Below, one piece after another: positions 1 to 64,000 of a stretch of 64,000 nt of DNA. The stretch is taken from NCBI RefSeq assembly GCF_900302455.1, contig NZ_ONZG01000001.1, positions 558,001 through 622,000 on the forward strand, read 5' to 3'. The notes under the pieces were generated by a model. That model was not told where the DNA came from. It saw nothing but the letters and a program-made list of their open reading frames with translations, and made no database searches. Origin of the DNA: Falsiruegeria mediterranea M17. GTDB lineage: Bacteria > Pseudomonadota > Alphaproteobacteria > Rhodobacterales > Rhodobacteraceae. The translations under genes and the position numbers were made by a program. How positions within the stretch are numbered: the first letter of the stretch is position 1; every line of letters starts with the position of its first letter.

Positions 1-332
1 GTGGGCAACGGCAGCGGGTGGCGCTTGCACGTACGTTGATGGAGGATAAACCGGTCATCCTGCTGGACGAGCCGTTTTCGGCGCTGGATGCGCAGACGAG
101 GGCGGACATGCAGGACCTGGCGGTCGAACTGCTCGCCGGGCGCACGGTGCTCTTGGTGACTCATGATCCCGGAGAGGCCGCGCGTCTTGGGCATTCTATC
201 GTGGTCATGGAGCAATCGGGGCTGACCCATTGTCCACCGCCAACAGCAGATGTACCGCGCAAGGTCGATGGCCTCGACACGCTGGCGGCACAGGCGGCTC
301 TGCTGCGAATGCTACGGGGAGAGGCGGCATGA
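1..332 (+). CDS. ABC transporter ATP-binding protein, 3' part only
   Basis: The window opens inside this gene; the frame is read from base 3 and gives the last 109 residues. It starts in the ABC signature ([10 protein letters not shown]), followed by Walker B with the D-loop ([12 protein letters not shown]) and the switch histidine (LLVTHD). It would energise import at the inner membrane together with the permease that follows. The two genes overlap by four bases (ATGA), so they are translationally coupled. The short C-terminus and the partner permease type fit the nitrate/sulfonate/taurine/hydroxymethylpyrimidine import group (SsuB/TauB/ThiZ-like). The substrate cannot be read from this fragment because the Walker A half and any binding protein lie outside the window. 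Confidence 0.9.
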
Positions 333-1066
333 CGCGCTATCTTCCCGCCTTAGCAGCGACCATCTTTGCCGTGGCGGTTTGGCAGGTGATCGTCTCTTTG
401 ACTGATCTGCCGAAGTTCATCCTGCCTGGACCGCTTTTGGTTGCGGAAACTTGGTGGAAGAACCGGGCCATCATTGCTGAACACACTCTGATCACCGGGA
501 TCGAGGTGCTGATTGGGTTGGGGCTAGGCGCGGCGCTTGGGGTCGTGACTGCGATCCAGCTAGCGACCTCGCGCGTGGCGCGGGTTTTGGTGCAACCGAT
601 GCTGGTGTTCACCCAAGCCCTGCCGGTCTTTGCCTTGGCGCCGATCCTGACGTTGTGGCTGGGCTATGGGCTGTGGTCCAAGGTGGCGATGGCTGTGCTG
701 ATCATCTATTTCCCGGTAACGGCATCCTTCTTTGACGGGCTTATGCGAACGCCGCCCGGTTACTTGGATCTGGCGCGTACAATGCAGGCCAACCCGCGCG
801 CAGTGCTCTGGTACATCCGTATTCCGGCGGCACTGCCGAACCTTGCGTCTGGTTTGCGACTGGCGGCGGTCTATGCGCCGATTGGGGCAGTGATTGGTGA
901 GTGGGTGGGCGCGTCCAAAGGGTTGGGCTACTTGATGCTTCTGGCCAACGGGCGCGCCAAAACCGATTTGATGTTTGCCGCGATGCTCACTCTTGGTGTC
1001 TTCTCGGTCCTGCTGCATTTGGCCGTGCGCAAGGCCACCGCACGGATGGCGGGTGAGGGCGGTTAA
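329..1066 (+). CDS. ABC transporter permease (SsuC/TauC/ThiX-like)
   Basis: A 245-residue inner-membrane permease of the binding-protein-dependent family, about six hydrophobic segments. The cytoplasmic coupling loop appears at roughly residues 150-175 ([20 protein letters not shown]), a version of the EAA motif that contacts the ATPase. The ATG overlaps the ATPase stop as ATGA, which fixes the start; longer in-frame starts upstream would run deep into the ATPase gene. Family membership (BPD_transp_1 of the sulfonate/taurine/pyrimidine-precursor group) is secure. Hydroxymethylpyrimidine import (ThiX-like) is a plausible substrate by overall resemblance but is not proved by anything in the window. 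radC follows after 35 bases and is probably unrelated in function. Confidence 0.85.
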
Positions 1067-1101
1067 CCTTTCAGAAACCGATTCGGGCAGAGGCTGTGGA
1101 T

Positions 1102-1857
1102 ATGACCCAAAATGCCTTTGCCGAAGCCCCAATGTTGTTTGACCTGGACGAGGCGCCCGAGGCCCCACTGCCATCGGGTCGGTTGCCGTCCTACATCAAG
1201 GATCACCGGAAGCGCCTGCGCGAAAGGTTCATGGAGGGCGGGGCAGCAGCCATGCCGGATTATGAGTTGTTGGAGCTGGTGCTTTTTCGTTCGATCCCCA
1301 GGCAAGATGTAAAACCCTTGGCACGGCTGCTGCTGGATACCTTTGGCGATTTCAACCGGGTGCTGACGGCCCCGGTTGAGCGGCTGCAAGAGGTCAAGGG
1401 CGTGGGCGACGCGGTGATCACGGACCTCAAGGTGCTCGAGGCGTCTGCGCATCGCATGGCGCGGGCGCGGGTGATGCAACGGCAAGTGATTTCCAGTTGG
1501 GATGCGTTGCTGGATTACTGCCACACCACCATGGCGCATCGCGAAACGGAACAATTCCGGGTGTTCTTTCTGGACCGCAAGAACGTGCTCATTGCGGATG
1601 AGGAACAGGCGCGCGGCACAGTAGATCACGTGCCGGTCTATCCACGCGAGGTGGCAAAGCGGGCGCTGGAACTGAACGCCTCGGCGCTCATCTTGGTGCA
1701 CAATCATCCATCGGGCGACCCGACACCGTCGCAGTCGGACGTCGATATGACCAACCAGATCCAAAGCGCCTGCGTTGCACTTGGTTTGACGTTGCATGAT
1801 CACCTGATCATCGGAAAATCGACCGAGCTGAGTTTTAGAGCTGAGGGGTATCTCTAG
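1102..1857 (+). CDS. radC: RadC family JAB/MPN domain protein
   Basis: 251 residues from the ATG at 1102. A GTG six bases upstream (1096) is in frame, but the purine-rich site at 1087-1093 (GCAGAGG) is 8 bases from the ATG and only 2 from the GTG, so the ATG is preferred. The N-terminal half has a helix-hairpin-helix stretch (EVKGVGDAVITDL). The C-terminal half has the JAMM metal motif HNHPSGDPTPS followed by Asp, with an upstream Glu (TEQFRVFFLD). RadC proteins are widely conserved but their molecular role is unsettled; the old DNA-repair assignment is disputed. Length is normal for the family. The stop runs directly into an extragenic palindrome. Confidence 0.93.
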   Translation: MTQNAFAEAPMLFDLDEAPEAPLPSGRLPSYIKDHRKRLRERFMEGGAAAMPDYELLELVLFRSIPRQDVKPLARLLLDTFGDFNRVLTAPVERLQEVKGVGDAVITDLKVLEASAHRMARARVMQRQVISSWDALLDYCHTTMAHRETEQFRVFFLDRKNVLIADEEQARGTVDHVPVYPREVAKRALELNASALILVHNHPSGDPTPSQSDVDMTNQIQSACVALGLTLHDHLIIGKSTELSFRAEGYL

Positions 1858-1915
1858 GGGGCGCTGCCCCCGTCGCTACGACTCCCCCGGAATATTTTCA
1901 AAAGAACGAAGGGGC
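1857..1915. repeat. Extragenic GC-rich palindrome between convergent genes
   Basis: GGGGGC, loop GCT, GCCCCC occupies 1857-1871 and includes the last base of the radC stop codon. It is followed by GTCGCTACGACTCCCCCGG and a short AT-rich stretch ending in GAAGGGG. It fills the space between the converging radC and the minus-strand gene ending at 1916. I have the impression that similar blocks end many genes in Rhodobacteraceae, but only one copy is present here. A terminator or mRNA 3'-end stabiliser is the likely role. Confidence 0.45.
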
Positions 1916-3475
1916 TTAGCGCACCCAGACCTCGACCCTGCGGTTGACCTGACGGCCCCAGTCGCTGTCGTCGCAGGCCATGGGCATGGCCTCTCCAAAG
2001 GCGTCGACTGTGATATCGACCCGTTCTGGGTTTGCAGTCTCAGCTGCGCTCAAGACAGCATCACGCACAGCTTCGGCGCGTTTCATAGCAATTCTGGCGT
2101 TACCTGCTGCGGGACCTTCTCCGTCGCTGAATCCAACAAAGGCCAGTTGGCGGGCATCGTATTGACCAGCTTCAAGGGCGCGAGCCAATTGAGCGATGTT
2201 GGCGCGTGACTGCGCATCAGGGCGGGTCGACCCGGTTTCAAATCGGAACGAGGTCGACAGGCGCGTCATGGGCGACAGGCGCGTGATCATGCGCTGCAGC
2301 ACGTCCAGTTGCACCTCTTCCCCCGCAGCGGCAATGGCATTGGCCAGGCGGTCGCCTTGGGCGTTCATCGAAATCAGCTCGGGCGTCTGATCGACAAATC
2401 CCGCGCGTCGGATCACAAGCTGGGCCGCCGGCCCGCGGGTGTAGGACAGGAATTGCCGTGCCAGGTCCGGCAGGCGCCGGGCAGGCAGGTAGAGAAACAT
2501 CGGCGAGTTAAGAGGGTAATCCTCGGTCTTGATGGTGCGGCGGCTGGCAGAAAGGGAGAAGCCGCAGGACCCGGTGAGGGTCAATGCCCGTGCGGTTCCG
2601 GTTTCGGCAAAGCTGGCAATCCCAATGGCGAAAGGATCGGTCGTGACCGCGCGCGCCAAATCGCTGCTGCGTCTGTGGCGGATGACATCTGCAACCAGCG
2701 ATGCGTTCAAAGGGCGCAACAGACGATCCTCGGCGGCTTGCGCCAAGCCAGAGCCCGCAGATGGCAGATGAACCGAAATCGGTGCATCCGGGCCGCCCAA
2801 ATCCTGCCAGTTGGTTATGTTACCTGCATAGACGTCGGCCAATTGTGGAAGCGAGATGCGGTGCACCGGATTGCCGGGCGCCACGACCGGCACCATGGCA
2901 TCCAGGGCCAGAACACGTGAGCGGTTGGCCCCCGTCATGTCACCCATCCCGGCCTCGCGCGCGAGCTTGCGCTCGTCGGGTCTGATCTCGCGCAGCGCCA
3001 TAACGATGTCGGCTTCATTTGCAAGGAGATCGGCAAACCCCTCGTCGGTGGAAGTCACGCGAAATGTAAACTCGGCGATCGGCGAGGTACCTGGTCCCTG
3101 GCCGAGGATGTACAAAAACTGTGCGCCGCTCAGGTTCTTGCGCTGTGCTTGATACCCGTTACGCAGGGCGAACCCTTCGATCAGGGCGGGCAGCAAAACC
3201 TCGGCCATGGTCGAAGATCCCGAAAGGGTGATCTTTGCAACAAAGTCCACAAGGCTGGGGCAGGCGGGGCCGTCACAGGTTACACCTGATCCGTCCACTG
3301 TCAGCTCGCCGAATTGAGTGTCGACGCGATAGAACTCGCCATCGAAACCCAGCAGGGTTCCGTTGATTTCGACTTTACCGTCGCGCGACGTCAGCGTTAT
3401 GTCCTGCGCGAACACGGCCAAAGGGGCGACCAAAAGAAAAAGTGCGGCGAAAACCGCCGCACGAGACCAAGCCAT
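1916..3475 (-). CDS. Periplasmic phosphate-binding-like protein fused to OmpA domain
   Basis: 519 residues. A cleavable signal peptide occupies about residues 1-23 (ending AVFAQ). Residues about 80-350 resemble a PstS-type periplasmic binding fold: an ITLSGSSTMAEVL phosphate-loop-like start and LADVYAGNITNWQDLGG, the latter typical of phosphate ABC binding proteins. Residues about 400-519 form an OmpA/MotB peptidoglycan-binding domain (FETGSTRPDAQSR, ending NRRVEVWVR). This would be a ligand-binding domain tethered to the cell wall rather than a free transport protein; no phosphate permease gene is near. It is 24 bases behind another unrecognised gene and both follow secA on the same strand. 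Domain calls are firm; physiological role is unknown. Confidence 0.8.
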   Translation of the reverse strand: MAWSRAAVFAALFLLVAPLAVFAQDITLTSRDGKVEINGTLLGFDGEFYRVDTQFGELTVDGSGVTCDGPACPSLVDFVAKITLSGSSTMAEVLLPALIEGFALRNGYQAQRKNLSGAQFLYILGQGPGTSPIAEFTFRVTSTDEGFADLLANEADIVMALREIRPDERKLAREAGMGDMTGANRSRVLALDAMVPVVAPGNPVHRISLPQLADVYAGNITNWQDLGGPDAPISVHLPSAGSGLAQAAEDRLLRPLNASLVADVIRHRRSSDLARAVTTDPFAIGIASFAETGTARALTLTGSCGFSLSASRRTIKTEDYPLNSPMFLYLPARRLPDLARQFLSYTRGPAAQLVIRRAGFVDQTPELISMNAQGDRLANAIAAAGEEVQLDVLQRMITRLSPMTRLSTSFRFETGSTRPDAQSRANIAQLARALEAGQYDARQLAFVGFSDGEGPAAGNARIAMKRAEAVRDAVLSAAETANPERVDITVDAFGEAMPMACDDSDWGRQVNRRVEVWVR

Positions 3476-3499
3476 GAGAAACCTGAAATTACCTGCGGA

Positions 3500-4516
3500 T
3501 CATTTGGCCGCGATTTTCAGGTCTTCGACAAGATTATTCAACACCAGAAAATCACCTGCGGCGTCACATCCGGGGATTGACAATGTCAGGTCACGTGTTC
3601 GCAGAGCATTACCGTCGCGACGTTCCAGTGATTGCGCCGAAATCTCGCGTCCGCAATTGGCCTGGGTCACTTCGGCCTCAATGCTCAGGGCGACGGTACC
3701 TGCGGTGCCTGCGGTTCCACGGGGAAAGCTGTATACTTCGGCCAATTGCGGTTGGAACGTGTCATCACGACCCAAACTGACAAAGGTTCCTTGACCGGCA
3801 TCAGTGGCATCGGCCCAGACATGGCCTGTATCGCCATATCCGGCGCCAAACTCGCGCGCATGGATTTGCAAGCCTGCGCGGTCGGCCCATTGTACGGCGA
3901 CGCGGTCGATCAGGTCCAAACCGGCCACTTGCGTCATTGCAACTGCGCCCTTGCCATGGCCAAAGTCCACGACAAAGACCGCGTTTTTGGACAAGGCCGG
4001 AATGGTAACGCTCAGCTGGCCGTGTTCATCAGTGATTTCTGTGAAGATCAGCCCGCTGTGATGCACGCTGATCCGCTGGTTGCCGTAACAAGGTGCCTCA
4101 ACCGACAGAGTGACACTGGCCATCGGCGCCGGGGCTGTAGTTGCCGTGACGGCGCATCCCAATTGCGGCACTTCGGGGTCCTGGGGTGTTTCCGGCAGGA
4201 CGGCGCCGTCCAGCAGGCCGTGTCCCGAATTCACTCCTTCGAGCGGGGCGTCGGGCAGGCGTCGGGGCGCGGGCAAATCAGGCAAGGCAGACGTCAGCGT
4301 GATGTCCTGAACGCTATCCAGAACTTTGTCGTCGGTCATCGCCTCTGTGGTTACGATTTGCTCGACTGACGCGGGCTGCACCGACACGATTGCCGGTTTG
4401 GTCGCAATGTTGGGGTTCCGATACGGGCTGTCTTGCTTCATCAAATAGCCGGTCGCAAGCGCGCAAGCCACCGTACCGGTGGCCATCAGGATTCTACGTC
4501 GAGCAGGCAACATTCC
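3500..4516 (-). CDS. Unrecognised membrane-anchored or secreted protein
   Basis: 338 residues from the ATG at 4516, chosen because AGG lies six bases before it; GTG (4528) and ATG (4525) starts add four or three residues. The N-terminus is basic (ARRR) followed by a short hydrophobic stretch (ILMATGTVACALATGYLM), so a signal anchor or uncleaved leader is likely. Residues about 30-115 are proline-rich and low-complexity; the rest is predicted beta-rich, with cysteines (LGCAV, VEAPCYGN, QANCGRE, IPGCDA) that could form disulfides outside the cytoplasm. I recognise no domain. It sits between the secA terminator and the PstS/OmpA hybrid gene, 24 bases upstream of the latter, so the two probably share a transcript. 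Confidence 0.7.
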   Translation of the reverse strand, partial: GMLPARRRILMATGTVACALATGYLMKQDSPYRNPNIATKPAIVSVQPASVEQIVTTEAMTDDKVLDSVQDITLTSALPDLPAPRRLPDAPLEGVNSGHGLLDGAVLPETPQDPEVPQLGCAVTATTAPAPMASVTLSVEAPCYGNQRISVHHSGLIFTEITDEHGQLSVTIPALSKNAVFVVDFGHGKGAVAMTQVAGLDLIDRVAVQWADRAGLQIHAREFGAGYGDTGHVWADATDAGQGTFVSLGRDDTFQPQLAEVYSFPRGTAGTAGTVALSIEAEVTQANCGREISAQSLERRDGNALRTRDLTLSIPGCDAAGDFLVLNNLVEDLKIAAK

Positions 4517-4553
4517 ACACCTCATCACACATTGGCTCAGAGGCAGTGTCGTT

Positions 4554-4582
4554 AAAAAAGACGGCCATGGTGTGGCCGCCTT
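4554..4582 (-). terminator. Rho-independent terminator of secA
   Basis: Read on the minus strand: AAGGCGGCC, loop ACACCAT, GGCCGTCTT, then a run of T. The nine-pair stem contains one G-T wobble. It lies 32 bases after the secA stop and before the next minus-strand gene, separating the two transcripts. Confidence 0.8.
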
Positions 4583-4614
4583 TGGGATTCATTTTGTCAG
4601 AGATAAGGCAGGGC

Positions 4615-7332
<2,718 letters not shown>

Positions 7333-7509
7333 GTTCACTCCAACGGATCTATCAGCATCGTGCATTTCGACAGGCTTGCCCGCCTTGCGCTCAACCCATA
7401 GATACGGGGGGTGAAAGGCGGTCCTGTCCTAGGCTTCAAGCGATGTAAGCGGCAGGTCATAGAGTGTCAACGCCGCGCCCCGTCGCGGCCTGAGAATAGG
7501 ATGATTTGA

Positions 7510-8361
7510 ATGCCCAAAGGCCTCACTTTTTTGCCATCGCTGGCGTTGGCTGTCGTTATGGCCCTGCCGTTGGCAGCCGAGACCAAACCGACCGCCGATA
7601 CGGTTGTTGCCAGCGTCAACGGCGAAGACATCACTTTGGGTCACATGATCCTGGCACGTGCGGCCCTGCCGCAGCAGTATCAGCAGTTGCCGGATGAAGT
7701 TCTGTATCAGGCGATCCTGGATCAACTGATCCAACAGAACCTGCTGAAACAGTCGCGTGGCACGGATGTGCCCAAACATGTTGAGTTGGCGCTGGAGAAC
7801 GAGCAGCGCTCGCTGCTGGCGGCAGACGTGCTGGAAGACATCGCAAGCGGTGCGATGTCGGATGATGCGGTGCAGGCGGCTTATGACGCGCAGTATTCGG
7901 ATTGGACCGGTGGCGACGAATTCCAAGCCTCGCACATCTTGGTCGAGACTGAGGAAGAGGCCAAGGCAATCAAGGCCGATCTGGACAACGGCGCCGATTT
8001 CGCCGCGATGGCCAAGGAAAAGTCGACCGGCCCTTCCGGTCCCAACGGCGGCTCGCTTGGATGGTTCGGCATGGGTGCCATGGTGCCCGAGTTCGAAGCG
8101 GCCGTTGTCGACCTGAGCCCCGGAGAGGTTTCGGCCCCGGTCAAAACGCAGTTTGGCTGGCACGTCGTGCTGCTCAGTGACAAGCGCAAGGCCGAAGCGC
8201 CGACACTGGACGAAGTGCGCGGTGAGTTGGCGACCAAGATCCAACAGGACGCGGTGGACGCCAAAGTGGCCGAGCTGACCAAAGCAGGCGAGATCGAGCG
8301 CCCCGAGGTCGAAGGTCTGGAGCCGTCTGTACTGCGCGACGTCGAACTGGTTCAGGAGTAA
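7510..8361 (+). CDS. Periplasmic peptidyl-prolyl isomerase, parvulin type
   Basis: 283 residues. A signal peptide covers about residues 1-23 (ending PLAAE). Next is a SurA/PrsA-like N-terminal chaperone segment (VNGEDITLGHMILAR onward), then a parvulin rotamase domain at about residues 135-225 (EFQASHILVETEEEAK, GSLGWFGMGAMVPEFE, TQFGWHVVLL), and a helical charged tail. It would assist folding of proteins exported by the Sec system in the periplasm. It is divergent from secA (177 bases between starts) and five bases ahead of argJ, so argJ and mutT may be read from its promoter. Related roseobacter proteins are annotated PrsA/SurA/PpiC-like; I leave the symbol blank. Confidence 0.92.
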   Translation: MPKGLTFLPSLALAVVMALPLAAETKPTADTVVASVNGEDITLGHMILARAALPQQYQQLPDEVLYQAILDQLIQQNLLKQSRGTDVPKHVELALENEQRSLLAADVLEDIASGAMSDDAVQAAYDAQYSDWTGGDEFQASHILVETEEEAKAIKADLDNGADFAAMAKEKSTGPSGPNGGSLGWFGMGAMVPEFEAAVVDLSPGEVSAPVKTQFGWHVVLLSDKRKAEAPTLDEVRGELATKIQQDAVDAKVAELTKAGEIERPEVEGLEPSVLRDVELVQE

Positions 8362-8366
8362 GACCC

Positions 8367-9593
8367 ATGGCCACGATCACCAAAGTCTCGCCTTTGGCAC
8401 CTGCTGCGTTTCCGAAGCTGCCGGTCATTGACGGTGTGCGATTCGCCACCGTCGAAGCGGGTGTGCGGTATCAGGGCCGAACCGACGTCATGCTGGCGGT
8501 TTTGCAGCCGGGCACATCGGTGGCGGGCGTATTCACACGCTCAGCCACTCGGGCAGCTCCGGTTTTGGATTGTCAGGAGAAAATTGGCGGGGCCAGCGAT
8601 GGTCCCGCTGCGATCCTTGTGAACTCGGGCAATGCCAACGCGTTCACCGGGCACTATGGCCAGGCCTCGGTCGCGGCGGTGACGCAGGCGGTTGCGGATG
8701 TGACGGGTGTTGCGGTCGAGCGGGTGTTCACCTCGTCCACAGGGGTGATCGGCGAGCCTTTGGCGCATGACCGCATTCTGGCGCAGCTCGACGCGCTGAA
8801 TGGCGCGCTGTCAGGGGACGCGATCGAAGACGCTGCGCGTGCTATCATGACCACGGATACGTTCCCCAAAGGGGCAAGCGCGCAGGTCGAGATCGATGGC
8901 CAGACAGTGTCGATTGCTGGCATCGCCAAGGGCTCGGGCATGATTGCGCCGGACATGGCGACGATGCTGGTCTACATTTTCACAGACGCCAAGGTTGAAC
9001 AGAGCGCGCTGCAGGCAATGTTGAGCAGCCAGACGGATACTTCGTTCAACTGCATCACTGTCGACAGCGACACCTCGACCTCGGACAGTTTGCTGCTCTG
9101 TGCGACAGGCGCGTCGGGCGTGGATGCCACCGGCAATACCACCTTTGCCGATGCGCTGAACGGCGTGATGCTTGATCTGGCGCATCAGGTGGTGCGCGAC
9201 GGCGAAGGGGCGACCAAATTCGTGGAAATCCGCGTGACCGGCGCGACATCGGATGCGGACGCCAAAGTGCACGGGTTGGCGATTGCGAACTCGCCGTTGA
9301 TCAAGACCGCTGTGGCGGGGGAGGACCCCAACTGGGGCCGGGTGGTCATGGCCATTGGCAAATCGGGCGCAGCTGCAGACCGCGACAAGCTGAGCATTTC
9401 GTTCGGTGACATCCTGGTTGCCGAAAACGGATGGGTCAGCCCGACCTACAGCGAAGATGAGGCCGCGGCTTATATGAAGGGCCAAGAGCTGGTGATCGGT
9501 GTTGATCTGGGGCTGGGCGACGGGCGGTCGACCGTCTGGACCTGTGACCTGACACACGGCTATATCGAGATCAACGCGGACTATCGCTCATGA
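8367..9593 (+). CDS. argJ: Bifunctional ornithine acetyltransferase / N-acetylglutamate synthase
   Basis: 408 residues. ArgJ transfers the acetyl group from N-acetylornithine to glutamate, recycling acetyl in arginine synthesis. The autoproteolysis site is visible at about residue 195 (KGSGMIAPDMATML): cleavage before the Thr yields alpha and beta chains and makes Thr the nucleophile. Other family landmarks are GNANAFTG and EDPNWGRVVMAIGKSG. The SD GGAG lies just inside the end of the parvulin gene. The stop overlaps the mutT start (ATGA). Normal length. Confidence 0.97.
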   Translation: MATITKVSPLAPAAFPKLPVIDGVRFATVEAGVRYQGRTDVMLAVLQPGTSVAGVFTRSATRAAPVLDCQEKIGGASDGPAAILVNSGNANAFTGHYGQASVAAVTQAVADVTGVAVERVFTSSTGVIGEPLAHDRILAQLDALNGALSGDAIEDAARAIMTTDTFPKGASAQVEIDGQTVSIAGIAKGSGMIAPDMATMLVYIFTDAKVEQSALQAMLSSQTDTSFNCITVDSDTSTSDSLLLCATGASGVDATGNTTFADALNGVMLDLAHQVVRDGEGATKFVEIRVTGATSDADAKVHGLAIANSPLIKTAVAGEDPNWGRVVMAIGKSGAAADRDKLSISFGDILVAENGWVSPTYSEDEAAAYMKGQELVIGVDLGLGDGRSTVWTCDLTHGYIEINADYRS

Positions 9594-9988
9594 AAACGGT
9601 TTTGGTGTCGGCGGTTGCGCTGATTGATGTAGATGGACGGGTGCTGTTGGCACAGCGCCCCGAAGGCAAATCCATGGCTGGTCTATGGGAGTTTCCGGGC
9701 GGCAAGGTCGAGGCCGGAGAAACACCCGAGGTCGCCCTGATCCGAGAGCTGGAAGAGGAGTTGGGGATCAACACTTGGGCTTCCTGCCTGGCACCACTGA
9801 CCTTTGCCAGTCACAGCTATGACGATTTCCATCTGCTGATGCCGCTCTTTGCCTGCCGGAAATGGGACGGAATCCCGCAATCGAAAGAAGGCCAGGCATT
9901 GAAGTGGGTCAAGGCAAACGAGTTGCGAGACTACCCTATGCCAGCCGCCGATGTACCGTTGATTCCGATCCTAAGGGATTGGTTGTAG
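9590..9988 (+). CDS. mutT: MutT-type Nudix hydrolase (8-oxo-dGTP diphosphatase)
   Basis: 132 residues. The Nudix box is complete: GGKVEAGETPEVALIRELEEELGI, at about residues 36-59 (given here as GGKVEAGE then RELEEEL). The N-terminal LLAQRPEGKSMAGLWEFPGG and the short single-domain size match MutT proteins that remove oxidised dGTP from the nucleotide pool. Translationally coupled to argJ by a four-base overlap; argJ-mutT adjacency is, as I recall, common in Rhodobacteraceae. No terminator of standard form follows; a weak AGGCT-GAAT-AGCCT hairpin lies about 50 bases after the stop. Confidence 0.93.
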   Translation: MKTVLVSAVALIDVDGRVLLAQRPEGKSMAGLWEFPGGKVEAGETPEVALIRELEEELGINTWASCLAPLTFASHSYDDFHLLMPLFACRKWDGIPQSKEGQALKWVKANELRDYPMPAADVPLIPILRDWL

Positions 9989-10181
9989 CGGTTCCGTGAT
10001 TCGCGCTTAAGGTGTGTTTCCGCTTTTGATCGTTCGGGCATATCTAGGCTGAATAGCCTTGATATAGACGATATTTGGTGGCCTACCCTTAAGCCCAAGA
10101 AATAAAAGGCAGAGTTTAAGTATATTTTTACTCTCCTTTATGGTATAAAGAACTTGTCTGTTCCTTTGGGGAGGATTTGAC

Positions 10182-10316
10182 TTGCTTCGTACGATCACAA
10201 TCGGCAGCTGTGTCTCGATTCAGGGCACATTTGTCCGCAGTTTGCCAAACGGGCGCATTGCCGTCCGTGTAGATGACAAGGTGTACGTCGGTAAGCCTAT
10301 TACCGCGGTCGCTTGA
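10182..10316 (+). CDS. Small 44-residue protein, TTG start
   Basis: A 44-codon frame starting with TTG at 10182. It is preceded by a near-perfect ribosome site, GGGGAGGA at 10168-10175, six bases before the start. The product begins MLRTITIGSCVSIQGTFVRS and ends in a KVYVGKPITAVA-like tail; it looks like a short beta-rich domain, possibly a KOW/SH3-like strand set. A rho-independent terminator follows after about 35 bases and an AT-rich promoter-like stretch precedes it, so it appears to be its own transcription unit. Similar short roseobacter proteins are, as I recall, loosely annotated as translation initiation factor; that label is not supported by the sequence. Function unknown. Confidence 0.7.
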   Translation: MLRTITIGSCVSIQGTFVRSLPNGRIAVRVDDKVYVGKPITAVA

Positions 10317-10348
10317 ATGTAATTTGCACCACCACTCACACTGACTGC

Positions 10349-10386
10349 AAAAAAGGGATGGCGTTTGCTGTCCCCTTTTTGTTTTT
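10349..10386 (+). terminator. Terminator of the small TTG-start gene
   Basis: A-rich run, GGGATGGC, loop GTTT, GCTGTCCC, then C and TTTTTT with a further TTTTT. The stem carries two G-T wobbles. It ends the plus-strand transcript of the 44-codon gene before the convergent infB. Confidence 0.7.
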
Positions 10387-10399
10387 GACGTCAGAATGA

Positions 10400-10429
10400 A
10401 AAACGGCGGCCATTGAGGGCCGCCGTTTT
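10400..10429 (-). terminator. Terminator of the rimP-nusA-infB operon
   Basis: Perfect 12-pair inverted repeat AAAACGGCGGCC / GGCCGCCGTTTT with a six-base loop (ATTGAG on the plus strand). It lies 20 bases beyond the infB stop. The A/T ends let it work in either direction. Confidence 0.85.
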
Positions 10430-10449
10430 CGATTTCGATTGATATGCGA

Positions 10450-12921
10450 TCAGTCGAGGGTTCGAGTAACTTCTTCGCGTTCGAAAATCTCGATCACATC
10501 GCCTGCACGGATATCGTCGTAGTTTTCGAATGCCATACCGCATTCCTGACCCGACTGAACCTCGGGCACTTCGTCCTTGAAGCGCTTGAGCGTCTTCAGC
10601 GTGCCTTCGTGGATCACGACGTTGTCGCGCAGCAGGCGAACACCTGCGGAGCGGCGGGCAACACCTTCGGTGACCAGACAGCCGGCGACTTTGCCCACGC
10701 CGGTGACCTTGAAGACTTCGCGAATTTCGGCGTAACCGATGAAGTTCTCGCGGATCTCGGCGCTCAGCAGGCCCGATGCGGCGGCTTTAACGTCGTCCAC
10801 AAGGTCATAGATGACCGAGTAGTAACGGATCTCGACGCCCTTCTGGTTGGCGGTGTTCCGGGCCGAGGCGTTGGCACGAACGTTAAAGCCCATAACCGGT
10901 GCGCCAGAGGCTTCCGCCAGGCCGATGTCGGTCTCGGTGATCGCACCCACGCCCGAGTGCAGCACGCGCACGCGCACCTCGTTGTTGCCGATCTTTTCCA
11001 TCGCCTGAACGATGGCTTCGGCAGAACCTTGTACGTCCGCTTTGACCAGGATCGGAAGCTCAGAGACGCTTTCGTCTTCCTTGGCCTTCTGCATCAGCTG
11101 TTCCAGCGTGGTCGCAGCACCGGCAGCAGCGCGTTTGTCCTTGGCGGCTTGTTCGCGATATTCGGCGATCTCGCGCGCCTGCGCTTCGGTCTCGGTCACA
11201 TTCAGAACGTCGCCTGCTTCGGGTGTGCCATTCAGGCCCAGAACCTCGACTGGAACCGAGGGGCCGGCCTCTTTGACGCGCTCGCCCTTGTCGTTGATCA
11301 GGGCGCGGACCTTACCGTACTGCTCACCCACAACAAAGATGTCGCCCTGGCGCAGTGTGCCGTTCTGAACGAGAACAGTGGCAACGGGGCCGCGGCCCAC
11401 GTCCAGCTGTGCTTCGATAACGGCGCCCTGAGCGGCGCGTCCCGGGTTGGCCTTGAGCTCCAGGATTTCAGCCTGCAGCGCAATGGCCTCAAGCAGTTCA
11501 TCCAGACCCTGACCGGTGTGCGCGGACACTTCGACGTCCTGCACTTCACCCGACATGGCTTCCACGATCACTTCGTGTTGCAGCAACTCGGCGCGGACCT
11601 TGTTGGGGTCGGCAGCGGGTTTGTCGCACTTGTTGATCGCTACGATCATCGGGACTTCGGCCGCTTTAGCGTGGTTGATCGCTTCGATGGTCTGCGGCAT
11701 GACCGAGTCGTCAGCCGCCACAACCAGAACCACGATGTCCGTCACCTGAGCACCACGCGAGCGCATCGAGGTAAAGGCCGCGTGGCCCGGAGTATCCAGG
11801 AAGCTCAGCACCGCGCCGCTTTCGGTTTTCACCTGATAGGCACCAATGTGCTGGGTGATACCGCCGGCTTCGCCCGCCACAACGCGGGCGTTGCGGATGG
11901 CGTCCAGGATCGAGGTTTTGCCGTGGTCGACGTGACCCATGATCGTGATGACCGGGGGGCGCGATTCCAGATCTTCGTCCTTGTCTTCGACCTCTTTGAT
12001 GACGTCCTCGACGTCCGAGTCCGAAACGCGGGTGACCTTGTGGCCAAATTCTTCGATGATCAGTTCGGCTGTATCGGCGTCGATGGTCTGGTTCTGCGTA
12101 ACCATCATGCCCATGTTCATCAGCGATTTCACGACGTCAGCCACACGTTCGGCCATACGGTTGGCCAGCTCCGACACCACAATGGCCTCGGGCAGCTGTA
12201 CGTCACGGATCACCTTTTCACGCTCGACCGAGCCGCCCATGGCTTTCTGACGCGCACGCTCTTGCTTGCGCTTCATGGACGCCATCGAACGCTGGCGGTT
12301 GTTTTCGCCACCTGTGGCCTGACCCAATGTCAGCTTGCCCGAACGGCGACCATCGTCGCGGCCCTTACCGCGGGTATTGCGCTGCTCGCGCTCGCGGTCG
12401 GACTTGCGTGGGGTCGCGGCAGGTGCCGGTTTGTTGGGCGCGGGGCGCGATGGCGCGTCAGCTTTTGGCGCGGGTGCCTCGGCGGCACGTTTCGCGACCT
12501 CTTCAGCCTCTTTGCGCTTGCGTTCTTCTTCTTCGGCCTTTTGACGAGCTTTTTCAGCGCGTTCCTGTTCTTCGCGTTCCTTGGCTTCTGCCTCGGCGCG
12601 GCGACGGGCGCGTTCTTCTTCCCGGGCCTTCTCTTCAGCGGCGCGTTTGGCCGTTTCTTCGACTTCGCGGGCCTTGGCGGCCTGGACGGCCTTCAGGCGG
12701 CGCGCCATTTCCGCGTCTGTGATGCCAGCCGGGCGACGCGACGGATCACCCGCAGGGGCCGAGCCCCCGGGCTTGCCAGCGCCGGGCTTGGGAACCACCA
12801 CGCGCTTGCGTTTGGTTTCCACCACGACATTCTTGGTCCGTCCGTGGCTGAAACTCTGTTTCACATTCCCCGGGCGGGACCCACGCAGACCCAATGTCTT
12901 TTTGCCGTCACTATCGCTCAT
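10450..12921 (-). CDS. infB: Translation initiation factor IF-2
   Basis: 823 residues. IF-2 is the GTPase that places initiator tRNA on the 30S subunit and promotes subunit joining. The N-terminal 300 residues are charged, Ala/Lys/Glu-rich and coiled-coil-like, as in alphaproteobacterial IF-2. The G domain follows from about residue 325 with [17 protein letters not shown] and NKCDK, then the beta-barrel domains and C-terminal tRNA-binding domain. It is last in rimP-nusA-ylxR-infB, nine bases behind ylxR, and a strong hairpin terminator follows. A very long open frame on the opposite strand is a codon-bias shadow. Confidence 0.98.
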
Positions 12922-12930
12922 AAAGCCTAA

Positions 12931-13554
12931 CTACCCTTCCGTGCGGCCCTTGCCGCCGTCATCCGTTTCGCGCACGCCACGTAAACGCTGCGCTTCCTCT
13001 ACAACACGTTTACTGAGTCCACCAGAGGCGAGGGCGGCATGTATCACAGTTTGGCGTCCAAATGCCATGCCTAACTCGTCTGCGGTCAGCCAACCGATGT
13101 ATTTACCCCGGTGTGGCGTGCTCAATTTCGATTTTCCGCGTCCCGATCCGTCCGAGGCCTGCAGCAAAACCTGCGCCTCTTCCCTGTCGAGCATTGTTTT
13201 GACCTTTTCGTACCCGGCGACCGCATCGCCGGATTTGCGTGCAAGGCTCAGCAGGTCGATCACGCGGCGGGCCAGCTGGCGCTCGACGTCGTCGACCAGA
13301 TCGCTTGCCACCGTCACCTGCATTTTGAAGCTGCGGGAAAACAGCTTTTTTTGCACAGCCTTGATAAGTGCCGCCCGGTCCGCTGCGACATAGGCGCCGC
13401 GACCAGGCAATTTGCCCATCACATCCGGATAGACCTGACCGTCAGGGCCCACCACAAAGCGAATCAGCCCGTATTTCGGCTGTACTTCACCCGTGGCAAT
13501 GCACTTGCGGTCTGGACCATCCGAGTGATCCTTTGGAACGCCACCGCGACCCAT
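12931..13554 (-). CDS. ylxR: YlxR (DUF448) RNA-binding protein with L7Ae-like extension
   Basis: 207 residues. The N-terminal 90 residues are a YlxR/DUF448 domain (RKCIATGEVQ, LPGRGAYVAADRAAL). The rest resembles a ribosomal L7Ae/eL30-type domain (LLSLARKSGDAVAGYEKV), a fusion usual in alphaproteobacteria, whereas Bacillus encodes YlxR and YlxQ separately. Standing between nusA and infB, it is expected to bind RNA and act in transcription/translation coupling or ribosome maturation; the precise job is not established. Gaps to nusA (23 bases) and infB (9 bases) indicate one operon. Confidence 0.92.
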   Translation of the reverse strand: MGRGGVPKDHSDGPDRKCIATGEVQPKYGLIRFVVGPDGQVYPDVMGKLPGRGAYVAADRAALIKAVQKKLFSRSFKMQVTVASDLVDDVERQLARRVIDLLSLARKSGDAVAGYEKVKTMLDREEAQVLLQASDGSGRGKSKLSTPHRGKYIGWLTADELGMAFGRQTVIHAALASGGLSKRVVEEAQRLRGVRETDDGGKGRTEG

Positions 13555-13577
13555 CTCGAACCCCCTGGGGCCTGAGA

Positions 13578-15212
13578 TCAGGCCCCGGCCTCCGTGTCGG
13601 TGTTTTCGTCAGTGTCGTCTTCCGCGCCGTCTTCCTCGGCTGCGGCTTCCAACTCGGCCGGATCAACCCAGCCCAACAGAACGCGGGCAGTCATGACCAT
13701 GTCCTGGGCTTCTTCCAGCGAAACGTCGAAAGGTTCCAGAATGCCATCGTCCTTGACTCGTTCGCCATCGACCGACGTCCAGCCACCGGCCAGTTCCCAG
13801 TCGGCGCAGGTTGCAAAGTCTTCGAGCGTTTTCACGTCGTCCTTGGCCAGTGCTTCGATCATTTGGGGTGTCAGGCCTTCGAATTCAATAAGGCTCTCTT
13901 CGACACCAAGGGCGCGGGCATTGTCCAGAGCCGCCTTGGCCTGTGCTTCCAGGTACTCGCGGGCACGGGTTTGCAGCTCTTCTGCGGTGCCTTCGTCCAC
14001 GCCGTCGATCACCAGCAGTTCGTCGATTTCGACGTAAGCCACTTCTTCCAGGTTGGTGAACCCTTCAGACACCAGCAGCTGAGCAAAGAATTCGTCCAGA
14101 TCCAGGCTGTCCATGAACAGTTTGGTGCGGGCTTCAAACTCTTTCTGACGGCGCGCCGATTCCTCGGCCTCGGTCATGATGTCGATGTCCAGAGCGGTCA
14201 GCTGCGAGGCCAGGCGCACGTTTTGACCACGGCGACCGATGGCCAGCGACAGCTGCTCTTCGGGAACAACAACTTCGATCTTGCCGGCTTCTTCGTCCAG
14301 AACCACCTTGGACACTTCGGCGGGCTGCAGCGCGTTCACCAAGAATGTCGGCTGATCTTCGTTCCACGGGATGATGTCGATCTTTTCACCCTGCAGTTCA
14401 TTCACAACGGCCTGTACGCGGCTGCCGCGCATACCAACACAGGCACCCACAGGGTCGATCGAGCCATCATAGCTGATCACGGCAATCTTGGCGCGCGAAC
14501 CGGGGTCACGGGCCACGGCTTTGATCTCGATGATGCCGTCATAGATTTCCGGCACTTCCATCTTGAACAGTTCGGCCATGAACTCGGGCGCGGTGCGGCT
14601 CAGGAAGATCTGCGGGCCACGCACTTCGCGGCGCACGTCCTTGATGTAGCAGCGCACGCGGTCGTTCGGGCGATAGCTTTCGCGGCCGATCTTTTCGTTG
14701 CGGCGCAGCATTGCTTCGCCGGCACCCACGTCGACGATGACGTTGCCGTATTCCTCGCGCTTGACGACACCGTTGATGATGGTGCCTGCGCGGTCTTTGA
14801 ATTCTTCGAACTGGCGGTCACGCTCGGCTTCGCGCACCTTTTGCAGGATCACCTGCTTGGCGGATTGCGCGGCGATGCGACCCATTTCAACCGGCGGAAC
14901 CTCTTCGACAAAGGTGTCACCGACCTGCGGGTCAGCCATATATTGTTTGGCCTGCTCGACGGTGAATTCGGACTGGTAGTTTTCCAGCTCTTCATCCTCG
15001 ACCACGGTGCGGACGCGGGTGAATGTCGCTTTACCGGTTTTGCGGTCGATGGAAACGCGGATGTCCATCTCGGCGCCGTAGCGGGACTTCGCAGCACGGG
15101 CGAGGGATTCTTCCATCGCTTCGACGACCAGACCGGGGTCGATCATCTTTTCGCGGGCCACGGCCTCGGCGGTTTGCAACAGCTCCAGCTGGTTTGCAGA
15201 GGTGATTGCCAT
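13578..15212 (-). CDS. nusA: Transcription elongation/termination factor NusA
   Basis: 544 residues. Domain order: N-terminal RNA-polymerase-binding domain (1-125), S1 (VVKREEYGNVIVDVG), KH1 and KH2 (VGACVGMRGSRVQAV, LAIGRRGQNVRLASQL), two helix-hairpin-helix repeats, and an acidic tail (EEDGAEDDTDE). NusA binds RNA polymerase and modulates pausing, intrinsic termination and antitermination. The start codon overlaps the rimP stop by one base (TAATG), fixing the start. As in other bacteria it may regulate its own operon through the terminator upstream of rimP. Confidence 0.98.
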   Translation of the reverse strand: MAITSANQLELLQTAEAVAREKMIDPGLVVEAMEESLARAAKSRYGAEMDIRVSIDRKTGKATFTRVRTVVEDEELENYQSEFTVEQAKQYMADPQVGDTFVEEVPPVEMGRIAAQSAKQVILQKVREAERDRQFEEFKDRAGTIINGVVKREEYGNVIVDVGAGEAMLRRNEKIGRESYRPNDRVRCYIKDVRREVRGPQIFLSRTAPEFMAELFKMEVPEIYDGIIEIKAVARDPGSRAKIAVISYDGSIDPVGACVGMRGSRVQAVVNELQGEKIDIIPWNEDQPTFLVNALQPAEVSKVVLDEEAGKIEVVVPEEQLSLAIGRRGQNVRLASQLTALDIDIMTEAEESARRQKEFEARTKLFMDSLDLDEFFAQLLVSEGFTNLEEVAYVEIDELLVIDGVDEGTAEELQTRAREYLEAQAKAALDNARALGVEESLIEFEGLTPQMIEALAKDDVKTLEDFATCADWELAGGWTSVDGERVKDDGILEPFDVSLEEAQDMVMTARVLLGWVDPAELEAAAEEDGAEDDTDENTDTEAGA

Positions 15213-15802
15213 TACTTCGTCTCCTCTTGGGACCCTTCGGTCTCGATGTCGTCGAATGCGTCTTCGTTCAACACGCCCGCGTCTTTGCGCTGGCGCAGCA
15301 TTTCCTTGATCAGATCGTCGGTCAGCACCAGTTTGGCGTCGCTGAGCCAGTCGAACTGCAAGCCGATAGTCACGGTCTCGCCGTTCTGGTCGAGGTTGAT
15401 CAGAACCTCATCCCCTTCGATCCCGGCCAGCTCACCCTTGAAGCGGCGACGTCCGTCGATGAGTTCGGTGGTTTCCAGCTTGGCCTCGTAACCTTCGAAC
15501 ATGTCAAAGTCTTTAAGGCGCGTCAGCGGGCGGTCGATGCCGGGGCTCGAAACCTCAAGCGTATAGGCGTCCAGAATCGGATCCTCGACGTCCAGCGTGG
15601 CGCTGACCGCGCTCGAAATTTCGCCGCAATCATCCACTTCGATGCCACCATCGGGCTTGTCCGCCATGATCTGCAGGGTGGTTTCCTTGCCACTCATCAG
15701 GCGGATGCGGACCAGCTCATAGCCCAGATCTTCGATCACAGGCGTGATGATCTCGGCCAACCTGCGGTCGATCGCTGCTTTTGCTATCAGGTCGTTAGTC
15801 AT
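15212..15802 (-). CDS. rimP: Ribosome maturation factor RimP
   Basis: 196 residues from the ATG at 15802 ([14 protein letters not shown]). A longer in-frame extension would cross the terminator hairpin and is not credible. RimP helps assemble the 30S subunit. Family marks are [20 protein letters not shown] and [12 protein letters not shown]. The last residues are Gln/Glu-rich. First gene of the rimP-nusA-ylxR-infB operon; its stop overlaps the nusA start. Confidence 0.96.
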
Positions 15803-15828
15803 TGTCAGATTACCCAAACTCCGGGCAC

Positions 15829-15851
15829 AAAAAAACGGGCGCGCGGCCCGT
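15829..15851 (-). promoter_or_regulatory. Candidate transcription attenuator upstream of rimP
   Basis: On the minus strand ACGGGC, loop CGCGC, GCCCGT, then TTTTTTT: a textbook intrinsic terminator (15835-15851 plus the T run at 15829-15835) ending only 27 bases before the rimP ATG. It could be the terminator of the upstream pip/binding-protein transcript. A perfect TTGACA lies upstream on the same strand (15906 to 15901), with a poor -10, so the hairpin may instead sit in the leader of rimP-nusA-infB and act as an attenuator. RimP-leader terminators are described in other proteobacteria. Confidence 0.6.
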
Positions 15852-15967
15852 CGAAATTTCCGGTGGTGCTTCCGGTCCAAGAGACCCGACGCGCCGCTGT
15901 TGTCAAGGCATATACGGCGGATGGGATGAGTCTGCAAGGGGCAGTGTGAAATTGTGAGAGACGAAGG

Positions 15968-16771
15968 TTAGATCATCCACCAGCGTTCTGCGATACGCCC
16001 ATCATCCAAGGCCGCACGAGAGCTGATCTGGCGCGGCAGACCAACCGCGTCCGCGACGACCAGCGCCATATCGTGTTCCGAGGGGTGATAGCGGTATTTG
16101 GCGCGCTCGCGCAGGCCGTTTGGCGCGGGTAGGGCAGCGACGTCGACATAGCCGTCGCGCAGGGCCTCGGCACGGACGTTGGCGTCGGGTATCGTTATCA
16201 CTTCGATCCGGTCGAGCCATCCAGCTTGGCCGGTTTTGTAGTGATCCGCGACCTTTTCCCCCCGGAAATGGCGCCCCTCTTGCACGTGCGCGGCGCGGTA
16301 GCATCCTGTGCCGATGGTGTCTCGTGCGATGCAAAAGGCGTCTTCAGCCAGCGTGAATGGCAGGCCCGGTACAGCTTTGGTCAGTTCGACCCGAAGCTGG
16401 TGATCCGTCACGGTCTCGATCCGGCTTAGGTCCGGCAGATGCGACAGGGCCTCAATGACGTCTTGCGCAGTGAGCGGTGTGTCATCGTGAAACAGTACGC
16501 CCGGGCGCAGATCAAAGGTCCAGACCCGGGCGTCCTCTGAGCTTTGCCAGCTTTGTGCCAATTCTCCGCGTAAAGTTCCGTCGGGCGCAATCTCGGTCAG
16601 GGTGTCGAACATGGCGCCGCGCGCGACCCGGTCCAGCGATCCGTCCCTTGGCACGGCCAGGCGAAGCGTACCGCCCGCCTTTGGCGCGGCGTCCAGCGAA
16701 ACGCCAGTCGCGGCCAGCAGCGCAGCGGCCGCACCGGTGGAAAAAAGCGCGCGGCGGTCGATACGGGTCAT
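15968..16771 (-). CDS. Half-length family 5 (peptide-type) solute-binding protein
   Basis: 267 residues from the ATG at 16771, which overlaps the pip stop as ATGA. The leader has a twin-arginine flavour (TRIDRRALFSTGAAAALLAATG). The body matches the N-terminal half of family 5 binding proteins for peptides/nickel: GGTLRLAVPRDG, LAQSWQSSEDARVWTFDLRPGV-type text, FHDDTPLTAQDV, GTGCYRA. Family members usually exceed 480 residues; here the second lobe is absent and the frame ends cleanly in RIAERWWMI. No remnant of the missing half lies downstream and no permease genes are near. It is either a stable mini-protein working with the aminopeptidase or a decayed gene; the intact frame and coupling favour the former. 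Confidence 0.75.
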   Translation of the reverse strand: MTRIDRRALFSTGAAAALLAATGVSLDAAPKAGGTLRLAVPRDGSLDRVARGAMFDTLTEIAPDGTLRGELAQSWQSSEDARVWTFDLRPGVLFHDDTPLTAQDVIEALSHLPDLSRIETVTDHQLRVELTKAVPGLPFTLAEDAFCIARDTIGTGCYRAAHVQEGRHFRGEKVADHYKTGQAGWLDRIEVITIPDANVRAEALRDGYVDVAALPAPNGLRERAKYRYHPSEHDMALVVADAVGLPRQISSRAALDDGRIAERWWMI

Positions 16772-17745
16772 GACAGCACCTCGGCGATCCGGTCCATGCT
16801 GCGCACAAGCTCGGCGCTGATGCCCGGTTCTGACAGGGCGTGGCCGGCGTTGCGGACCATCCGCAGCTCGGATGCGGGCCATAGGCTGTTGAGCTTCCAG
16901 GCGGAAGAAGGCGGGCAGATCATGTCATAACGTCCCTGAACGATCACCCCGGGAATATGCGAGATGCGGCCCATGTTGGCCAGTATCTGCCCATCAACGT
17001 CGAGAAAGCCGTTGTTGATGAAATAGTGGTTCTCCAACCTGGCAAACGCGCGGGCGTAATCGCCGGGGCTTTCGCCGCTGGTGCCCGACGAATGGATCGA
17101 GGCAAGCGCATTCTCCCACGCCGACCAGGCTCGGGCATAGCGTGTTTCAAGCGGGCGATCGCCAGAGAACAACCGCTTGTGGTAGGCGGCGATCATGTCG
17201 TGCTGTTCATTCTCAGGAATGAGCGAGGCGAACTTGGCCCAGGTTTCTGGCCAGAACTTGCCCGCGCCACCGCCATAGAACCAATCGAGCTCGGCTTGCG
17301 TCATCAGGAACACGCCACGCAGCACAAGATGGGTCACGCGATCCGGGTGGGCCTGAGCGTAAATCAGCGCGAGTGTCGCGCCCCAGCTGCCGCCAAAGGC
17401 GATCCAGGCCTCGATATCTAACTGCCGCCGGATCAGTTCGATATCCGCGACCAAGTGGTGCGTCGTGTTGTTTTCGACCGAGGCATGAGGCCGCGAGCGG
17501 CCGCATCCGCGCTGATCAAAGAGAATCACTCGGTACACTTCGGGGTCGAAATAGCGTCGCATCGCGGGGCTGCACCCGCCACCAGGGCCACCGTGAAGCA
17601 CCACAACAGGAATGCCGTTTGGGTTGCCACACTGTTCAAAATAAACGCGATGACCCTGCCCAACATCAATTAACTGCTGATCGAAAGCTTCGATCGGCGG
17701 GTAAAGAAATTGCACTGCGCGCTTTTGGTCCGAGTACTTGTCCAT
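16768..17745 (-). CDS. pip: Proline iminopeptidase
   Basis: 325 residues from the ATG at 17745 (MDKYSDQKRAVQFLYPPIEA). An alpha/beta-hydrolase of peptidase family S33 that removes N-terminal proline from peptides in the cytoplasm. Visible are the oxyanion region HGGPGGGCSP, the DQRGCGRS motif, the nucleophile elbow GGSWGAT (Ser), the acid in GRYDMICPP and the His in NAGHALSEPG. Much longer in-frame starts upstream overlap ubiG and lack family support. Downstream it is coupled to a half-length peptide-binding protein. Divergent from ubiG with a 48-base gap. Confidence 0.96.
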   Translation of the reverse strand: MDKYSDQKRAVQFLYPPIEAFDQQLIDVGQGHRVYFEQCGNPNGIPVVVLHGGPGGGCSPAMRRYFDPEVYRVILFDQRGCGRSRPHASVENNTTHHLVADIELIRRQLDIEAWIAFGGSWGATLALIYAQAHPDRVTHLVLRGVFLMTQAELDWFYGGGAGKFWPETWAKFASLIPENEQHDMIAAYHKRLFSGDRPLETRYARAWSAWENALASIHSSGTSGESPGDYARAFARLENHYFINNGFLDVDGQILANMGRISHIPGVIVQGRYDMICPPSSAWKLNSLWPASELRMVRNAGHALSEPGISAELVRSMDRIAEVLS

Positions 17746-17793
17746 TATGGCCCTATATAGTCCTAAGACGTAAAAGAGCACACGGAGACAGGA

Positions 17794-18537
17794 ATGCAAG
17801 CGCCTGCGAACACGGTTGACCCTTCGGAGATCGCGAAATTCGAAGCGATGGCCGCTGAATGGTGGGACCCCAACGGCAAATTCAAGCCGCTGCACATGCT
17901 CAACCCGTGCCGGTTGGACTATATCACGCAACAAATCGCCGGTGAGTTCGAGTGCGACCTGGCAGGGTCGCGCCCGTTCGAGGGGCTGCGGCTTTTGGAC
18001 ATCGGTTGCGGTGGTGGTCTGCTTAGCGAGCCGATGGCGCGTCTGGGGGCCGAGGTTGTGGGTGCCGATGCGGCGGAGGGGAACCTGCCCGTTGCGCGCA
18101 TTCATGCAGAACAGTCGGGACTGGATATCGACTATCGCCACACCACGGCCGAAGCCATGGCCGAGGCAGGCGAACAGTTCGACGTGGTTTTGAACATGGA
18201 GGTGGTAGAGCATGTGGCCGACCCACTCGGCTATCTGACCGCGACCCAGCAGTTGCTGAAACCGGGCGGGTTGGAGATTTGTTCGACCATCAACCGCAAC
18301 CCGAAATCCTATGCTATGGCGATTTTTGGGGCCGAGGTGGTAATGCGCTGGCTGCCGCGCGGCACGCATGAGTGGAACAAGTTCATCACGCCCGACGAGC
18401 TGTTTGATCTGCTGCGCCAAGCGGGCTTGAACCCGGTCGACCGCAAGGGCTTTGTGTTCAACCCGATCTTGTGGAGCTGGTCCATTTCGGACCGTGACTT
18501 GAGTGTGAATTATGTCACCGCAAGTGTGAAGCCATAA
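17794..18537 (+). CDS. ubiG: Ubiquinone biosynthesis O-methyltransferase
   Basis: 247 residues. Class I SAM-dependent methyltransferase with motif [21 protein letters not shown] (about 67-86), acidic loop GADAA and the UbiG-specific [12 protein letters not shown]. It performs the two O-methylations in ubiquinone synthesis. An SD-like GGAGACAGGA lies directly before the ATG. Divergent from pip. Length and motifs are normal. Confidence 0.96.
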
Positions 18538-18691
18538 GGACTGCTTAGAATGTAAGCCCTAAACCGAGTTCGACGGGCCGGTGTGTGGTATACTTTTGTA
18601 TAGGTGAATGACCTTCTGCCAGAATTGCCGGAGACTCTGGGGGCAAGTACTGGGACGCCGACACTTTTGCCAAAGGAGGGTCTTGATCGGC

Positions 18692-19342
18692 ATGAAGACG
18701 AATACACGCGCTCGTCACGTTCTTGAAAAGGCTCACGAAATGTTCGTGGCTGGAACCAGGGCACTTTCGAGTTACTTAACGTTACCCACAAAACCAAAGG
18801 GTGTTTTAGTGCATTCCCCCAAAGGTGTTCATTGGGGGGACTTTCAACCTGACAGGCCACAACCGGCAAACGCTGATCAAAATGTTCAGTCCCGCCCGCT
18901 CGATTCTGAGCAGTTACTCGCTGACCCGCTATTGTTGCGCGAGCAACCTGCCTTGGTCGTAAGCGCCAAAGTGCGAGCTGCCGAGGACATGAGCACTTGG
19001 GTCGAGGCTCTGGGTGGGGAGGTTGCGACGACCAGCTCAATCAGCCTGGCGTTGGATTCGATCGCAGAGAGCACGCAATCCTGGGGACTTCTCGTCGTCT
19101 ATGCGGATGAAATCGCAGATATTCACGAGGTGGTTGAAGCGTTGCTTTTGGTGAGGTCAGTTTCTTCGGAGTTGCCGATAATCTTATTGTCTGCCTCTTT
19201 TTCAGGACATGAATTCGGGGTGGAACGACGGGCAATTTGCGATGTGTCCTTGAAAGCACCGGCAAGTTTCACGTCGTTTCGGCTGGCAGTTTCTCAAGCG
19301 GTTTCGAACAACCGTCTCTATAATGAGAGGGTGCTTGCCTGA
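18692..19342 (+). CDS. Degenerate receiver-like protein, copy 1
   Basis: 216 residues from the ATG at 18692; this start aligns with the paralogue at 20131, and AAGGAGGG lies about 11 bases upstream. A longer frame from 18608 has no counterpart in the paralogue. N-terminal 50 residues: basic helix then LPTKPKGVLVHSPKG, strongly conserved between copies. Residues about 95-216 follow the secondary-structure pattern of response-regulator receiver domains, but the phospho-acceptor position at the end of strand 3 is Tyr (WGLLVVYADE), the acidic pair is missing and only the late Ser and Lys (IILLSAS, DVSLKAP) remain. Phosphorylation is therefore unlikely. The convergent marR copy next to it is broken. 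Base composition is lower in G+C than the neighbours. Confidence 0.75.
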   Translation: MKTNTRARHVLEKAHEMFVAGTRALSSYLTLPTKPKGVLVHSPKGVHWGDFQPDRPQPANADQNVQSRPLDSEQLLADPLLLREQPALVVSAKVRAAEDMSTWVEALGGEVATTSSISLALDSIAESTQSWGLLVVYADEIADIHEVVEALLLVRSVSSELPIILLSASFSGHEFGVERRAICDVSLKAPASFTSFRLAVSQAVSNNRLYNERVLA

Positions 19343-19396
19343 TAAGCTTCTAAGTTCATTGCAATTGAATATGCAGATGAGATCACGAAGGCAGCA

Positions 19397-19886
19397 CTAA
19401 TCTTCTAACTTGATCCGAAGATCACGCAAAACAGGCAGGGTGGACCGGACACGGTCCAGCCCCAGTTCTCCGGCGACCTCATTGATCAATGGTGCAATCG
19501 AAGAGATTGCCTGATCGCGGGCTTGGTGGCCTGCGGGGCTGATGGCGATCATTTTGCTGCGGGCGTCGTCCCAGTCCGGGCGAATGTGGATGTAGTCGGT
19601 CCATTCCAGTTTCGCGAGCGTGTTGGTCATCGCGCCACGCGTGACGTGAAAGGCGGATGCCAATTGCGCCAGGGTACGTTCGGTCCCAGCATAAGCCGGA
19701 TTGTTCAGAACCGAGCAATGCGAGATTTCCATGCCTTTGGGGAGCATCCTTTGAGTTGTCGGCTGCAACTAGTCGAAAGGCAGGTTCTATCTGCTTCGAC
19801 AAAGCTGGCTTGAGCAGGCAGAAGACGAGTGGTGGTCGGCGATGAACAGCGAGCCATTTCAGCGTCAAATTTTTCAGATCCATCAT
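19397..19886 (-). pseudogene. Broken MarR family regulator, duplicate copy
   Basis: Residues from LPKGMEISHCSVLN to the end (LRDLRIKLED) are close to the intact marR at 20832-21269, including AQLASAFHVTRGAMTNTLAKLEW. The first 30 residues are not in frame: reading upstream on the minus strand meets TAG just before a TTG at about 19768. The DNA there aligns with the intact gene only if an extra base is allowed, and the remaining 5' part to the ATG at 19886 aligns weakly in another frame with an insertion. The N-terminal dimerisation helix is thus lost. A short protein from an internal start is possible but would be unlikely to dimerise normally. Confidence 0.75.
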
Positions 19887-20130
19887 AATCGCACTACACT
19901 ATTTCACATGGACAAAAGCTCGTGAAGTCTTGGATCGCCGGGTTTTGAATGACTCATTGCTCCCAGATCATGGGTTGTTGATTGCAAGATTCTCCCATTC
20001 AATTTGGTAAATGCAGTCTTTCAAATTGATGAATTTTTGGCTGTTTTCGTCCATTTTCTAACTTGTTTGAGACGTAGCGAACTTTGAGAAGGGCTCCGTG
20101 AGGATGGCGAACACATAGGACAACATTGTT

Positions 20131-20781
20131 ATGAACAAGAATGTGAACGTTCAAAGAATATCCAAGTTGGCCCACAAGGTCGCAAACATCGCAACGGAGA
20201 CGCTTTCCAGCATCTTTTCGTTGCCCGCAAAACCAAAGGGGGTACTGGTTCATTCCCCTTCTGGTACCCGATGGGAAGAATATGACCTTCTCAAGCCTGA
20301 GTCTGCAAACGATTCGAAAAAACCACAACCGAAGGCTGACGCTGAAGAAGGCTATCTTTTAGATCCCTTCACGGTAACCCGCCACCCGGTTCTGGTTGTG
20401 GGCGAAATTAGCCAACCCGTCAGAGCAATACGTGGATGGGTAAATTACCTTGGAGGCGAGATCGCGACGACATGCTGTCTTGATCTGGCTTTGGAATCGA
20501 TTGTCGAGGACCCACTTTCCTGGGGTCTTCTGGTCGTGTGTATTGACGAAATCAATGACCTTCATGAGACGATTGATGCTTTGCTTTTGGTGCGATCCGC
20601 AAATCCTAAGCTACCGATAATTCTATTGTCAGAGAAGTTTTCGAGACATGAATTCGGGGTGGAACGTCGCGCGATTTGTGACGTTTCATTGAAAATACCT
20701 GCGAGTTTCGTGGCATTCCAGTTGGCGATTGCTCAAGCAGTTTCAAACAATCGCCTCTATGGTGACGCAGTAGTCAAGTGA
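20131..20781 (+). CDS. Degenerate receiver-like protein, copy 2
   Basis: 216 residues, the same length as copy 1. Conserved blocks shared with copy 1: LPAKPKGVLVHSPSG, SWGLLVV, ALLLVRS, LPIILLS, RHEFGVERRAICDVSLK, QAVSNNRLY. Read as a receiver-like fold, the phospho-acceptor Asp is replaced by Cys (WGLLVVCIDE) and the N-terminal acidic pair by GE (VLVVGEIS), while the Ser and the Lys-x-Pro-like DVSLKIP remain. A pseudo-receiver acting by protein contact is my inference; no output domain is attached. It converges on the intact marR with a strong hairpin between them. Relatively AT-rich codon use and about 240 bases of non-coding DNA upstream (19887-20130). Confidence 0.75.
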   Translation: MNKNVNVQRISKLAHKVANIATETLSSIFSLPAKPKGVLVHSPSGTRWEEYDLLKPESANDSKKPQPKADAEEGYLLDPFTVTRHPVLVVGEISQPVRAIRGWVNYLGGEIATTCCLDLALESIVEDPLSWGLLVVCIDEINDLHETIDALLLVRSANPKLPIILLSEKFSRHEFGVERRAICDVSLKIPASFVAFQLAIAQAVSNNRLYGDAVVK

Positions 20782-20804
20782 TGTGTACTAGGGGAAAGTG
20801 CTCC

Positions 20805-20835
20805 GTAGCGCGCTTGAGCAAAAGGAGCGCGCTAC
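20805..20835. terminator. Hairpin between convergent genes
   Basis: Perfect ten-pair inverted repeat GTAGCGCGCT / AGCGCGCTAC with an 11-base loop. It overlaps the marR stop codon and lies 24 bases after the receiver-like gene. There is no strong T run, so it may be a transcription roadblock or 3'-end structure rather than a classical terminator. The first duplicate lacks it. Confidence 0.5.
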
Positions 20836-21269
20836 CCTTCAAGCTTGATCCGCAAATCGCGCAGCACGGGCAGGGTTGACCGGACACGGTCCTGCCCGAG
20901 CTGTCCAACGACCTCATTGATCAAGGGGGAGATCGACGCGATGGCCTGATCGCGTGCCTGACGGCCAGCGGGGCTGATGGCGACCATCTTGCGGCGGGCG
21001 TCGTCCCAGTCGGGGCGGATGTGGATGTAGCCGGCCCATTCCAGTTTCGCGAGCGTGTTGGTCATCGCCCCACGCGTGACGTGAAAGGCGGATGCAAGCT
21101 GCGCTGGTGTGCGTTCTGTACCTGCATAGGCCAGATGGTTCAGAACCGAGAAATGCGAGATCTCCATGCCCTTGGGCAGCACCCGGCTCAGCCGGTTGCG
21201 CAACAGTTGGTCTGCGGTCAGAATCTCGCTGAACAGCGTGACCGCCAAGGCATTGGTTTCGTCTGTCAT
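20832..21269 (-). CDS. MarR family transcriptional regulator
   Basis: 145 residues with the winged-helix core TPAQLASAFHVTRGAMTNTLAKLEWAGYIHIRPDWDDARRK (about 55-93; recognition helix centred on VTRGAMTNTLAKL) and a wing of DDARRKMVAIS. MarR dimers usually repress divergent or own genes and release DNA on binding phenolic or oxidised ligands. It lies 13 bases after the nitrilase gene, so it is the last gene of comF-grxC-nit-marR, which suggests this is the ancestral copy and the broken one at 19.4 kb the duplicate. Confidence 0.9.
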   Translation of the reverse strand: MTDETNALAVTLFSEILTADQLLRNRLSRVLPKGMEISHFSVLNHLAYAGTERTPAQLASAFHVTRGAMTNTLAKLEWAGYIHIRPDWDDARRKMVAISPAGRQARDQAIASISPLINEVVGQLGQDRVRSTLPVLRDLRIKLEG

Positions 21270-21282
21270 TTCCAGATCTGGG

Positions 21283-22113
21283 TCAGGGGCCTTCGAAGGG
21301 CCGAACGTGAGTCAGAGACGGTACTTTGCGTCGTGCGTCTGTAACAGATGTATCATCCAGATCAAAATAGTGAATGCCCGGTTCGGTACCTGCGTCAATC
21401 ACGACCTCTCCCCAAGGGGCGATGACCAGTGAATGCCCATGGGTGTAGCGGGTCTTGCCGCGGGTTTTGGGGTGCTCGCCGCATTGGCCAGGCGCCAGCA
21501 CCCAGCACCCGGTTTCAATGGCGCGGGCGCGTAGCAGAGGTTCCCAATGCGCGGCACCTGTGACCGGAGAAAAGGCTGCCGGCACCGTCAGGATCGTTGC
21601 GCCCTCTTGCGCTAGTTTGGCGTGCAAGTGTGGAAAGCGGACGTCGTAGCAGATGGTCATGCCGACCTTGCCAAAGTCGGTCTCGGCCACCACGGCCTGC
21701 GTTCCGGGGCGATAGTTGGCAGATTCGCGGAATGTCTCATGCTCGGTCACTTGAACATCGAACATGTGGATTTTGTCGTATTGTGCGACGATCTCACCCT
21801 GAGGGTTGATCATGAACGAGCGGTTGGCAAACCGGCCATCCGCGTCATGCGTTTTGATCCCCAGTGATCCGATCAAGAGCCAGATCCCCAACTCGGCCGC
21901 CTGCTCGCGCAGACCGGCCAGCGTGACGTCATCCTCTTGATGCTGCAACACCTCGCGCTGGCGCGTGGTGCTGGTCGAGACGCAATTGGTGACCTCGGGC
22001 GTCAGGACGAACTTGGCGCCACCCTTTGTAGCCTCGGCGATCATGCCGCGCACCATGTCAAGGTTTGCGGCTGGATCGTCGGATGACGTGATCTGGACCA
22101 GAGCGGTTTTCAT
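21283..22113 (-). CDS. Carbon-nitrogen hydrolase (Nit1/omega-amidase type)
   Basis: 276 residues. The nitrilase-superfamily triad is present: Glu in VLTPEVTN, Lys in AQYDKIHMFDV and Cys in GMTICYDVRFPHL. The CYDVRFP context and length match the Nit family that repairs deaminated glutathione (deaminated-glutathione amidase) and related omega-amidases; the downstream glutaredoxin-type neighbour makes a thiol-linked role attractive. Its start overlaps the grxC stop by one base (TGATG). It is cytoplasmic, with no leader. Confidence 0.88.
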   Translation of the reverse strand: MKTALVQITSSDDPAANLDMVRGMIAEATKGGAKFVLTPEVTNCVSTSTTRQREVLQHQEDDVTLAGLREQAAELGIWLLIGSLGIKTHDADGRFANRSFMINPQGEIVAQYDKIHMFDVQVTEHETFRESANYRPGTQAVVAETDFGKVGMTICYDVRFPHLHAKLAQEGATILTVPAAFSPVTGAAHWEPLLRARAIETGCWVLAPGQCGEHPKTRGKTRYTHGHSLVIAPWGEVVIDAGTEPGIHYFDLDDTSVTDARRKVPSLTHVRPFEGP

Positions 22114-22370
22114 CAGGCGGCCAGCAGCGGGTCGAGTTTGCCAGACCGTTCCAGATCATACAGGTCATCGCAGCCACCCACATGGGTTTCGCCGACAAAG
22201 ATCTGGGGCACGGTGCGGCCACCGTTGGCGCGTTGGATCATCTCGGGTTTGCGGTCGGGGTTCCGCATCACGTCAATCTCGTTGAATTCGACGCCCTTCT
22301 GGTTCAACAGGCGTTTGGCCGCGTGGCAAAAACCGCAGAGCGGCGAGGTGTAGATTTCAACGGCTTTCAT
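22113..22370 (-). CDS. grxC: Glutaredoxin 3
   Basis: 85 residues, a single thioredoxin-fold domain with the dithiol active site CGFC (residues 12-15), cis-proline block TVPQIFVG and the glutathione-contact GGCDDL. It reduces disulfides and glutathionylated proteins with GSH. It sits between comF and the nitrilase gene in a tight operon. Confidence 0.95.
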   Translation of the reverse strand: MKAVEIYTSPLCGFCHAAKRLLNQKGVEFNEIDVMRNPDRKPEMIQRANGGRTVPQIFVGETHVGGCDDLYDLERSGKLDPLLAA

Positions 22371-22409
22371 GGTCGTTCCCTTGGCAGATTTTGCGTAATC
22401 TAGGGGGAA

Positions 22410-23138
22410 TTAGGCATCCTTGGCAACGCGCGCCAGTGTGAGCACGAAAATATGATTTGCGCCGGCCGCCAGACACGCCTGCGCACAGGCCGTCAGGGTT
22501 GCTCCGGATGTCATCACGTCGTCCACCAGCAGAATGTCCCGCTGGATCAGCCGGTGGCGACGCTTGGGGTGGACGGTGATGGCCTGGGACAGAATCTCGG
22601 TCCTCTCCTGCACGGTTTTCCCTTCGAGCATTGGGGTCTTCTTGCTGCGGATCATCAGATCCGGGCAGTGGGGCAGGCCGGTTTCAGACGACAGATGCTG
22701 CGCCAGTAGCGCTGATTGGTTGTAGCGGCGCTTCAGCAGGCGGGTCCAATACAAGGGCACCGGCGCGATCAGCATCTTGTCGTGCATCATGTATTTGGCG
22801 ATCTTGGCCATCCACAGGGCAGCAGGGCGCGCCAAGTCCGGTCGGTCGCCATGTTTCAGTGCCAGAATCATCCGCCGCGCTCGGCCCGTATAAAGCAGAG
22901 CCGAGCGCCCATCTTTCCACGGGCGGGGGGTGGCCATACAGTCGTCGCATTCGATCCGGTACCCGTCCTGCTGACCGGGCAGGGGGGTGCCGCAGGCCTC
23001 GCACACGGTGCCTGCGATGAAGGGTGTGTCGCGCCAACACGACCCGCACAGGCCAAAGTCCGCTGTCACCAGCTCGCCGCAACCCAAACAGCGCGGCGGG
23101 TAGATCATTTCGACAGCGGTTTGAATCCTGCTCCACAT
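22410..23138 (-). CDS. comF: ComF family phosphoribosyltransferase-like protein
   Basis: 242 residues from the ATG at 23138 (MWSRIQTAVEMIYPPRC). N-terminal zinc-finger-like double CxxC (CLGCGELV, CGSCW, CEACG, CDDCM). The type I phosphoribosyltransferase domain carries the PRPP loop ILLVDDVMTSGATL near residue 205 and LKRRYNQSALLA. In naturally competent bacteria ComF supports DNA uptake after membrane passage; in others its role is unclear. The start is only 17 bases from the divergent methyltransferase ATG, so the two promoters must lie within the opposite genes or overlap. Confidence 0.92.
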   Translation of the reverse strand: MWSRIQTAVEMIYPPRCLGCGELVTADFGLCGSCWRDTPFIAGTVCEACGTPLPGQQDGYRIECDDCMATPRPWKDGRSALLYTGRARRMILALKHGDRPDLARPAALWMAKIAKYMMHDKMLIAPVPLYWTRLLKRRYNQSALLAQHLSSETGLPHCPDLMIRSKKTPMLEGKTVQERTEILSQAITVHPKRRHRLIQRDILLVDDVMTSGATLTACAQACLAAGANHIFVLTLARVAKDA

Positions 23139-23155
23139 CGGATTATTTGCACCCC

Positions 23156-23986
23156 ATGAGAATTCCACCCCAAGACACGCCAAAGCTGGTCGACAGCACG
23201 GCCCGCGCTGCCTATCGCCGCCGCATTCAGCTAGATGCGTTGTTTCTGCACGACGCAGCCATCGACGAAGTGCAGGATCGCCTCTCGATGGTTAACAGAA
23301 CCTTTATGGCGCCAGCGATTGTTACACCTTTACCGCAGGTCTGGGACGGTGCGGTGCCGGGGGCCCGGGTGAGCCAGGAGGCTGAAGTACTGGATCTGGA
23401 GCCCGCAGCGCATGATCTTGTGGTGCATGCCATGGGCCTGCATTGGGCCAATGACCCGGTTGGGCAGTTGATCCAGTGCCGTCGCGCGCTGAAACCAGAC
23501 GGTTTGTTTCTGGCTGTCGCGCTGGGCGGTGAAACCCTGAACGAGCTGCGCGCCGCGCTGGGACAGGCCGAGGTCGAGGTTTCTGGCGGGCTGTCCCCGC
23601 GAATCGCCCCGATGGCGGAGATCCGGGATCTGGGGGGGCTTTTGCAGCGTGCAGGCTTTGCCTTGCCTGTAGCCGACAACGTGGACCTGCGCGCCGAATA
23701 CAGGGACATCTGGCATCTGATGCGCGATTTGCGTGCCATGGGAGAGGGCAACGCCTTGCACGCCCGTCTGCGTCATTCCACGCGCCGGGCCGTATTCCAG
23801 CGGGCGCAAGAGCTCTACCACAGCAGCTTTGCCACCGACCTGGGACGCTTGCCTGCCACCTTTGATCTGATCTGCCTGACCGGGTGGTCCCCCGATGAAA
23901 GTCAGCCCAAACCTTTGCGCCCGGGATCCGCGACAGCGCGACTGGCGGACGCTCTCAAGACCAAAGAAGGCAAACTGTCGGATTGA
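23156..23986 (+). CDS. SAM methyltransferase, NDUFAF5/BioC-like
   Basis: 276 residues from the ATG at 23156. Resembles the mitochondrial complex I assembly factor NDUFAF5 family: N-terminal RIQLDALFLHDAAIDEVQDRLSMVNRTF-type helix, HDLVVHAMGLHWANDPV, RRALKPDGLFLAVALGG and SPRIAPMAEIRDLGGLLQRAGF. The usual glycine-rich SAM motif I is hard to see in the segment around residues 50-80 (PQVWDGAVPGARVS), so cofactor binding should not be assumed. Alphaproteobacterial homologues may modify or assist NADH dehydrogenase assembly; that role is inferred from the mitochondrial relative. hemH follows after 58 bases. Confidence 0.82.
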   Translation: MRIPPQDTPKLVDSTARAAYRRRIQLDALFLHDAAIDEVQDRLSMVNRTFMAPAIVTPLPQVWDGAVPGARVSQEAEVLDLEPAAHDLVVHAMGLHWANDPVGQLIQCRRALKPDGLFLAVALGGETLNELRAALGQAEVEVSGGLSPRIAPMAEIRDLGGLLQRAGFALPVADNVDLRAEYRDIWHLMRDLRAMGEGNALHARLRHSTRRAVFQRAQELYHSSFATDLGRLPATFDLICLTGWSPDESQPKPLRPGSATARLADALKTKEGKLSD

Positions 23987-24044
23987 CCCAAGGGGATTTC
24001 CGGTTATCTCAGCTTCGACACACGACTTATTCAGGACGCCAAAG

Positions 24045-25094
24045 ATGTTTGATGCCACCCGCCCGACCCATGCGCCGACCGGCCACCCAAAGGTGAAATT
24101 CGGCAAGGTCGGCGTGTTGCTGGCCAATCTGGGCACGCCGGATGATTATACGTACTGGCCGATGCGACGCTATCTGAACGAGTTTTTGTCCGACCAGCGG
24201 GTGATCGACTATCCGAAATGGAAATGGCAGCCGCTTTTGCAGCTGATCATCCTGACCAAGCGGCCGTTCACCTCCGGTGCGGCATACAAGTCGATCTGGA
24301 ACCACGACAAGGGCGAAAGCCCACTTATGACGATTACCAAGGATCAGACAGCCAAGATGGCGGCAAGTCTGACCGAGCGCTATGGCGACCGGGTGATGGT
24401 TGATTTCTGTATGCGCTATGGCAACCCGTCGACGTCGTCGAAAGTGCGTGAAATGGTGGCAGCGGGATGCGACAAGATTCTGTTTTTTCCGCTGTATCCG
24501 CACTATGCCGGGGCCACATCAGCCACTGCTAACGATCAGTTCTTTCGCGCACTGATGCAGGAAGCCTGGCAACCGGCCAGCCGCACGGTCGCCCCCTATT
24601 TTGATCACCCGAGTTACATCGAGGCGTTGGCGCAGTCGATCGAGCACGCATATGCGGACATGTCGACACGCCCCGACATTCTGGTGTGTTCGTATCACGG
24701 GATGCCTGAGCGGTATTTGCAGCAGGGCGACCCGTATCATTGCCAATGTGTGAAAACGACAAGGTTGCTGCGCGAGCGCTTGGGTTGGGACGAGACAGAC
24801 ATCATCTCGACTTTTCAGTCGCGTTTCGGCCCCGAGGAATGGTTGAAGCCCTATACCGTTGACCATGTTGCTGATCTTGCAAAGCAGGGAAAAAAGAACA
24901 TTGCGGTCTGTGCGCCCGCCTTCTCGGCTGACTGCATCGAAACACTCGAAGAGATCAACGAAGAGATCAAGGAGAGCTTTGAGGAAGCGGGAGGTGAGCA
25001 GTTTACCTACATCCCCTGCCTGAACGACGATGACGCGCATATCGAGGCGCTGAGCACAGTGGTGGCAGAGAATCTATCAGGCTGGATAGACTGA
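24045..25094 (+). CDS. hemH: Ferrochelatase
   Basis: 349 residues from the ATG at 24045 with AGGACG upstream; earlier in-frame starts fall inside the methyltransferase gene. Inserts Fe(II) into protoporphyrin IX, the last step of protoheme synthesis. Visible landmarks: VLLANLGTPD, the catalytic-His region CSYHGMPERYL, and the conserved acidic end CAPAFSADCIETLEEINEEIKE. FQSRFGPEEWLKPYT is typical of the family. Followed by a perfect bidirectional terminator. Confidence 0.97.
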   Translation: MFDATRPTHAPTGHPKVKFGKVGVLLANLGTPDDYTYWPMRRYLNEFLSDQRVIDYPKWKWQPLLQLIILTKRPFTSGAAYKSIWNHDKGESPLMTITKDQTAKMAASLTERYGDRVMVDFCMRYGNPSTSSKVREMVAAGCDKILFFPLYPHYAGATSATANDQFFRALMQEAWQPASRTVAPYFDHPSYIEALAQSIEHAYADMSTRPDILVCSYHGMPERYLQQGDPYHCQCVKTTRLLRERLGWDETDIISTFQSRFGPEEWLKPYTVDHVADLAKQGKKNIAVCAPAFSADCIETLEEINEEIKESFEEAGGEQFTYIPCLNDDDAHIEALSTVVAENLSGWID

Positions 25095-25120
25095 CGCTGA
25101 TCGGCCAGTTCCAGAAAATG

Positions 25121-25150
25121 AAAAAGGCGGTGGGTGACCACCGCCTTTTT
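25121..25150. terminator. Bidirectional terminator, hemH / small membrane protein gene
   Basis: Perfect 13-pair stem: five A, GGCGGTGG, tetraloop GTGA (GNRA type), CCACCGCC, five T. It sits 26 bases after hemH and 23 bases after the convergent 60-residue gene. Flanking A and T runs let it stop transcription from both sides. Confidence 0.92.
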
Positions 25151-25173
25151 CGTATCAGCCGAAGCTGAAAATC

Positions 25174-25356
25174 TTACGACGATGCAACAGCGGCGCCGAC
25201 CAGAACCAGCAGCAGCAGCGGCAGGACGATGCCCGACGACGACGACTGAGTTTCTTCAACGATGACCGGCGGTTCAACGACCGGCTCAGAGATGTTGCCA
25301 GCGTATGCGGTCGAAGCAGCAGCAGTCAGAGCAGCAGCAAGAACGAGTTTTTTCAT
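25174..25356 (-). CDS. Small exported membrane protein, 60 residues
   Basis: A clear signal peptide (MKKLVLAAALTAAASTAYA, cleavage after YAG likely), a short Pro/Glu/Val-rich and Ser-rich linker (ETQSSSSG), and a second hydrophobic segment (IVLPLLLLVLVGAAVA) at the C-terminus. The mature peptide would be about 40 residues with one membrane-spanning helix. The ribosome site is ideal (GGAGG, five to six bases before ATG) and it has its own terminator, suggesting strong expression. I recall similar small proteins in many roseobacters but know no function. Confidence 0.8.
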   Translation of the reverse strand: MKKLVLAAALTAAASTAYAGNISEPVVEPPVIVEETQSSSSGIVLPLLLLVLVGAAVASS

Positions 25357-25495
25357 ATTAACCTCCAGAATTTGCGCGATTCGGCATAGTGAACCGCGCA
25401 GCCAAGACTTACCTCGTGGTTTTTTTCTAATCAGCTATGGGGTTGAATTGCAAACGCTACTTACCCCCAACCCGATTCAGCGCGCCAAAATGTCG

Positions 25496-26095
25496 TCAAA
25501 TAAGCAACACTTGAGTGCCCACCTTGGCCATTGAGAACAATTCAGCGATGTGCTCGTTGTACAGCCCAATACATCCGTTCGACGACCGACGCCCGATCTT
25601 GCGCGTGTCATGGGTGCCGTGGATACGGTAGTACTTCCAGCTGAGATACAACGCATGGGTACCCAAGGGGTTGTCTGGACCCGGCGGAATATGGTCCGGC
25701 CATTCCGGATTCCGCTTTTTCATCGAAGGGGTTGGCGACCAACTGGGACCTTCCACCTTGCGGATGACGCTGGTGCGACCAAGGCGAGTCAATTCCTCGG
25801 TCAGAGGCACGGACGACGGGTACAGTTTGTAGATCGATTGATCGTCCGACCAGTAATGCAGCGCGCGCGAGGTGGTATCTACCAGAATCGCACCGTTGCG
25901 GGTGTTGCTGAAATAGGGTTTCCAACTCTTCGCGCGGAAGCTCGAAATATTGCGACGAACCGCCGGTTCCGGCTCGGGCGCAGGGCGTAATGGGTCGTTT
26001 GGCACGTATTGAGCTATGGCTGGCGTGCCCAACGTAGCCGTCGCGCCAATCAAAAAACTACGGCGAGTCGGGGATTCGAAAGACTTTTTGACCAT
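25496..26095 (-). CDS. L,D-transpeptidase (YkuD), Tat-exported
   Basis: 199 residues. The leader contains twin arginines (SPTRRSFLIGATATLGTPAIA). The YkuD catalytic block near the C-terminus is HGTHDTRKIGRRSSNGCIGL, giving the conserved His and the Ser-x-Gly-Cys nucleophile. Such enzymes make 3-3 cross-links in peptidoglycan or attach proteins to it in the periplasm. The domain follows a short proline-rich linker. Single gene, followed by about 120 bases of non-coding DNA. Confidence 0.93.
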   Translation of the reverse strand: MVKKSFESPTRRSFLIGATATLGTPAIAQYVPNDPLRPAPEPEPAVRRNISSFRAKSWKPYFSNTRNGAILVDTTSRALHYWSDDQSIYKLYPSSVPLTEELTRLGRTSVIRKVEGPSWSPTPSMKKRNPEWPDHIPPGPDNPLGTHALYLSWKYYRIHGTHDTRKIGRRSSNGCIGLYNEHIAELFSMAKVGTQVLLI

Positions 26096-26263
26096 GGTTG
26101 CAGACCTTTATGTGTTCAATCCCAGTATTCGACACATAATATGGCGCGAAAGCCGCAGTCGCAAATCAAACCGGCTCTAATGCGCGCACTGTGGCAGAGT
26201 TGCATTTGCGCATGAACCGATGTCGCGCTATCTCATGTTCGGATAGATGTACCGGGGTGCCTT

Positions 26264-26776
26264 ATGACGCGACTGATTTCCCTTTTGACGATCCTGTTTC
26301 TGGGCTTGGCTGCCTGTACGCCCACTTCGGGTCCAGGTCAGTTGGGCGCGGATGGCTTGCCGCTGCCCAAGGTTTACAAGATTCGCGGCAATGCCTCGAA
26401 ACTGCAGTTCCGCATGTTGGATTCGGTGAATGCGCTGCGCTCGGCCTCGGGTCTGAGCCCGGTGCAGCTGAACGCGCAACTAAACGCGGCCGCTGCGACC
26501 CATTCGCGTGACATGGCAGCGCAGAACCGGCCCTGGCATTTTGGCTCGGACGGATCCTCGCCGATTGACCGGATCGCCCGAGCTGGTTACCCGGGTCCCC
26601 TTGTGGGCGAAGCGATCTCGGAAACCTATGAGACCGAGCTGGAAACCTTGGCTGCCTGGATGGAAGAGCCGGGGCCTCGTGGCGTGATTCTGGACCCGAG
26701 CGCCGTCAACATGGGGTTTGCATGGTTCCAAGAAAAAGGCGGCAAGATCTGGTGGACGTTGGAAATGGGCGGTTGA
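26264..26776 (+). CDS. CAP/SCP-domain lipoprotein
   Basis: 170 residues. Lipoprotein signal with lipobox LAAC (Cys at about residue 18). The CAP domain has LDSVNALRSASGLSPVQLNAQLNAAA, the HSRDMAAQNRPWHFG motif and GEAISE, matching the helices and metal-site histidines of bacterial SCP-like proteins. It is expected on the periplasmic face of a membrane. The family function in bacteria is poorly known. Divergent from the L,D-transpeptidase, which suggests a shared envelope context. Confidence 0.88.
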   Translation: MTRLISLLTILFLGLAACTPTSGPGQLGADGLPLPKVYKIRGNASKLQFRMLDSVNALRSASGLSPVQLNAQLNAAAATHSRDMAAQNRPWHFGSDGSSPIDRIARAGYPGPLVGEAISETYETELETLAAWMEEPGPRGVILDPSAVNMGFAWFQEKGGKIWWTLEMGG

Positions 26777-26793
26777 GTCCAGGGAGTTCCAAC

Positions 26794-26820
26794 AAAAAGG
26801 GCCCCACGCAGGGCCTTTTT
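26794..26820. terminator. Bidirectional terminator between CAP gene and ptsN
   Basis: AAAAAGG(G)CCC, six-base loop, GGGCCTTTTT, with a single bulged G in the left arm. It lies 17 bases after the CAP gene and 24 bases after the convergent ptsN stop. Confidence 0.8.
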
Positions 26821-26844
26821 CGATTCTGAAATTTGAATTTTGAC

Positions 26845-27309
26845 CTAGGCCGCTTGCACAGACTGTGCCTCGGTCAAGATCGCATAAAGCTTGGTCGGGT
26901 CCAAATTGGCCCGCAGCTTGGTGCAGAGCGGTTGTTCGCGCAGGGTGCGGGACACCAGGGCAAGTGCCTTGAGGTGCTCGACACCGGCCTCTTCTGGAGC
27001 AAACAAAGTGAATGCGATGTCCACCGGCTGTCGGTCGACCGACCCAAAGTCCATCGGCTTTTCCAGCATGACAAACACACCGGTCACAGTGTCCACGCCC
27101 GACAGGCGCGCATGTGGCAGGGCCACACCATGACCAACGCCAGTCGGTCCCAGGCTCTCGCGTTCCATCAGGGCCTCAACCGTCGATTGGGGTTCAAACC
27201 CATGAGCGGTGTGCGCCACTTCGGCGATTTCCTGGAACAGACGTTTCTTGCTCGAGGCAGCGGCAAATACCTTAACCGCCTCAGGCTTGAGGATGCTTGA
27301 AAGCTCCAT
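26845..27309 (-). CDS. ptsN: PTS IIA-like nitrogen-regulatory protein PtsN
   Basis: 154 residues from the ATG at 27309 (MELSSILKPEAVKV). The phospho-accepting His is in GVALPHARL, after LMERESLGPTGVGHG. PtsN (EIIA-Ntr) receives phosphate from NPr and adjusts potassium, nitrogen and envelope functions; it transports no sugar itself. Follows hpf by 71 bases in the lptB-hpf-ptsN block. Confidence 0.95.
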   Translation of the reverse strand: MELSSILKPEAVKVFAAASSKKRLFQEIAEVAHTAHGFEPQSTVEALMERESLGPTGVGHGVALPHARLSGVDTVTGVFVMLEKPMDFGSVDRQPVDIAFTLFAPEEAGVEHLKALALVSRTLREQPLCTKLRANLDPTKLYAILTEAQSVQAA

Positions 27310-27380
27310 GTCTTGCTTGCTCCGCACAGGCGCCCCCTGATCATCATGCCAGAGGGCGGCCATTTGATAATTCTTGCCTA

Positions 27381-27944
27381 TTACGGGTCGATCCAGCCGA
27401 TGTTTCCGTCCTCGCGACGGTACACCACGTTCAACCCATCCTTGCCTTCGTTCCGAAAGACCAGCACCGGGGCGCCAGCCAGCTCCATTTGCATAACGGC
27501 CTCGCCAACCGAAAGCGACGGAATCTTTGTCTCCATCTCGGCCACAATAATCGGCTGAAGCGACTCGGGCTCATTATCGGTGTTCTGTTCTTCCGACGCG
27601 AGGATATACGAGGACGCGCCAAAGATTTCAACCGGCTCAGACCGATCCTTGTGGTGATCCTTCAGGCGACGCTTGTAGCGGCGCAGCTGGGTCTCCATCT
27701 TGTCGCAGCAGGCCTCGAAGGCCGCGTAGATTTCGTTGGCATGCGCCTTGGCCTGGGCGGTTAGCCCGGTCGAAAGATGCACGGTTGTTTCGCACACATA
27801 TTCATGCGCCGAGCGGGAAAAGACGACATTGGCGTCGGTGGGGCGTTCCGCATATTTTGCCACTGCATCGCCCAGTTCCGTCTGCACGTGTGTTTGCAGG
27901 GCTTCACCGATATCAATCTGTTTTCCGCTGATTTGGTAACGCAT
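27381..27944 (-). CDS. hpf: Long-form ribosome hibernation promoting factor
   Basis: 187 residues from the ATG at 27944, with AAGGAG upstream. The N-terminal S30AE domain (MRYQISGKQIDIG through RRYKRRLKDHH) binds the 30S decoding region; the C-terminal domain (VVYRREDGNIGWIDP) is the dimerisation module of long HPF that forms 100S ribosomes. The linker is acidic. Placed between lptB and ptsN, where alphaproteobacteria often have rpoN-hpf-ptsN. Confidence 0.95.
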   Translation of the reverse strand: MRYQISGKQIDIGEALQTHVQTELGDAVAKYAERPTDANVVFSRSAHEYVCETTVHLSTGLTAQAKAHANEIYAAFEACCDKMETQLRRYKRRLKDHHKDRSEPVEIFGASSYILASEEQNTDNEPESLQPIIVAEMETKIPSLSVGEAVMQMELAGAPVLVFRNEGKDGLNVVYRREDGNIGWIDP

Positions 27945-28199
27945 GTGATCTCCTTCACAATTCTCACCCGCATTCACGCCCAATGGATTGGGTGCGCCTG
28001 TCAATAACGGGTGATTGGATTAGGCATTTGCGTAGATTGCGTCGCATTCGTCCCCTCAACGAAGGGGCGAACCAGGACAGCATCGAACCGCAAGTTTGCC
28101 ATACCCTGATTGAGGCAAGAGACGCGCCGAGAGTCAATCGCAAAGCAGCAAAGAAGTTGTGCGAATCTTCGCCGCCTTCGGCGGCCATCCGCCGTAAGG
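27945..28199. other. Intergenic space where rpoN often lies
   Basis: 255 bases without a convincing gene, between lptB and hpf. Contents: a perfect TTGACA on the minus strand about 70 bases before hpf with a weak -10, a CCCCT/AGGGG hairpin near 28055, and a GCCGCC-TTC-GGCGGC hairpin near 28170 that may end the lptB transcript. No sigma-54 (RpoN) coding remnant was seen in any frame. Confidence 0.6.
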
Positions 28200-28958
28200 T
28201 CATGAAATGCGGAAGTTTTCGCCCAGATAAACGCGGCGCACGTTTTCGTTGTCTACAACCTCTTCCGGGGTGCCGGACATCAGAACCTGGCCATCATGCA
28301 AGATATAGGCGCGGTCCACGATCTCGAGCGTTTCACGCACATTGTGGTCGGTAATCAGCACGCCGATGCCGCGCTTTTTCAGATCAGCCACAAGGTGGCG
28401 GATGTCGCCGACGCTGATTGGGTCAACACCTGCGAAAGGCTCGTCCAGCAGCAGATATTTGGGGTCTGCGGCGAGGCATCGGGCAATTTCGACCCGGCGG
28501 CGTTCACCGCCCGACAGGGCGAGCGCAGGGGCGCGGCGCAGGTGCTCGACGGAGAAATCCGACAGCAATTCTTCTAGCCGTTCCTTGCGCTTGTGCGCAT
28601 GTTTGACAGTCACGTCCAGCACGGCCGAGATGTTGTCTTCGACGCTCAGGCCGCGAAAGATCGACATTTCTTGTGGCAGATATCCGATCCCCAACCGCGC
28701 GCGGCGGTACATCGGCAGCGTGGTGACGTTTTGCCCGTCGATGGTGACAGAGCCTGCTTCGGGGAACACCAGACCAGCGATGGAATAGAATGTTGTCGTT
28801 TTGCCAGACCCGTTCGGACCCAGCAGCGCCACCACCTCGGAACGGTCCAGCGACATCGACACGTCCCGAATCACGGTCTTTTTGCTATAAGACTTGCGCA
28901 GCTTCTCGATTTTCAACCCCGAGGAGCCTTCGGTCACGCTGAGTTTCGGTTTCGCCAT
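28200..28958 (-). CDS. lptB: LPS export ABC transporter ATP-binding protein
   Basis: 252 residues. Complete ATPase: Walker A GPNGSGKTT, Q-loop YLPQE, signature LSGGERRR, Walker B LLLDEPFAGVD and the switch ITDHNVRETL. LptB drives extraction of lipopolysaccharide from the inner membrane with LptF/G/C. The start overlaps the lptA stop by one base (TGATG). The roughly 15 N-terminal residues before IEKLRKSY are an extra extension. Last gene of kdsD-lptC-lptA-lptB. Confidence 0.96.
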   Translation of the reverse strand: MAKPKLSVTEGSSGLKIEKLRKSYSKKTVIRDVSMSLDRSEVVALLGPNGSGKTTTFYSIAGLVFPEAGSVTIDGQNVTTLPMYRRARLGIGYLPQEMSIFRGLSVEDNISAVLDVTVKHAHKRKERLEELLSDFSVEHLRRAPALALSGGERRRVEIARCLAADPKYLLLDEPFAGVDPISVGDIRHLVADLKKRGIGVLITDHNVRETLEIVDRAYILHDGQVLMSGTPEEVVDNENVRRVYLGENFRIS

Positions 28959-29449
28959 CAATTCTTGTCCGAGTTCAGAATTGTTTTCACTCGGCCAACC
29001 ATCTGCGCCGTTCCGGTGATCAGATTGACAGTCATCTTGTTCGAGGTCAGGGCGTTTTCACCCTGTGTCAGCAGTACATTTCCCGTCATCACGATGATGC
29101 CGGTGTCGATCGTGTAATCGGCGCGTTGCGCTTGCGCAGCGTCCGGGCCATTGACCAATACGACGTCCCCGGTCGCCTCCATCCGTTGGATGCCGGATTG
29201 TTCCTGGTTGTAGATGACCAGAACGCGCTCGGCCGACAGGCGCATTTCGCCCTGTCCCACCAATACGTTACCCTTGAACTCAGCTGATCCGCTTTCCTGG
29301 TTCACGTCCAGTGTGTCGGCCGTGACCTCGACCGGCAGCGAAGGGTCCGCCTTGATCGCGCCGAATGCAACGTTGGTGCCCTGCGCCGACGCTGATACCG
29401 CGCCCAGGATCGAAAGCATGCAGAAAATCAGAGCGCGAAAATAGATCAC
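28958..29449 (-). CDS. lptA: LPS transport periplasmic protein
   Basis: 163 residues with a signal peptide (ending VSASAQG). One OstA/LptA beta-jellyroll domain (VEVTADTLDVNQESGSAEFKG, MRLSAERVLVIY). It forms the periplasmic bridge that carries LPS from LptC to LptD. Three bases separate it from lptC and it overlaps lptB by one base. Confidence 0.93.
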   Translation of the reverse strand: MIYFRALIFCMLSILGAVSASAQGTNVAFGAIKADPSLPVEVTADTLDVNQESGSAEFKGNVLVGQGEMRLSAERVLVIYNQEQSGIQRMEATGDVVLVNGPDAAQAQRADYTIDTGIIVMTGNVLLTQGENALTSNKMTVNLITGTAQMVGRVKTILNSDKN

Positions 29450-29452
29450 AGG

Positions 29453-30052
29453 TTATCTTTCTTGCTTTTGGGGATCGTATACCAGCTTCACCCCGTTTTT
29501 GAATACCATGTGAATGGGTCCATCGTCGTTTTTTGCCCCCATTTCCATGTTTCCAGCCGTGAAATCGCCAATTGGGCCTGTTCCGGTGATCGTTCCGGGG
29601 GTCGATCCCTTGATCCCGCTAAGTGCAGTGTTCAACACTTCGGTCCGAATTTCAGTGCCATCGGTCGACGTGATCCGGACATCGCCAGAAAAGACGGCTA
29701 TGTCCTGATCCAATGCAACTTCTCCAAGATCCGAGGTCAAGCGGATGATCTTGCCATCGACCAGAGTGATCTGCGCGTCCAACTCGGTCGCCTCGGCTGG
29801 TGAATTTGGCCCGCCGGGTCGGGCGATCAGGGCGGTGACCAGCACTTCTTCGCCTTTGGCGGTGGTGCCCGAGAAGTAAGGTTTCGTCACCTGCTGATCA
29901 CGCATCCGATCTGCCATGTCCTGTTCGGCAAACGGGATGGTGGCGTTGGGGTCAACGCTACGGGACAGCAGGAACACGGTCGACAACAGCGCAAGCGCTG
30001 CCAATGGCAGCAGCACCTTGAGCAGTTGAACCATACGCGAATAGCCGTCCAC
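29453..30052 (-). CDS. lptC: LPS export protein LptC
   Basis: 199 residues if the GTG at 30052 is used; AGGAGA lies seven bases before it, directly behind the kdsD stop. An ATG at 30034 would shorten it by six residues. One N-terminal membrane helix (LLKVLLPLAALALLSTVFLL) anchors a periplasmic beta-jellyroll domain that passes LPS to LptA. Sequence conservation in this family is low; order kdsD-lptC-lptA-lptB supports the call. Confidence 0.9.
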   Translation of the reverse strand: MDGYSRMVQLLKVLLPLAALALLSTVFLLSRSVDPNATIPFAEQDMADRMRDQQVTKPYFSGTTAKGEEVLVTALIARPGGPNSPAEATELDAQITLVDGKIIRLTSDLGEVALDQDIAVFSGDVRITSTDGTEIRTEVLNTALSGIKGSTPGTITGTGPIGDFTAGNMEMGAKNDDGPIHMVFKNGVKLVYDPQKQER

Positions 30053-30063
30053 GGCGGTGTCTC

Positions 30064-31023
30064 CTATCCCAGACCGGCGCGCAGGCAGTCGTGGATATGC
30101 AAGATCCCCTCGGCTTGGCCGCTGCCTTCCGGATCCACGATAAACAGGCAAGTGATCTGAGGCGTCTGGAGCGTCATCAGGGCCACGGCCTCTTCCGCCA
30201 TGGCATCAGGGCCGATCGTACGGGGATTGTCCGTCATCACCTGATCGACGTCCAGTTCAAGCAGGTTCTCCATGTGGCGACGCAAGTCACCATCGGTCAC
30301 GATGCCCAGCAAAGCGCCGGCCGCATCTGTCACTCCAACGACACCAAAGCTTTTTTGGCTCATGACCAAAAGGGCGTCGCCCATGGACGTACCAGACGCC
30401 ACCAAGGGCAGATCCCGGTGCATCAGATCACGCACCTTACTGAGCTGCGCACCCAATTTGCCACCTGGATGAAACTCACGGAAGTTTTCCGGCGTGAACG
30501 AGCGATGTTCCATCAGTGCTACGGCCAGAGCATCCCCCAAAGCCAACGTCATAGTGGTCGAGGTTGTGGGCACGATGCCAGTACCGCAGGCTTCTTGCGC
30601 CTTGGGCAGGACCAACGCCACGTCAGATTGCTTGAGCAGGGTCGAATCCGGGCGGCTTGCGACCCCGATCAGCGGGATGTTGAAGCGGCGGGTATAGGCG
30701 ACCATATCGGCCAGCTCGGGTGTTTCGCCCGAATTGGACAAGACCATGGCCACGTCGCCTTGGGCCATCATGCCCAGATCACCATGGCTGGCTTCGGCCG
30801 GGTGCACGAAATGCGCAGGCGTCCCGGTGGAGGCCAGCGTCGCCGCGATTTTGCGTGCGATATGGCCGGATTTGCCCATACCCGAGATGATGATGCGCCC
30901 GGTGGCGTTCAGCAGGGTTTCAACGGCCCTGTCAAAACTCTCGTCCAGACCATCGGCCAATTGGCGAAGCCCATCTTGTTCAACCGCGATGACGCGGCGC
31001 GCGATATCCTGAAAATCGGTCAT
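30064..31023 (-). CDS. kdsD: Arabinose 5-phosphate isomerase
   Basis: 319 residues: SIS sugar-isomerase domain (SGMGKSGHIARKIAATLAST, HPAEASHGDLG) then two CBS domains (from about residue 205). Converts ribulose 5-phosphate to arabinose 5-phosphate, the first step to Kdo in LPS inner core, fitting its place upstream of lptCAB. The start overlaps the rnd stop by four bases. Confidence 0.96.
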   Translation of the reverse strand: MTDFQDIARRVIAVEQDGLRQLADGLDESFDRAVETLLNATGRIIISGMGKSGHIARKIAATLASTGTPAHFVHPAEASHGDLGMMAQGDVAMVLSNSGETPELADMVAYTRRFNIPLIGVASRPDSTLLKQSDVALVLPKAQEACGTGIVPTTSTTMTLALGDALAVALMEHRSFTPENFREFHPGGKLGAQLSKVRDLMHRDLPLVASGTSMGDALLVMSQKSFGVVGVTDAAGALLGIVTDGDLRRHMENLLELDVDQVMTDNPRTIGPDAMAEEAVALMTLQTPQITCLFIVDPEGSGQAEGILHIHDCLRAGLG

Positions 31024-31634
31024 GAGTGGGCAAAGATATCCGTTTCGGGCCAGCCCGCCAGATCCAGCTTGGCGCGCATCGGCAGAAAATCAAAGCAGGC
31101 TTGTGCCATCTCGGTGCGACCTTCACGCGCCAGGCGCTTGTTCAGCTCTTCGCGCAGTTGGTGCAGGTGCAGAACGTCGGAGGCGGCATAGTCAAGTTGC
31201 GCGGCGGTCAAGGTTTCAGCGCCCCAATCGCTCATCTGCTGCTGCTTCGAGATGTCGACGCCGATCAACTCTTGCGTCAGGTTCTTAAGCCCGTGGCGGT
31301 CGGTGTAGGTACGCACCAGACGGCTGGCGATCTTGGTGCAATAGACCGGCGCCGTCAGCGCGCCAAAGGCGTTGTACATCGCCGCGATGTCAAAGCGTCC
31401 AAAGTGAAACAGCTTGAGCACATCCGGGTTTTCCAGCATCGCACACAGGTTCGGTGCCGACGTCTGACCCTTTTCGACCTGCACGATGTGCGCGTCGCCG
31501 TCACCACCGGACATCTGGATCACGCACAGGCGGTCCCGATGCGGGTTCAGGCCCATGGTTTCGCAATCGATGGCCACGATTGGGCCCAGATCCAGCCCGT
31601 CGGGCAGGTCGTTCTTGTACAGGTGGTTTGCCAC
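31020..31634 (-). CDS. rnd: Ribonuclease D, exonuclease domain only
   Basis: 204 residues. The DEDD-type 3'-5' exonuclease core is complete: AIDCETMGLN, FHFGRFDIAAMYNAFG and the Tyr/Asp motif LDYAASDVLHLHQL. The HRDC domains present in the 375-residue enterobacterial RNase D are absent, which is common for alphaproteobacterial versions. It trims tRNA and other RNA 3' ends. Four-base overlap with kdsD makes it the first gene of the LPS operon. Confidence 0.92.
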   Translation of the reverse strand: MANHLYKNDLPDGLDLGPIVAIDCETMGLNPHRDRLCVIQMSGGDGDAHIVQVEKGQTSAPNLCAMLENPDVLKLFHFGRFDIAAMYNAFGALTAPVYCTKIASRLVRTYTDRHGLKNLTQELIGVDISKQQQMSDWGAETLTAAQLDYAASDVLHLHQLREELNKRLAREGRTEMAQACFDFLPMRAKLDLAGWPETDIFAHS

Positions 31635-31734
31635 GAATGATGTCCTTTGCGCCGTATGCGGCTGAGATAGGGGGTTTGGATACCAAACTCAACTGCGATG
31701 GGGAAACCGGGTAAAGCCGCCTTACACACAAAGA

Positions 31735-31748
31735 TTGATCTATCACAA
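31735..31748. promoter_or_regulatory. Candidate FNR/NnrR-type box upstream of nnrS
   Basis: TTGATCTATCACAA has the CRP/FNR-superfamily layout TTG-N8-CAA (FNR consensus TTGAT-N4-ATCAA). Its centre is about 75 bases before the nnrS ATG. nnrS genes are known targets of nitric-oxide-responsive FNR-family regulators, which supports the site. Confidence 0.5.
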
Positions 31749-31816
31749 ACTCAACTTTGGGGTCGCGTGATACGTCGGGGCAATTCTCTGGAATTCGATC
31801 AAGTTGTGCAGTCCAC

Positions 31817-32965
31817 ATGTCCCCACATCAAACCCCATTCTTTTCCTACGGATTTCGCCCGATGTTTCTGGGCGCGTCCCTGTTTGCGATCCTGTCCATT
31901 GTGATCTGGATCTTGTCGTTGCGGGGCGCTGCTGACCTGACGCTCTATGGGGATCCCCACCTGTGGCACATGCATGAGATGCTGTTTGGCTACGTCTCGG
32001 CCGTGTTGGCCGGGTTTCTGCTGACGGCCGTGCCCAATTGGACCGGACGCGCACCTCTTGCCGGGTCGCTGTTAGTGGGGTTGACGGGGCTGTGGGTTGC
32101 AGGCCGTGCTGCGATGCTCTGGGGCAGCGGATGGACGGCGGCGGGGATAGAGGCGCCGTTTCTGTTTGCTGTTCTGGCGATCACGACACGAGAGGTGGTC
32201 GCCGGTCGAAATTGGCGCAACCTGATCGTGGTGGGACCGGTCAGTGTTTTTGCTCTGGCGAACCTGGGGTTTCACATTGAGACGGCGCTGACAGGGTATG
32301 CCGAATTTGCGACCCGCGCCGGGTTTGCAGCGATCACGGTTTTGCTGATGCTGATCGGGGGGCGGATTACACCTGCCTTCACCCGCAATTGGCTCAAGCA
32401 GCAAGGACATACGCATCTGCCACCCACCTTTGGTCGGTTCGATGCCATCAGTCTTTTCATCAGTGTTTTGGCTCTGATTTTGTGGATCATTTTCCCGGAT
32501 ACGCTTGTTTCTACTGGACCATTGGCAATCGCCGCTTTCCTGCAGGCCGTGCGTTTGGGTCGCTGGGGCGGCCTGCGGACGTTGCCCAACCCTATCCTGT
32601 TCGCGCTTCATGGGTGCTTTGCCATGATCCCGCTGGGATTGCTGATGCTGGCCGCAGCGCCGGTGGACTGGGCGTTCTACGCCGCCGGTTTGCACGTCAT
32701 CGGGATTGCCGCCATTGGTGGAATGACGATGGCCGTCATGTTGCGTGCCAGCATGGGGCACACCGGGCGTCCGTTGAAATCGGATGCGTGGATGAATGGG
32801 GCCTTGATTGCCCTGGCGCTGGCGGCAGGTCTGCGTGCGGCGTGGTCGCTATGGGGTTTACCCGGCTGGATGCTGGATCTGTCGGCAACGCTTTGGATCG
32901 CGGCTTTTGGTGTCTTTGTACTGCGGGTTGGACCCTGGCTTTTGCGCCCCTCAAAACCCGCTTAG
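31817..32965 (+). CDS. nnrS: NnrS family heme-copper membrane protein
   Basis: 382 residues from the ATG at 31817; about 12 hydrophobic helices. Family marks are FSYGFRPMFLGAS, HLWHMHEMLFGY (metal/heme-ligand histidines), VPNWTGR and the GHTGRPL loop. NnrS is a membrane heme/copper protein that protects against nitric oxide stress. No denitrification structural genes are in the window, so NO may be exogenous or come from genes elsewhere. mtgA follows after 40 bases. Confidence 0.93.
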   Translation: MSPHQTPFFSYGFRPMFLGASLFAILSIVIWILSLRGAADLTLYGDPHLWHMHEMLFGYVSAVLAGFLLTAVPNWTGRAPLAGSLLVGLTGLWVAGRAAMLWGSGWTAAGIEAPFLFAVLAITTREVVAGRNWRNLIVVGPVSVFALANLGFHIETALTGYAEFATRAGFAAITVLLMLIGGRITPAFTRNWLKQQGHTHLPPTFGRFDAISLFISVLALILWIIFPDTLVSTGPLAIAAFLQAVRLGRWGGLRTLPNPILFALHGCFAMIPLGLLMLAAAPVDWAFYAAGLHVIGIAAIGGMTMAVMLRASMGHTGRPLKSDAWMNGALIALALAAGLRAAWSLWGLPGWMLDLSATLWIAAFGVFVLRVGPWLLRPSKPA

Positions 32966-33005
32966 AGCATTTGTCGGATCGGCGCAGGTCCAGTATAGAG
33001 TGGGC

Positions 33006-33746
33006 ATGGCCAAAAAAACGGCAGGCAAGAAGAAGAGCAGATCCAAAGCAAAGACACGGGTGAAACCGTTGCCTTGGCTGTTGTCGTGGGCTGGGTTCCT
33101 TGCATTGCGTGGCACGACGATCCTGATCCTGACCGTTCTGGCGATGGTCTTGCTCTACACATTCGTCAATCCGCCGATCACCCACACCATCTGGACCGAG
33201 AAACGCCGTTTGGGCTCGGTTGATCGCCAATGGGTTCCGATCGAAGAAGTTGCCCCGGTGATGGCCCGTTCTGTCGTGGCCGCCGAAGATGCGAATTTCT
33301 GCCTGCACTGGGGTTTTGACGTCGACGCGATTCGGGCGGCCATCGATTCCGGCAGCGGGCGCGGGGCCTCCACCATTTCGCAGCAGGTGGTCAAGAACGT
33401 GTTCCTCTGGCAAGGGCGCAGTTGGATTCGCAAGGCGTTGGAGACCGCGATTACACCCGCAGTCGAGGCAGTTTGGTCCAAGCGGCGCATTCTTGAAGTC
33501 TATTTGAACGTTGCGGAAATGGATGAGGGCGTGTTCGGCGTTGATGCTGCGGCCCAGGAATACTTTGACGTGACGCCGGATAAGCTCACGTCTCTGCAGG
33601 CCGCGCGCATCGCGGCTGTACTCCCTGCGCCCAAATCGCGCTCGGCCTCGAAACCAAGCGCAAAGGTGCGCAAGCGGACTGCGGCAATCATCGACGGAGC
33701 GGCCACCATCCGCGCAGATGGACGGGCTTCGTGTTTCGAGGATTGA
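33006..33746 (+). CDS. mtgA: Monofunctional biosynthetic peptidoglycan transglycosylase
   Basis: 246 residues from the ATG at 33006. A lysine/arginine-rich N-terminus (AKKTAGKKKSRSKAK) precedes one membrane helix (TTILILTVLAMVLLYTF). The GT51 domain shows catalytic Glu motif VAAEDANFCLHWGFD, GASTISQQVVKN, KRRILEVYLN and the second acidic region GVFGVDAAAQEYF. It polymerises lipid II into glycan strands at the outer face of the inner membrane. Confidence 0.95.
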   Translation: MAKKTAGKKKSRSKAKTRVKPLPWLLSWAGFLALRGTTILILTVLAMVLLYTFVNPPITHTIWTEKRRLGSVDRQWVPIEEVAPVMARSVVAAEDANFCLHWGFDVDAIRAAIDSGSGRGASTISQQVVKNVFLWQGRSWIRKALETAITPAVEAVWSKRRILEVYLNVAEMDEGVFGVDAAAQEYFDVTPDKLTSLQAARIAAVLPAPKSRSASKPSAKVRKRTAAIIDGAATIRADGRASCFED

Positions 33747-33803
33747 AAATCCTGACGCCACAGGGCATTGCTGGATCAACACCATTCGTTCAACTGGATC
33801 ATC

Positions 33804-34469
33804 ATGGCGCGCCTGTTTCACGTCCCCCTTTCACCGTTTTGCCGCAAAGTTCGGCTTTCGCTTGCTGAAAAGAAGATTGAGGTCGAGCTGGTCGAGGAAA
33901 GATACTGGGAGGAAGACCCGGATTTCCTGCGCCGAAATCCGGCGGGCAAGGTCCCGGTGATCAAGCTGGACGGCAAGATGATGGCTGAAAGCGCCGCCAT
34001 TTGTGAATACATCGAAGAGACTCGGCCCGAGCCGTCGCTGATGCCCACGGATGCGGACGCCCGGTATGAGGTGCGCCGCCTGATCAGCTGGTTCGATGAC
34101 AAGTTCCATCACGAGGTGACGTCGAAGCTGCTCTATGAGCGGGTCAACAAGAAGATGACAGGTCAAGGCTACCCCGACAGCCGCAACGTCAAGGCCGGAG
34201 CCAAGGCGATCAAGTACCATCTGGATTACATGGCCTGGCTGTTGGACCATCGCCGCTGGTTGGCAGGCGATGCAATGACGCTGGCGGATTTTGCGGCCGC
34301 GGCGCATCTGTCGTCATTGGACTATATCTCGGACGTGGATTGGAACCGCAGCCAGATCGTCAAGGATTGGTACGCCAAAATCAAATCGCGCCCCGCCTTC
34401 CGGTCGATCCTGGCCGATCAGATCCCGGGCTTTCGCCCACCGGCCCATTACGCCGACCTGGATTTCTGA
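33804..34469 (+). CDS. Glutathione S-transferase family protein
   Basis: 221 residues from the ATG at 33804. N-terminal thioredoxin-like domain with active-site SPFCRKVR, the cis-Pro block [13 protein letters not shown] and the Glu-Ser glutathione contact [14 protein letters not shown]. The all-helical C-terminal domain contains the N-capping box [10 protein letters not shown]. Substrate unknown. It has no leader. queG follows after 28 bases, and co-transcription is likely. Confidence 0.93.
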
Positions 34470-34497
34470 TAGACCTTTGGGCAGAGGCCCAATTCCG

Positions 34498-35535
34498 ATG
34501 ACCACCGATCCTGATTTGAAACAGAGACTGATCCAGCAGGCGCTGGACGAGGGGTTCGTATCCTGTCGGATTTGCCGTCCATGGGACATCCCGCAGGTGC
34601 CCGATCGCCTGGCCGCCTTTGTCGAGGCCGGGTATCACGGGCAGATGGGCTGGATGGCCGAACGGATGCACTGGCGCGGCAACCCGGCCGAGCTTTGGCC
34701 CGAAGCTAAATCGGTGATCATGTTGGCCGAAAGCTATGCGCCCGATCACGACCCTCGCGCCATTCTGGACCATCCCGACAAGGGCGCGATTTCGGTCTAT
34801 GCGCAGAACAAGGACTACCACGATCTGGTCAAGAAACGACTCAAACGTCTGGCCCGGTGGCTGATCGCCGAGGGCGGCGGAGAAGTGAAAGTTTTTGTCG
34901 ACACTGCTCCGGTTTCGGAAAAGGCGCTGGGCATGGCTGCTGGTCTGGGATGGCAAGGCAAGCATACCAACCTCGTCAGTCGGGATTGGGGCAATTGGGC
35001 TTTCATAGGCTCTGTTTTTACCACACTCGACTTGCCCGCAGACGCGCCTGAGATCAACCATTGCGGCTCTTGCCGGTCTTGTTTGGCGGCCTGTCCAACT
35101 GATGCTTTTCCTGCGCCCTACCAATTGGATGCCCGGCGCTGCATTTCTTATCTGACCATCGAGCACAAAGGCCCGGTAGACGAAGAGCTGCGGGGTAGAC
35201 TGGGCAACCGCATCTACGGTTGCGACGATTGCCTCGCCGCGTGTCCTTGGAACAAATTCGCGGTGGCGGCCAGTGACATGCGATACGCCGCCCGTGAAGA
35301 GCTTAAAGCTCCGGCGTTGGCTGAATTGGCGACGCTGGATGATACAGCGTTCCGGGCTTTTTTCTCGGGCTCGCCGATCAAACGGATTGGGCGGGACCGG
35401 TTCGTGCGCAATGTCCTCTATGCGATCGGCAACTCGGGTGATGCGGCATTGATGCCAACCGCACAGGGTTTGACCAAAGATGCGGATGCAACCGTGGCCG
35501 ATGCCGCCCGTTGGGCCGTGGAACAATTGCAATAA
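34498..35535 (+). CDS. queG: Epoxyqueuosine reductase
   Basis: 345 residues from the ATG at 34498. The cobalamin-dependent reductase converts epoxyqueuosine to queuosine in tRNA. Two [4Fe-4S] cluster motifs are seen, [12 protein letters not shown] and CDDCLAACP, with upstream active-site region [26 protein letters not shown] (shown as [12 protein letters not shown]). The C-terminus has a short HEAT-like segment ([11 protein letters not shown]). Earlier in-frame starts overlap the GST gene. Confidence 0.95.
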
Positions 35536-35608
35536 GTGACGCAAACAGGCAGGACGTGTCGCGCGAACTCGCTATGTGGTGGGATCACGACGCGAATGGA
35601 GGATCAAG

Positions 35609-37612
35609 ATGGCGCTGTCTTTGGGCGTGGATACTGGCGGGACCTATACGGATGCGGTGCTGATCCGGGACGAACGGGATGTGATCGCCTCGGCCAAGTC
35701 GCTCACCACACGGGCCGATCTGGCGATTGGCGTTGGCAAGGCGATCAAGTCGGTTCTGGCGCAGGCAGATGTCAGCGCGGATCAGGTGACGCTGGCCTCT
35801 TTGTCGACCACGCTGGCCACCAACGCCCTGGTCGAGGGGCAAGGTGGACGGGTTGCGCTGATCTACATCGGATTTCGCGAGCAAGATCTGGACAAGCACG
35901 GGCTTTCAGATGCGCTCAAAGGTGATCCGGCGTTGGTGATCGCGGGGGGGCACAGTCACGCGGGCAGCGAAAAAGCACCGCTTGATGTAGCCGCACTTGA
36001 GGCGTTCATTGACGCCAACTCGGGAATATCAGGCTATGCGGTTGCTGCGCAGTTCGCTACCCGAAACCCTGCGCACGAGCTTGAAGCGGCCCGCATCATC
36101 ACCGAGCGCACCGGCGTTCCGGTGACTTGTTCGCACCAGCTGTCGGCCAAATTGAACGGTCCCAAACGGGCGGTGACGGCCGTGTTGAATGCCCGTCTGA
36201 TTGGCATGATCGACCGCTTGATTGGCCGGGCGCAAGACACGTTGGTGGACTTGGGGATCACGGCGCCGATGATGGTGGTGCGTGGCGATGGAGCACTGAT
36301 GAGCGCCGAGCAGGCACGCGAGCGCCCCATCGAGACAATCCTAAGCGGCCCGGCGGCGTCGATTGTTGGGGCCTGTTGGCTGACCTACACGGAAAATGCG
36401 CTGGTCTCGGACATTGGCGGCACAACGACGGATGTGGCTCTGATCAAGGACGGAAAACCCGCGATTGACCCCGCAGGTGCGCGAGTGGGCGGATTTCGCA
36501 CCATGGTCGAGGCGGTCGCAATGCGCACCAGTGGCCTTGGGGGGGACAGTCAGGTTCATGTGGTGACCGAGGGGCTGACGGGTGGGGTGTTCCTTGGCCC
36601 GCGCCGGGTTGTGCCCGTTTCGTTGATCGCCTCTGAGGCGCCCGATGTTGTGCATGGCGTGCTGGACGCGCAACTGCATTCACCGACGCCCGGCGAACAC
36701 GACGCCCGCTTTGCGCGGGTCGTTCCGGGTATTCCAGTTGATGGTGTGGGCGAGCGCGAAGCCGTTCTGATCGAACGTTTGGGGGACCGGGTGGTGCCCT
36801 TGGATCAGGTGCTGCGAACCCGCATGGAACATGGCGCGCTTGGCCGCCTGGTGGATCGTGGGATCGTGCAGGTATCTGGTGTGACCCCTTCGGACGCAAG
36901 TCACGTTTTGGGACGGTTGGACAGTTGGGATCGGTCGGCGGCAGAAAAGGCACTCGAGCTTTTCTCGCGCAAACGTGTGGGCACAGGCGACCGCATTTCT
37001 GCGACGCCTCGTGCTATGGCTCAGATCGTCGTGGATCAGCTGACCGAACAGACAGCTTTAACCTTGTTAGAGACTGCTTTTGCGGAAGAGGCCGAAGATT
37101 TCGGCGTGCCGCCTGAACAGCTCGCGCGACATGTTCTGCTGCAAAAGGGGTTGTCCAACCACCGCGGCTTGCTGGCATTGGATGCGTCGCTGAACGTGGA
37201 TGTGGTGGGACTTGGTGCCTCGGCACCCAGCTATTACCCCGCTGTTGGAGAGCGTTTGCGTTGCAACATGATCCTGCCGGAGCACGCTGGTGTCGCCAAT
37301 GCCGTAGGGGCCGTTGTCGGGCGGGTCACATTCCGCCGAAGTGGCACCGTGACATCCCCGTCTGAGGGGAAATACCGCGTCCATCTGGACTCGGGGCCAC
37401 AGGATTTCACCGAATCGGACGCGGCTTTGACCTTGTTAGAGACAGTTTTGCGCCAAGAAGCTGAAGGTGCTGCAAAGGCCGCTGGTGCGGCGGATATTCG
37501 GGTACTGGTTGAACGCGACATCCGCACCGCGAGGATCGAGGCGCGGGATGTCTTTGTCGAAGGTATGCTGACGGTCGAGGCCAGCGGACGGCCCCGTGTT
37601 GCAGTTGGCTAG
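35609..37612 (+). CDS. Hydantoinase/oxoprolinase family ATPase (HyuA-like)
   Basis: 667 residues from the ATG at 35609, with GGAGGA five bases upstream. N-terminal nucleotide-binding LGVDTGGTYTDAVLI and central VSDIGGTTTDVALI are the paired ASKHA phosphate loops of hydantoinase A/5-oxoprolinase proteins. Such enzymes couple ATP hydrolysis to opening cyclic amides or to acetone carboxylation. The usual partner (hydantoinase B) is absent; a class II aldolase gene follows instead after 70 bases. Substrate is unknown. Confidence 0.87.
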   Translation: MALSLGVDTGGTYTDAVLIRDERDVIASAKSLTTRADLAIGVGKAIKSVLAQADVSADQVTLASLSTTLATNALVEGQGGRVALIYIGFREQDLDKHGLSDALKGDPALVIAGGHSHAGSEKAPLDVAALEAFIDANSGISGYAVAAQFATRNPAHELEAARIITERTGVPVTCSHQLSAKLNGPKRAVTAVLNARLIGMIDRLIGRAQDTLVDLGITAPMMVVRGDGALMSAEQARERPIETILSGPAASIVGACWLTYTENALVSDIGGTTTDVALIKDGKPAIDPAGARVGGFRTMVEAVAMRTSGLGGDSQVHVVTEGLTGGVFLGPRRVVPVSLIASEAPDVVHGVLDAQLHSPTPGEHDARFARVVPGIPVDGVGEREAVLIERLGDRVVPLDQVLRTRMEHGALGRLVDRGIVQVSGVTPSDASHVLGRLDSWDRSAAEKALELFSRKRVGTGDRISATPRAMAQIVVDQLTEQTALTLLETAFAEEAEDFGVPPEQLARHVLLQKGLSNHRGLLALDASLNVDVVGLGASAPSYYPAVGERLRCNMILPEHAGVANAVGAVVGRVTFRRSGTVTSPSEGKYRVHLDSGPQDFTESDAALTLLETVLRQEAEGAAKAAGAADIRVLVERDIRTARIEARDVFVEGMLTVEASGRPRVAVG

Positions 37613-37682
37613 TGCTCGGAATCCTGCAAACTTGCTTTTCGATCCTGGTGCAGTCTGTACTGACATCAATATGAGGATCGCA

Positions 37683-38387
37683 ATGCAACATCGTCAGGAC
37701 CGCATTGACTTGGCTGCTTGTCTAAGGCTGGCCGCCCGCAACGGATGGCAGAGGGGTGTGGACAATCACTTTTCGTTGGCGGTTGATGAGGGGCATTTCC
37801 TGGTCAACGCCCGTGGCCTGCATTGGTCCGAAGTTACGGCATCGAACCTTTTGTTGGCCGATCACGACGGCAATGTGGTTGAAGGAGAGGGAGAGATTGA
37901 GGCGTCGGCCTTTTACATTCATTCCCACATCCATCGCACCGTTCCCCATGCGCGCTGCGTTCTTCACGCCCATCCGACCTATTCCACGGCGCTTGGCTGT
38001 ATCGAAGGGGGGCGTCTTGAGAACTGCCATCAGGATGCTTTGCGGTTCTTGGGGCGGGTCTCATACGACGGCGATTTTAGCGGGTCTGCCTTTGATGACG
38101 GCGAAGGTGGGCGCATTGCAGCAACCATCGGAAACGGCAACATCGTGGTCATGGCCCACCACGGGATCACCGTGGTTGGGGAAACCGTGGCGCGGGCCTA
38201 TGACGATTTCTACAATTTTGAGGTGGCTTGCGAATACCAGCTGACGGCAATGGCCTCGGGACGTCCGCTTGCCATTCTTCCTGATGATGTCTCTGAAAAG
38301 CTGGCCGCAGGCATGTGGGACGAACGGCAGATCGATTTCCACTTTGCAGCGATGAAGCGACTATTGGATCGGGACGAACCGGATTAA
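37683..38387 (+). CDS. Class II aldolase/adducin family protein (first copy)
   Basis: 234 residues from the ATG at 37683 with GAGGA before it. Zinc-site residues are the HAH pair in RCVLHAHPTYS and the later His in MAHHGITVVG. The Glu used as acid/base in fuculose-phosphate aldolase appears to be Ala here (ASAFYIHSH), so simple retro-aldol chemistry is uncertain. It shares the general pattern HIHRxxPHARCVxHxH with the second family member at 48986. Upstream neighbour is the HyuA-like gene; a terminator follows. Confidence 0.87.
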   Translation: MQHRQDRIDLAACLRLAARNGWQRGVDNHFSLAVDEGHFLVNARGLHWSEVTASNLLLADHDGNVVEGEGEIEASAFYIHSHIHRTVPHARCVLHAHPTYSTALGCIEGGRLENCHQDALRFLGRVSYDGDFSGSAFDDGEGGRIAATIGNGNIVVMAHHGITVVGETVARAYDDFYNFEVACEYQLTAMASGRPLAILPDDVSEKLAAGMWDERQIDFHFAAMKRLLDRDEPD

Positions 38388-38402
38388 ACCCATTAAAGGG
38401 AA

Positions 38403-38432
38403 ACGCCCCACCAAGATCGGAGGGGCGTAATT
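38403..38432. terminator. Terminator between aldolase and msrA
   Basis: ACGCCCC, 12-base spacer, GGGGCGT, then AATTTT on the plus strand. The left side is preceded by AAGGGAAA, so it may also serve the convergent msrA-msrB transcript. Confidence 0.7.
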
Positions 38433-38438
38433 TTCACT

Positions 38439-38951
38439 TTATTCTGCCGCTTCTGACCGCTTGGGCAGCACCCAATCGGGGCGCGCAAAGTGGCAGGTGT
38501 AGCCGTTGGGAATGCGCTCCAGATAATCCTGATGCTCGGGTTCGGCATCCCAGAAATCACCCACAGGCTCGACCTCGGTCACGACCTTGCCGGGCCACAG
38601 GCCGCTGGCGTTCACGTCGGCAATGGTGTCCAGCGCGGTCGCCTTCTGCGCTTCGTCCACATAATAGATCGCCGAGCGATAGCTCATGCCCATATCGTTG
38701 CCCTGGCGGTTCACCGTGGTCGGGTCATGGATCTGGAAAAAGAACTCCAGCAGCTTGCGATAGCTGATCTGCGCAGGATCAAAGAAGATCTCGATCCCCT
38801 CGGCATGGGTGCCATGGTCGCGATATGTGGCATTGGGAACATCCCCGCCGGTATAACCCACGCGGGTTCCAGAGACGCCGGGCATTTTGCGGATCAGGTC
38901 CTGCATGCCCCAGAAACAGCCACCTGCCAGAACGGCGCGTTCAGTGCTCAT
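38439..38951 (-). CDS. msrA: Peptide methionine-S-sulfoxide reductase
   Basis: 170 residues from the ATG at 38951 ([15 protein letters not shown]). The catalytic Cys is in [23 protein letters not shown] and [18 protein letters not shown] are family landmarks. No signal peptide in this start, so cytoplasmic. Overlaps msrB by four bases. Confidence 0.96.
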
Positions 38952-39397
38952 GCGATATCCTCCACTTGATTGATGTAGTCGCCATAGCCTTCGGTCTCCA
39001 TGTCGTCGCGATGCACGAAACGAAGCGAGGCAGAGTTGATGCAATACCGTAGTCCGCCACGATCCAACGGGCCGTCGGGAAAGACATGTCCCAGATGGCT
39101 GTCGCCATGGGCCGAGCGGACCTCGGTCCGGATCATGCCCAAGGTGCGGTCTTCGATCTCTTGCACGTGGGCCGGTTCGATAGGTTTGGTAAAGCTAGGC
39201 CAGCCGCAGCCGGATTCGTATTTGTCGGACGAGGCAAACAGCGGCTCGCCCGACACGATGTCCACATAGATGCCTGGTTCCTTGTTGTGCAGCAGTTTGC
39301 CGGTGCCGGGACGTTCTGTGCCGCTGTTTTGGGTCACATAGAACTCTTCACGCGAAAGGGCGGCGATGGCCTGAGGGTCTTTGGTGTATTTGGTCAT
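38948..39397 (-). CDS. msrB: Peptide methionine-R-sulfoxide reductase
   Basis: 149 residues from the ATG at 39397. Catalytic Cys in [11 protein letters not shown]; substrate pocket [12 protein letters not shown] and [10 protein letters not shown]. The two CxxC zinc motifs of many MsrB proteins are missing ([13 protein letters not shown] carries Ser/Asp), so this is the zinc-free type. With msrA it repairs both diastereomers of oxidised methionine. First gene of the msrB-msrA pair. Confidence 0.95.
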
Positions 39398-39535
39398 GCA
39401 ACCTCCGGTTCTGATTTGAACACGTATGTGGGGCCGTGGAATGAAAAGCAAAGATTTGTTTCACTCAGATAGCAGCAACGTGCAATTCATCCAATCGGGT
39501 TCGATGGACGTATGAAATGCACCAGGAGGTTCAAT

Positions 39536-40057
39536 ATGATCAGAATTGGTATTCTAAGCCTGCTGCTGTTAATCGGCCAAATGGTTCATGCAGGCCCGGT
39601 TCGCGGCGTGTTTGACTCGATCGACGGTGGAAAACTCTCATTGAAGGAATGGCAGGGTCGGCCTGTGCTGGTGGTAAACACCGCATCTCAATGCGCCTAT
39701 ACGGACCAATACGCAGGTCTTCAAAAGCTCTATGATCGCTACCGTGATCGTGGCCTGATCGTGCTGGCAGTGCCGTCTGACGATTTCAATCAAGAGTTGG
39801 ACACCAGCGAGGATGTAAAGCAGTTCTGCGAAATGAACTACGGCCTGGATGTTCCGATGACCGACATCACATCGGTTCGCGGTTCATCGGCACATCCGTT
39901 CTATCGTCAGGTCAAAGAGGACACAGGATTTGTGCCGCGATGGAACTTTAACAAAGTCTTGGTTGCACCTGATGGCTCTGTCGCCGCAACGTTTGGATCG
40001 GCGATCCGTCCCGACTCGGGCAAGATCGTCAGTGCGATCGAAGAGTTTTTGAGTTAG
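39536..40057 (+). CDS. Exported glutathione peroxidase family protein
   Basis: 173 residues from the ATG at 39536, with AGGAGG six bases upstream. A signal peptide (IRIGILSLLLLIGQMVHA) sends it to the periplasm. Active-site Cys in NTASQCAYTDQY, Gln/Trp partners near LAVPSDDFNQE and PRWNFNKVLV. In bacteria such Cys-GPx proteins usually use thioredoxin-like donors. Divergent from msrBA, so peroxide removal and methionine repair may respond together. Its stop overlaps the convergent EamA gene stop by three bases. Confidence 0.88.
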   Translation: MIRIGILSLLLLIGQMVHAGPVRGVFDSIDGGKLSLKEWQGRPVLVVNTASQCAYTDQYAGLQKLYDRYRDRGLIVLAVPSDDFNQELDTSEDVKQFCEMNYGLDVPMTDITSVRGSSAHPFYRQVKEDTGFVPRWNFNKVLVAPDGSVAATFGSAIRPDSGKIVSAIEEFLS

Positions 40058-40932
40058 GCGCGCTTTGAAGCGGGCTGGCGTGCCAGCTGTACCGCGAGAA
40101 TGCCAAGCGTTGTGATCGCCACGCCAAGGCCGTCGAGTACCCCCAGACTTTCACCCAGCAAAGCTGCGGCCACAGCAACGCCGAACGCCGGGTTCAAGAA
40201 GTGAAAGGTTGAGGCGCGAATGGCCCCGATCCGATCCAGCAGCAGGAACCAGATCAGCGTCGCAGCAAGCCCCGGAACCAGCGTGGTATAGGCAAAAGCC
40301 AGCAGGAAAGGCATCGTCGGGTTGATGTAAATCGTTTCAAACACCGGGGCGGCAACAAACAAGACGGCCGAGCCTACAAGCATCTGCAACCCGACTACCA
40401 TCATGAAGTTCCCGCCCGAGGTCGCCCCGCGCACCGAAAGGGTGGCAAAGGTTAGCGCCAGTGCGCCCAATACGCAGAGCATCAGGCCAAACATGTCGAT
40501 GCCGCCCGATATCCGCGCGCCCATGATCAGTGCCACGCCGCCAAATCCCATGAGTAGACCGATCAGACCAAGAGGGCGCAACCGTTCCTTGAAGATCAGC
40601 CAATTCGCCAGTGCCACCATCAGCGGCATGGTCGAGGCAATGATGGCCGCGACCGAAGCCTCGATCGTTTGCATCGCATAGAAGTTCAGACCCAAATACA
40701 GGGCATTCTGGCATATCCCGAACATGATCGTCGCAAACAGCTGCGGCCGGGTCAGCCGCCAGCTTTGCCCCATGGCGCGCGCGATCAGCACACCCAACAC
40801 GCCGGAAATCAGAAATCGCAGAGCCAGGGAAAACAGGGGCGAGGCATCCGCAACGATGATCCGCGCCGACGTAAAGGCCGACGACCACATGAATGCAAAG
40901 GCTAGCCCCATGACAACGGCACGCATATCCAT
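40054..40932 (-). CDS. EamA/DMT family transporter
   Basis: 292 residues from the ATG at 40932 (alternative ATG at 40926). About ten membrane helices in two EamA repeats: first from VVMGLAFAFMWSSAFTSAR, second from MFGLMLCVLGALALTF. These drug/metabolite exporters often move amino acids or metabolites outward. Substrate cannot be assigned. It ends in a basic tail (RQPASKRA). Confidence 0.9.
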   Translation of the reverse strand: MDMRAVVMGLAFAFMWSSAFTSARIIVADASPLFSLALRFLISGVLGVLIARAMGQSWRLTRPQLFATIMFGICQNALYLGLNFYAMQTIEASVAAIIASTMPLMVALANWLIFKERLRPLGLIGLLMGFGGVALIMGARISGGIDMFGLMLCVLGALALTFATLSVRGATSGGNFMMVVGLQMLVGSAVLFVAAPVFETIYINPTMPFLLAFAYTTLVPGLAATLIWFLLLDRIGAIRASTFHFLNPAFGVAVAAALLGESLGVLDGLGVAITTLGILAVQLARQPASKRA

Positions 40933-41075
40933 GATGCTGTCCCTCTCCCTCACGCAGCGAGGGGACAGTTCATCAAATCACACAGGCATGCAAGTGCGTT
41001 AGTATGTGTTGATACAATAGATCAGGCATTGCAGGAGGATGCCCAGAATGAATCGTTAAGACATCCCCCTTCCCA

Positions 41076-41729
41076 TCAATGCAAATACTGGTGATCCGGT
41101 TCATTTTCCGGTTCGTCGACCGGATCAAGAACAAGCAACAGTCGCGCTTCCCCGGTCCCTTCGATCGGTGGAGAGCGGTGAACGAGGCGTGATTTCGATT
41201 GATCGGGCCAAAGCGTTCCGCGCAGCAGGATCGGGGCGCCAGTTGGTGCGGTGAAAATGTGATCCGGCTCGTCCGCGTCCCCCAAGATCCCGTATTGCGT
41301 GCCGGTTCCGCGATAGGTGCAGACCAAACGGGCTGTGACGGCATCGATGTGGAACCGTCGGCAGGCATTTGTTGTCACAGCATCCAGACGCAGGCGCAGC
41401 CAATTCGCACCCATGAGATTGGCAAAAACATCCGCCATCGCGGCCACATCATCAACCAGCACATTGCGTTCAGAGCAGTCTGGGGTGCCAGACACCTCGC
41501 ACACCTTGTGCATTGCATCGCGTGCCGCATGTGGACGCAGAACGACCCTGGTTTTGGGCAATTGCTTTGGATCAAGCGTGTTGATCCAAGATTGAAATTG
41601 CGACGTCGGGTTGCGCTGCCAGATCACGCCACCAATTTTGGGTTTTCTCAGCTCGACCAGACCCTCGGGCGTTTCCGTTATGCCAACGCGGGATGCGATG
41701 TCTGTTCCGATTTCGCGGATGACATTCAT
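41076..41729 (-). CDS. DUF1826 family protein
   Basis: 217 residues, no leader. Matches what I recall of DUF1826, a family found beside COG0523 GTPases and zinc-uptake genes. Internal features: several His/Cys pairs ([30 protein letters not shown]) and a C-terminal HQYLH that could bind metal. The segment [21 protein letters not shown] resembles cupin/oxygenase-like strands. It is coupled to the GTPase gene by ATGA overlap. Function unknown; a part in zinc limitation is inferred from context. Confidence 0.8.
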
Positions 41730-42937
41730 GCTGCGGCCTCGCTCCGGCGCCAGATCGGGAAGGGATCTGACAAATCGGGAAGGTCATGAGGCCCGGTCGC
41801 GGCGATGGCGGGCAATAGGGCCCCGTCGAGCCTGGCCTTGAGTGCGGGCCAGTCGATGCCGCTGCCGATGAACACGATCTCTTGGCGGCGATCCCCCCAA
41901 GGTTCCTGCCAATGGGCCTGCATATAGGCACGTGCGCTTTCATGGTCGGGCCGTCGGTCTTCGGGAACGGTGGCCCACCAGGTGCCAAGCGGCTGGATCG
42001 ACGACAACGCTCCGGCAAGAGAGAATTCTGCGACCCAATCGGGCCGGGTTGCGATCCAGAAATGGCCCTTGGCGCGAATGACGCCAGATAGCTTTCCATT
42101 CAAAACATCCAGAACCTTTTCTGGAATAAAGGGTTGGCGGGCCCGGTAGACAAAACTGGTGACGCCGTATTCTTCGGTTTCGGGGACGTGATCGGCAAAA
42201 CCGTAGAGCTCTTTTGCCCACATCGGATGTTCATGTGCCTTTTCGAAATCAAACAGGCCAGTATCCAGAATTTCACCTGCAGGCACGTCAGACTGGTTCG
42301 TTTCGATGATCTTGGCGTCTGCGTTGAGGCTGCGGATAATTTTGCGGGCGACATCCACACGCTCAGGTCCGGCATCCACCACCTTGTTCAGGATTACGAC
42401 ATCAGCGAACTCGATTTGGTCAGTGAGAAGGTGAACCAATGTGCGCTCGTCTTCTTCGCCCATGGTCTCGCCGCGGTCACTTAGGAAATCGTGGCTGGAG
42501 TAATCTTCGAGCAGGTTCACGGCATCAACTACGGTCACCATCGTGTCCAGGCGCGAGACGTCGGACAGGCTCTGGCCAAACTCGTCGCGGAAATCAAAGG
42601 TGGCGGCGACGGGCAGGGGTTCTGATATGCCGGTTGATTCAATCAGAAGATAGTCGAAACGCCCTTCGCCAGCGAGGCGCCGCACCTCGTCCAGCAGGTC
42701 GTCGCGCAGGGTGCAGCAGATGCAACCGTTCGACATCTCTACCAGCGTCTCATCGGTTCGCGAGAGTTCAGTGTCTGCGCGCACGAGATCGGCGTCGATG
42801 TTTACCTCGGACATGTCGTTGACGATGACGGCAACCCTGCGCCCGTCACGATTGTTCAGAACCCGGTTCAACAACGTTGTTTTGCCTGCGCCCAAAAAGC
42901 CGGACAGGACAGTAACAGGAAGGCGGGAGTCGTTCAT
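41726..42937 (-). CDS. COG0523 (CobW/ZigA-type) metallochaperone GTPase
   Basis: 403 residues. G domain with Walker [16 protein letters not shown], the metal-binding CxCC in [12 protein letters not shown], the [10 protein letters not shown] switch and ILNKVV. The C-terminal CobW_C domain spans about 265-375. These GTPases hand zinc to client proteins under zinc starvation, ZigA/ZagA-like, and are usually repressed by Zur. A perfect 16-base Zur-like palindrome lies 68 bases upstream. The pair with DUF1826 supports the zinc reading over cobalamin synthesis; no cob genes are present. Confidence 0.92.
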
Positions 42938-43004
42938 CTGCGTGGTCCTTAATTCGAGAGTTCGGTTGCGAAAGGATTGCCAAATCTACCTACGGCAATG
43001 ACAA

Positions 43005-43020
43005 TTATGTTATAACATAA
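43005..43020. promoter_or_regulatory. Candidate Zur box
   Basis: TTATGTTATAACATAA is a perfect 16-base palindrome with the GTTATAACATAAC core typical of Zur sites (compare the proteobacterial TGTTATA-TATAACA pattern). It lies upstream of the COG0523 gene and in the space between it and hupB, whose terminator is on the other side. Confidence 0.65.
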
Positions 43021-43082
43021 CAGAATGCAAGCCTATTGAGCTGTGCAGTTCCAGGGCGCCAAACCCTGACGAAGCGACAACG

Positions 43083-43106
43083 AAAAAGGGCCGCCAGCTG
43101 GCGACC
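43083..43106 (-). terminator. Terminator of hupB
   Basis: On the minus strand GGGTCGCC, loop AGCT, GGCGGCCC, then TTTTT. The stem has one T-G pair. It ends about 30 bases past the HU stop. Confidence 0.8.
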
Positions 43107-43134
43107 CCAATTCGTTCAGATCAAGAGGATCCGA

Positions 43135-43422
43135 TCAGCCGTTCACGCTGTCTTTCAGCGCTTTGGCGATGGTCATTTTCACGACCTTGTCGGCTTCTTT
43201 CTTGAACTGTTCGCCAGTGGCAGGGTTACGCACCATACGCTCTGGACGCTCACGGCAATAGATCTTGCCCACGCCTGGCAGGGTCACGGCGCCACCGCCG
43301 GAAACTTCGCGGGTGATCAGGCCGGTGATAGCGTCGAGTGCTGCGCCAGCGGCTTTTTTATCTGTACCCATTTCCTCGGCCAGTGCTGCCACGAGCTGAG
43401 TTTTGGTCATAGGCTTTGCCAT
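43135..43422 (-). CDS. hupB: HU family DNA-binding protein
   Basis: 95 residues. Typical HU fold: MTKTQLVAALAEEMGTDKKAA helices, the GVGKIYCRERPERMVRNPATGE arm (shown partly: RMVRNPATGE) that enters the minor groove, and the AKALKDSVNG tail. The extra Cys in the arm (IYCRE) is unusual for HU. It compacts DNA and aids recombination and regulation. GGAG precedes the ATG and a terminator follows, so it is monocistronic. Confidence 0.95.
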   Translation of the reverse strand: MAKPMTKTQLVAALAEEMGTDKKAAGAALDAITGLITREVSGGGAVTLPGVGKIYCRERPERMVRNPATGEQFKKEADKVVKMTIAKALKDSVNG

Positions 43423-43553
43423 TTCTTGGTCTCCTTACTGTGCCCGATCAGTTGGGCCTCATCGCGTAACTCTAACTGGATATTGTGAGGTAACACAACG
43501 AATAGTAGCACCGAAAACCAAGAAAATATGGGGTTTTCGGCGGTTTTTTGCGC

Positions 43554-45017
43554 TCAGAGGAAGGCGGTTTCGTCAAACGAGCGCAATTTCCGGCTGTGTA
43601 GGCGCTCCAGAGGCATCCCGCGCAGCGCCTCCATCGCGCGAATTCCGATGGCCAGATGACGACTGACCTGGGTTGTATAGAACTCGGATGCCATGCCCGG
43701 CAACTTCAATTCGCCATGCAACGGTTTGTCCGAAACGCACAGCAACGTGCCATAGGGAACACGGAATCTGTAGCCATTGGCCGCAATCGTGGCGCTTTCC
43801 ATGTCCAGCGCAATGGCGCGTGACTGGCTGAGGCGCTGAACCGGACCGGACTGATCGCGCAGTTCCCAGTTGCGGTTGTCGATGGTGGCAACCGTGCCGG
43901 TGCGCATTACCCGCTTCAGGTCGTATCCGGCGAGTTCCGTCACTTCGGCCACGGCCTGTTCCAACGCGATCTGAATCTCGGCCAAGGCTGGGATCGGCAC
44001 CCACACAGGCAGGTCGTCGTCCAGTACGTGATCTTCGCGCAGATAGGCATGTGCCAGCACGAAATCGCCAAGCGCCTGTGTGTTTCGCAGACCTGCGCAG
44101 TGACCCACCATCAACCAGGCGTGCGGTCGCAGGACTGCGATGTGGTCTGTCGCAGTCTTGGCGTTTGATGGCCCCACGCCGATGTTGACCAGCGTGATCC
44201 CCGACCCATCCGCCCGTTTCAGGTGATAGGTCGGCATCTGAGGCAGTTTGGCGGGCGTGTCGATGGGCGTTTCGGCATCCGTGATCTCGACGTTGCCGGT
44301 ACTGACAAAGCTGATGTAACCGCTGTTCGGATCGGCCAACTGAGCGCGCGCATAGGCTTCGAATTCGGACACGTAGAACTGGTAGTTGGTGAACAAAACA
44401 TGGTTCTGGAAATGGTCCGGATCGGTGGCCGTGTAGTGTGACAGCCGCGCCAGCGAATAGTCGATACGCTGTGCCGTAAACAGAGCAAGTGGGCCGGTGC
44501 CGTTGCTGGGCACATGGGTGCCATTAACGATATCATCGTTGGTGGTGCTCAGGTCCGGCACGTCGAACACATCGCGTAGGGTGAACCCTGCAGCGCCTTC
44601 TTGCGGAACCGTCAGTCCGGGGTTGGCCGCAACGGCAAAATGCACTGGAATAGGCGTCGTTGACGGGCCGATGGTGACCGGCTGGCCATGGTTCTTGATC
44701 AAAAGCGCAATCTGCTGGGTCAGGTAAGACCGGAAGAGACGCGGCTGCGTGATGGTCGTGGCATAGGTGCCGGGATTTGTCACATGCCCGTAGCTTAGTC
44801 GGCTGTCCACCTGCGCATAGCTGGTCGTCTTGATCCGCACCTCGGGATAGAACGCACGCACATGACGCTCTGGCGCGCCTTCAACCATCGCTTCGGAAAA
44901 CCGCTGGCAGAGGAAAGCCGTCGCCTGATCATAGAGCTCGATCAACCGCTCGACGGCTTGCGCAGGGTCGGTGAAGCTTTCTGGTTCAAGGGTTTCGGGT
45001 GTGGCGTATTCTGTCAT
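43554..45017 (-). CDS. amn: AMP nucleosidase
   Basis: 487 residues. N-terminal AMP-nucleosidase-specific domain (ERHVRAFYPEVRIKTTSYAQ, SYGHVTNPGTYATTITQP) and a C-terminal nucleoside-phosphorylase-like domain (NIGVGPSNAKTATDHIAVLRPHAWLM region, ALDMESATIAANGYRFRVP). Splits AMP into adenine and ribose 5-phosphate. Its start overlaps the adenine deaminase stop by four bases, so the adenine made can go straight to hypoxanthine. Confidence 0.95.
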   Translation of the reverse strand: MTEYATPETLEPESFTDPAQAVERLIELYDQATAFLCQRFSEAMVEGAPERHVRAFYPEVRIKTTSYAQVDSRLSYGHVTNPGTYATTITQPRLFRSYLTQQIALLIKNHGQPVTIGPSTTPIPVHFAVAANPGLTVPQEGAAGFTLRDVFDVPDLSTTNDDIVNGTHVPSNGTGPLALFTAQRIDYSLARLSHYTATDPDHFQNHVLFTNYQFYVSEFEAYARAQLADPNSGYISFVSTGNVEITDAETPIDTPAKLPQMPTYHLKRADGSGITLVNIGVGPSNAKTATDHIAVLRPHAWLMVGHCAGLRNTQALGDFVLAHAYLREDHVLDDDLPVWVPIPALAEIQIALEQAVAEVTELAGYDLKRVMRTGTVATIDNRNWELRDQSGPVQRLSQSRAIALDMESATIAANGYRFRVPYGTLLCVSDKPLHGELKLPGMASEFYTTQVSRHLAIGIRAMEALRGMPLERLHSRKLRSFDETAFL

Positions 45018-46816
45018 TCAAGTGGGTCCAGTAGGTCAATCTTTTCAAAGGTGCGCACGTCGATCAGGCCAAGGTCCGATATCCGCAATTCCGGGATCAC
45101 CACCAAGGCCAGCAGCGAATGCTGCATGTATGCGTTGTTCAGGTCACAGCCGCACGATTGCATGGCGGCAACCATCTGCTCGGCTTTCGCGGCGACGTCC
45201 GTGGCTGGGCTGTCGGACATGAGCCCGGCAATGGGCAGTTCCACCAGCGCCAGCTCTTCGCCGTCTCGCCAAATGGTGATGCCGCCGCCCACCTCGGCCA
45301 GCCGGTTCGCAGCAAGTGCCATCTGCGCCCGGTCTGTCCCGACGACAATCATATGGTGGCTGTCATGCGCCACGGTCGATGCCATGGCCATGCGCCCCTG
45401 GTAGCCAAAGCCCGAGACAAAGGCGTTGGTCACCCCGCCCGTGGCCCGGTGTCGTTCCACTAGTGCGATTTGGCAGGTCTCTCCATCACCTTCGACTAGC
45501 CCCTCACGCACCGGAAGATCGGCCTTGAGCGCCTTGGTCGGGGCCTGGTTTTCCACAACACCTATTACATTGGCGCGGACGGAATTGGCACCTTCAGGCG
45601 CTTTGATTTCAAAGTCCGTGGCGCCCAACTCATGACCCAGATGCACTGTGCCGCGCGCAGTGTCGGGCCAGTCGAAATGAGGACAATCCACTTTGATAGA
45701 GCCGTTTTCAGCAACGATTTTCCCGCGTGCGATCACGGTTTCAATCGGCAGGTCGGTCAGGTTGGAAGTCAAGATAACATCGGCCCGACGCCCCGGTGTG
45801 ATCGAACCAATCTCGCGCTCCAATCCAAAGTGAGTAGCCGTGTTGATCGTCGCCATCTGCAGCGCAATCAACGGATCACAGCCGCAAGCAATTGCGTGTC
45901 GCACCACCCGGTTCATATGACCGTCATTGACCAACGTGCCGGAATGGCAGTCATCGGTACACAGGATGAAGTTGCGCGGATCCAGACCCTTTTCCGTTAC
46001 TGCTGTGATCTGGCTTTCAACGTCATACCAGGCAGACCCCAGTCGCATCATCGACCGCATGCCCTGGCGCACGCGGGCAATGGCATCCGCCTCACACGTC
46101 CCTTCGTGATCATCCGCAGGGCCACCCGCGACATAGGCCGCAAAGGCCGGGCCCAAATCGGGCGAGGCATAGTGCCCGCCCACAGTCTTGCCTGCGCGTT
46201 GCGTCGCCGCAATCTCGGCTAGCATTTTGGGGTCGGCGTTTGACACGCCAGGAAAGTTCATCATCTCGCCCAAGCCGATAATGCCGGGCCAGGTCATCGC
46301 CTCGGCCACATCCTCGGGGCTGATTTCATAGCCGGTGGTTTCCAGGCCCGGCGCCGAGGGTGCGCAGGACGGCATTTGGGTAAAGATGTTGACGGGTTGC
46401 ATCAGCGCCTCGTCATGCATCATGCGAACACCGTCCAGACCCAGCACATTGGCGATCTCATGCGGGTCGGTGAACATTGATGTGGTGCCATGAGGGATCA
46501 CGGCGCGAGCAAACTCGGCGGGCGTCAGCATGCCGCTTTCGATGTGCATGTGGCCGTCGCACAGGCCGGGGATCATGTAACGGCCTTTGGCCTCGATGAG
46601 TTGCGTATCGGGGCCGGTGCAATGGCTGGCGTCGGGACCGACAAAGGCGATCCGACCTGCGGCGATTGCGATCGAATGATCAGGTAGGGCTTCGCGCGTA
46701 TGCACATTGACCCAGGTTCCACCGGTGATGACGGTGTCGGCGGCCTCGCGTCCGGCGGCGACGGCGATCAAACGGGGGGCCACTTCGGGCCAGGTGGGGA
46801 AAGTTGTCTGTTCCAT
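45014..46816 (-). CDS. ade: Adenine deaminase
   Basis: 600 residues. Amidohydrolase-type ADE family: metal site GLCDGHMHIESGML (His-x-His), PHGTTSMFTDPHEIANV, and CTDDCHSGTL (given as ILCTDDCHSG) with the C-terminal Ade domain (VAHDSHHMIVVG, RLAEVGGGITIW). Converts adenine to hypoxanthine and ammonia. First gene of ade-amn. The short space to the divergent arsC-like gene (88 bases) must hold both promoters. Confidence 0.96.
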   Translation of the reverse strand: MEQTTFPTWPEVAPRLIAVAAGREAADTVITGGTWVNVHTREALPDHSIAIAAGRIAFVGPDASHCTGPDTQLIEAKGRYMIPGLCDGHMHIESGMLTPAEFARAVIPHGTTSMFTDPHEIANVLGLDGVRMMHDEALMQPVNIFTQMPSCAPSAPGLETTGYEISPEDVAEAMTWPGIIGLGEMMNFPGVSNADPKMLAEIAATQRAGKTVGGHYASPDLGPAFAAYVAGGPADDHEGTCEADAIARVRQGMRSMMRLGSAWYDVESQITAVTEKGLDPRNFILCTDDCHSGTLVNDGHMNRVVRHAIACGCDPLIALQMATINTATHFGLEREIGSITPGRRADVILTSNLTDLPIETVIARGKIVAENGSIKVDCPHFDWPDTARGTVHLGHELGATDFEIKAPEGANSVRANVIGVVENQAPTKALKADLPVREGLVEGDGETCQIALVERHRATGGVTNAFVSGFGYQGRMAMASTVAHDSHHMIVVGTDRAQMALAANRLAEVGGGITIWRDGEELALVELPIAGLMSDSPATDVAAKAEQMVAAMQSCGCDLNNAYMQHSLLALVVIPELRISDLGLIDVRTFEKIDLLDPLE

Positions 46817-46904
46817 GGCTCAACTTTCCCGAATGTTAGCGCCTGTGCAACCCCTCCCGTCGCGGTATCATGAAAGGGTTACATCTGGTCGGGTATAGGG
46901 TCCC

Positions 46905-47330
46905 ATGAAAATCGTTATTCATCACAACCCCGCCTGCGGCACCTCTCGCAATGTGCTGCAAATCATCCTCGACGCAGGCTATGATCCGGTCGTTGTCGAA
47001 TACTTGGACACCGGCTGGACCCGCCCGCAGTTGCAAGCGTTGTTTGCCGCAGCTGGCATCACACCGCGCCAAGCCTTGCGCACAAGCAAATCCCCGGCCG
47101 AAGAGCTTGGGTTGCTCGATCCGTCCGTTTCGGACGCCGCACTGCTTGATGCGATGCTGGCGCATCCGGTTCTGGTGAATCGCCCCATCGTGGCCTGCGC
47201 CAACGGCGTAATGCTCTGTCGCCCGTCTGGTGCAGTCCTGGATCTGCTGGACAGCAGGCCGCCCGCACCTTGGGCCAAGGAGGATGGCGCGGTGTTGATC
47301 GACGAACACGGAAACCGGCTGCCGGAATGA
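46905..47330 (+). CDS. arsC: ArsC family arsenate reductase, glutaredoxin type
   Basis: 141 residues. Active-site Cys in HNPACGTSRNVL; the arginine-containing RTSKSPAEELGL and HPVLVNRPIVAC are the other ArsC hallmarks. Reduces arsenate to arsenite with glutathione/glutaredoxin. No arsR, arsB or ACR3 gene is beside it, so resistance would depend on genes elsewhere; a Spx/YffB-like role is possible but the RP motif favours ArsC. Confidence 0.9.
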   Translation: MKIVIHHNPACGTSRNVLQIILDAGYDPVVVEYLDTGWTRPQLQALFAAAGITPRQALRTSKSPAEELGLLDPSVSDAALLDAMLAHPVLVNRPIVACANGVMLCRPSGAVLDLLDSRPPAPWAKEDGAVLIDEHGNRLPE

Positions 47331-47407
47331 GCCGCAATCCAGTCGGAAATCCCCTTGTGAGTTGACGCTCTTTTCGCTCTCATCGGGGGACGGAAGGGGG
47401 GCAAGAC

Positions 47408-47836
47408 ATGGACTATGAAACAGTAGATGCCGATGCGTTTGGACGGTCGCTGAGAGGGATCGGCCTGAACCTGTTGGTGCGGGATGTGCAGGCTGAATGC
47501 ACCTTTCTGGCGGAGGTATTCGGGATGTGCAGTCATCAGGTGACAGCGGATTTCGCCATCGTGACCTATGGCAACCAGGTGTTTCAGCTGCATAGCGATG
47601 GCACTTATCACGCGAACCCGTTGCTGAATCTTTTGCCGGAAAACCCGCCACGCGGGGCCGGATTGGAAATCCGCCTGTATGACAGCGACCCGGATGAGGC
47701 CGTGCAACGGGCCGAGGCTTTTGGGGCCACGGTTTTGCAAGTTGCAACGGACAAACCACATGGGCTGCGAGAGGCGTATATTCTGTGTGCCGATGGGTAC
47801 GCTTGGGTGCCGAGCAGACCCAAAAAGCTAGTTTGA
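47408..47836 (+). CDS. VOC (glyoxalase/bleomycin-resistance) superfamily protein
   Basis: 142 residues. Two beta-alpha-beta-beta-beta modules: LRGIGLNLLVRDVQAECTFLAEVFG and GLEIRLYDSDPDEAVQRAEAFGATVL, the layout of VOC proteins. Metal-ligand His is seen in VFQLHSDGTYH. The substrate cannot be deduced. GGGGGG-type SD precedes the ATG. The gene is followed by structured repeat copy A. Confidence 0.8.
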   Translation: MDYETVDADAFGRSLRGIGLNLLVRDVQAECTFLAEVFGMCSHQVTADFAIVTYGNQVFQLHSDGTYHANPLLNLLPENPPRGAGLEIRLYDSDPDEAVQRAEAFGATVLQVATDKPHGLREAYILCADGYAWVPSRPKKLV

Positions 47837-47848
47837 ACAATCTCCAAA

Positions 47849-47983
47849 TGGCGCGACCTTGCGGTCACGCGTCCTGCGGACGGCGGGGGGCCGGGCAGGC
47901 GCGGGCGTTGCCCGCGCCTGCCCGGCCCAACGGGAGGAGGTGGTCCGCCAGGAACATCGACAACGGGCGGGAGTGCTTGCGGA
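47849..47983. repeat. Structured extragenic element, copy A
   Basis: Three consecutive hairpins. H1: CGCGACC-TTGC-GGTC with a bulged A before CGCG. H2: CGTCC-TGC-GGACG (47870-47882). H3: a perfect 19-base-pair stem, arms 47888-47906 and 47910-47928, loop GTT. Then a conserved tail containing AACGGGAGGAG and ACGGGCGGGAGTGCT up to the LysR stop. Copy B at 55252-55389 has the same order. H3 differs at five positions between copies, each compensated in the opposite arm. It separates the convergent VOC and LysR genes. Confidence 0.85.
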
Positions 47984-48859
47984 TCAGGAAACGACTTCAG
48001 CCGCGATTTCGGATCTCAGCCAGTTGGTAAAGGCGATAGCACCGGGGTTTTCTTCCGCTTGGGGTGACAACAGCAAATAGTAAGCCTCAGGCATGACCGC
48101 GCGATGCGCAAAGGGCGCAATTAAGCGGCTCTCGCCAATCAATCCGCGTACGATCGTGTCATGTGCCAAACACAACCCTCCTCTGGCCATCGCAACCGAC
48201 AGGCTGACCATATACGTCGTGGCATATGTGATTGGCGGATTTCCCCATATTAGACCCTGATCTTCGGCCCAATTCGACCAGTTGGACAACAGGTTCGAGC
48301 AATCATAGAGCGGTTGGTCCTGCAGGTTTTCCAACGTCACAGAGTACCCCGGTGCGCACACCGGATAATAGTGATCGGTCCGCAACAGCTCGGTCCGGAC
48401 CGTGTCGGCTGGCCGCAGGGAATAGCGAATTTCAACCGCGGCGCCTTCGGCCATTTCTCGCGGCTCCCAAAGCTCGGTGAAGATGTTCAACTGAACGTCC
48501 GGATGCAGCGCGCGGAACCGGGGCAGCTTTGGCGCAAGCCAATTCACGGCAAAGGTGATGTTCGATTGCACCTGCACCGCATTCACCTGATCCCCGACCA
48601 CCGCTTGGGTCCCCCGCACCAGGGTTCGAAAAGCCTCGCGCACGACCGGCAGATAGGTGATCCCGGTTTCCGTCAGCTCCAGCGCCCGGGGACGGCGATG
48701 AAACAGCGGGCGTCCCAGGTGTCCTTCAAGCGATTTGATCTGCTGGCTGACCGCGCTTTGCGTCATGTTCAGATCGCGCGCAGCACCGGTGAACGACAGG
48801 TGGCGCGCTGCGGCCTCGAACGTGCGAAGCCAGCCCAAAGGGGGGAGGGGTTTCTGCAT
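47984..48859 (-). CDS. LysR family regulator, GcvA-like
   Basis: 291 residues from the ATG at 48859 (MQKPLPPLGWLRTFEAAARH). The winged helix LSFTGAARDLNMTQSAVSQQIKSLE closely follows the GcvA subgroup pattern, and RPLFHRRPRALELTETG confirms it. The effector domain fills residues 95-291. It is divergent from the class II aldolase that opens the six-gene oxidative operon, with a CTAAT inverted repeat 14 bases from its start, so it is the likely controller of that operon and itself. Confidence 0.92.
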   Translation of the reverse strand: MQKPLPPLGWLRTFEAAARHLSFTGAARDLNMTQSAVSQQIKSLEGHLGRPLFHRRPRALELTETGITYLPVVREAFRTLVRGTQAVVGDQVNAVQVQSNITFAVNWLAPKLPRFRALHPDVQLNIFTELWEPREMAEGAAVEIRYSLRPADTVRTELLRTDHYYPVCAPGYSVTLENLQDQPLYDCSNLLSNWSNWAEDQGLIWGNPPITYATTYMVSLSVAMARGGLCLAHDTIVRGLIGESRLIAPFAHRAVMPEAYYLLLSPQAEENPGAIAFTNWLRSEIAAEVVS

Positions 48860-48872
48860 ATGTATAACTCTG

Positions 48873-48891
48873 TCATTAGTAACGCTAATGA
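48873..48891. promoter_or_regulatory. LysR operator candidate with CTAAT half-sites (1)
   Basis: TCATTAG-TAACG-CTAATGA, seven-base arms and a five-base spacer. It contains T-N11-A and the CTAAT sequence known for GcvA binding. It lies in the divergent space, 95 bases before the aldolase ATG. Confidence 0.6.
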
Positions 48892-48985
48892 GATAGCTTC
48901 GTTTTTTTCGTTGGTCAAATGCAAGTCCGGGATGCAGGTTCTTGATCACCTAGGGAAACCGCCTCGGCATCAGGGAGAATCGGCG

Positions 48986-49741
48986 ATGAGCGTGACAAAT
49001 CTGCGACCCAATATGGATCACTGGTCCGAGCGGGTTGATATGGCGGCGGCCTTTCGCTGGACCGTCAAACTGAACATGCACGAGGCGGTGGCGAACCACT
49101 TCAGCCTGGCCGTGAACGACGACGGCACGCAGTTCCTGATGAACCCGAACCAGATGCACTTCAGTCGTGTGAAGGCATCGAACCTGTTGCTGCTGGATGC
49201 AAATGATCCGAACACAATGGACATGCCAGGCGCGCCGGACCCGACTGCTTGGGGCCTGCACGGTTCGATCCACCGTCACTGCCCGCATGCGCGTTGTGTG
49301 ATGCACGTGCATTCGATCCACGCCACCGTTCTGGCCTCGTTGGCGGACAGCAACATCCTCCCGATCGATCAGAACACCGCCACCTTCTACAATCGCTACG
49401 TGATTGATGACGAGTTCGGCGGGCTGGCTTTTGAGAGCGAAGGTGAGCGCTGCGCCACAATGCTGAACGACCCCAAGAAAAAGGTCATGATCATGGGCAA
49501 CCATGGGGTTCTGGTGATTGGCAGTGACGCGGCGGACGCGTTCAACCGGCTCTACTATTTTGAGCGCGCGGCCGAGACCTATATCCGAGCCTTGCAAACC
49601 GGCCAAAAGCTGCGGGTGCTCAGCGACGAGATCGCCGAGAAAACCGCGCAAGAGCTTGAGGATTATCCAAGCCAGGCCGAAGCGCACATGCGCGAAATGA
49701 AAGCGATCCTGGACGCAGAAGGGTCTGACTACGCGAGCTAA
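48986..49741 (+). CDS. Class II aldolase/adducin family protein (second copy)
   Basis: 251 residues from the ATG at 48986. Metal-site pair in RCVMHVHSIHATV and third His in IMGNHGVLVIG. The acid/base Glu position seems to be Ala (DPTAWGLHGS), as in the copy at 37683. The N-terminal MDHWSERVDMAAAFRWTVKLNMHE-type helix and NHFSLAVND match family members acting on small hydroxy-acids or of unknown activity. It opens the six-gene operon; the Rieske oxygenase gene follows after 34 bases. Confidence 0.87.
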   Translation: MSVTNLRPNMDHWSERVDMAAAFRWTVKLNMHEAVANHFSLAVNDDGTQFLMNPNQMHFSRVKASNLLLLDANDPNTMDMPGAPDPTAWGLHGSIHRHCPHARCVMHVHSIHATVLASLADSNILPIDQNTATFYNRYVIDDEFGGLAFESEGERCATMLNDPKKKVMIMGNHGVLVIGSDAADAFNRLYYFERAAETYIRALQTGQKLRVLSDEIAEKTAQELEDYPSQAEAHMREMKAILDAEGSDYAS

Positions 49742-49775
49742 GCGGCGTTAGCCGCCAAGCCAGAAAGGACATCCC

Positions 49776-50894
49776 ATGTTGGATACCGCCAACCCCCGGG
49801 CGCGCACCCTCGCCGCCCGATACTATACGTCTGTCCAATCGCTTGAAGCTGACCGTGAACTAGTGTTGAGCAGCTGGCAGTTGGCTGGGCACGAAACGCA
49901 GCTGTCAGAGCCGGGCGCTTACATAACGTTGTCGCTGTTTGACCAGAACATCTTTCTGGTGCGCGACCGCGAGGGTGAGGTACGCGCGTTCTACAACGTC
50001 TGTCCGCATCGGGGGCATCAACTGGTCGAGGGGAACGGGAAAAAGGCGGTTCTGACCTGTCCCTATCATGCATGGACATTCGGGTTGGATGGCAACCTGC
50101 GCGGGATGCCCAAACGGGATGGAACAGATGCTCCGGCGCGGTCTGAAGTCTGTTTATCGCATGTTAGGGTCGAATCATTGGCCGGATTCCTGTTTGTGAA
50201 CCTGGACGATGACGCGCCCAGCCTGGCCGAGTTTGCTCCGGGTCTTGATGCGCAGATGTTGGACCGCATCCCGGAACTGCCTACGCTGGTGATCGAGGGT
50301 GACAGCGCCTACGGCCACACCTACACCTGCAAATCGAACTGGAAAGTGATGCTGGATAACTATCTTGAATGTCACCACTGCGGCCCGGCGCATCATTCGT
50401 TTGACGACATGATGAACATCGCCGAGAACCGGTTTGAACTGTACCAAAACTACACCTATCAACATGCACCCACGGCCCGCAAAGCCCAGAATGAGGCGTT
50501 TCGGCTGGATCTGGAGCATGACGTCCTGGACGGGCAGTTCTGGTTCCTGTTCCCCAACACCATCTTTGGCCAATTCCCCGGCGCGCGCGGGTTCTATGCC
50601 TCGCGGTTTGATCCGGTCACACCGGACCTGACCGAGCGGCGTTCGATCTCGCTGATCCCGCCTGAGCCTACTGATCCTGACATGGCGGCGCGCTCCGCCG
50701 AGCGGGCAGAGTGGTCGACCAATGTCGTGTCGGTCGAGGATCGCGAGCTGTGTGAAAACGTGCAACGCGGCATGCATCAGCGGGGGTTCAAGCAGGGCTG
50801 GTACGTCACTGATCCGGACGCGCACGACATCTCGGAACATGCGATGCGTCATTTCCACGACATCTACCTGGCAGCCATGGGCGAAGAGGCATGA
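49776..50894 (+). CDS. Rieske non-heme iron oxygenase alpha subunit
   Basis: 372 residues. Rieske cluster ligands Cys76-x-His78 (NVCPHRGHQ) and Cys95-x2-His98 (TCPYHAWTF). The mononuclear iron site is NWKVMLDNYLECHHCGPAHHSF region: Glu198, His201 and His206. The DNYLEC-HH-type motif and size resemble the branch acting on quaternary amines (CntA/YeaW carnitine, GbcA glycine betaine, stachydrine demethylases), so oxygenation or demethylation of a small charged amine is the best guess. No reductase component gene lies in the window. It overlaps the next gene by four bases. Confidence 0.9.
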   Translation: MLDTANPRARTLAARYYTSVQSLEADRELVLSSWQLAGHETQLSEPGAYITLSLFDQNIFLVRDREGEVRAFYNVCPHRGHQLVEGNGKKAVLTCPYHAWTFGLDGNLRGMPKRDGTDAPARSEVCLSHVRVESLAGFLFVNLDDDAPSLAEFAPGLDAQMLDRIPELPTLVIEGDSAYGHTYTCKSNWKVMLDNYLECHHCGPAHHSFDDMMNIAENRFELYQNYTYQHAPTARKAQNEAFRLDLEHDVLDGQFWFLFPNTIFGQFPGARGFYASRFDPVTPDLTERRSISLIPPEPTDPDMAARSAERAEWSTNVVSVEDRELCENVQRGMHQRGFKQGWYVTDPDAHDISEHAMRHFHDIYLAAMGEEA

Positions 50895-51730
50895 AGAACA
50901 TCTATACCTACGGCGGCAAACCTGCCCGTCGCAACCTGACCGTCGACTGTTTGCGACGCAACAAGGCGGCTGGCAAAAAGATGACTCAGGTCTCGGCCCT
51001 CAGCGAGGATGAGGCGCGCGCCTGCGAAGAGATGGGGATCGACATGATCACCATCTCCGATCTGGACTATGATGCCGTCCGTGCGGGCGCACCGCATACC
51101 TTCATCACGTCCAGCCAGACCATGTGCCAGTATTTCGAACCGCAGGAATGCCTGACGGCGGCGTTGAAAGCGGCCGAGAAAGGCGCTGATGCGGTCTTTA
51201 CCCCGCGTGGTATGGGCATTGTCGAACTCATCGCGAACGAGGGGCTGGCGGTGCAAGGCCATGTGGGCCTGGTGCCGCGTAAATCGACCCTAACAGGGGG
51301 CTTGAAGACCTTTGGCAAGACAGCTGAGGAGGCAATGAAACTGCTCGACTGGATGCGCCGGTACGAGGATGCAGGCGCGGTAGCGGTCGAGGTTGAATGT
51401 GTCGCGGTTGAGGCGCTGCAGGCGATCAATCACAAGACCTCGCTTCTGACCCATTCGATTGGTGCGGGCACGGGCGGTGACATCATCTTTTCCTTCATGG
51501 AGGACATCTGTGGCGACGTTGAAAACCCGCCGCGTCATGCCAAAGCCTGGGGCGATGTATTGTCGATCCGCAAACAACTGGCCGCCGAGCGTGACAAGGC
51601 GTTGACCGGGTTCCGAACCGACGTGCAGTCCGGGGCGTTCCCGGATGAGGCACATACGGTTGGCATGTTGCCCGGCGAAGAGGACAAGCTGCGCGCGGCG
51701 CTCGACAAGTGGAGCACCCTTCATCAATGA
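50891..51730 (+). CDS. PanB-like (ketopantoate hydroxymethyltransferase family) protein
   Basis: 279 residues. The fold-level match to PanB is clear: VQGHVGLVPRKS (123-134), FGKTAEEAMKLL, YEDAGAVAVEVECVA (with the catalytic-type Glu169) and the phosphate-loop-like IGAGTGGD. But the metal and keto-acid site is altered: Asp57 (TISD) is kept, the second Asp segment reads ITSSQTMCQYF, and the Lys-Leu-Glu-Gly motif is replaced by VFTPRGM. It is therefore unlikely to make ketopantoate. Within this operon it may perform a C1-transfer or retro-aldol/lyase step on a keto acid. ATGA overlaps on both sides couple it to its neighbours. Confidence 0.85.
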   Translation: MKNIYTYGGKPARRNLTVDCLRRNKAAGKKMTQVSALSEDEARACEEMGIDMITISDLDYDAVRAGAPHTFITSSQTMCQYFEPQECLTAALKAAEKGADAVFTPRGMGIVELIANEGLAVQGHVGLVPRKSTLTGGLKTFGKTAEEAMKLLDWMRRYEDAGAVAVEVECVAVEALQAINHKTSLLTHSIGAGTGGDIIFSFMEDICGDVENPPRHAKAWGDVLSIRKQLAAERDKALTGFRTDVQSGAFPDEAHTVGMLPGEEDKLRAALDKWSTLHQ

Positions 51731-52860
51731 GCGTCACCCTGACAGACACCGGCCTGCGGGTCGCGTTGCCGGATGGCGAGGCATATTTCAACGCCTTCTG
51801 GCTGCGCGACAACTGCGCCAGCTCGTTCGACGCCGAGACCCGCGAGCGGGTGTTTGACATCTGCGCGTTGGATGGTGACCCGGTGATCGCCACCGCATGG
51901 GCAGACGGCGAGGCATTGGTGGTGGACTGGCAGGGCGAGGATCATCAGAGCCGCTATAGTCTGGATTGGCTGATGGGTTGCGCCAGGGGTGCGCCGCGGA
52001 CGGATCCTGCGTCCATTCCCCGTGCACTATGGCGCTCGGACAAGGCATTTAAGCGGTTTGATCGCGCTGATCTGGATCGGGACCAAATCCGTTGTGACTG
52101 GGCCCCTGCCCTGATCGAAGACGGTGTCGCCATCGTTGAGGGATTGGAAGACAGCGACCAGGCCCTGACCGATCTGGCAAACCTGTTGGGTGACGTTCGG
52201 CCGTCGGTGACAGGGTCGTACTTTGACGTGCAGGTGCATGTTGGTCCGGTAAATTTGGCCTTTACGGCTGCTGAGCTTGAGTTGCACACAGACACCCCTG
52301 CCGAGGAAACCCCGCCGGGCGTGCAGTTCCTGCATTGCCGTGCCAACTCGGTTGAGGGCGGCGACAGCCTTTTTCTGGATGGTGCAGCTGCGGCCGAGGA
52401 TTTCCGAAAACGGTATCCTGACGAGTTTGAACTCCTCGCCACTGTGACGGCCCCTTTCTATTACGAGCATGACGCTTTTGACTGGCGCGCGCGGCAGCGG
52501 GTGATCGAGTTGGATGTGGGTGGCGCGGTCTCGGGCCTGACTGTCTCGCAGCATATGGCTGATGTGTTCGACATGCCGCAAGAGCTGCTGGACCGCTACT
52601 ATCCCGCCTTTGTCCGCTTCATGCGCTGGCTCAGACGGCCCGAATATCTGGTGCAGTTCCGCCTGAACGCGGGCGAATGCATCATCTTTGACAATCATCG
52701 CATCGTGCATGGCCGCGCGGCCTATTCCGCAGACAGCGGCCAACGCCACCTTCGCGGTTGCTACATCGACCGGGGCGAGCTGCGCTCAACCTATCGCACC
52801 CTCTACCGCAAGACCGGCCAGACGGCCCCCAGCCAGGGACAATCAGCGCGCCATGAATGA
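51727..52860 (+). CDS. TauD/gamma-butyrobetaine-hydroxylase-like 2-oxoglutarate dioxygenase
   Basis: 377 residues from the ATG at 51727 overlapping the previous stop. The N-terminal 90 residues resemble the DUF971-type domain of gamma-butyrobetaine and trimethyllysine hydroxylases (FNAFWLRDNCAS...VFDICALDG). The TauD domain gives the Fe triad His187-x-Asp189 (LELHTDTP) and His328 (NHRIVHGR), plus the 2-oxoglutarate Arg in RHLRGCY. LRDNC is typical of BBOX1-like enzymes, pointing to a betaine or carnitine-type substrate. It would hydroxylate an aliphatic carbon. Eight-base overlap with the M24 gene. Confidence 0.92.
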   Translation: MSVTLTDTGLRVALPDGEAYFNAFWLRDNCASSFDAETRERVFDICALDGDPVIATAWADGEALVVDWQGEDHQSRYSLDWLMGCARGAPRTDPASIPRALWRSDKAFKRFDRADLDRDQIRCDWAPALIEDGVAIVEGLEDSDQALTDLANLLGDVRPSVTGSYFDVQVHVGPVNLAFTAAELELHTDTPAEETPPGVQFLHCRANSVEGGDSLFLDGAAAAEDFRKRYPDEFELLATVTAPFYYEHDAFDWRARQRVIELDVGGAVSGLTVSQHMADVFDMPQELLDRYYPAFVRFMRWLRRPEYLVQFRLNAGECIIFDNHRIVHGRAAYSADSGQRHLRGCYIDRGELRSTYRTLYRKTGQTAPSQGQSARHE

Positions 52861-54151
52861 CGCCACAGACTATACGCGTGCCTTTGCTGCCAAGCCGCAG
52901 CCTCTGACGCTGGAACAGGCCGCGTGGAAAACGCCGCCCATGCAGCTGACGGATACCGAAGGCATGATCGACGTGCCCCGGATGCGGCGGTATCGCCAGA
53001 ACCGGCTGCGTGAGCAGATGAAAGCACATGGGCTAGCGGCGGTGATCCTGACCGATCCGCTGTCGATCCGCTATGCGACGGGGGTGCGCAACTGCACGCT
53101 GTTTCAGATGCATATTCATGCGGGCTATTTGTTTTTGCCAGCCGAGGGACCAGTGATTTATTTCGACAGCGAGCCGGGTCGGGAAACCGGCGTGCAGCTG
53201 GAAACCATCGACGAGATCCGCGATGACCTGCTGCCGCTGTCCTATATGTTCGCGGGCTATCGGCATCAGGAGTGGTGCACCAAATGGGCCGCGCAGATGA
53301 AGGCACTGGTGGATGAACACTGCGGCGGCGAGACCCGAGTGGGTGTCGAACGCACCGCGCCCCTGCCTCACATGGCGCTGGAACAGGCCGGTTTGACCCT
53401 GGTTGATGCGGGAGAGGCTTTGGCCCACGCCCGAAAAATCAAAAGCCCCGAAGAAATCCTGTGCATGAACCAGACGATTGCGGTGGCCGAGGATGGCATG
53501 ACCCGGATGCGGAATAATCTGGTTAACGGCATCACCGAGCAGGAACTGTGGTCCCACATGTGGGCCGCCAATATCGAAGGCGGCGGAGAATGGATCGACT
53601 ATCGCCTGCTGGCGTCTGGTGAACGCACCAACCCCTGGCAGCAAGAGGCCAGCAGCCGCACCATTCGTGCAGGTGATCTGGTGGTGTTCGACTGCGGGAT
53701 GGTCGGTCCGTGGAGCTATGGCGCTGACATCAGCCGCGCTTATCATTGTGGGCCTGGACGTCCGACGGAGGAGCAGTGCCGCCTATATCAATATGCCCAC
53801 AACGAGGTGATGCATAACGGCGCTCTGCTGCGTCCCGGTATCTCGTTCACCGAGCTGATTGCGCAGCGTTATCGCCAGCCCGACGGATACAACGACCAGA
53901 CCTATCCCTGCATGATGCATGGGCTAGGCATGGCCGACGAATACCCGGTGATCTACTACCCCGCGGACGCGCAGTTCCAATATGACGGTGAACTGGAGTC
54001 CGGAATGGTCATCTGCGTCGAAAGCTATGTCGGCAAGCTTGGCGGATACGAAGGCGTCAAGCTGGAAGACCAATACCTCATCACTGACACCGGCGCGATC
54101 TGTCTTTCGCGCTACCCGTTCGAAGACGCGCTTCTATCGCGCGAAATCTGA
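52853..54151 (+). CDS. M24 metallopeptidase-fold protein, DddP-like
   Basis: 432 residues from the ATG at 52853. The creatinase N-domain is followed by the pita-bread domain. Metal ligands by alignment from memory with DddP (M24-type DMSP lyase): Asp280 (VVFDCG), Asp292 (ADISRAY), His356 (MMHGLG), Glu390 (ICVESY), Glu405 (KLEDQ). The extra DddP metal Asp two residues after the first is Gly282 here, while the Asp proposed as catalytic base in DddP is matched by Asp362 (GMADEYP). Shared text such as GGGEWI-RLLASG-RTNPW shows the relationship. Possible activities are C-N or C-S bond cleavage; peptidase activity is less likely. Confidence 0.85.
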   Translation: MNDATDYTRAFAAKPQPLTLEQAAWKTPPMQLTDTEGMIDVPRMRRYRQNRLREQMKAHGLAAVILTDPLSIRYATGVRNCTLFQMHIHAGYLFLPAEGPVIYFDSEPGRETGVQLETIDEIRDDLLPLSYMFAGYRHQEWCTKWAAQMKALVDEHCGGETRVGVERTAPLPHMALEQAGLTLVDAGEALAHARKIKSPEEILCMNQTIAVAEDGMTRMRNNLVNGITEQELWSHMWAANIEGGGEWIDYRLLASGERTNPWQQEASSRTIRAGDLVVFDCGMVGPWSYGADISRAYHCGPGRPTEEQCRLYQYAHNEVMHNGALLRPGISFTELIAQRYRQPDGYNDQTYPCMMHGLGMADEYPVIYYPADAQFQYDGELESGMVICVESYVGKLGGYEGVKLEDQYLITDTGAICLSRYPFEDALLSREI

Positions 54152-54178
54152 TGTTTTGGCCAAAGAGGAGATGCCAAA

Positions 54179-55228
54179 ATGACCGATACGACACCCAGCC
54201 TGGACCAGATGGCTAACACCGCCCCGACCCCCGCCCCCTTATCGGGCGAACAGATGGAGGATATGAGCCGAGAGTGGAACTATCACCCGGATCTGCCGTT
54301 GCAGAACCCATCCATCTTTCAATGGCCGCCCAACCCGGCCTTTCTGATCGGTTGGCTTGCGCGCAACTGGCTGACGCTCAGCGAGCGGGTGATGATGGTG
54401 ATCCTGGCCGTGGCGTTGTGGTATTTCTTCTACCCCTCGCTGGAAACCGCGCAGAGCTTTGCCTTTGGCTGGATTGCCCAGATCTATGTCATCAACTTCG
54501 TGATGATCTTTGCCGTGGCTGGCGGCCTGCACTGGTATTTCTACATCCGCAAAGGGCAGGGCAAGAAGCTCAAGTTTGAGCGCAGGGATCAGGGTAAGAA
54601 CAACAAGCTGTGGGATTTCAGCGATCAGGTGAAGGACAATATGTTCTGGTCGCTGGGGTCCGGCGTGTTCCAACTGACCGGGTTTCAGGTGGTCACCATG
54701 TGGTTGATGGCAAACGGCTATGCGCCCGTGATCACTTTTGCAGAAAACCCGGTGTGGTTCCTGGCCTGGCTGGTGATCATCCCGATGTGGTCCGCGTTCC
54801 ACTTCTACTGGGTGCACCGCCTGTTGCATCAGCCGTTCCTGTACAAGCGGGTTCACAGCCTGCACCACCGCAATGTTAACATTGGCCCGTGGTCGGGGTT
54901 CTCAATGCACCCGGTCGAACACTTTATCTATCTGACCACGCTGTGCGTTCACTGGGTTGTCGCGTCGCACCCGATCCATCTGTATTTCCACATCGTGTTC
55001 CAGGGGCCTGGCGCGGCGATGAGTCATACCGGTTACGAGGATCTTCTGATCAAGGACAAGCGCAAGCTGGTCTTGGGCACCTTTTATCACCAGCTGCATC
55101 ACCGGTACTACGAGTGCAACTACGGCAATCAGGAGATGCCCTGGGATCGGTGGTTTGGCACGTTCCACGATGGTTCGCCCGAGGCGACGGCAGAGACCCG
55201 AGCGCGCAAAAAGCGGATGTTCGGCTAA
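54179..55228 (+). CDS. Sterol desaturase/fatty-acid hydroxylase superfamily membrane protein
   Basis: 349 residues. Four or so membrane segments and the complete eight-histidine di-iron signature: HFYWVHRLLH, HSLHHRN and HQLHHRYYECNYG. GAGGAG precedes the ATG by eight bases and the gene lies 27 bases after the M24 gene. Family members insert oxygen into lipids, carotenoids or small membrane-facing substrates. It is the third oxygen-using enzyme in the operon. The polar 50-residue N-terminus is cytoplasmic. The structured repeat copy B follows. Confidence 0.9.
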   Translation: MTDTTPSLDQMANTAPTPAPLSGEQMEDMSREWNYHPDLPLQNPSIFQWPPNPAFLIGWLARNWLTLSERVMMVILAVALWYFFYPSLETAQSFAFGWIAQIYVINFVMIFAVAGGLHWYFYIRKGQGKKLKFERRDQGKNNKLWDFSDQVKDNMFWSLGSGVFQLTGFQVVTMWLMANGYAPVITFAENPVWFLAWLVIIPMWSAFHFYWVHRLLHQPFLYKRVHSLHHRNVNIGPWSGFSMHPVEHFIYLTTLCVHWVVASHPIHLYFHIVFQGPGAAMSHTGYEDLLIKDKRKLVLGTFYHQLHHRYYECNYGNQEMPWDRWFGTFHDGSPEATAETRARKKRMFG

Positions 55229-55251
55229 GTTACCCCTGATACGCGTCCAAA

Positions 55252-55389
55252 CTGCGCGGCCTGTCGGCCTTGCGTCCTGCGGACGGCAGGGGGGCCAGGC
55301 TCACACGGGCAAAGCCCGTGTGAGCCTGGCCCAACGGGAGGAGATGTCCCGCAAGGGGCATTGACGACGGGCGGGAGTGCTCCGTGGCT
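55252..55389. repeat. Structured extragenic element, copy B
   Basis: Same architecture as copy A. H1 GCGC-GGCC-TGTC-GGCC; H2 CGTCC-TGC-GGACG at 55273-55285; H3 19-base-pair stem with arms 55292-55310 and 55314-55332, loop AAA. The tail contains AACGGGAGGAG and ACGGGCGGGAGTGCT, ending at the stop of the second LysR gene. Here H3 arms differ from copy A at positions 6, 10, 11, 12 and 14, with matching changes in the other arm. It separates the convergent hydroxylase and LysR genes. Confidence 0.85.
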
Positions 55390-56265
55390 CTAGTCCAATG
55401 CCGAGGCTGCTGCGATGTCGATGAAGGCCGCCACCAATCGCATGCGTGCGCGGTCCTTGGGGGCGACGATGGCGGTTTCGTGGGTCTTTGACATCTCGAC
55501 GATCGGGACCTCGACCAATCCGCGCGAGATCAACCCGCTGTTGCTCAGGAAAATGGCGATGCCTGCGCCTTGCAGCACGGCTTCGCACATCAGCGGAAAG
55601 GTGGTCATACGGATGGTCCGGGGGAACACGACACCGGATCGGTCTTGGGCCTCGCGCACCACCCGCTCGGTCAACGACCCCGTTTCGGGCAGGATGACCG
55701 TCTCAGCAGCCAATTCGGTCAGGGACAGAGCCTCACGCGCTGCAAAATGCGAATCCGGCAGTAGGTAGGCCGCATACCGCACCTTTTGCACCACCACCTT
55801 GTCCCAATCATCAGCTTGTGGCGGATCCGTGATGAGCCCAACGTCCGCCCGCCGTTCGCGCAGCAGCCGCGAGGCCGTAGTCCAGGCGTGCAACGCAAAG
55901 TCGATTTCGACGTTTGGATGGGCGCGGTGAAACTGGCTGATCGCCTTGAGGGCGGGCAGAGGGGCGTTTGCGATGACCTTGATGTGCCCGCGCGCCATCG
56001 CTTCGAACCCCTGCAACCGTTCCGAGATCGTCCCTTCGAGCGCCACCAGCCGGTCGGCCAGATCATAGAATTCCCGCCCCGTGCGGGTCAGCGATACCCC
56101 GTCCCGGCTGCGCAGCAAAAGCGGTGTGCCCACCTGCTTTTCCAACTTGGCCACATGCTGTGTCACTGCCGATTGCGTCACGCCCAACCGTGTTGCCGCG
56201 GCCGAAAAGCTACCTTCACGCACGACATAGGCAAACGCGACGAATTGATGGTGATTGGCGCGCAT
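55390..56265 (-). CDS. LysR family transcriptional regulator
   Basis: 291 residues from the ATG at 56265 with AAGGGGA five bases upstream. Helix-turn-helix GSFSAAATRLGVTQSAVTQHVAKLEKQVG (centre AAATRLGVTQSAVTQHV). The effector domain begins near residue 90 (GHIKVIANAPLPAL). It is divergent from the Ugp-like ABC transporter operon and has an ATTAG/CTAAT repeat 35 bases from its start, so it probably regulates that operon. Confidence 0.92.
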   Translation of the reverse strand: MRANHHQFVAFAYVVREGSFSAAATRLGVTQSAVTQHVAKLEKQVGTPLLLRSRDGVSLTRTGREFYDLADRLVALEGTISERLQGFEAMARGHIKVIANAPLPALKAISQFHRAHPNVEIDFALHAWTTASRLLRERRADVGLITDPPQADDWDKVVVQKVRYAAYLLPDSHFAAREALSLTELAAETVILPETGSLTERVVREAQDRSGVVFPRTIRMTTFPLMCEAVLQGAGIAIFLSNSGLISRGLVEVPIVEMSKTHETAIVAPKDRARMRLVAAFIDIAAASALD

Positions 56266-56299
56266 TGAAGTCCCCTTTTCGGAACCAGCCTTATTGACC

Positions 56300-56314
56300 A
56301 TTAGTCTCACTAAT
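56300..56314. promoter_or_regulatory. LysR operator candidate with CTAAT half-sites (2)
   Basis: ATTAG-TCTCA-CTAAT, five-base arms, five-base spacer, with T-N11-A. Same arms and spacing as the site at 48873-48891. It lies 64 bases before the GTG of the ATPase gene. Confidence 0.55.
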
Positions 56315-56377
56315 ATGACGTCACAAAAGTGAAGGCCCGTTTGACTAAACAACCCTCAAACAACTGGGGGAATCACA

Positions 56378-57535
56378 GTGGCCGGGTTGAACATAGAAAA
56401 CCTCACCAAACGGTTTGACGACGTCGAGGTGCTTAAAGGCGTCTCGCTGGATGTGGCAGATGGAGAATTCGTTTCGCTGGTCGGCCCCTCGGGTTGCGGC
56501 AAGTCCACACTGTTGCGGATCATTGCGGGACTCGAGGAACAGACCTCGGGCGATATCAAGATTGCGGATCGCTCGGTCGCGGGCCTGCGGGCGGCGGATC
56601 GCAACCTGTCGATGGTGTTTCAATCCTATGCGCTTTACCCGCACCTGAGCGTGGCCGAGAACATCGCAGTGCCGCTGAGGATGCGGCGGTTAACAGCCAC
56701 ACAGCGCCTGCCGTTGGTGGGGCGGTTAATGCCGGGTGCGCGGATTCAGGCGGATACGATTTCGCAGGATATTCTCACTGCCGCTGAAAGGTTGGAGATC
56801 GCGCATCTGTTGGATCGCAAACCGGGGCAGCTGTCTGGCGGGCAACGCCAACGTGTCGCGCTTGGTCGGGCACTGGTGAGGGACCCGGCGGCGTTCCTGT
56901 TGGATGAGCCGCTGTCGAACCTGGATGCCAAGCTGCGCGTGCAGACGCGGGTTGAGATCGCTCAACTGCACCGCAGCCTGAACGCAACCTTCATCTATGT
57001 CACCCATGATCAGGTCGAGGCGATGACAATGTCCGACCGGATTGCTGTCATGATGGGGGGGCGCATCCTGCAATGTGACACCCCCGAGGCGGTTTATGAT
57101 GACCCTGACACCATCGAAGTGGCCGAATTCATCGGCTCCCCCAAGATCAACATCCTGCCGCTGACCTACGGAACCGATGGCCAACTGTCTCTGTTCGAGC
57201 AGGGCTTGGGCCTGCGTGGCACGGGCCGGATCGACGGGGCCGTGTCGTTAGGGTTGCGGCCCGAAGCGCTGCATCTGGCGACCGAAAATGCAGTTCTGCG
57301 CGGCACGGTGGCGCATTCTGAAAACCTGGGCTCCGAAGTGTTTGTGCAAGTCGACATTCCGGGGTTGGAGAACCGGGTCACGCTGCGGGCCACACCGTCA
57401 CAGCGCGCATTTTTGCGTGTGGGTGCCCCTGTGAGCCTTGGGTTTGATGCTTTGGCAGCGCTGGTGTTTGACGGAAATGGCCACCGCGTACGCGGCATTC
57501 AGGTCGCCCCCCGTTCTGCGACAGAGGTGGCATAA
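56378..57535 (+). CDS. ABC transporter ATP-binding protein, UgpC/MalK type
   Basis: 385 residues from GTG at 56378 with GGGGG upstream. Walker A GPSGCGKSTLL, signature [19 protein letters not shown], Walker B FLLDEPLSNLDAKLR, switch VTHDQVEAM, then a C-terminal MOI/TOBE domain (LGLRPEALHLA). An insertion of about 25 residues after the Q-loop (RRLTATQRLPLVGRLMPGAR) is unusual for MalK-type proteins. It energises a carbohydrate- or glycerophosphate-type importer with the two permeases and binding protein that follow. Confidence 0.93.
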   Translation: MAGLNIENLTKRFDDVEVLKGVSLDVADGEFVSLVGPSGCGKSTLLRIIAGLEEQTSGDIKIADRSVAGLRAADRNLSMVFQSYALYPHLSVAENIAVPLRMRRLTATQRLPLVGRLMPGARIQADTISQDILTAAERLEIAHLLDRKPGQLSGGQRQRVALGRALVRDPAAFLLDEPLSNLDAKLRVQTRVEIAQLHRSLNATFIYVTHDQVEAMTMSDRIAVMMGGRILQCDTPEAVYDDPDTIEVAEFIGSPKINILPLTYGTDGQLSLFEQGLGLRGTGRIDGAVSLGLRPEALHLATENAVLRGTVAHSENLGSEVFVQVDIPGLENRVTLRATPSQRAFLRVGAPVSLGFDALAALVFDGNGHRVRGIQVAPRSATEVA

Positions 57536-57536
57536 C

Positions 57537-58505
57537 ATGGCGGTCATCGACACAACGCCCCCCGGGATCACGAACAACACGCAGGCGCAGGAATGTCGCG
57601 CGGCCTGGTCGCTGACGGCGCCTGCTCTGGTCCTAATGGTGGCGATCCTGTTGCTGCCGGTGATGGTCGCGCTGGTCTTGTCCTTCACCAATTACTCGCT
57701 TGGCAACGACGGTTTCGACTGGATTGGCACCAAGAACTATGACCGGCTGTTTTCGCGCTCGACCTATGAAAAGATGTTCATCGCGACGTTCACCTATGTG
57801 GTGACGGTGGTCCCGATTTCGGTGGGTTTGGGGTTGGGTGCAGCGTTGCTGATCAACTCGCTTGGTCGGTTCCGCGAGATTTACAAGACCATCTATTTCC
57901 TGCCGGTGATGGCAACCCTGCTGGCGATGGCGATCGCGTGGGAGTTCATGCTGCACCCGTCGATTGGCATGATCAACCAAACGCTTGAAATGGGCTGCGG
58001 CACAGTGATCGAGGCGATTTGGCCTTTCATGGCCACGGGCTGCGCCGATGGATTTCCGGTCTGGCTGGGCGACAAGCGCTATGCCATCTGGGTGGTCTGC
58101 TTCATCGGTATCTGGCAAGGCTTTGGCTTTAACATGGTGCTTTACCTTGCGGGCCTGACCGGCGTGCACCGCGAGCTGTATCACGCGGCGGAAATGGACG
58201 GCGCCAAATCCGCGTGGGAGCGGTTCCGTTTGGTGACCTGGCCCGCCCTTGGCCCCACCACCGTCTTTGTCGTCACCATCAGCTGCATCCGCGCCTTTCA
58301 GGTGTTCGACACGATCGAGGCGTTCTGGCCCCAAGGCGGCGGTCCTAACAAATCCACCTACGTGATGATGTTCGCCATTTTCGAAAAGGGCGTGCAGCAG
58401 AACCTGATCGGCATCGGCTCGGCCATCACCGTTCTGTTCCTGATCTTTGTCATGTTCCTCACCCTGATCCAGCGCTGGCTGGTCGAGCGAAAGGTGCACT
58501 ACTGA
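57537..58505 (+). CDS. ABC transporter permease, UgpA/MalF type
   Basis: 322 residues from the ATG at 57537, one base after the ATPase stop. Six or more membrane helices; EAA loop ELYHAAEMDGAKSAWERFRLVTWP (motif AAEMDGA). An extracytoplasmic insertion with two Cys (EMGCGTVIEAIWPFMATGCADG) is present between middle helices. Forms the translocation pore with the next gene. Confidence 0.92.
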   Translation: MAVIDTTPPGITNNTQAQECRAAWSLTAPALVLMVAILLLPVMVALVLSFTNYSLGNDGFDWIGTKNYDRLFSRSTYEKMFIATFTYVVTVVPISVGLGLGAALLINSLGRFREIYKTIYFLPVMATLLAMAIAWEFMLHPSIGMINQTLEMGCGTVIEAIWPFMATGCADGFPVWLGDKRYAIWVVCFIGIWQGFGFNMVLYLAGLTGVHRELYHAAEMDGAKSAWERFRLVTWPALGPTTVFVVTISCIRAFQVFDTIEAFWPQGGGPNKSTYVMMFAIFEKGVQQNLIGIGSAITVLFLIFVMFLTLIQRWLVERKVHY

Positions 58506-59467
58506 TGACCCGTGACTGGTGGAAACATCTGATCCTGATCCTGGGTGTGATCGTCGTCATCGCGCCATTCTACATGATGGTCAGCTATTCGTTCAAATCC
58601 CCGGGAGAGATTGACCGGGGCGAAGGGGGCTTTTTCGGTCGGCAAGAGCTGATGATTGATCCGCGCTGCGTTGCCCTGCGTGATCCCAGCCGCGATGACA
58701 TTGCCGCTGCTGCGGATCGGTTCCCCGGCCAAAGCGAGCGACAGATCCGCGACGCATTGATGGCCGAGGCCGAGGTGGAGTGTTCCATGCACCCGGTGGT
58801 TTTCAATTACAGCAAAGCCTTCACCGAGGCGCCGCTGCTGCGCTATCTGCTCAACGGCGTGATCGTCACCGTGTCGATCTTTTTGTTGCAGGTCGTGGTG
58901 GCGCTGCCTGCGGCCTATGCGCTTGCCAAGCTGAAATTCTGGGGACGCGAGGCGGTGTTTGGGCTGGTGCTCTTTTGCCTGCTGATCCCGGTGCATGCCA
59001 TTGCATTGCCGCTTTACATCCTGCTGGCCAAGCTGGGGCTGACCAACACCTACGCGGCGCTGGTGGTGCCCTGGACGATTTCCGCCTTTGGGACTTTCCT
59101 GATGCGGCAGTTCTTTATGACCGTGCCGGATGACCTGATCGACGCTGCGCGGATGGACGGGATGGGAGAGTTCGCGATTGTCTGGCGCGTCATGCTGCCC
59201 ACAGCGATCCCGGCGCTTCTGGCCTTTGCCATCTTTTCCATCGTCGCTCATTGGAATGACTACTTTTGGCCGCGCATCGTTGTGACCGGCAACCGCGATC
59301 TGTTCACCCCGCCGCTGGGCCTGCGCGAATTCAAAGGCGACGGGGACGGCAGTTTCTTTGGTCCGATGATGGCCACCGCCACCGTAATCGTCACGCCGCT
59401 GATCGTTGCCTTTTTGATCGCTCAGAAACGCTTCATCGAGGGGATCACGCTGAGCGGCATGAAATGA
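58505..59467 (+). CDS. ABC transporter permease, UgpE/MalG type
   Basis: 320 residues, overlapping the previous stop by one base (TGATG). EAA loop DLIDAARMDGMGEFAIVWRVMLPT (motif DAARMDG). It has a long periplasmic segment after the first helix (residues about 30-95, with RCVALRDPSRDD and VECSMHP), longer than in UgpE. Second half of the import pore. Confidence 0.92.
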   Translation: MTRDWWKHLILILGVIVVIAPFYMMVSYSFKSPGEIDRGEGGFFGRQELMIDPRCVALRDPSRDDIAAAADRFPGQSERQIRDALMAEAEVECSMHPVVFNYSKAFTEAPLLRYLLNGVIVTVSIFLLQVVVALPAAYALAKLKFWGREAVFGLVLFCLLIPVHAIALPLYILLAKLGLTNTYAALVVPWTISAFGTFLMRQFFMTVPDDLIDAARMDGMGEFAIVWRVMLPTAIPALLAFAIFSIVAHWNDYFWPRIVVTGNRDLFTPPLGLREFKGDGDGSFFGPMMATATVIVTPLIVAFLIAQKRFIEGITLSGMK

Positions 59468-59471
59468 AACC

Positions 59472-59519
59472 GGGCGTGCCCAATCAAGGACACGCCCAAC
59501 CCAAGATCCCAAAAGGGAT
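59472..59519 (+). repeat. Two intercistronic hairpins before the binding-protein gene
   Basis: First: GGGCGTG (59472-59478), 12-base loop, CACGCCC (59491-59497). Second: ATCCC-AAAA-GGGAT (59506-59519). Neither has a T run, so transcript processing or 5' protection of the binding-protein mRNA is more likely than termination. Confidence 0.5.
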
Positions 59520-59583
59520 GAACCCCGGAGCCGCCCGTCTGCAAACTTCTGGCTCCAAGACCCGGCAAGAGAGGACATCTTTC

Positions 59584-60831
59584 ATGAAACTGACTGCCAC
59601 CGCAATGGCCCTGGCCCTGACCGCCAGCGCCGCCTTCGCCCAAGACAAAGTCACGGTCGAGTTCGCCTATCCCTACAGCCACCTGTTCGATGTGACGTAC
59701 GAGGCGATGATGCCCGCCTTTGAAAAGGCGCACCCGGATATCGAGATCAAGTTCCGCGCCACTTACGAATCCTATGAGGACGGCACCAACACCATCCTGC
59801 GTGAATCTGTTTCGGGCAATTTACCTGACGTGACCATGCAGGGCCTGAACCGCCAGCAGATCCTGGTGGACAAAGGCATCGCGCAGTCGCTGGAGCCCTT
59901 CATCGAGAAGGAAGCCGACTTTGCCAAAGAAGGCTATCATGACGCGATGCTGTCGCTGTCGACTTTTGGCGATAACGTCCACGGTCTGCCGTTCTCGGTC
60001 TCGCTGCCGGTTGGGTACTACAACATGGACATCCTGGCAGGGGCCGGGATCGACAAGATGCCGACCACCTGGGACGAGGTGATTGCCGCTTGTGAAACCA
60101 TGAAAGCCAGCGGTACCAAAAACCCGATCTTCTGGGGTTGGAACATCACGGGCAACTGGTTCATGCAGGCCCTGATGTGGAGCCAGGATGAGGCCATCGT
60201 GGACAACGGTCGCGTCACGCTCGACAGCCCCGAAGCCTTGGCTGCGTTGGAGCAGATGCAAGAGATCTTTACCAAATGCGAGATGCAGAACCTGGAATGG
60301 AAGGCAGCGCTGGCCTCGTTCTCGGCGGGTGAAATCGGCATGATGTTCTGGTCGACGTCGGCGCTTGGTGCAGTCGAACGTTCGCAAGGTGAGTTCGTGC
60401 TGAAGACCGGCCCGTTCCCCGGCATGGGCGAAACCCCCAAGGGTCTGCCTGCGGGCGGAAACGCGGCGATGCTGACCTCGACCTCGGATGACCCAAAGGT
60501 ACAGGAAGCGGCCTGGACCTGGCTCAAATTCATCACCAGCGGTGAGGGCGCCGCCGAGGTTGCCAAAACCACCGGTTACATGCCGCCCAACAAGGCCGCG
60601 AACGAGGTGATCCTGGCCGACTTCTATGACCAGAACCCCAACAAGCAGACCGCTGTCGATCAGCTGCCGCTGCTGCGCGACTGGCTGGCTTATCCGGGGG
60701 ACAACGGTCTGGCCATCACCCAGGTGATTTATGACGGGATCGAACGGATTGTGACCGGTGACGCCACCGACATGAAAGAGCTGCAGCAAGAGATGGTCGA
60801 AGAAGTCGCCGACCTGCTGCCCAACGGCTAA
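59584..60831 (+). CDS. ABC transporter substrate-binding protein, family 1 (UgpB-like)
   Basis: 415 residues from the ATG at 59584 with AGAGGA upstream. Signal peptide ends SAAFAQ. The body VTVEFAYPYSHLFDVTYEAMMPAFEKAHPDIEIKF (starting VEFAYPYSH) and LPFSVSLPVGYYNMDIL, MPTTWDEVIAACETM match sugar/glycerol-phosphate binding proteins. Ligand not determinable; the downstream phosphodiesterase makes a glycerophosphodiester or other phosphorylated solute plausible. It is last of the transport genes, 116 bases after the permease. Confidence 0.92.
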   Translation: MKLTATAMALALTASAAFAQDKVTVEFAYPYSHLFDVTYEAMMPAFEKAHPDIEIKFRATYESYEDGTNTILRESVSGNLPDVTMQGLNRQQILVDKGIAQSLEPFIEKEADFAKEGYHDAMLSLSTFGDNVHGLPFSVSLPVGYYNMDILAGAGIDKMPTTWDEVIAACETMKASGTKNPIFWGWNITGNWFMQALMWSQDEAIVDNGRVTLDSPEALAALEQMQEIFTKCEMQNLEWKAALASFSAGEIGMMFWSTSALGAVERSQGEFVLKTGPFPGMGETPKGLPAGGNAAMLTSTSDDPKVQEAAWTWLKFITSGEGAAEVAKTTGYMPPNKAANEVILADFYDQNPNKQTAVDQLPLLRDWLAYPGDNGLAITQVIYDGIERIVTGDATDMKELQQEMVEEVADLLPNG

Positions 60832-60888
60832 CCCGATCTTCGGTCGCCCGTGATTTTGCGGGCGACCGTTTCAATTTCAGGACATTCC

Positions 60889-61722
60889 ATGAAACTCATC
60901 CATATCTCGGACATCCACCTGACCCTTCCCGGCGAAGAGATGGGCGGGCTTGATCCGCACAGCCGCTTCGCCCGCGCCCTGGCTGATGTAGGGGAAAACC
61001 ACCCTGACGCCGCCCGCATCATCATCACTGGCGATCTGACCCATTGGGGTGAAGAGGGCGCTTATGAAGCGCTCAAGGCAGCGGTTACCGGGGCACCTGT
61101 GCCCGTGCGGCTGATGATCGGCAATCACGATGACCGCGCCACATTCCGCAAGGTCTTTGCAGATCACTCGATAGATGCCAATGGCTTCGTCAATCATGCC
61201 GAAACGCTTGATGGGGTCCGCCTGATCTTTCTCGATAGCGTCGGCGACAAGACCCATGCCGGTCATTTCTGCGCCAAGCGCCGCGATTGGCTGCGGGCCG
61301 AGCTTGAAGAATGTGATCGCTCGCGCATATTCCTGCATCACAATCCCATGGAGATCGGCCTGCCTGCCGAAGACAAGATCGCTCTGGTGGCCGAGGATCG
61401 GCCCGGTTTCCGTGCGCTGCTTGAAGAGTTCGCAGATCGCATCGACTATCTCCACTTTGGCCATGTCCACGCGCCGATCCATGGGCGATATGCCGGGGTT
61501 CAATTTGCCAGCGTGCCGTCGACCGGCAACCAGTCGCTGCCTGACCTGAGTGAGGCCGAATTTCTGCAGGGCGCTCCGATGGAGCCGGGATACTTCGTGC
61601 TGCTGATCAATGGGGATGACACCATCATCCACCAGGTGCCATTCAACTGGACTGGGCCAATCTACACCGCAGGGACGGATTGGGACGATTGGGTCAAGCC
61701 TGACGTCGCCGCCGCCGAGTGA
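60889..61722 (+). CDS. Calcineurin-like metallophosphodiesterase (CpdA/GpdQ type)
   Basis: 277 residues from the ATG at 60889. Complete metal motifs: SDIHLT, ITGDLTHWG, GNHDD, LHHNPMEIG, HFGHVHAPI. The class III phosphodiesterase family includes cAMP phosphodiesterase CpdA and glycerophosphodiesterase GpdQ. No leader, so cytoplasmic. Its place right after a Ugp-like transporter suggests it cleaves the imported phosphodiester rather than cAMP; this is inference. The stop is four bases from the convergent flavodoxin-fold gene. Confidence 0.9.
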   Translation: MKLIHISDIHLTLPGEEMGGLDPHSRFARALADVGENHPDAARIIITGDLTHWGEEGAYEALKAAVTGAPVPVRLMIGNHDDRATFRKVFADHSIDANGFVNHAETLDGVRLIFLDSVGDKTHAGHFCAKRRDWLRAELEECDRSRIFLHHNPMEIGLPAEDKIALVAEDRPGFRALLEEFADRIDYLHFGHVHAPIHGRYAGVQFASVPSTGNQSLPDLSEAEFLQGAPMEPGYFVLLINGDDTIIHQVPFNWTGPIYTAGTDWDDWVKPDVAAAE

Positions 61723-61726
61723 GCGA

Positions 61727-62212
61727 TCAGAACACCCCCATGCTGAGCCCCGCGCCAAGCGCCTGACCCAGGTCGCGGCACGGGGCGAGCTGATCGTTGC
61801 TCAGAACCTTCGGGGCCAAAATGGCCTCGGAGGTTTGGGCGTGGGTGCACAGGATGATCGCAGGCTGCACCTCGTTCAGCCGCCAGCCTTGGGCGATGCG
61901 GGCGATCTGGCGGACGGCACCCTGACCGTCTGATCCGGCGCAGATCATCTGGGAATATGCACGCCCCTCGATCTGGCCCAGCACCGGGTAATAACAGCGG
62001 TCAAAGAAGTCTTTCATGATCCCCGACACGGTCGCCAGGTTTTCAGGCGCGCAAAAGATATAGCCCGAGGCCGCCAGCACATCCTCTGGCCCTGCCTGGC
62101 TTGCTTCTTTCAGAACGGCCTGCGTTTCCCCTTTGGCCGCGTCATAAGCGGCTTCGGCCATCTGCCGACTGCCGCCGGTGCGCGAGTGATAGACGATCAA
62201 AAGGGATGACAT
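61727..62212 (-). CDS. Flavodoxin-fold NAD(P)H-dependent oxidoreductase-like protein
   Basis: 161 residues from the ATG at 62212 (MSSLLIVYHSRTGGSRQMAE). The FMN phosphate loop is YHSRTGGSRQMA, and APENLATVSGIMKDFFDRCYY fits the FMN isoalloxazine contact of flavodoxin/NADPH-dependent FMN reductase proteins. Function unknown. It lies 19 bases beyond the end of the LysR gene and may be co-transcribed with it. Confidence 0.82.
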   Translation of the reverse strand: MSSLLIVYHSRTGGSRQMAEAAYDAAKGETQAVLKEASQAGPEDVLAASGYIFCAPENLATVSGIMKDFFDRCYYPVLGQIEGRAYSQMICAGSDGQGAVRQIARIAQGWRLNEVQPAIILCTHAQTSEAILAPKVLSNDQLAPCRDLGQALGAGLSMGVF

Positions 62213-62231
62213 GCGTGTTGCGCTCCGATGT

Positions 62232-63146
62232 TCAGGCGACCGCCAGGGTCGGGCTGTTTTCGGCCAGTGTAGCGGTATGTTCCGAAAGGATCGCCTTGAA
62301 ATCCTCCAGCGCCTTGAACGATTTCTGCGCCACTGGATCAAGAATGCCAAAGGTCATCCAACGCGCAGGACTAAGCGGCACAAGGTCTACAAGCCCGGGC
62401 CGGATTTCCGCAGCACTCAACTCATCCGCGATGGTGACGCCAGCCCCGGCAGCCACCAACCCGCAGGCGGTCTGGGAGGAGGCAACCTCGACCGATTGCT
62501 TTGGGGACACGCCGGCCGAGCTGAAAATGTCATCCAATTGTTCACGCAGCAACAGCCCGTGCATCAGGCGAATGACAGGTTCGTCCATCAGATCTTCAGC
62601 AGTGATTTCCGGGCGGTCGGACAGGGGATGACCCAGAGGCAGAACCGCCTGACCTCGCACCCGGATCAGCGCCTTGGTGCGGATGCCGGGGTGCTGAACG
62701 GGCAGGGCACCAACCCCAATGTCATAGGCGCGTCCGGCCAGCCACTTGCCAGCGTCGCGTCGGCTGCGCACATCAAGGCTGACATTGACCTCGGGGTACT
62801 CTTTCATGAACCGGGCAATTGCTGGAATGGTCACGGCCTGTGCGATGCGCGGCATGGTCACGATCCGCAAGCTTTCGGACCGACCGGCTCGGATTTCGGC
62901 GGCGATGCGGGGCACCTCGTCGAGATTGTCAAGAATGCGCCCAGCCTCGCGGTAGAACGACATGCCCTCGGGCGTTGGGGTCAGCGCCCGCCCGCTGCGA
63001 TCAAACAACGTCAGCTTGAGTTCTGCCTCAAGCCCCGAGATAAGCCGGCTGATCGCCGGCTGGCTCAGGTGCATGATCTCGGACGCGGCGGTCAGGGATC
63101 CCTCGGACAGGGTGGTGCGAAAGGCGCGAAGAGCCTTGATGTTCAT
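62232..63146 (-). CDS. LysR family transcriptional regulator
   Basis: 304 residues from the ATG at 63146 (MNIKALRAFRTTLSEGSL). Helix-turn-helix TAASEIMHLSQPAISRLISGLE with the wing LTLFDRSGRALTPTPEG. Divergent from a TctC-type binding-protein gene (102 bases), which it probably regulates in response to the transported carboxylate or a product. Confidence 0.92.
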   Translation of the reverse strand: MNIKALRAFRTTLSEGSLTAASEIMHLSQPAISRLISGLEAELKLTLFDRSGRALTPTPEGMSFYREAGRILDNLDEVPRIAAEIRAGRSESLRIVTMPRIAQAVTIPAIARFMKEYPEVNVSLDVRSRRDAGKWLAGRAYDIGVGALPVQHPGIRTKALIRVRGQAVLPLGHPLSDRPEITAEDLMDEPVIRLMHGLLLREQLDDIFSSAGVSPKQSVEVASSQTACGLVAAGAGVTIADELSAAEIRPGLVDLVPLSPARWMTFGILDPVAQKSFKALEDFKAILSEHTATLAENSPTLAVA

Positions 63147-63248
63147 CTGCAAAGCTTTCGTATTTTGCAAGAGTATTAAACATCTTTGCATTTTTTGCAA
63201 TCGAGCAACTCCCGTATTGTGAGTGCGATCATATTAGGGAGGACCCTC
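63147..63248. promoter_or_regulatory. Divergent promoter region with TTTGCA repeats
   Basis: Between the LysR and TctC-type genes. It holds CTGCAAAG, TTTTGCAAGAG, CTTTGCATT and TTTTTTGCAA within about 50 bases, i.e. repeated TTGCA/TGCAA half-sites that may be the LysR operator. GGGAGGA stands close before the TctC-type start. Confidence 0.45.
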
Positions 63249-64000
63249 ATGAAACGCAGAACTCTGATTGGCGCTGTTGTCGCCACCATCGCCCTGACCG
63301 TTTCCGCGACTGCCAGCCTGGCTGCGGATTGGCCCAAGCGCCCCATCAACCTGGTTGTGCCCTACAAGGCTGGCGGTGGCACGGATGCCTATGCTCGCGC
63401 TATCTCAGCCGCAGCCGAGGGTGTGTTGGACGTGCCCGTCGTCGTTGTGAACAAGCCCGGTTCGGGTGGTCTGAACGGAGCAAACTCGGTCGTGGGTGCA
63501 CGCCCGGATGGCTACACCATGATGATGACCTCGGGTGGTTCGTTTCTGCTGTCGACCATGACCCGTGACACCAAGATCGACGCGCTGGAAAGCTTTCAGT
63601 TTGTCGCTCAGGTTGGCCAGCTACGCACCTCGCTGATGGTGCCCAAGGACAGCCCTTTCCAGTCCGTGCAGGACGTGATTGACGCAGCCAAGGCAAACCC
63701 CGGCTCGCTTCGTTGGGCACATTCGGGCCGCGGTGGCTTCCACCACGTTGGCGGTCTGGGCTTCCTGGCCAACAATGACATCGAAGCCCAAGACGTTCCG
63801 TTCAAAGGGGGCGGACCGACCCGCGCCGCTCTGATTGGGTCGCAAGCTGATTTTGGCTTCCTGGGCGTTCAGCAGCTGGCCGGCTTCGAAGAGCAGCTGC
63901 GCGCACTCGCCGTCAACAGCCAGGACCGCGACACCATCATGAAGGACGTGCCCGCCTTTGGTGAGCTGGGTATTCCCTTTGCCGCCGTCTCCTCGCCGGT
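63249..64000 (+). CDS. Tripartite tricarboxylate transporter binding protein (TctC/Bug), 5' part
   Basis: 250 residues visible, open at the window end. Signal peptide MKRRTLIGAVVATIALTVSA with cleavage near SLAADW. Then the Bug-family opening WPKRPINLVVPYKAGGGTDAYAR and VVVNKPGSGGLNGANSV. These periplasmic proteins bind carboxylates and deliver them to TctAB membrane partners, which would lie beyond the window. Family members total about 320 residues, so about 70 are missing. Confidence 0.93.
   Translation, partial: MKRRTLIGAVVATIALTVSATASLAADWPKRPINLVVPYKAGGGTDAYARAISAAAEGVLDVPVVVVNKPGSGGLNGANSVVGARPDGYTMMMTSGGSFLLSTMTRDTKIDALESFQFVAQVGQLRTSLMVPKDSPFQSVQDVIDAAKANPGSLRWAHSGRGGFHHVGGLGFLANNDIEAQDVPFKGGGPTRAALIGSQADFGFLGVQQLAGFEEQLRALAVNSQDRDTIMKDVPAFGELGIPFAAVSSP

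What the first reader, a model, noticed from the sequence alone, without database searches (positions are those of the whole stretch)
47849..55389. Two copies of a structured extragenic element with a covarying 19-bp hairpin
Elements at 47849-47983 and 55252-55389 share H1, H2 and H3 hairpins in order and conserved linkers (CGTCCTGCGGACGGC, CCCAACGGGAGGAG, ACGGGCGGGAGTGCT). H3 is a perfect 19-bp stem with a 3-base loop in both. Five of 19 pairs differ (positions 6, 10, 11, 12, 14) and all five are compensated, while loops differ freely (GTT, AAA). H1 also changes as GACC/GGTC to GGCC/GGCC. Compensated changes in only two copies are strong evidence that pairing is selected or mechanistically maintained. 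Both copies lie between a plus-strand gene and the 3' end of a LysR gene. It could be a REP-like element, a folded 3' RNA, or a mobile element end.
Basis: seen in the sequence. Interest (0 to 1): 0.78.

Follow-up and report, generated by a model that had tools for sequence, protein, structure and literature searches.

The report
Repeated palindromic spacers between convergent genes
The two hairpin-rich stretches belong to a large family of roughly 130-230-letter repeats in Rhodobacteraceae that often fill the gap between genes pointing at each other; their stems keep pairing while their letters change, and they may handle the 3' ends of both neighbouring genes.

Summary
The host genome holds at least 136 copies of the shared 3' module.

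Each copy is a mosaic: a conserved 3' module (CCCAACGGGAGGAG, hairpin H4, ACGACGGGCGGGAG) joined to one of several 5' modules. In the window copies that is H1-H2-H3; more often it is a diverged inverted copy of the 3' module.

In the 70 of 130 convergent copies with a recognisable left end, the element reaches almost from stop to stop (medians 6-18 nt). At 10 of 10 sites with both flanks matched, a related species has it in the same place. H3 has compensated changes at 8 of 19 pairs, H4 at 5 of 7.

No Y1 transposase, no T-tract, no Rfam family. Closest kin are REP/BIME repeats, especially the RAYT-less CGTC class, but this family is longer and composite.

Most likely role: a bidirectional 3'-end element. 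That step is inferred; my test for replacement of ordinary terminators was negative, and a DNA-level role or a fossil mobile element is not excluded.

The parts
47849..47983 (+). element copy 1 (type A: H1-H2-H3-core-H4-second linker)
   Evidence: lies between stops at 47836 (+) and 47984 (-)
47855..47866 (+). copy 1 H1 GACC-TTGC-GGTC
47870..47882 (+). copy 1 H2 CGTCC-TGC-GGACG, nearly invariant in the family
47888..47928 (+). copy 1 H3, perfect 19-bp stem, loop GTT
47926..47939 (+). copy 1 conserved linker CCCAACGGGAGGAG (its CCC is the foot of H3)
47940..47957 (+). copy 1 H4 GTGGTCC-GCCA-GGAACAT (one G.A mismatch)
47963..47977 (+). copy 1 second linker ACGGGCGGGAGTGCT
55252..55389 (+). element copy 2 (type A)
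   Evidence: lies between stops at 55228 (+) and 55390 (-)
55258..55269 (+). copy 2 H1 GGCC-TGTC-GGCC
55273..55285 (+). copy 2 H2
55292..55332 (+). copy 2 H3, perfect 19-bp stem, loop AAA
55330..55343 (+). copy 2 conserved linker CCCAACGGGAGGAG
55344..55361 (+). copy 2 H4 ATGTCCC-GCAA-GGGGCAT
55367..55381 (+). copy 2 second linker ACGGGCGGGAGTGCT
47408..47836 (+). upstream gene of copy 1, glyoxalase-like (Pfam match 21.3 bits, under its cut-off of 23.6)
47984..48949 (-). convergent LysR-family gene of copy 1
54179..55228 (+). upstream gene of copy 2, fatty acid hydroxylase family
55390..56352 (-). convergent LysR-family gene of copy 2

Best explanation
Shown: the two stretches are members of a composite, palindrome-rich repeat family of Rhodobacteraceae that prefers the spacer between convergent genes and often fills it almost stop to stop, is kept at orthologous sites and keeps its stems paired while their letters change. 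Inferred: it works as a bidirectional 3'-end element. Each of the two converging transcripts runs into it soon after its stop codon, and the RNA folds into stable GC-rich hairpins separated by conserved unpaired linkers. This would mark or protect the mRNA 3' end and limit read-through into the opposite gene. On the strand that enters from the conserved module the linkers read as C-rich, YC-rich RNA around a small hairpin, which would suit Rho (recalled, not tested). The near-invariant linkers suggest a specific binding factor, not identified.
For: Position: 46 of 73 own copies convergent, 20 of 26 in 800 kb of G003 where 115 of 757 neighbour pairs are convergent, 0 of 26 divergent, 58 of 116 in other genomes with 18 undecided at edges. 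Stop to stop: type C n=50 medians 17 and 18 nt to the two stops, type A n=20 medians 10 and 6 nt; the other 60 of 130 convergent copies had no recognisable left end. Core end to convergent stop: medians 22-26 nt in three sets. Orthologous retention: 10 of 10 own loci with both flanks matched in 800 kb of G003; window copy 1 in G001, G002 and G003, copy 2 in G002 and G003. Linkers: 3 of 140 and 2 of 110 mismatches to consensus at these 10 G003 sites, flanks 74-93% identical. Stems: in 39 copies H3 98.7% and H4 98.2% of cells paired, 102 both-sided cells versus 25 in shuffles; in 54 copies H4 97.6%. G.U over A.C on the + strand 57:13. C/G 1.28 and YC 0.234 in the 70 nt after the stop when reading into the conserved side (n=114), versus 1.06 and 0.156 in convergent gaps without element (n=86).
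Against: T-tract terminators are not clearly rarer in convergent gaps with an element (24 of 117) than without (24 of 76, p 0.09), and not at all at matched gap length (15 of 94 versus 6 of 27; 20 of 79 versus 5 of 21). The + strand has no U-tract. Reading in from the 5' side is not C-rich (C/G 1.06, YC 0.167, like gaps without element), so the two directions are not alike on this measure; the C-rich result itself follows largely from the motif. Copies in '--' surroundings keep the same H4 pairing and G.U bias. The two outer ends of one element do not covary (4.22 versus 4.11 matching letters, 188 of 1000 shuffles). Some covariation measures do not exceed shuffles: further pair types in A5 (27 versus 29.2) and in A4 (15 versus 16.2), and number of double-changed pairs in A4 (5 versus 4.5, 238 of 500). 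One locus with only its right flank matched in G003 (L008) has no element there. Only 18 of 149 family genomes match at E <= 1e-6, so the family can do without it. No transcript data were seen.
Confidence: 0.45

Rival explanations
1. DNA-level BIME-like site: the duplex or a cruciform binds gyrase or a nucleoid protein and relieves the positive supercoils that build up between convergent genes.
For: Same preference for 3' ends and convergent pairs as REP/BIME repeats (PMC3733652 passages); conserved linkers that look like recognition sites; copies in '--' surroundings equally well kept; H3 almost purely Watson-Crick (798 of 817 cells in 43 copies chosen for at least 14 such pairs).
Against: H4 favours G.U over A.C 57:13 on one strand, which a duplex role would not explain; ends close to stop codons suggest a transcript-level role.
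Confidence: 0.21
2. Fossil non-autonomous mobile element (MITE or REPIN-like) that spread earlier, is tolerated mainly beyond 3' ends and has no present function.
For: Inverted paired modules like terminal inverted repeats: 36 own, 15 G003 and 36 other elements with both arms; outward-facing pairs in Tropicimonas L117 and in genome G018; patchy distribution; one possible absence in G003 (L008).
Against: 10 of 10 orthologous positions with both flanks retained and linkers at 2-3% mismatch there; no Y1 transposase; no transposase ORF seen between three outward pairs (by eye); at orthologous sites H3 pairs changed on both sides 9 times (8 if one own-lineage change is counted once) and on one side twice, in 7 comparisons. 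Site duplications were not tested systematically.
Confidence: 0.23
3. Target or sponge of the CcsR-type (CCUCCUCCC motif) small RNAs through the GGGAGGAG linker.
For: Four tandem CcsR-like genes in the genome, below the Rfam cut-off; 4 of the 13 CcsR1-model matches up to E 10 are the reverse strand of elements, one also.
Against: Complementarity stops at GGGAGGAG, 8 nt (CcsR loops read CTCCTCCCTG, the element needs CTCCTCCCGTT); the second linker does not match; purine-rich words are common.
Confidence: 0.04

Closest known systems
CGTC-tagged REP repeats (Di Nocera, De Gregorio and Rocco 2013, PMC3733652; passages read)
   Same: Mostly alphaproteobacterial, palindromic, extragenic, mainly between convergent or unidirectional ORFs, often inverted pairs, no dedicated transposase, G.T pairs in stems. 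H4 has a 4-nt loop and is followed on the + strand, after one base, by GACG, i.e. CGTC before the hairpin on the other strand.
   Different: Those are 20-40 bp; here about 130-230 nt composites with about 25 conserved unpaired bases, further hairpins, a stem that does not start with AT directly after the tag, and no CCA tail. Rhodobacter, Ruegeria, Silicibacter and Roseobacter have 0 occurrences in the held text; figures were not held.
BIME / REPIN (paired GTAG REPs with RAYT transposases)
   Same: Mosaic combinations of palindromic units in inverted orientation, high copy, 3' ends.
   Different: No GTAG near the feet of H3 or H4 in 39 type A rows and no Y1 transposase in the genome; positions conserved between species.
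MITEs
   Same: Inverted terminal modules, no coding capacity seen, about 190 nt (about 300-400 nt in G018).
   Different: No transposase relative found by the tests made, no empty site among 10 orthologous sites with both flanks, conserved linkers.
Bidirectional intrinsic terminators
   Same: Placed between convergent stops, GC-rich stems on both strands.
   Different: No T-tract in the element; conserved linkers and several hairpins.

Membership tests
GTAG REP / RAYT system | RAYT (Y1) transposase in the genome | tested here: not met
   PF01797: 0 matches in the genome, found in 5 of 14 control genomes
GTAG REP / RAYT system | GTAG tetranucleotide at the hairpin foot | tested here: not met
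   0 of 39 type A rows near the feet of H3 and H4; other types looked at by eye only
CGTC REP | unpaired CGTC next to the stem | tested here: inconclusive
   GACG follows H4 after one base, so CGTC precedes it on the other strand
CGTC REP | 8-9 bp stem, 4-5 nt loop | tested here: inconclusive
   7 bp (8 if the flanking G-Y is counted), loop 4
CGTC REP | CCA tail and 20-40 bp size | tested here: not met
   other side of H4 reads CTCCTCCC; type A spans 130-143 nt as cut out, type C mostly 186-230
BIME-like mosaic | combination of palindromic units in inverted orientation, extragenic, many copies | tested here: met
   2 of 116 copies in other genomes called inside genes
MITE | terminal inverted repeats | tested here: met
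   type C own, Tropicimonas, G018; not in type A
MITE | target-site duplication and empty sites | tested here: inconclusive
   0 empty sites of 10 orthologous sites with both flanks, one absence at a one-flank site; duplications not searched systematically
Intrinsic terminator | hairpin followed by a U-tract | tested here: not met
   none in the aligned modules; gaps with element not enriched for T-tract hairpins
Rho-dependent terminator | Rho-dependent 3' ends | not testable with these tools
   only C-richness measured, one direction higher, the other not
CcsR / cuckoo RNA | Rfam RF02791 match over the gathering score | tested here: not met
   elements score 20.2 bits or less against a cut-off of 65.3

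The most novel reading that the evidence does not exclude
A dedicated class of convergent-gene insulators in Rhodobacteraceae: an element with inverted modules that gives colliding transcripts defined 3' ends, recognised through the unpaired words AACGGGAGGAG and ACGACGGGCGGGAG by a factor not yet known, with stems exchanged between copies by conversion while pairing and position are kept.
Probability: 0.26. Interest if true: 0.75.

Novelty: new variant of a known kind. Interest (0 to 1): 0.52.

Why it matters
How bacteria keep converging transcripts from running into each other, and what REP-like repeats are for when no transposase maintains them, are open questions as far as I know. This family gives more than a hundred natural copies in one genome, at conserved sites where compared, with readable stems and linkers. 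Copies could be tested directly with 3'-end mapping and deletion in genetically tractable Ruegeria or Phaeobacter strains.

Tried and rejected
Rfam: nothing at gathering score in the window; 12 weak matches at E up to 5 in six loci, none at its cut-off.

RAYT repeats: rejected, no Y1 transposase.

Autonomous transposon between outward-facing cores: three candidates (L274, L275, L276); the ORFs listed look like ordinary or spurious genes, by eye only, no family search.

'Elements replace ordinary terminators': tested and not supported; a looser first test on 800 kb had looked suggestive.

Closing stem between the two outer ends: not supported by covariation.

Extra hairpin in the second linker (columns 44-57 of A4): 86.7% paired, no both-sided changes; not claimed.

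CcsR sponge: low.

Empty-site check in G008 for window copy 2: no element word found near the LysR relative, but the upstream gene is not the same, uninformative.

H4 at orthologous sites: in the fixed register only 4 of 15 comparisons have two standard stems, so H4 was not counted there.

Plasmids: window copy 2 gave no match; a type C copy gave 3 of 72,556 records, all large replicons of Ruegeria or Tritonibacter.

Literature: ten searches in the open-licence library listed no paper that I recognised as describing this family. Passages of PMC4809877, PMC3733652, PMC12306157 and PMC8632094 were seen; the other papers only as listings. Subscription papers were not searchable.

Filters that bias counts: A4 uses 54 of 73 copies (19 with another H4 form or length left out); A5 kept 39 copies with at least 14 Watson-Crick H3 pairs and dropped one below that and one duplicate; the G.U count kept H4 with at least 4 of 6 Watson-Crick pairs; own copies were chosen by an exact 14-mer. 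My gene caller missed the LysR gene beside window copy 1 and called that copy '++', so gene-context counts carry errors. In one search, 17 loci matched by the left flank only, probably because that flank still held repeat; redid it with flanks further out: 61 of 73 loci unmatched, 10 both flanks (all with element), 1 left only (element), 1 right only (no element).

Changed on checking: other-genus family genomes with matches are 6 of 33, not 7; the best explanation went from 0.48 to 0.45 because the 5'-side reading is not C-rich and one one-flank site lacks the element.
Full report
WHAT IS THERE. Window copies 1 (47849-47983) and 2 (55252-55389) align over their whole length and share H1, H2, H3 and three linkers as described. 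Both fold better than all 200 shuffles, on either strand. The linker CCCAACGGGAGGAG occurs 73 times in the 5.28-Mb genome, against none for the reversed word. A covariance model of the 62-nt 3' module (R1, from 54 of the 73 copies) finds 136 matches at E <= 0.001 among 150 scored candidates in the host genome. In a run over 61 genomes it matches 88 of 88 scored candidates in the host and in each of three same-genus genomes, 6 of 33 other-genus family genomes, and 0 of 24 genomes of other families in the class. In a broader draw 18 of 149 family genomes match at E <= 1e-6, host and one congener included. The 80 listed carry names such as Tropicibacter, Ruegeria, Leisingera, Phaeobacter, Tritonibacter, Tropicimonas, Shimia, Aliiruegeria and Rubricella, or unnamed Rhodobacteraceae, Rhodobacterales or Alphaproteobacteria.

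ANATOMY. The constant part is CCCAACGGGAGGAG, hairpin H4 (usually 7 bp, 4-nt loop; a second form GGCATC-TTT-GATGCC), then CGACGACGGGCGGGAG. The 5' part differs. By a loose classification 20 of 73 own copies are type A as in the window, 36 type C, 6 type D and 11 other. Type C carries upstream a diverged inverted copy of the 3' module (CGGGGGYGCTCCCGCGCCCG, a small hairpin, CTAACGGCCTTGGGCCGGGC), so the element is a palindrome, in own copies mostly 186-230 nt (shortest 120). A stricter scan finds both arms in 36 own, 15 G003 and 36 other elements, and the left hairpin itself varies with pairing kept (of 87: CTGAC/GTCAG 24, CTGGC/GCCAG 8, CCGAC/GTCGG 5, others singly or in small numbers). Tropicimonas locus L117 and genome G018 show outward-facing pairs of the module, about 300-400 nt in G018.

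COVARIATION. In 39 type A copies 98.4% of cells form standard pairs (shuffled 91.9), 14 pairs have changes on both sides (shuffled 9.1, 2 of 500 as high), and 102 cells are changed on both sides against 25 in shuffles (0 of 500); the number of further pair types is not above shuffles (27 versus 29.2). Per helix: H3 8 of 19 pairs, H4 5 of 7, H1 1 of 4, H2 nearly invariant. Slid registers drop to 27-46% paired. The shuffles do not allow for relatedness. Part of the H3 signal (pairs 10-12) is a block shared by the same 6-7 copies; pair 13 shows three pair types, and pairs 14-15 further changes. At orthologous sites, 7 type A comparisons, H3 differs by 9 pairs on both sides (8 if an own-lineage change is counted once) and 2 on one side; the G001 copy at the site of window copy 1 alone differs by 6 pairs, all compensated. 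In H4 G.U outnumbers A.C 57 to 13, pointing to the + strand as the one that folds, but the ratio is the same in '--' (10:2) as in '++' copies (12:2), so it is not tied to transcription of that strand.

PLACE. 46 of 73 own copies, 20 of 26 in 800 kb of G003 and 58 of 116 in other genomes (18 undecided) are called convergent. In the G003 stretch only 115 of 757 neighbouring gene pairs are convergent, and 0 of 26 elements are divergent. In convergent gaps with a recognisable left end (70 of 130) the element reaches almost from stop to stop: medians 17 and 18 nt (type C, n=50) and 10 and 6 nt (type A, n=20, ends set by fixed offsets). For the conserved side alone the core ends a median 22-26 nt from the convergent stop. 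Copies beside only one 3' end occur in both orientations at similar rates (30 '++', 36 '--' over). The caller is rough: it missed the LysR gene next to window copy 1.

INHERITANCE. Of the 73 own loci, 10 had both flanks side by side in the 800 kb of G003. All 10 have the element there, of the same broad 5' type, although much of the rest of the spacer is unrecognisable. Two more loci matched by one flank: L047 has the element, L008 has not; 61 loci had no match in this part of the genome. In L014 and L070 a 5' hairpin present in G003 is missing in the own copy. At the 10 sites the G003 linkers differ from consensus at 3 of 140 and 2 of 110 positions, while flanks are 74-93% identical. Window copy 1 is at the same place in G001, G002 and G003, copy 2 in G002 and G003. 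At these sites the family is therefore old and looks selected, not a recent invasion. Own copies were chosen for an exact linker, which raises conservation on the own side.

HOW IT MAY WORK. Each converging transcript meets the element soon after its stop codon. Reading in from the conserved side the RNA is C-rich and YC-rich (C/G 1.28, YC 0.234, versus 1.06 and 0.156 without element), then hairpin H4, another C-rich linker and a long GC-rich stem. Reading in from the other side it is not (C/G 1.06, YC 0.167). A two-sided 3'-end element could look like this, but it is an inference: no transcript data were available, T-tract terminators are not significantly depleted in gaps with elements (24 of 117 versus 24 of 76, p 0.09; no difference at matched length), and the linkers seem too constant for Rho alone, so a specific factor is suspected.

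KNOWN KINDS. By behaviour it resembles REP/BIME repeats, and most the RAYT-less CGTC class of alphaproteobacteria (PMC3733652, passages seen). It fails the tests for GTAG/RAYT repeats and the size and tail of CGTC repeats. I therefore call it a new, composite variant of that kind and not a member of either class. None of the ten searches named under Tried and rejected listed a paper that I recognised as describing it.

Noticed in passing
G000:C16:225320-225736 (L232): Four tandem CcsR-like small RNA genes with CTCCTCCC loops, all below the Rfam gathering score for RF02791.
   Followed up: partly
G018: L279-L284, L267: In another genus of the family the modules form the ends of a repeated element of about 300-400 nt with shared interior words; several matches lie within 300 nt of a contig start.
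   Followed up: partly
L007, L014, L070: Type A-like copies that have lost H3 while keeping the 3' module.
   Followed up: no
L048 and its G003 site: A classical two-sided T-tract terminator sits beyond the element in both species, so the two can coexist.
   Followed up: no
G000 contigs: Copy density is uneven: 2 matches on the 310-kb contig C19, 11 on the 208-kb contig C29; replicon type not determined.
   Followed up: no
L294 (Ruegeria sp. TM1040 megaplasmid, record 39541-39619): One of three plasmid records with a match; it lies between two genes of the same direction (aspartate carbamoyltransferase and YqgE).
   Followed up: partly
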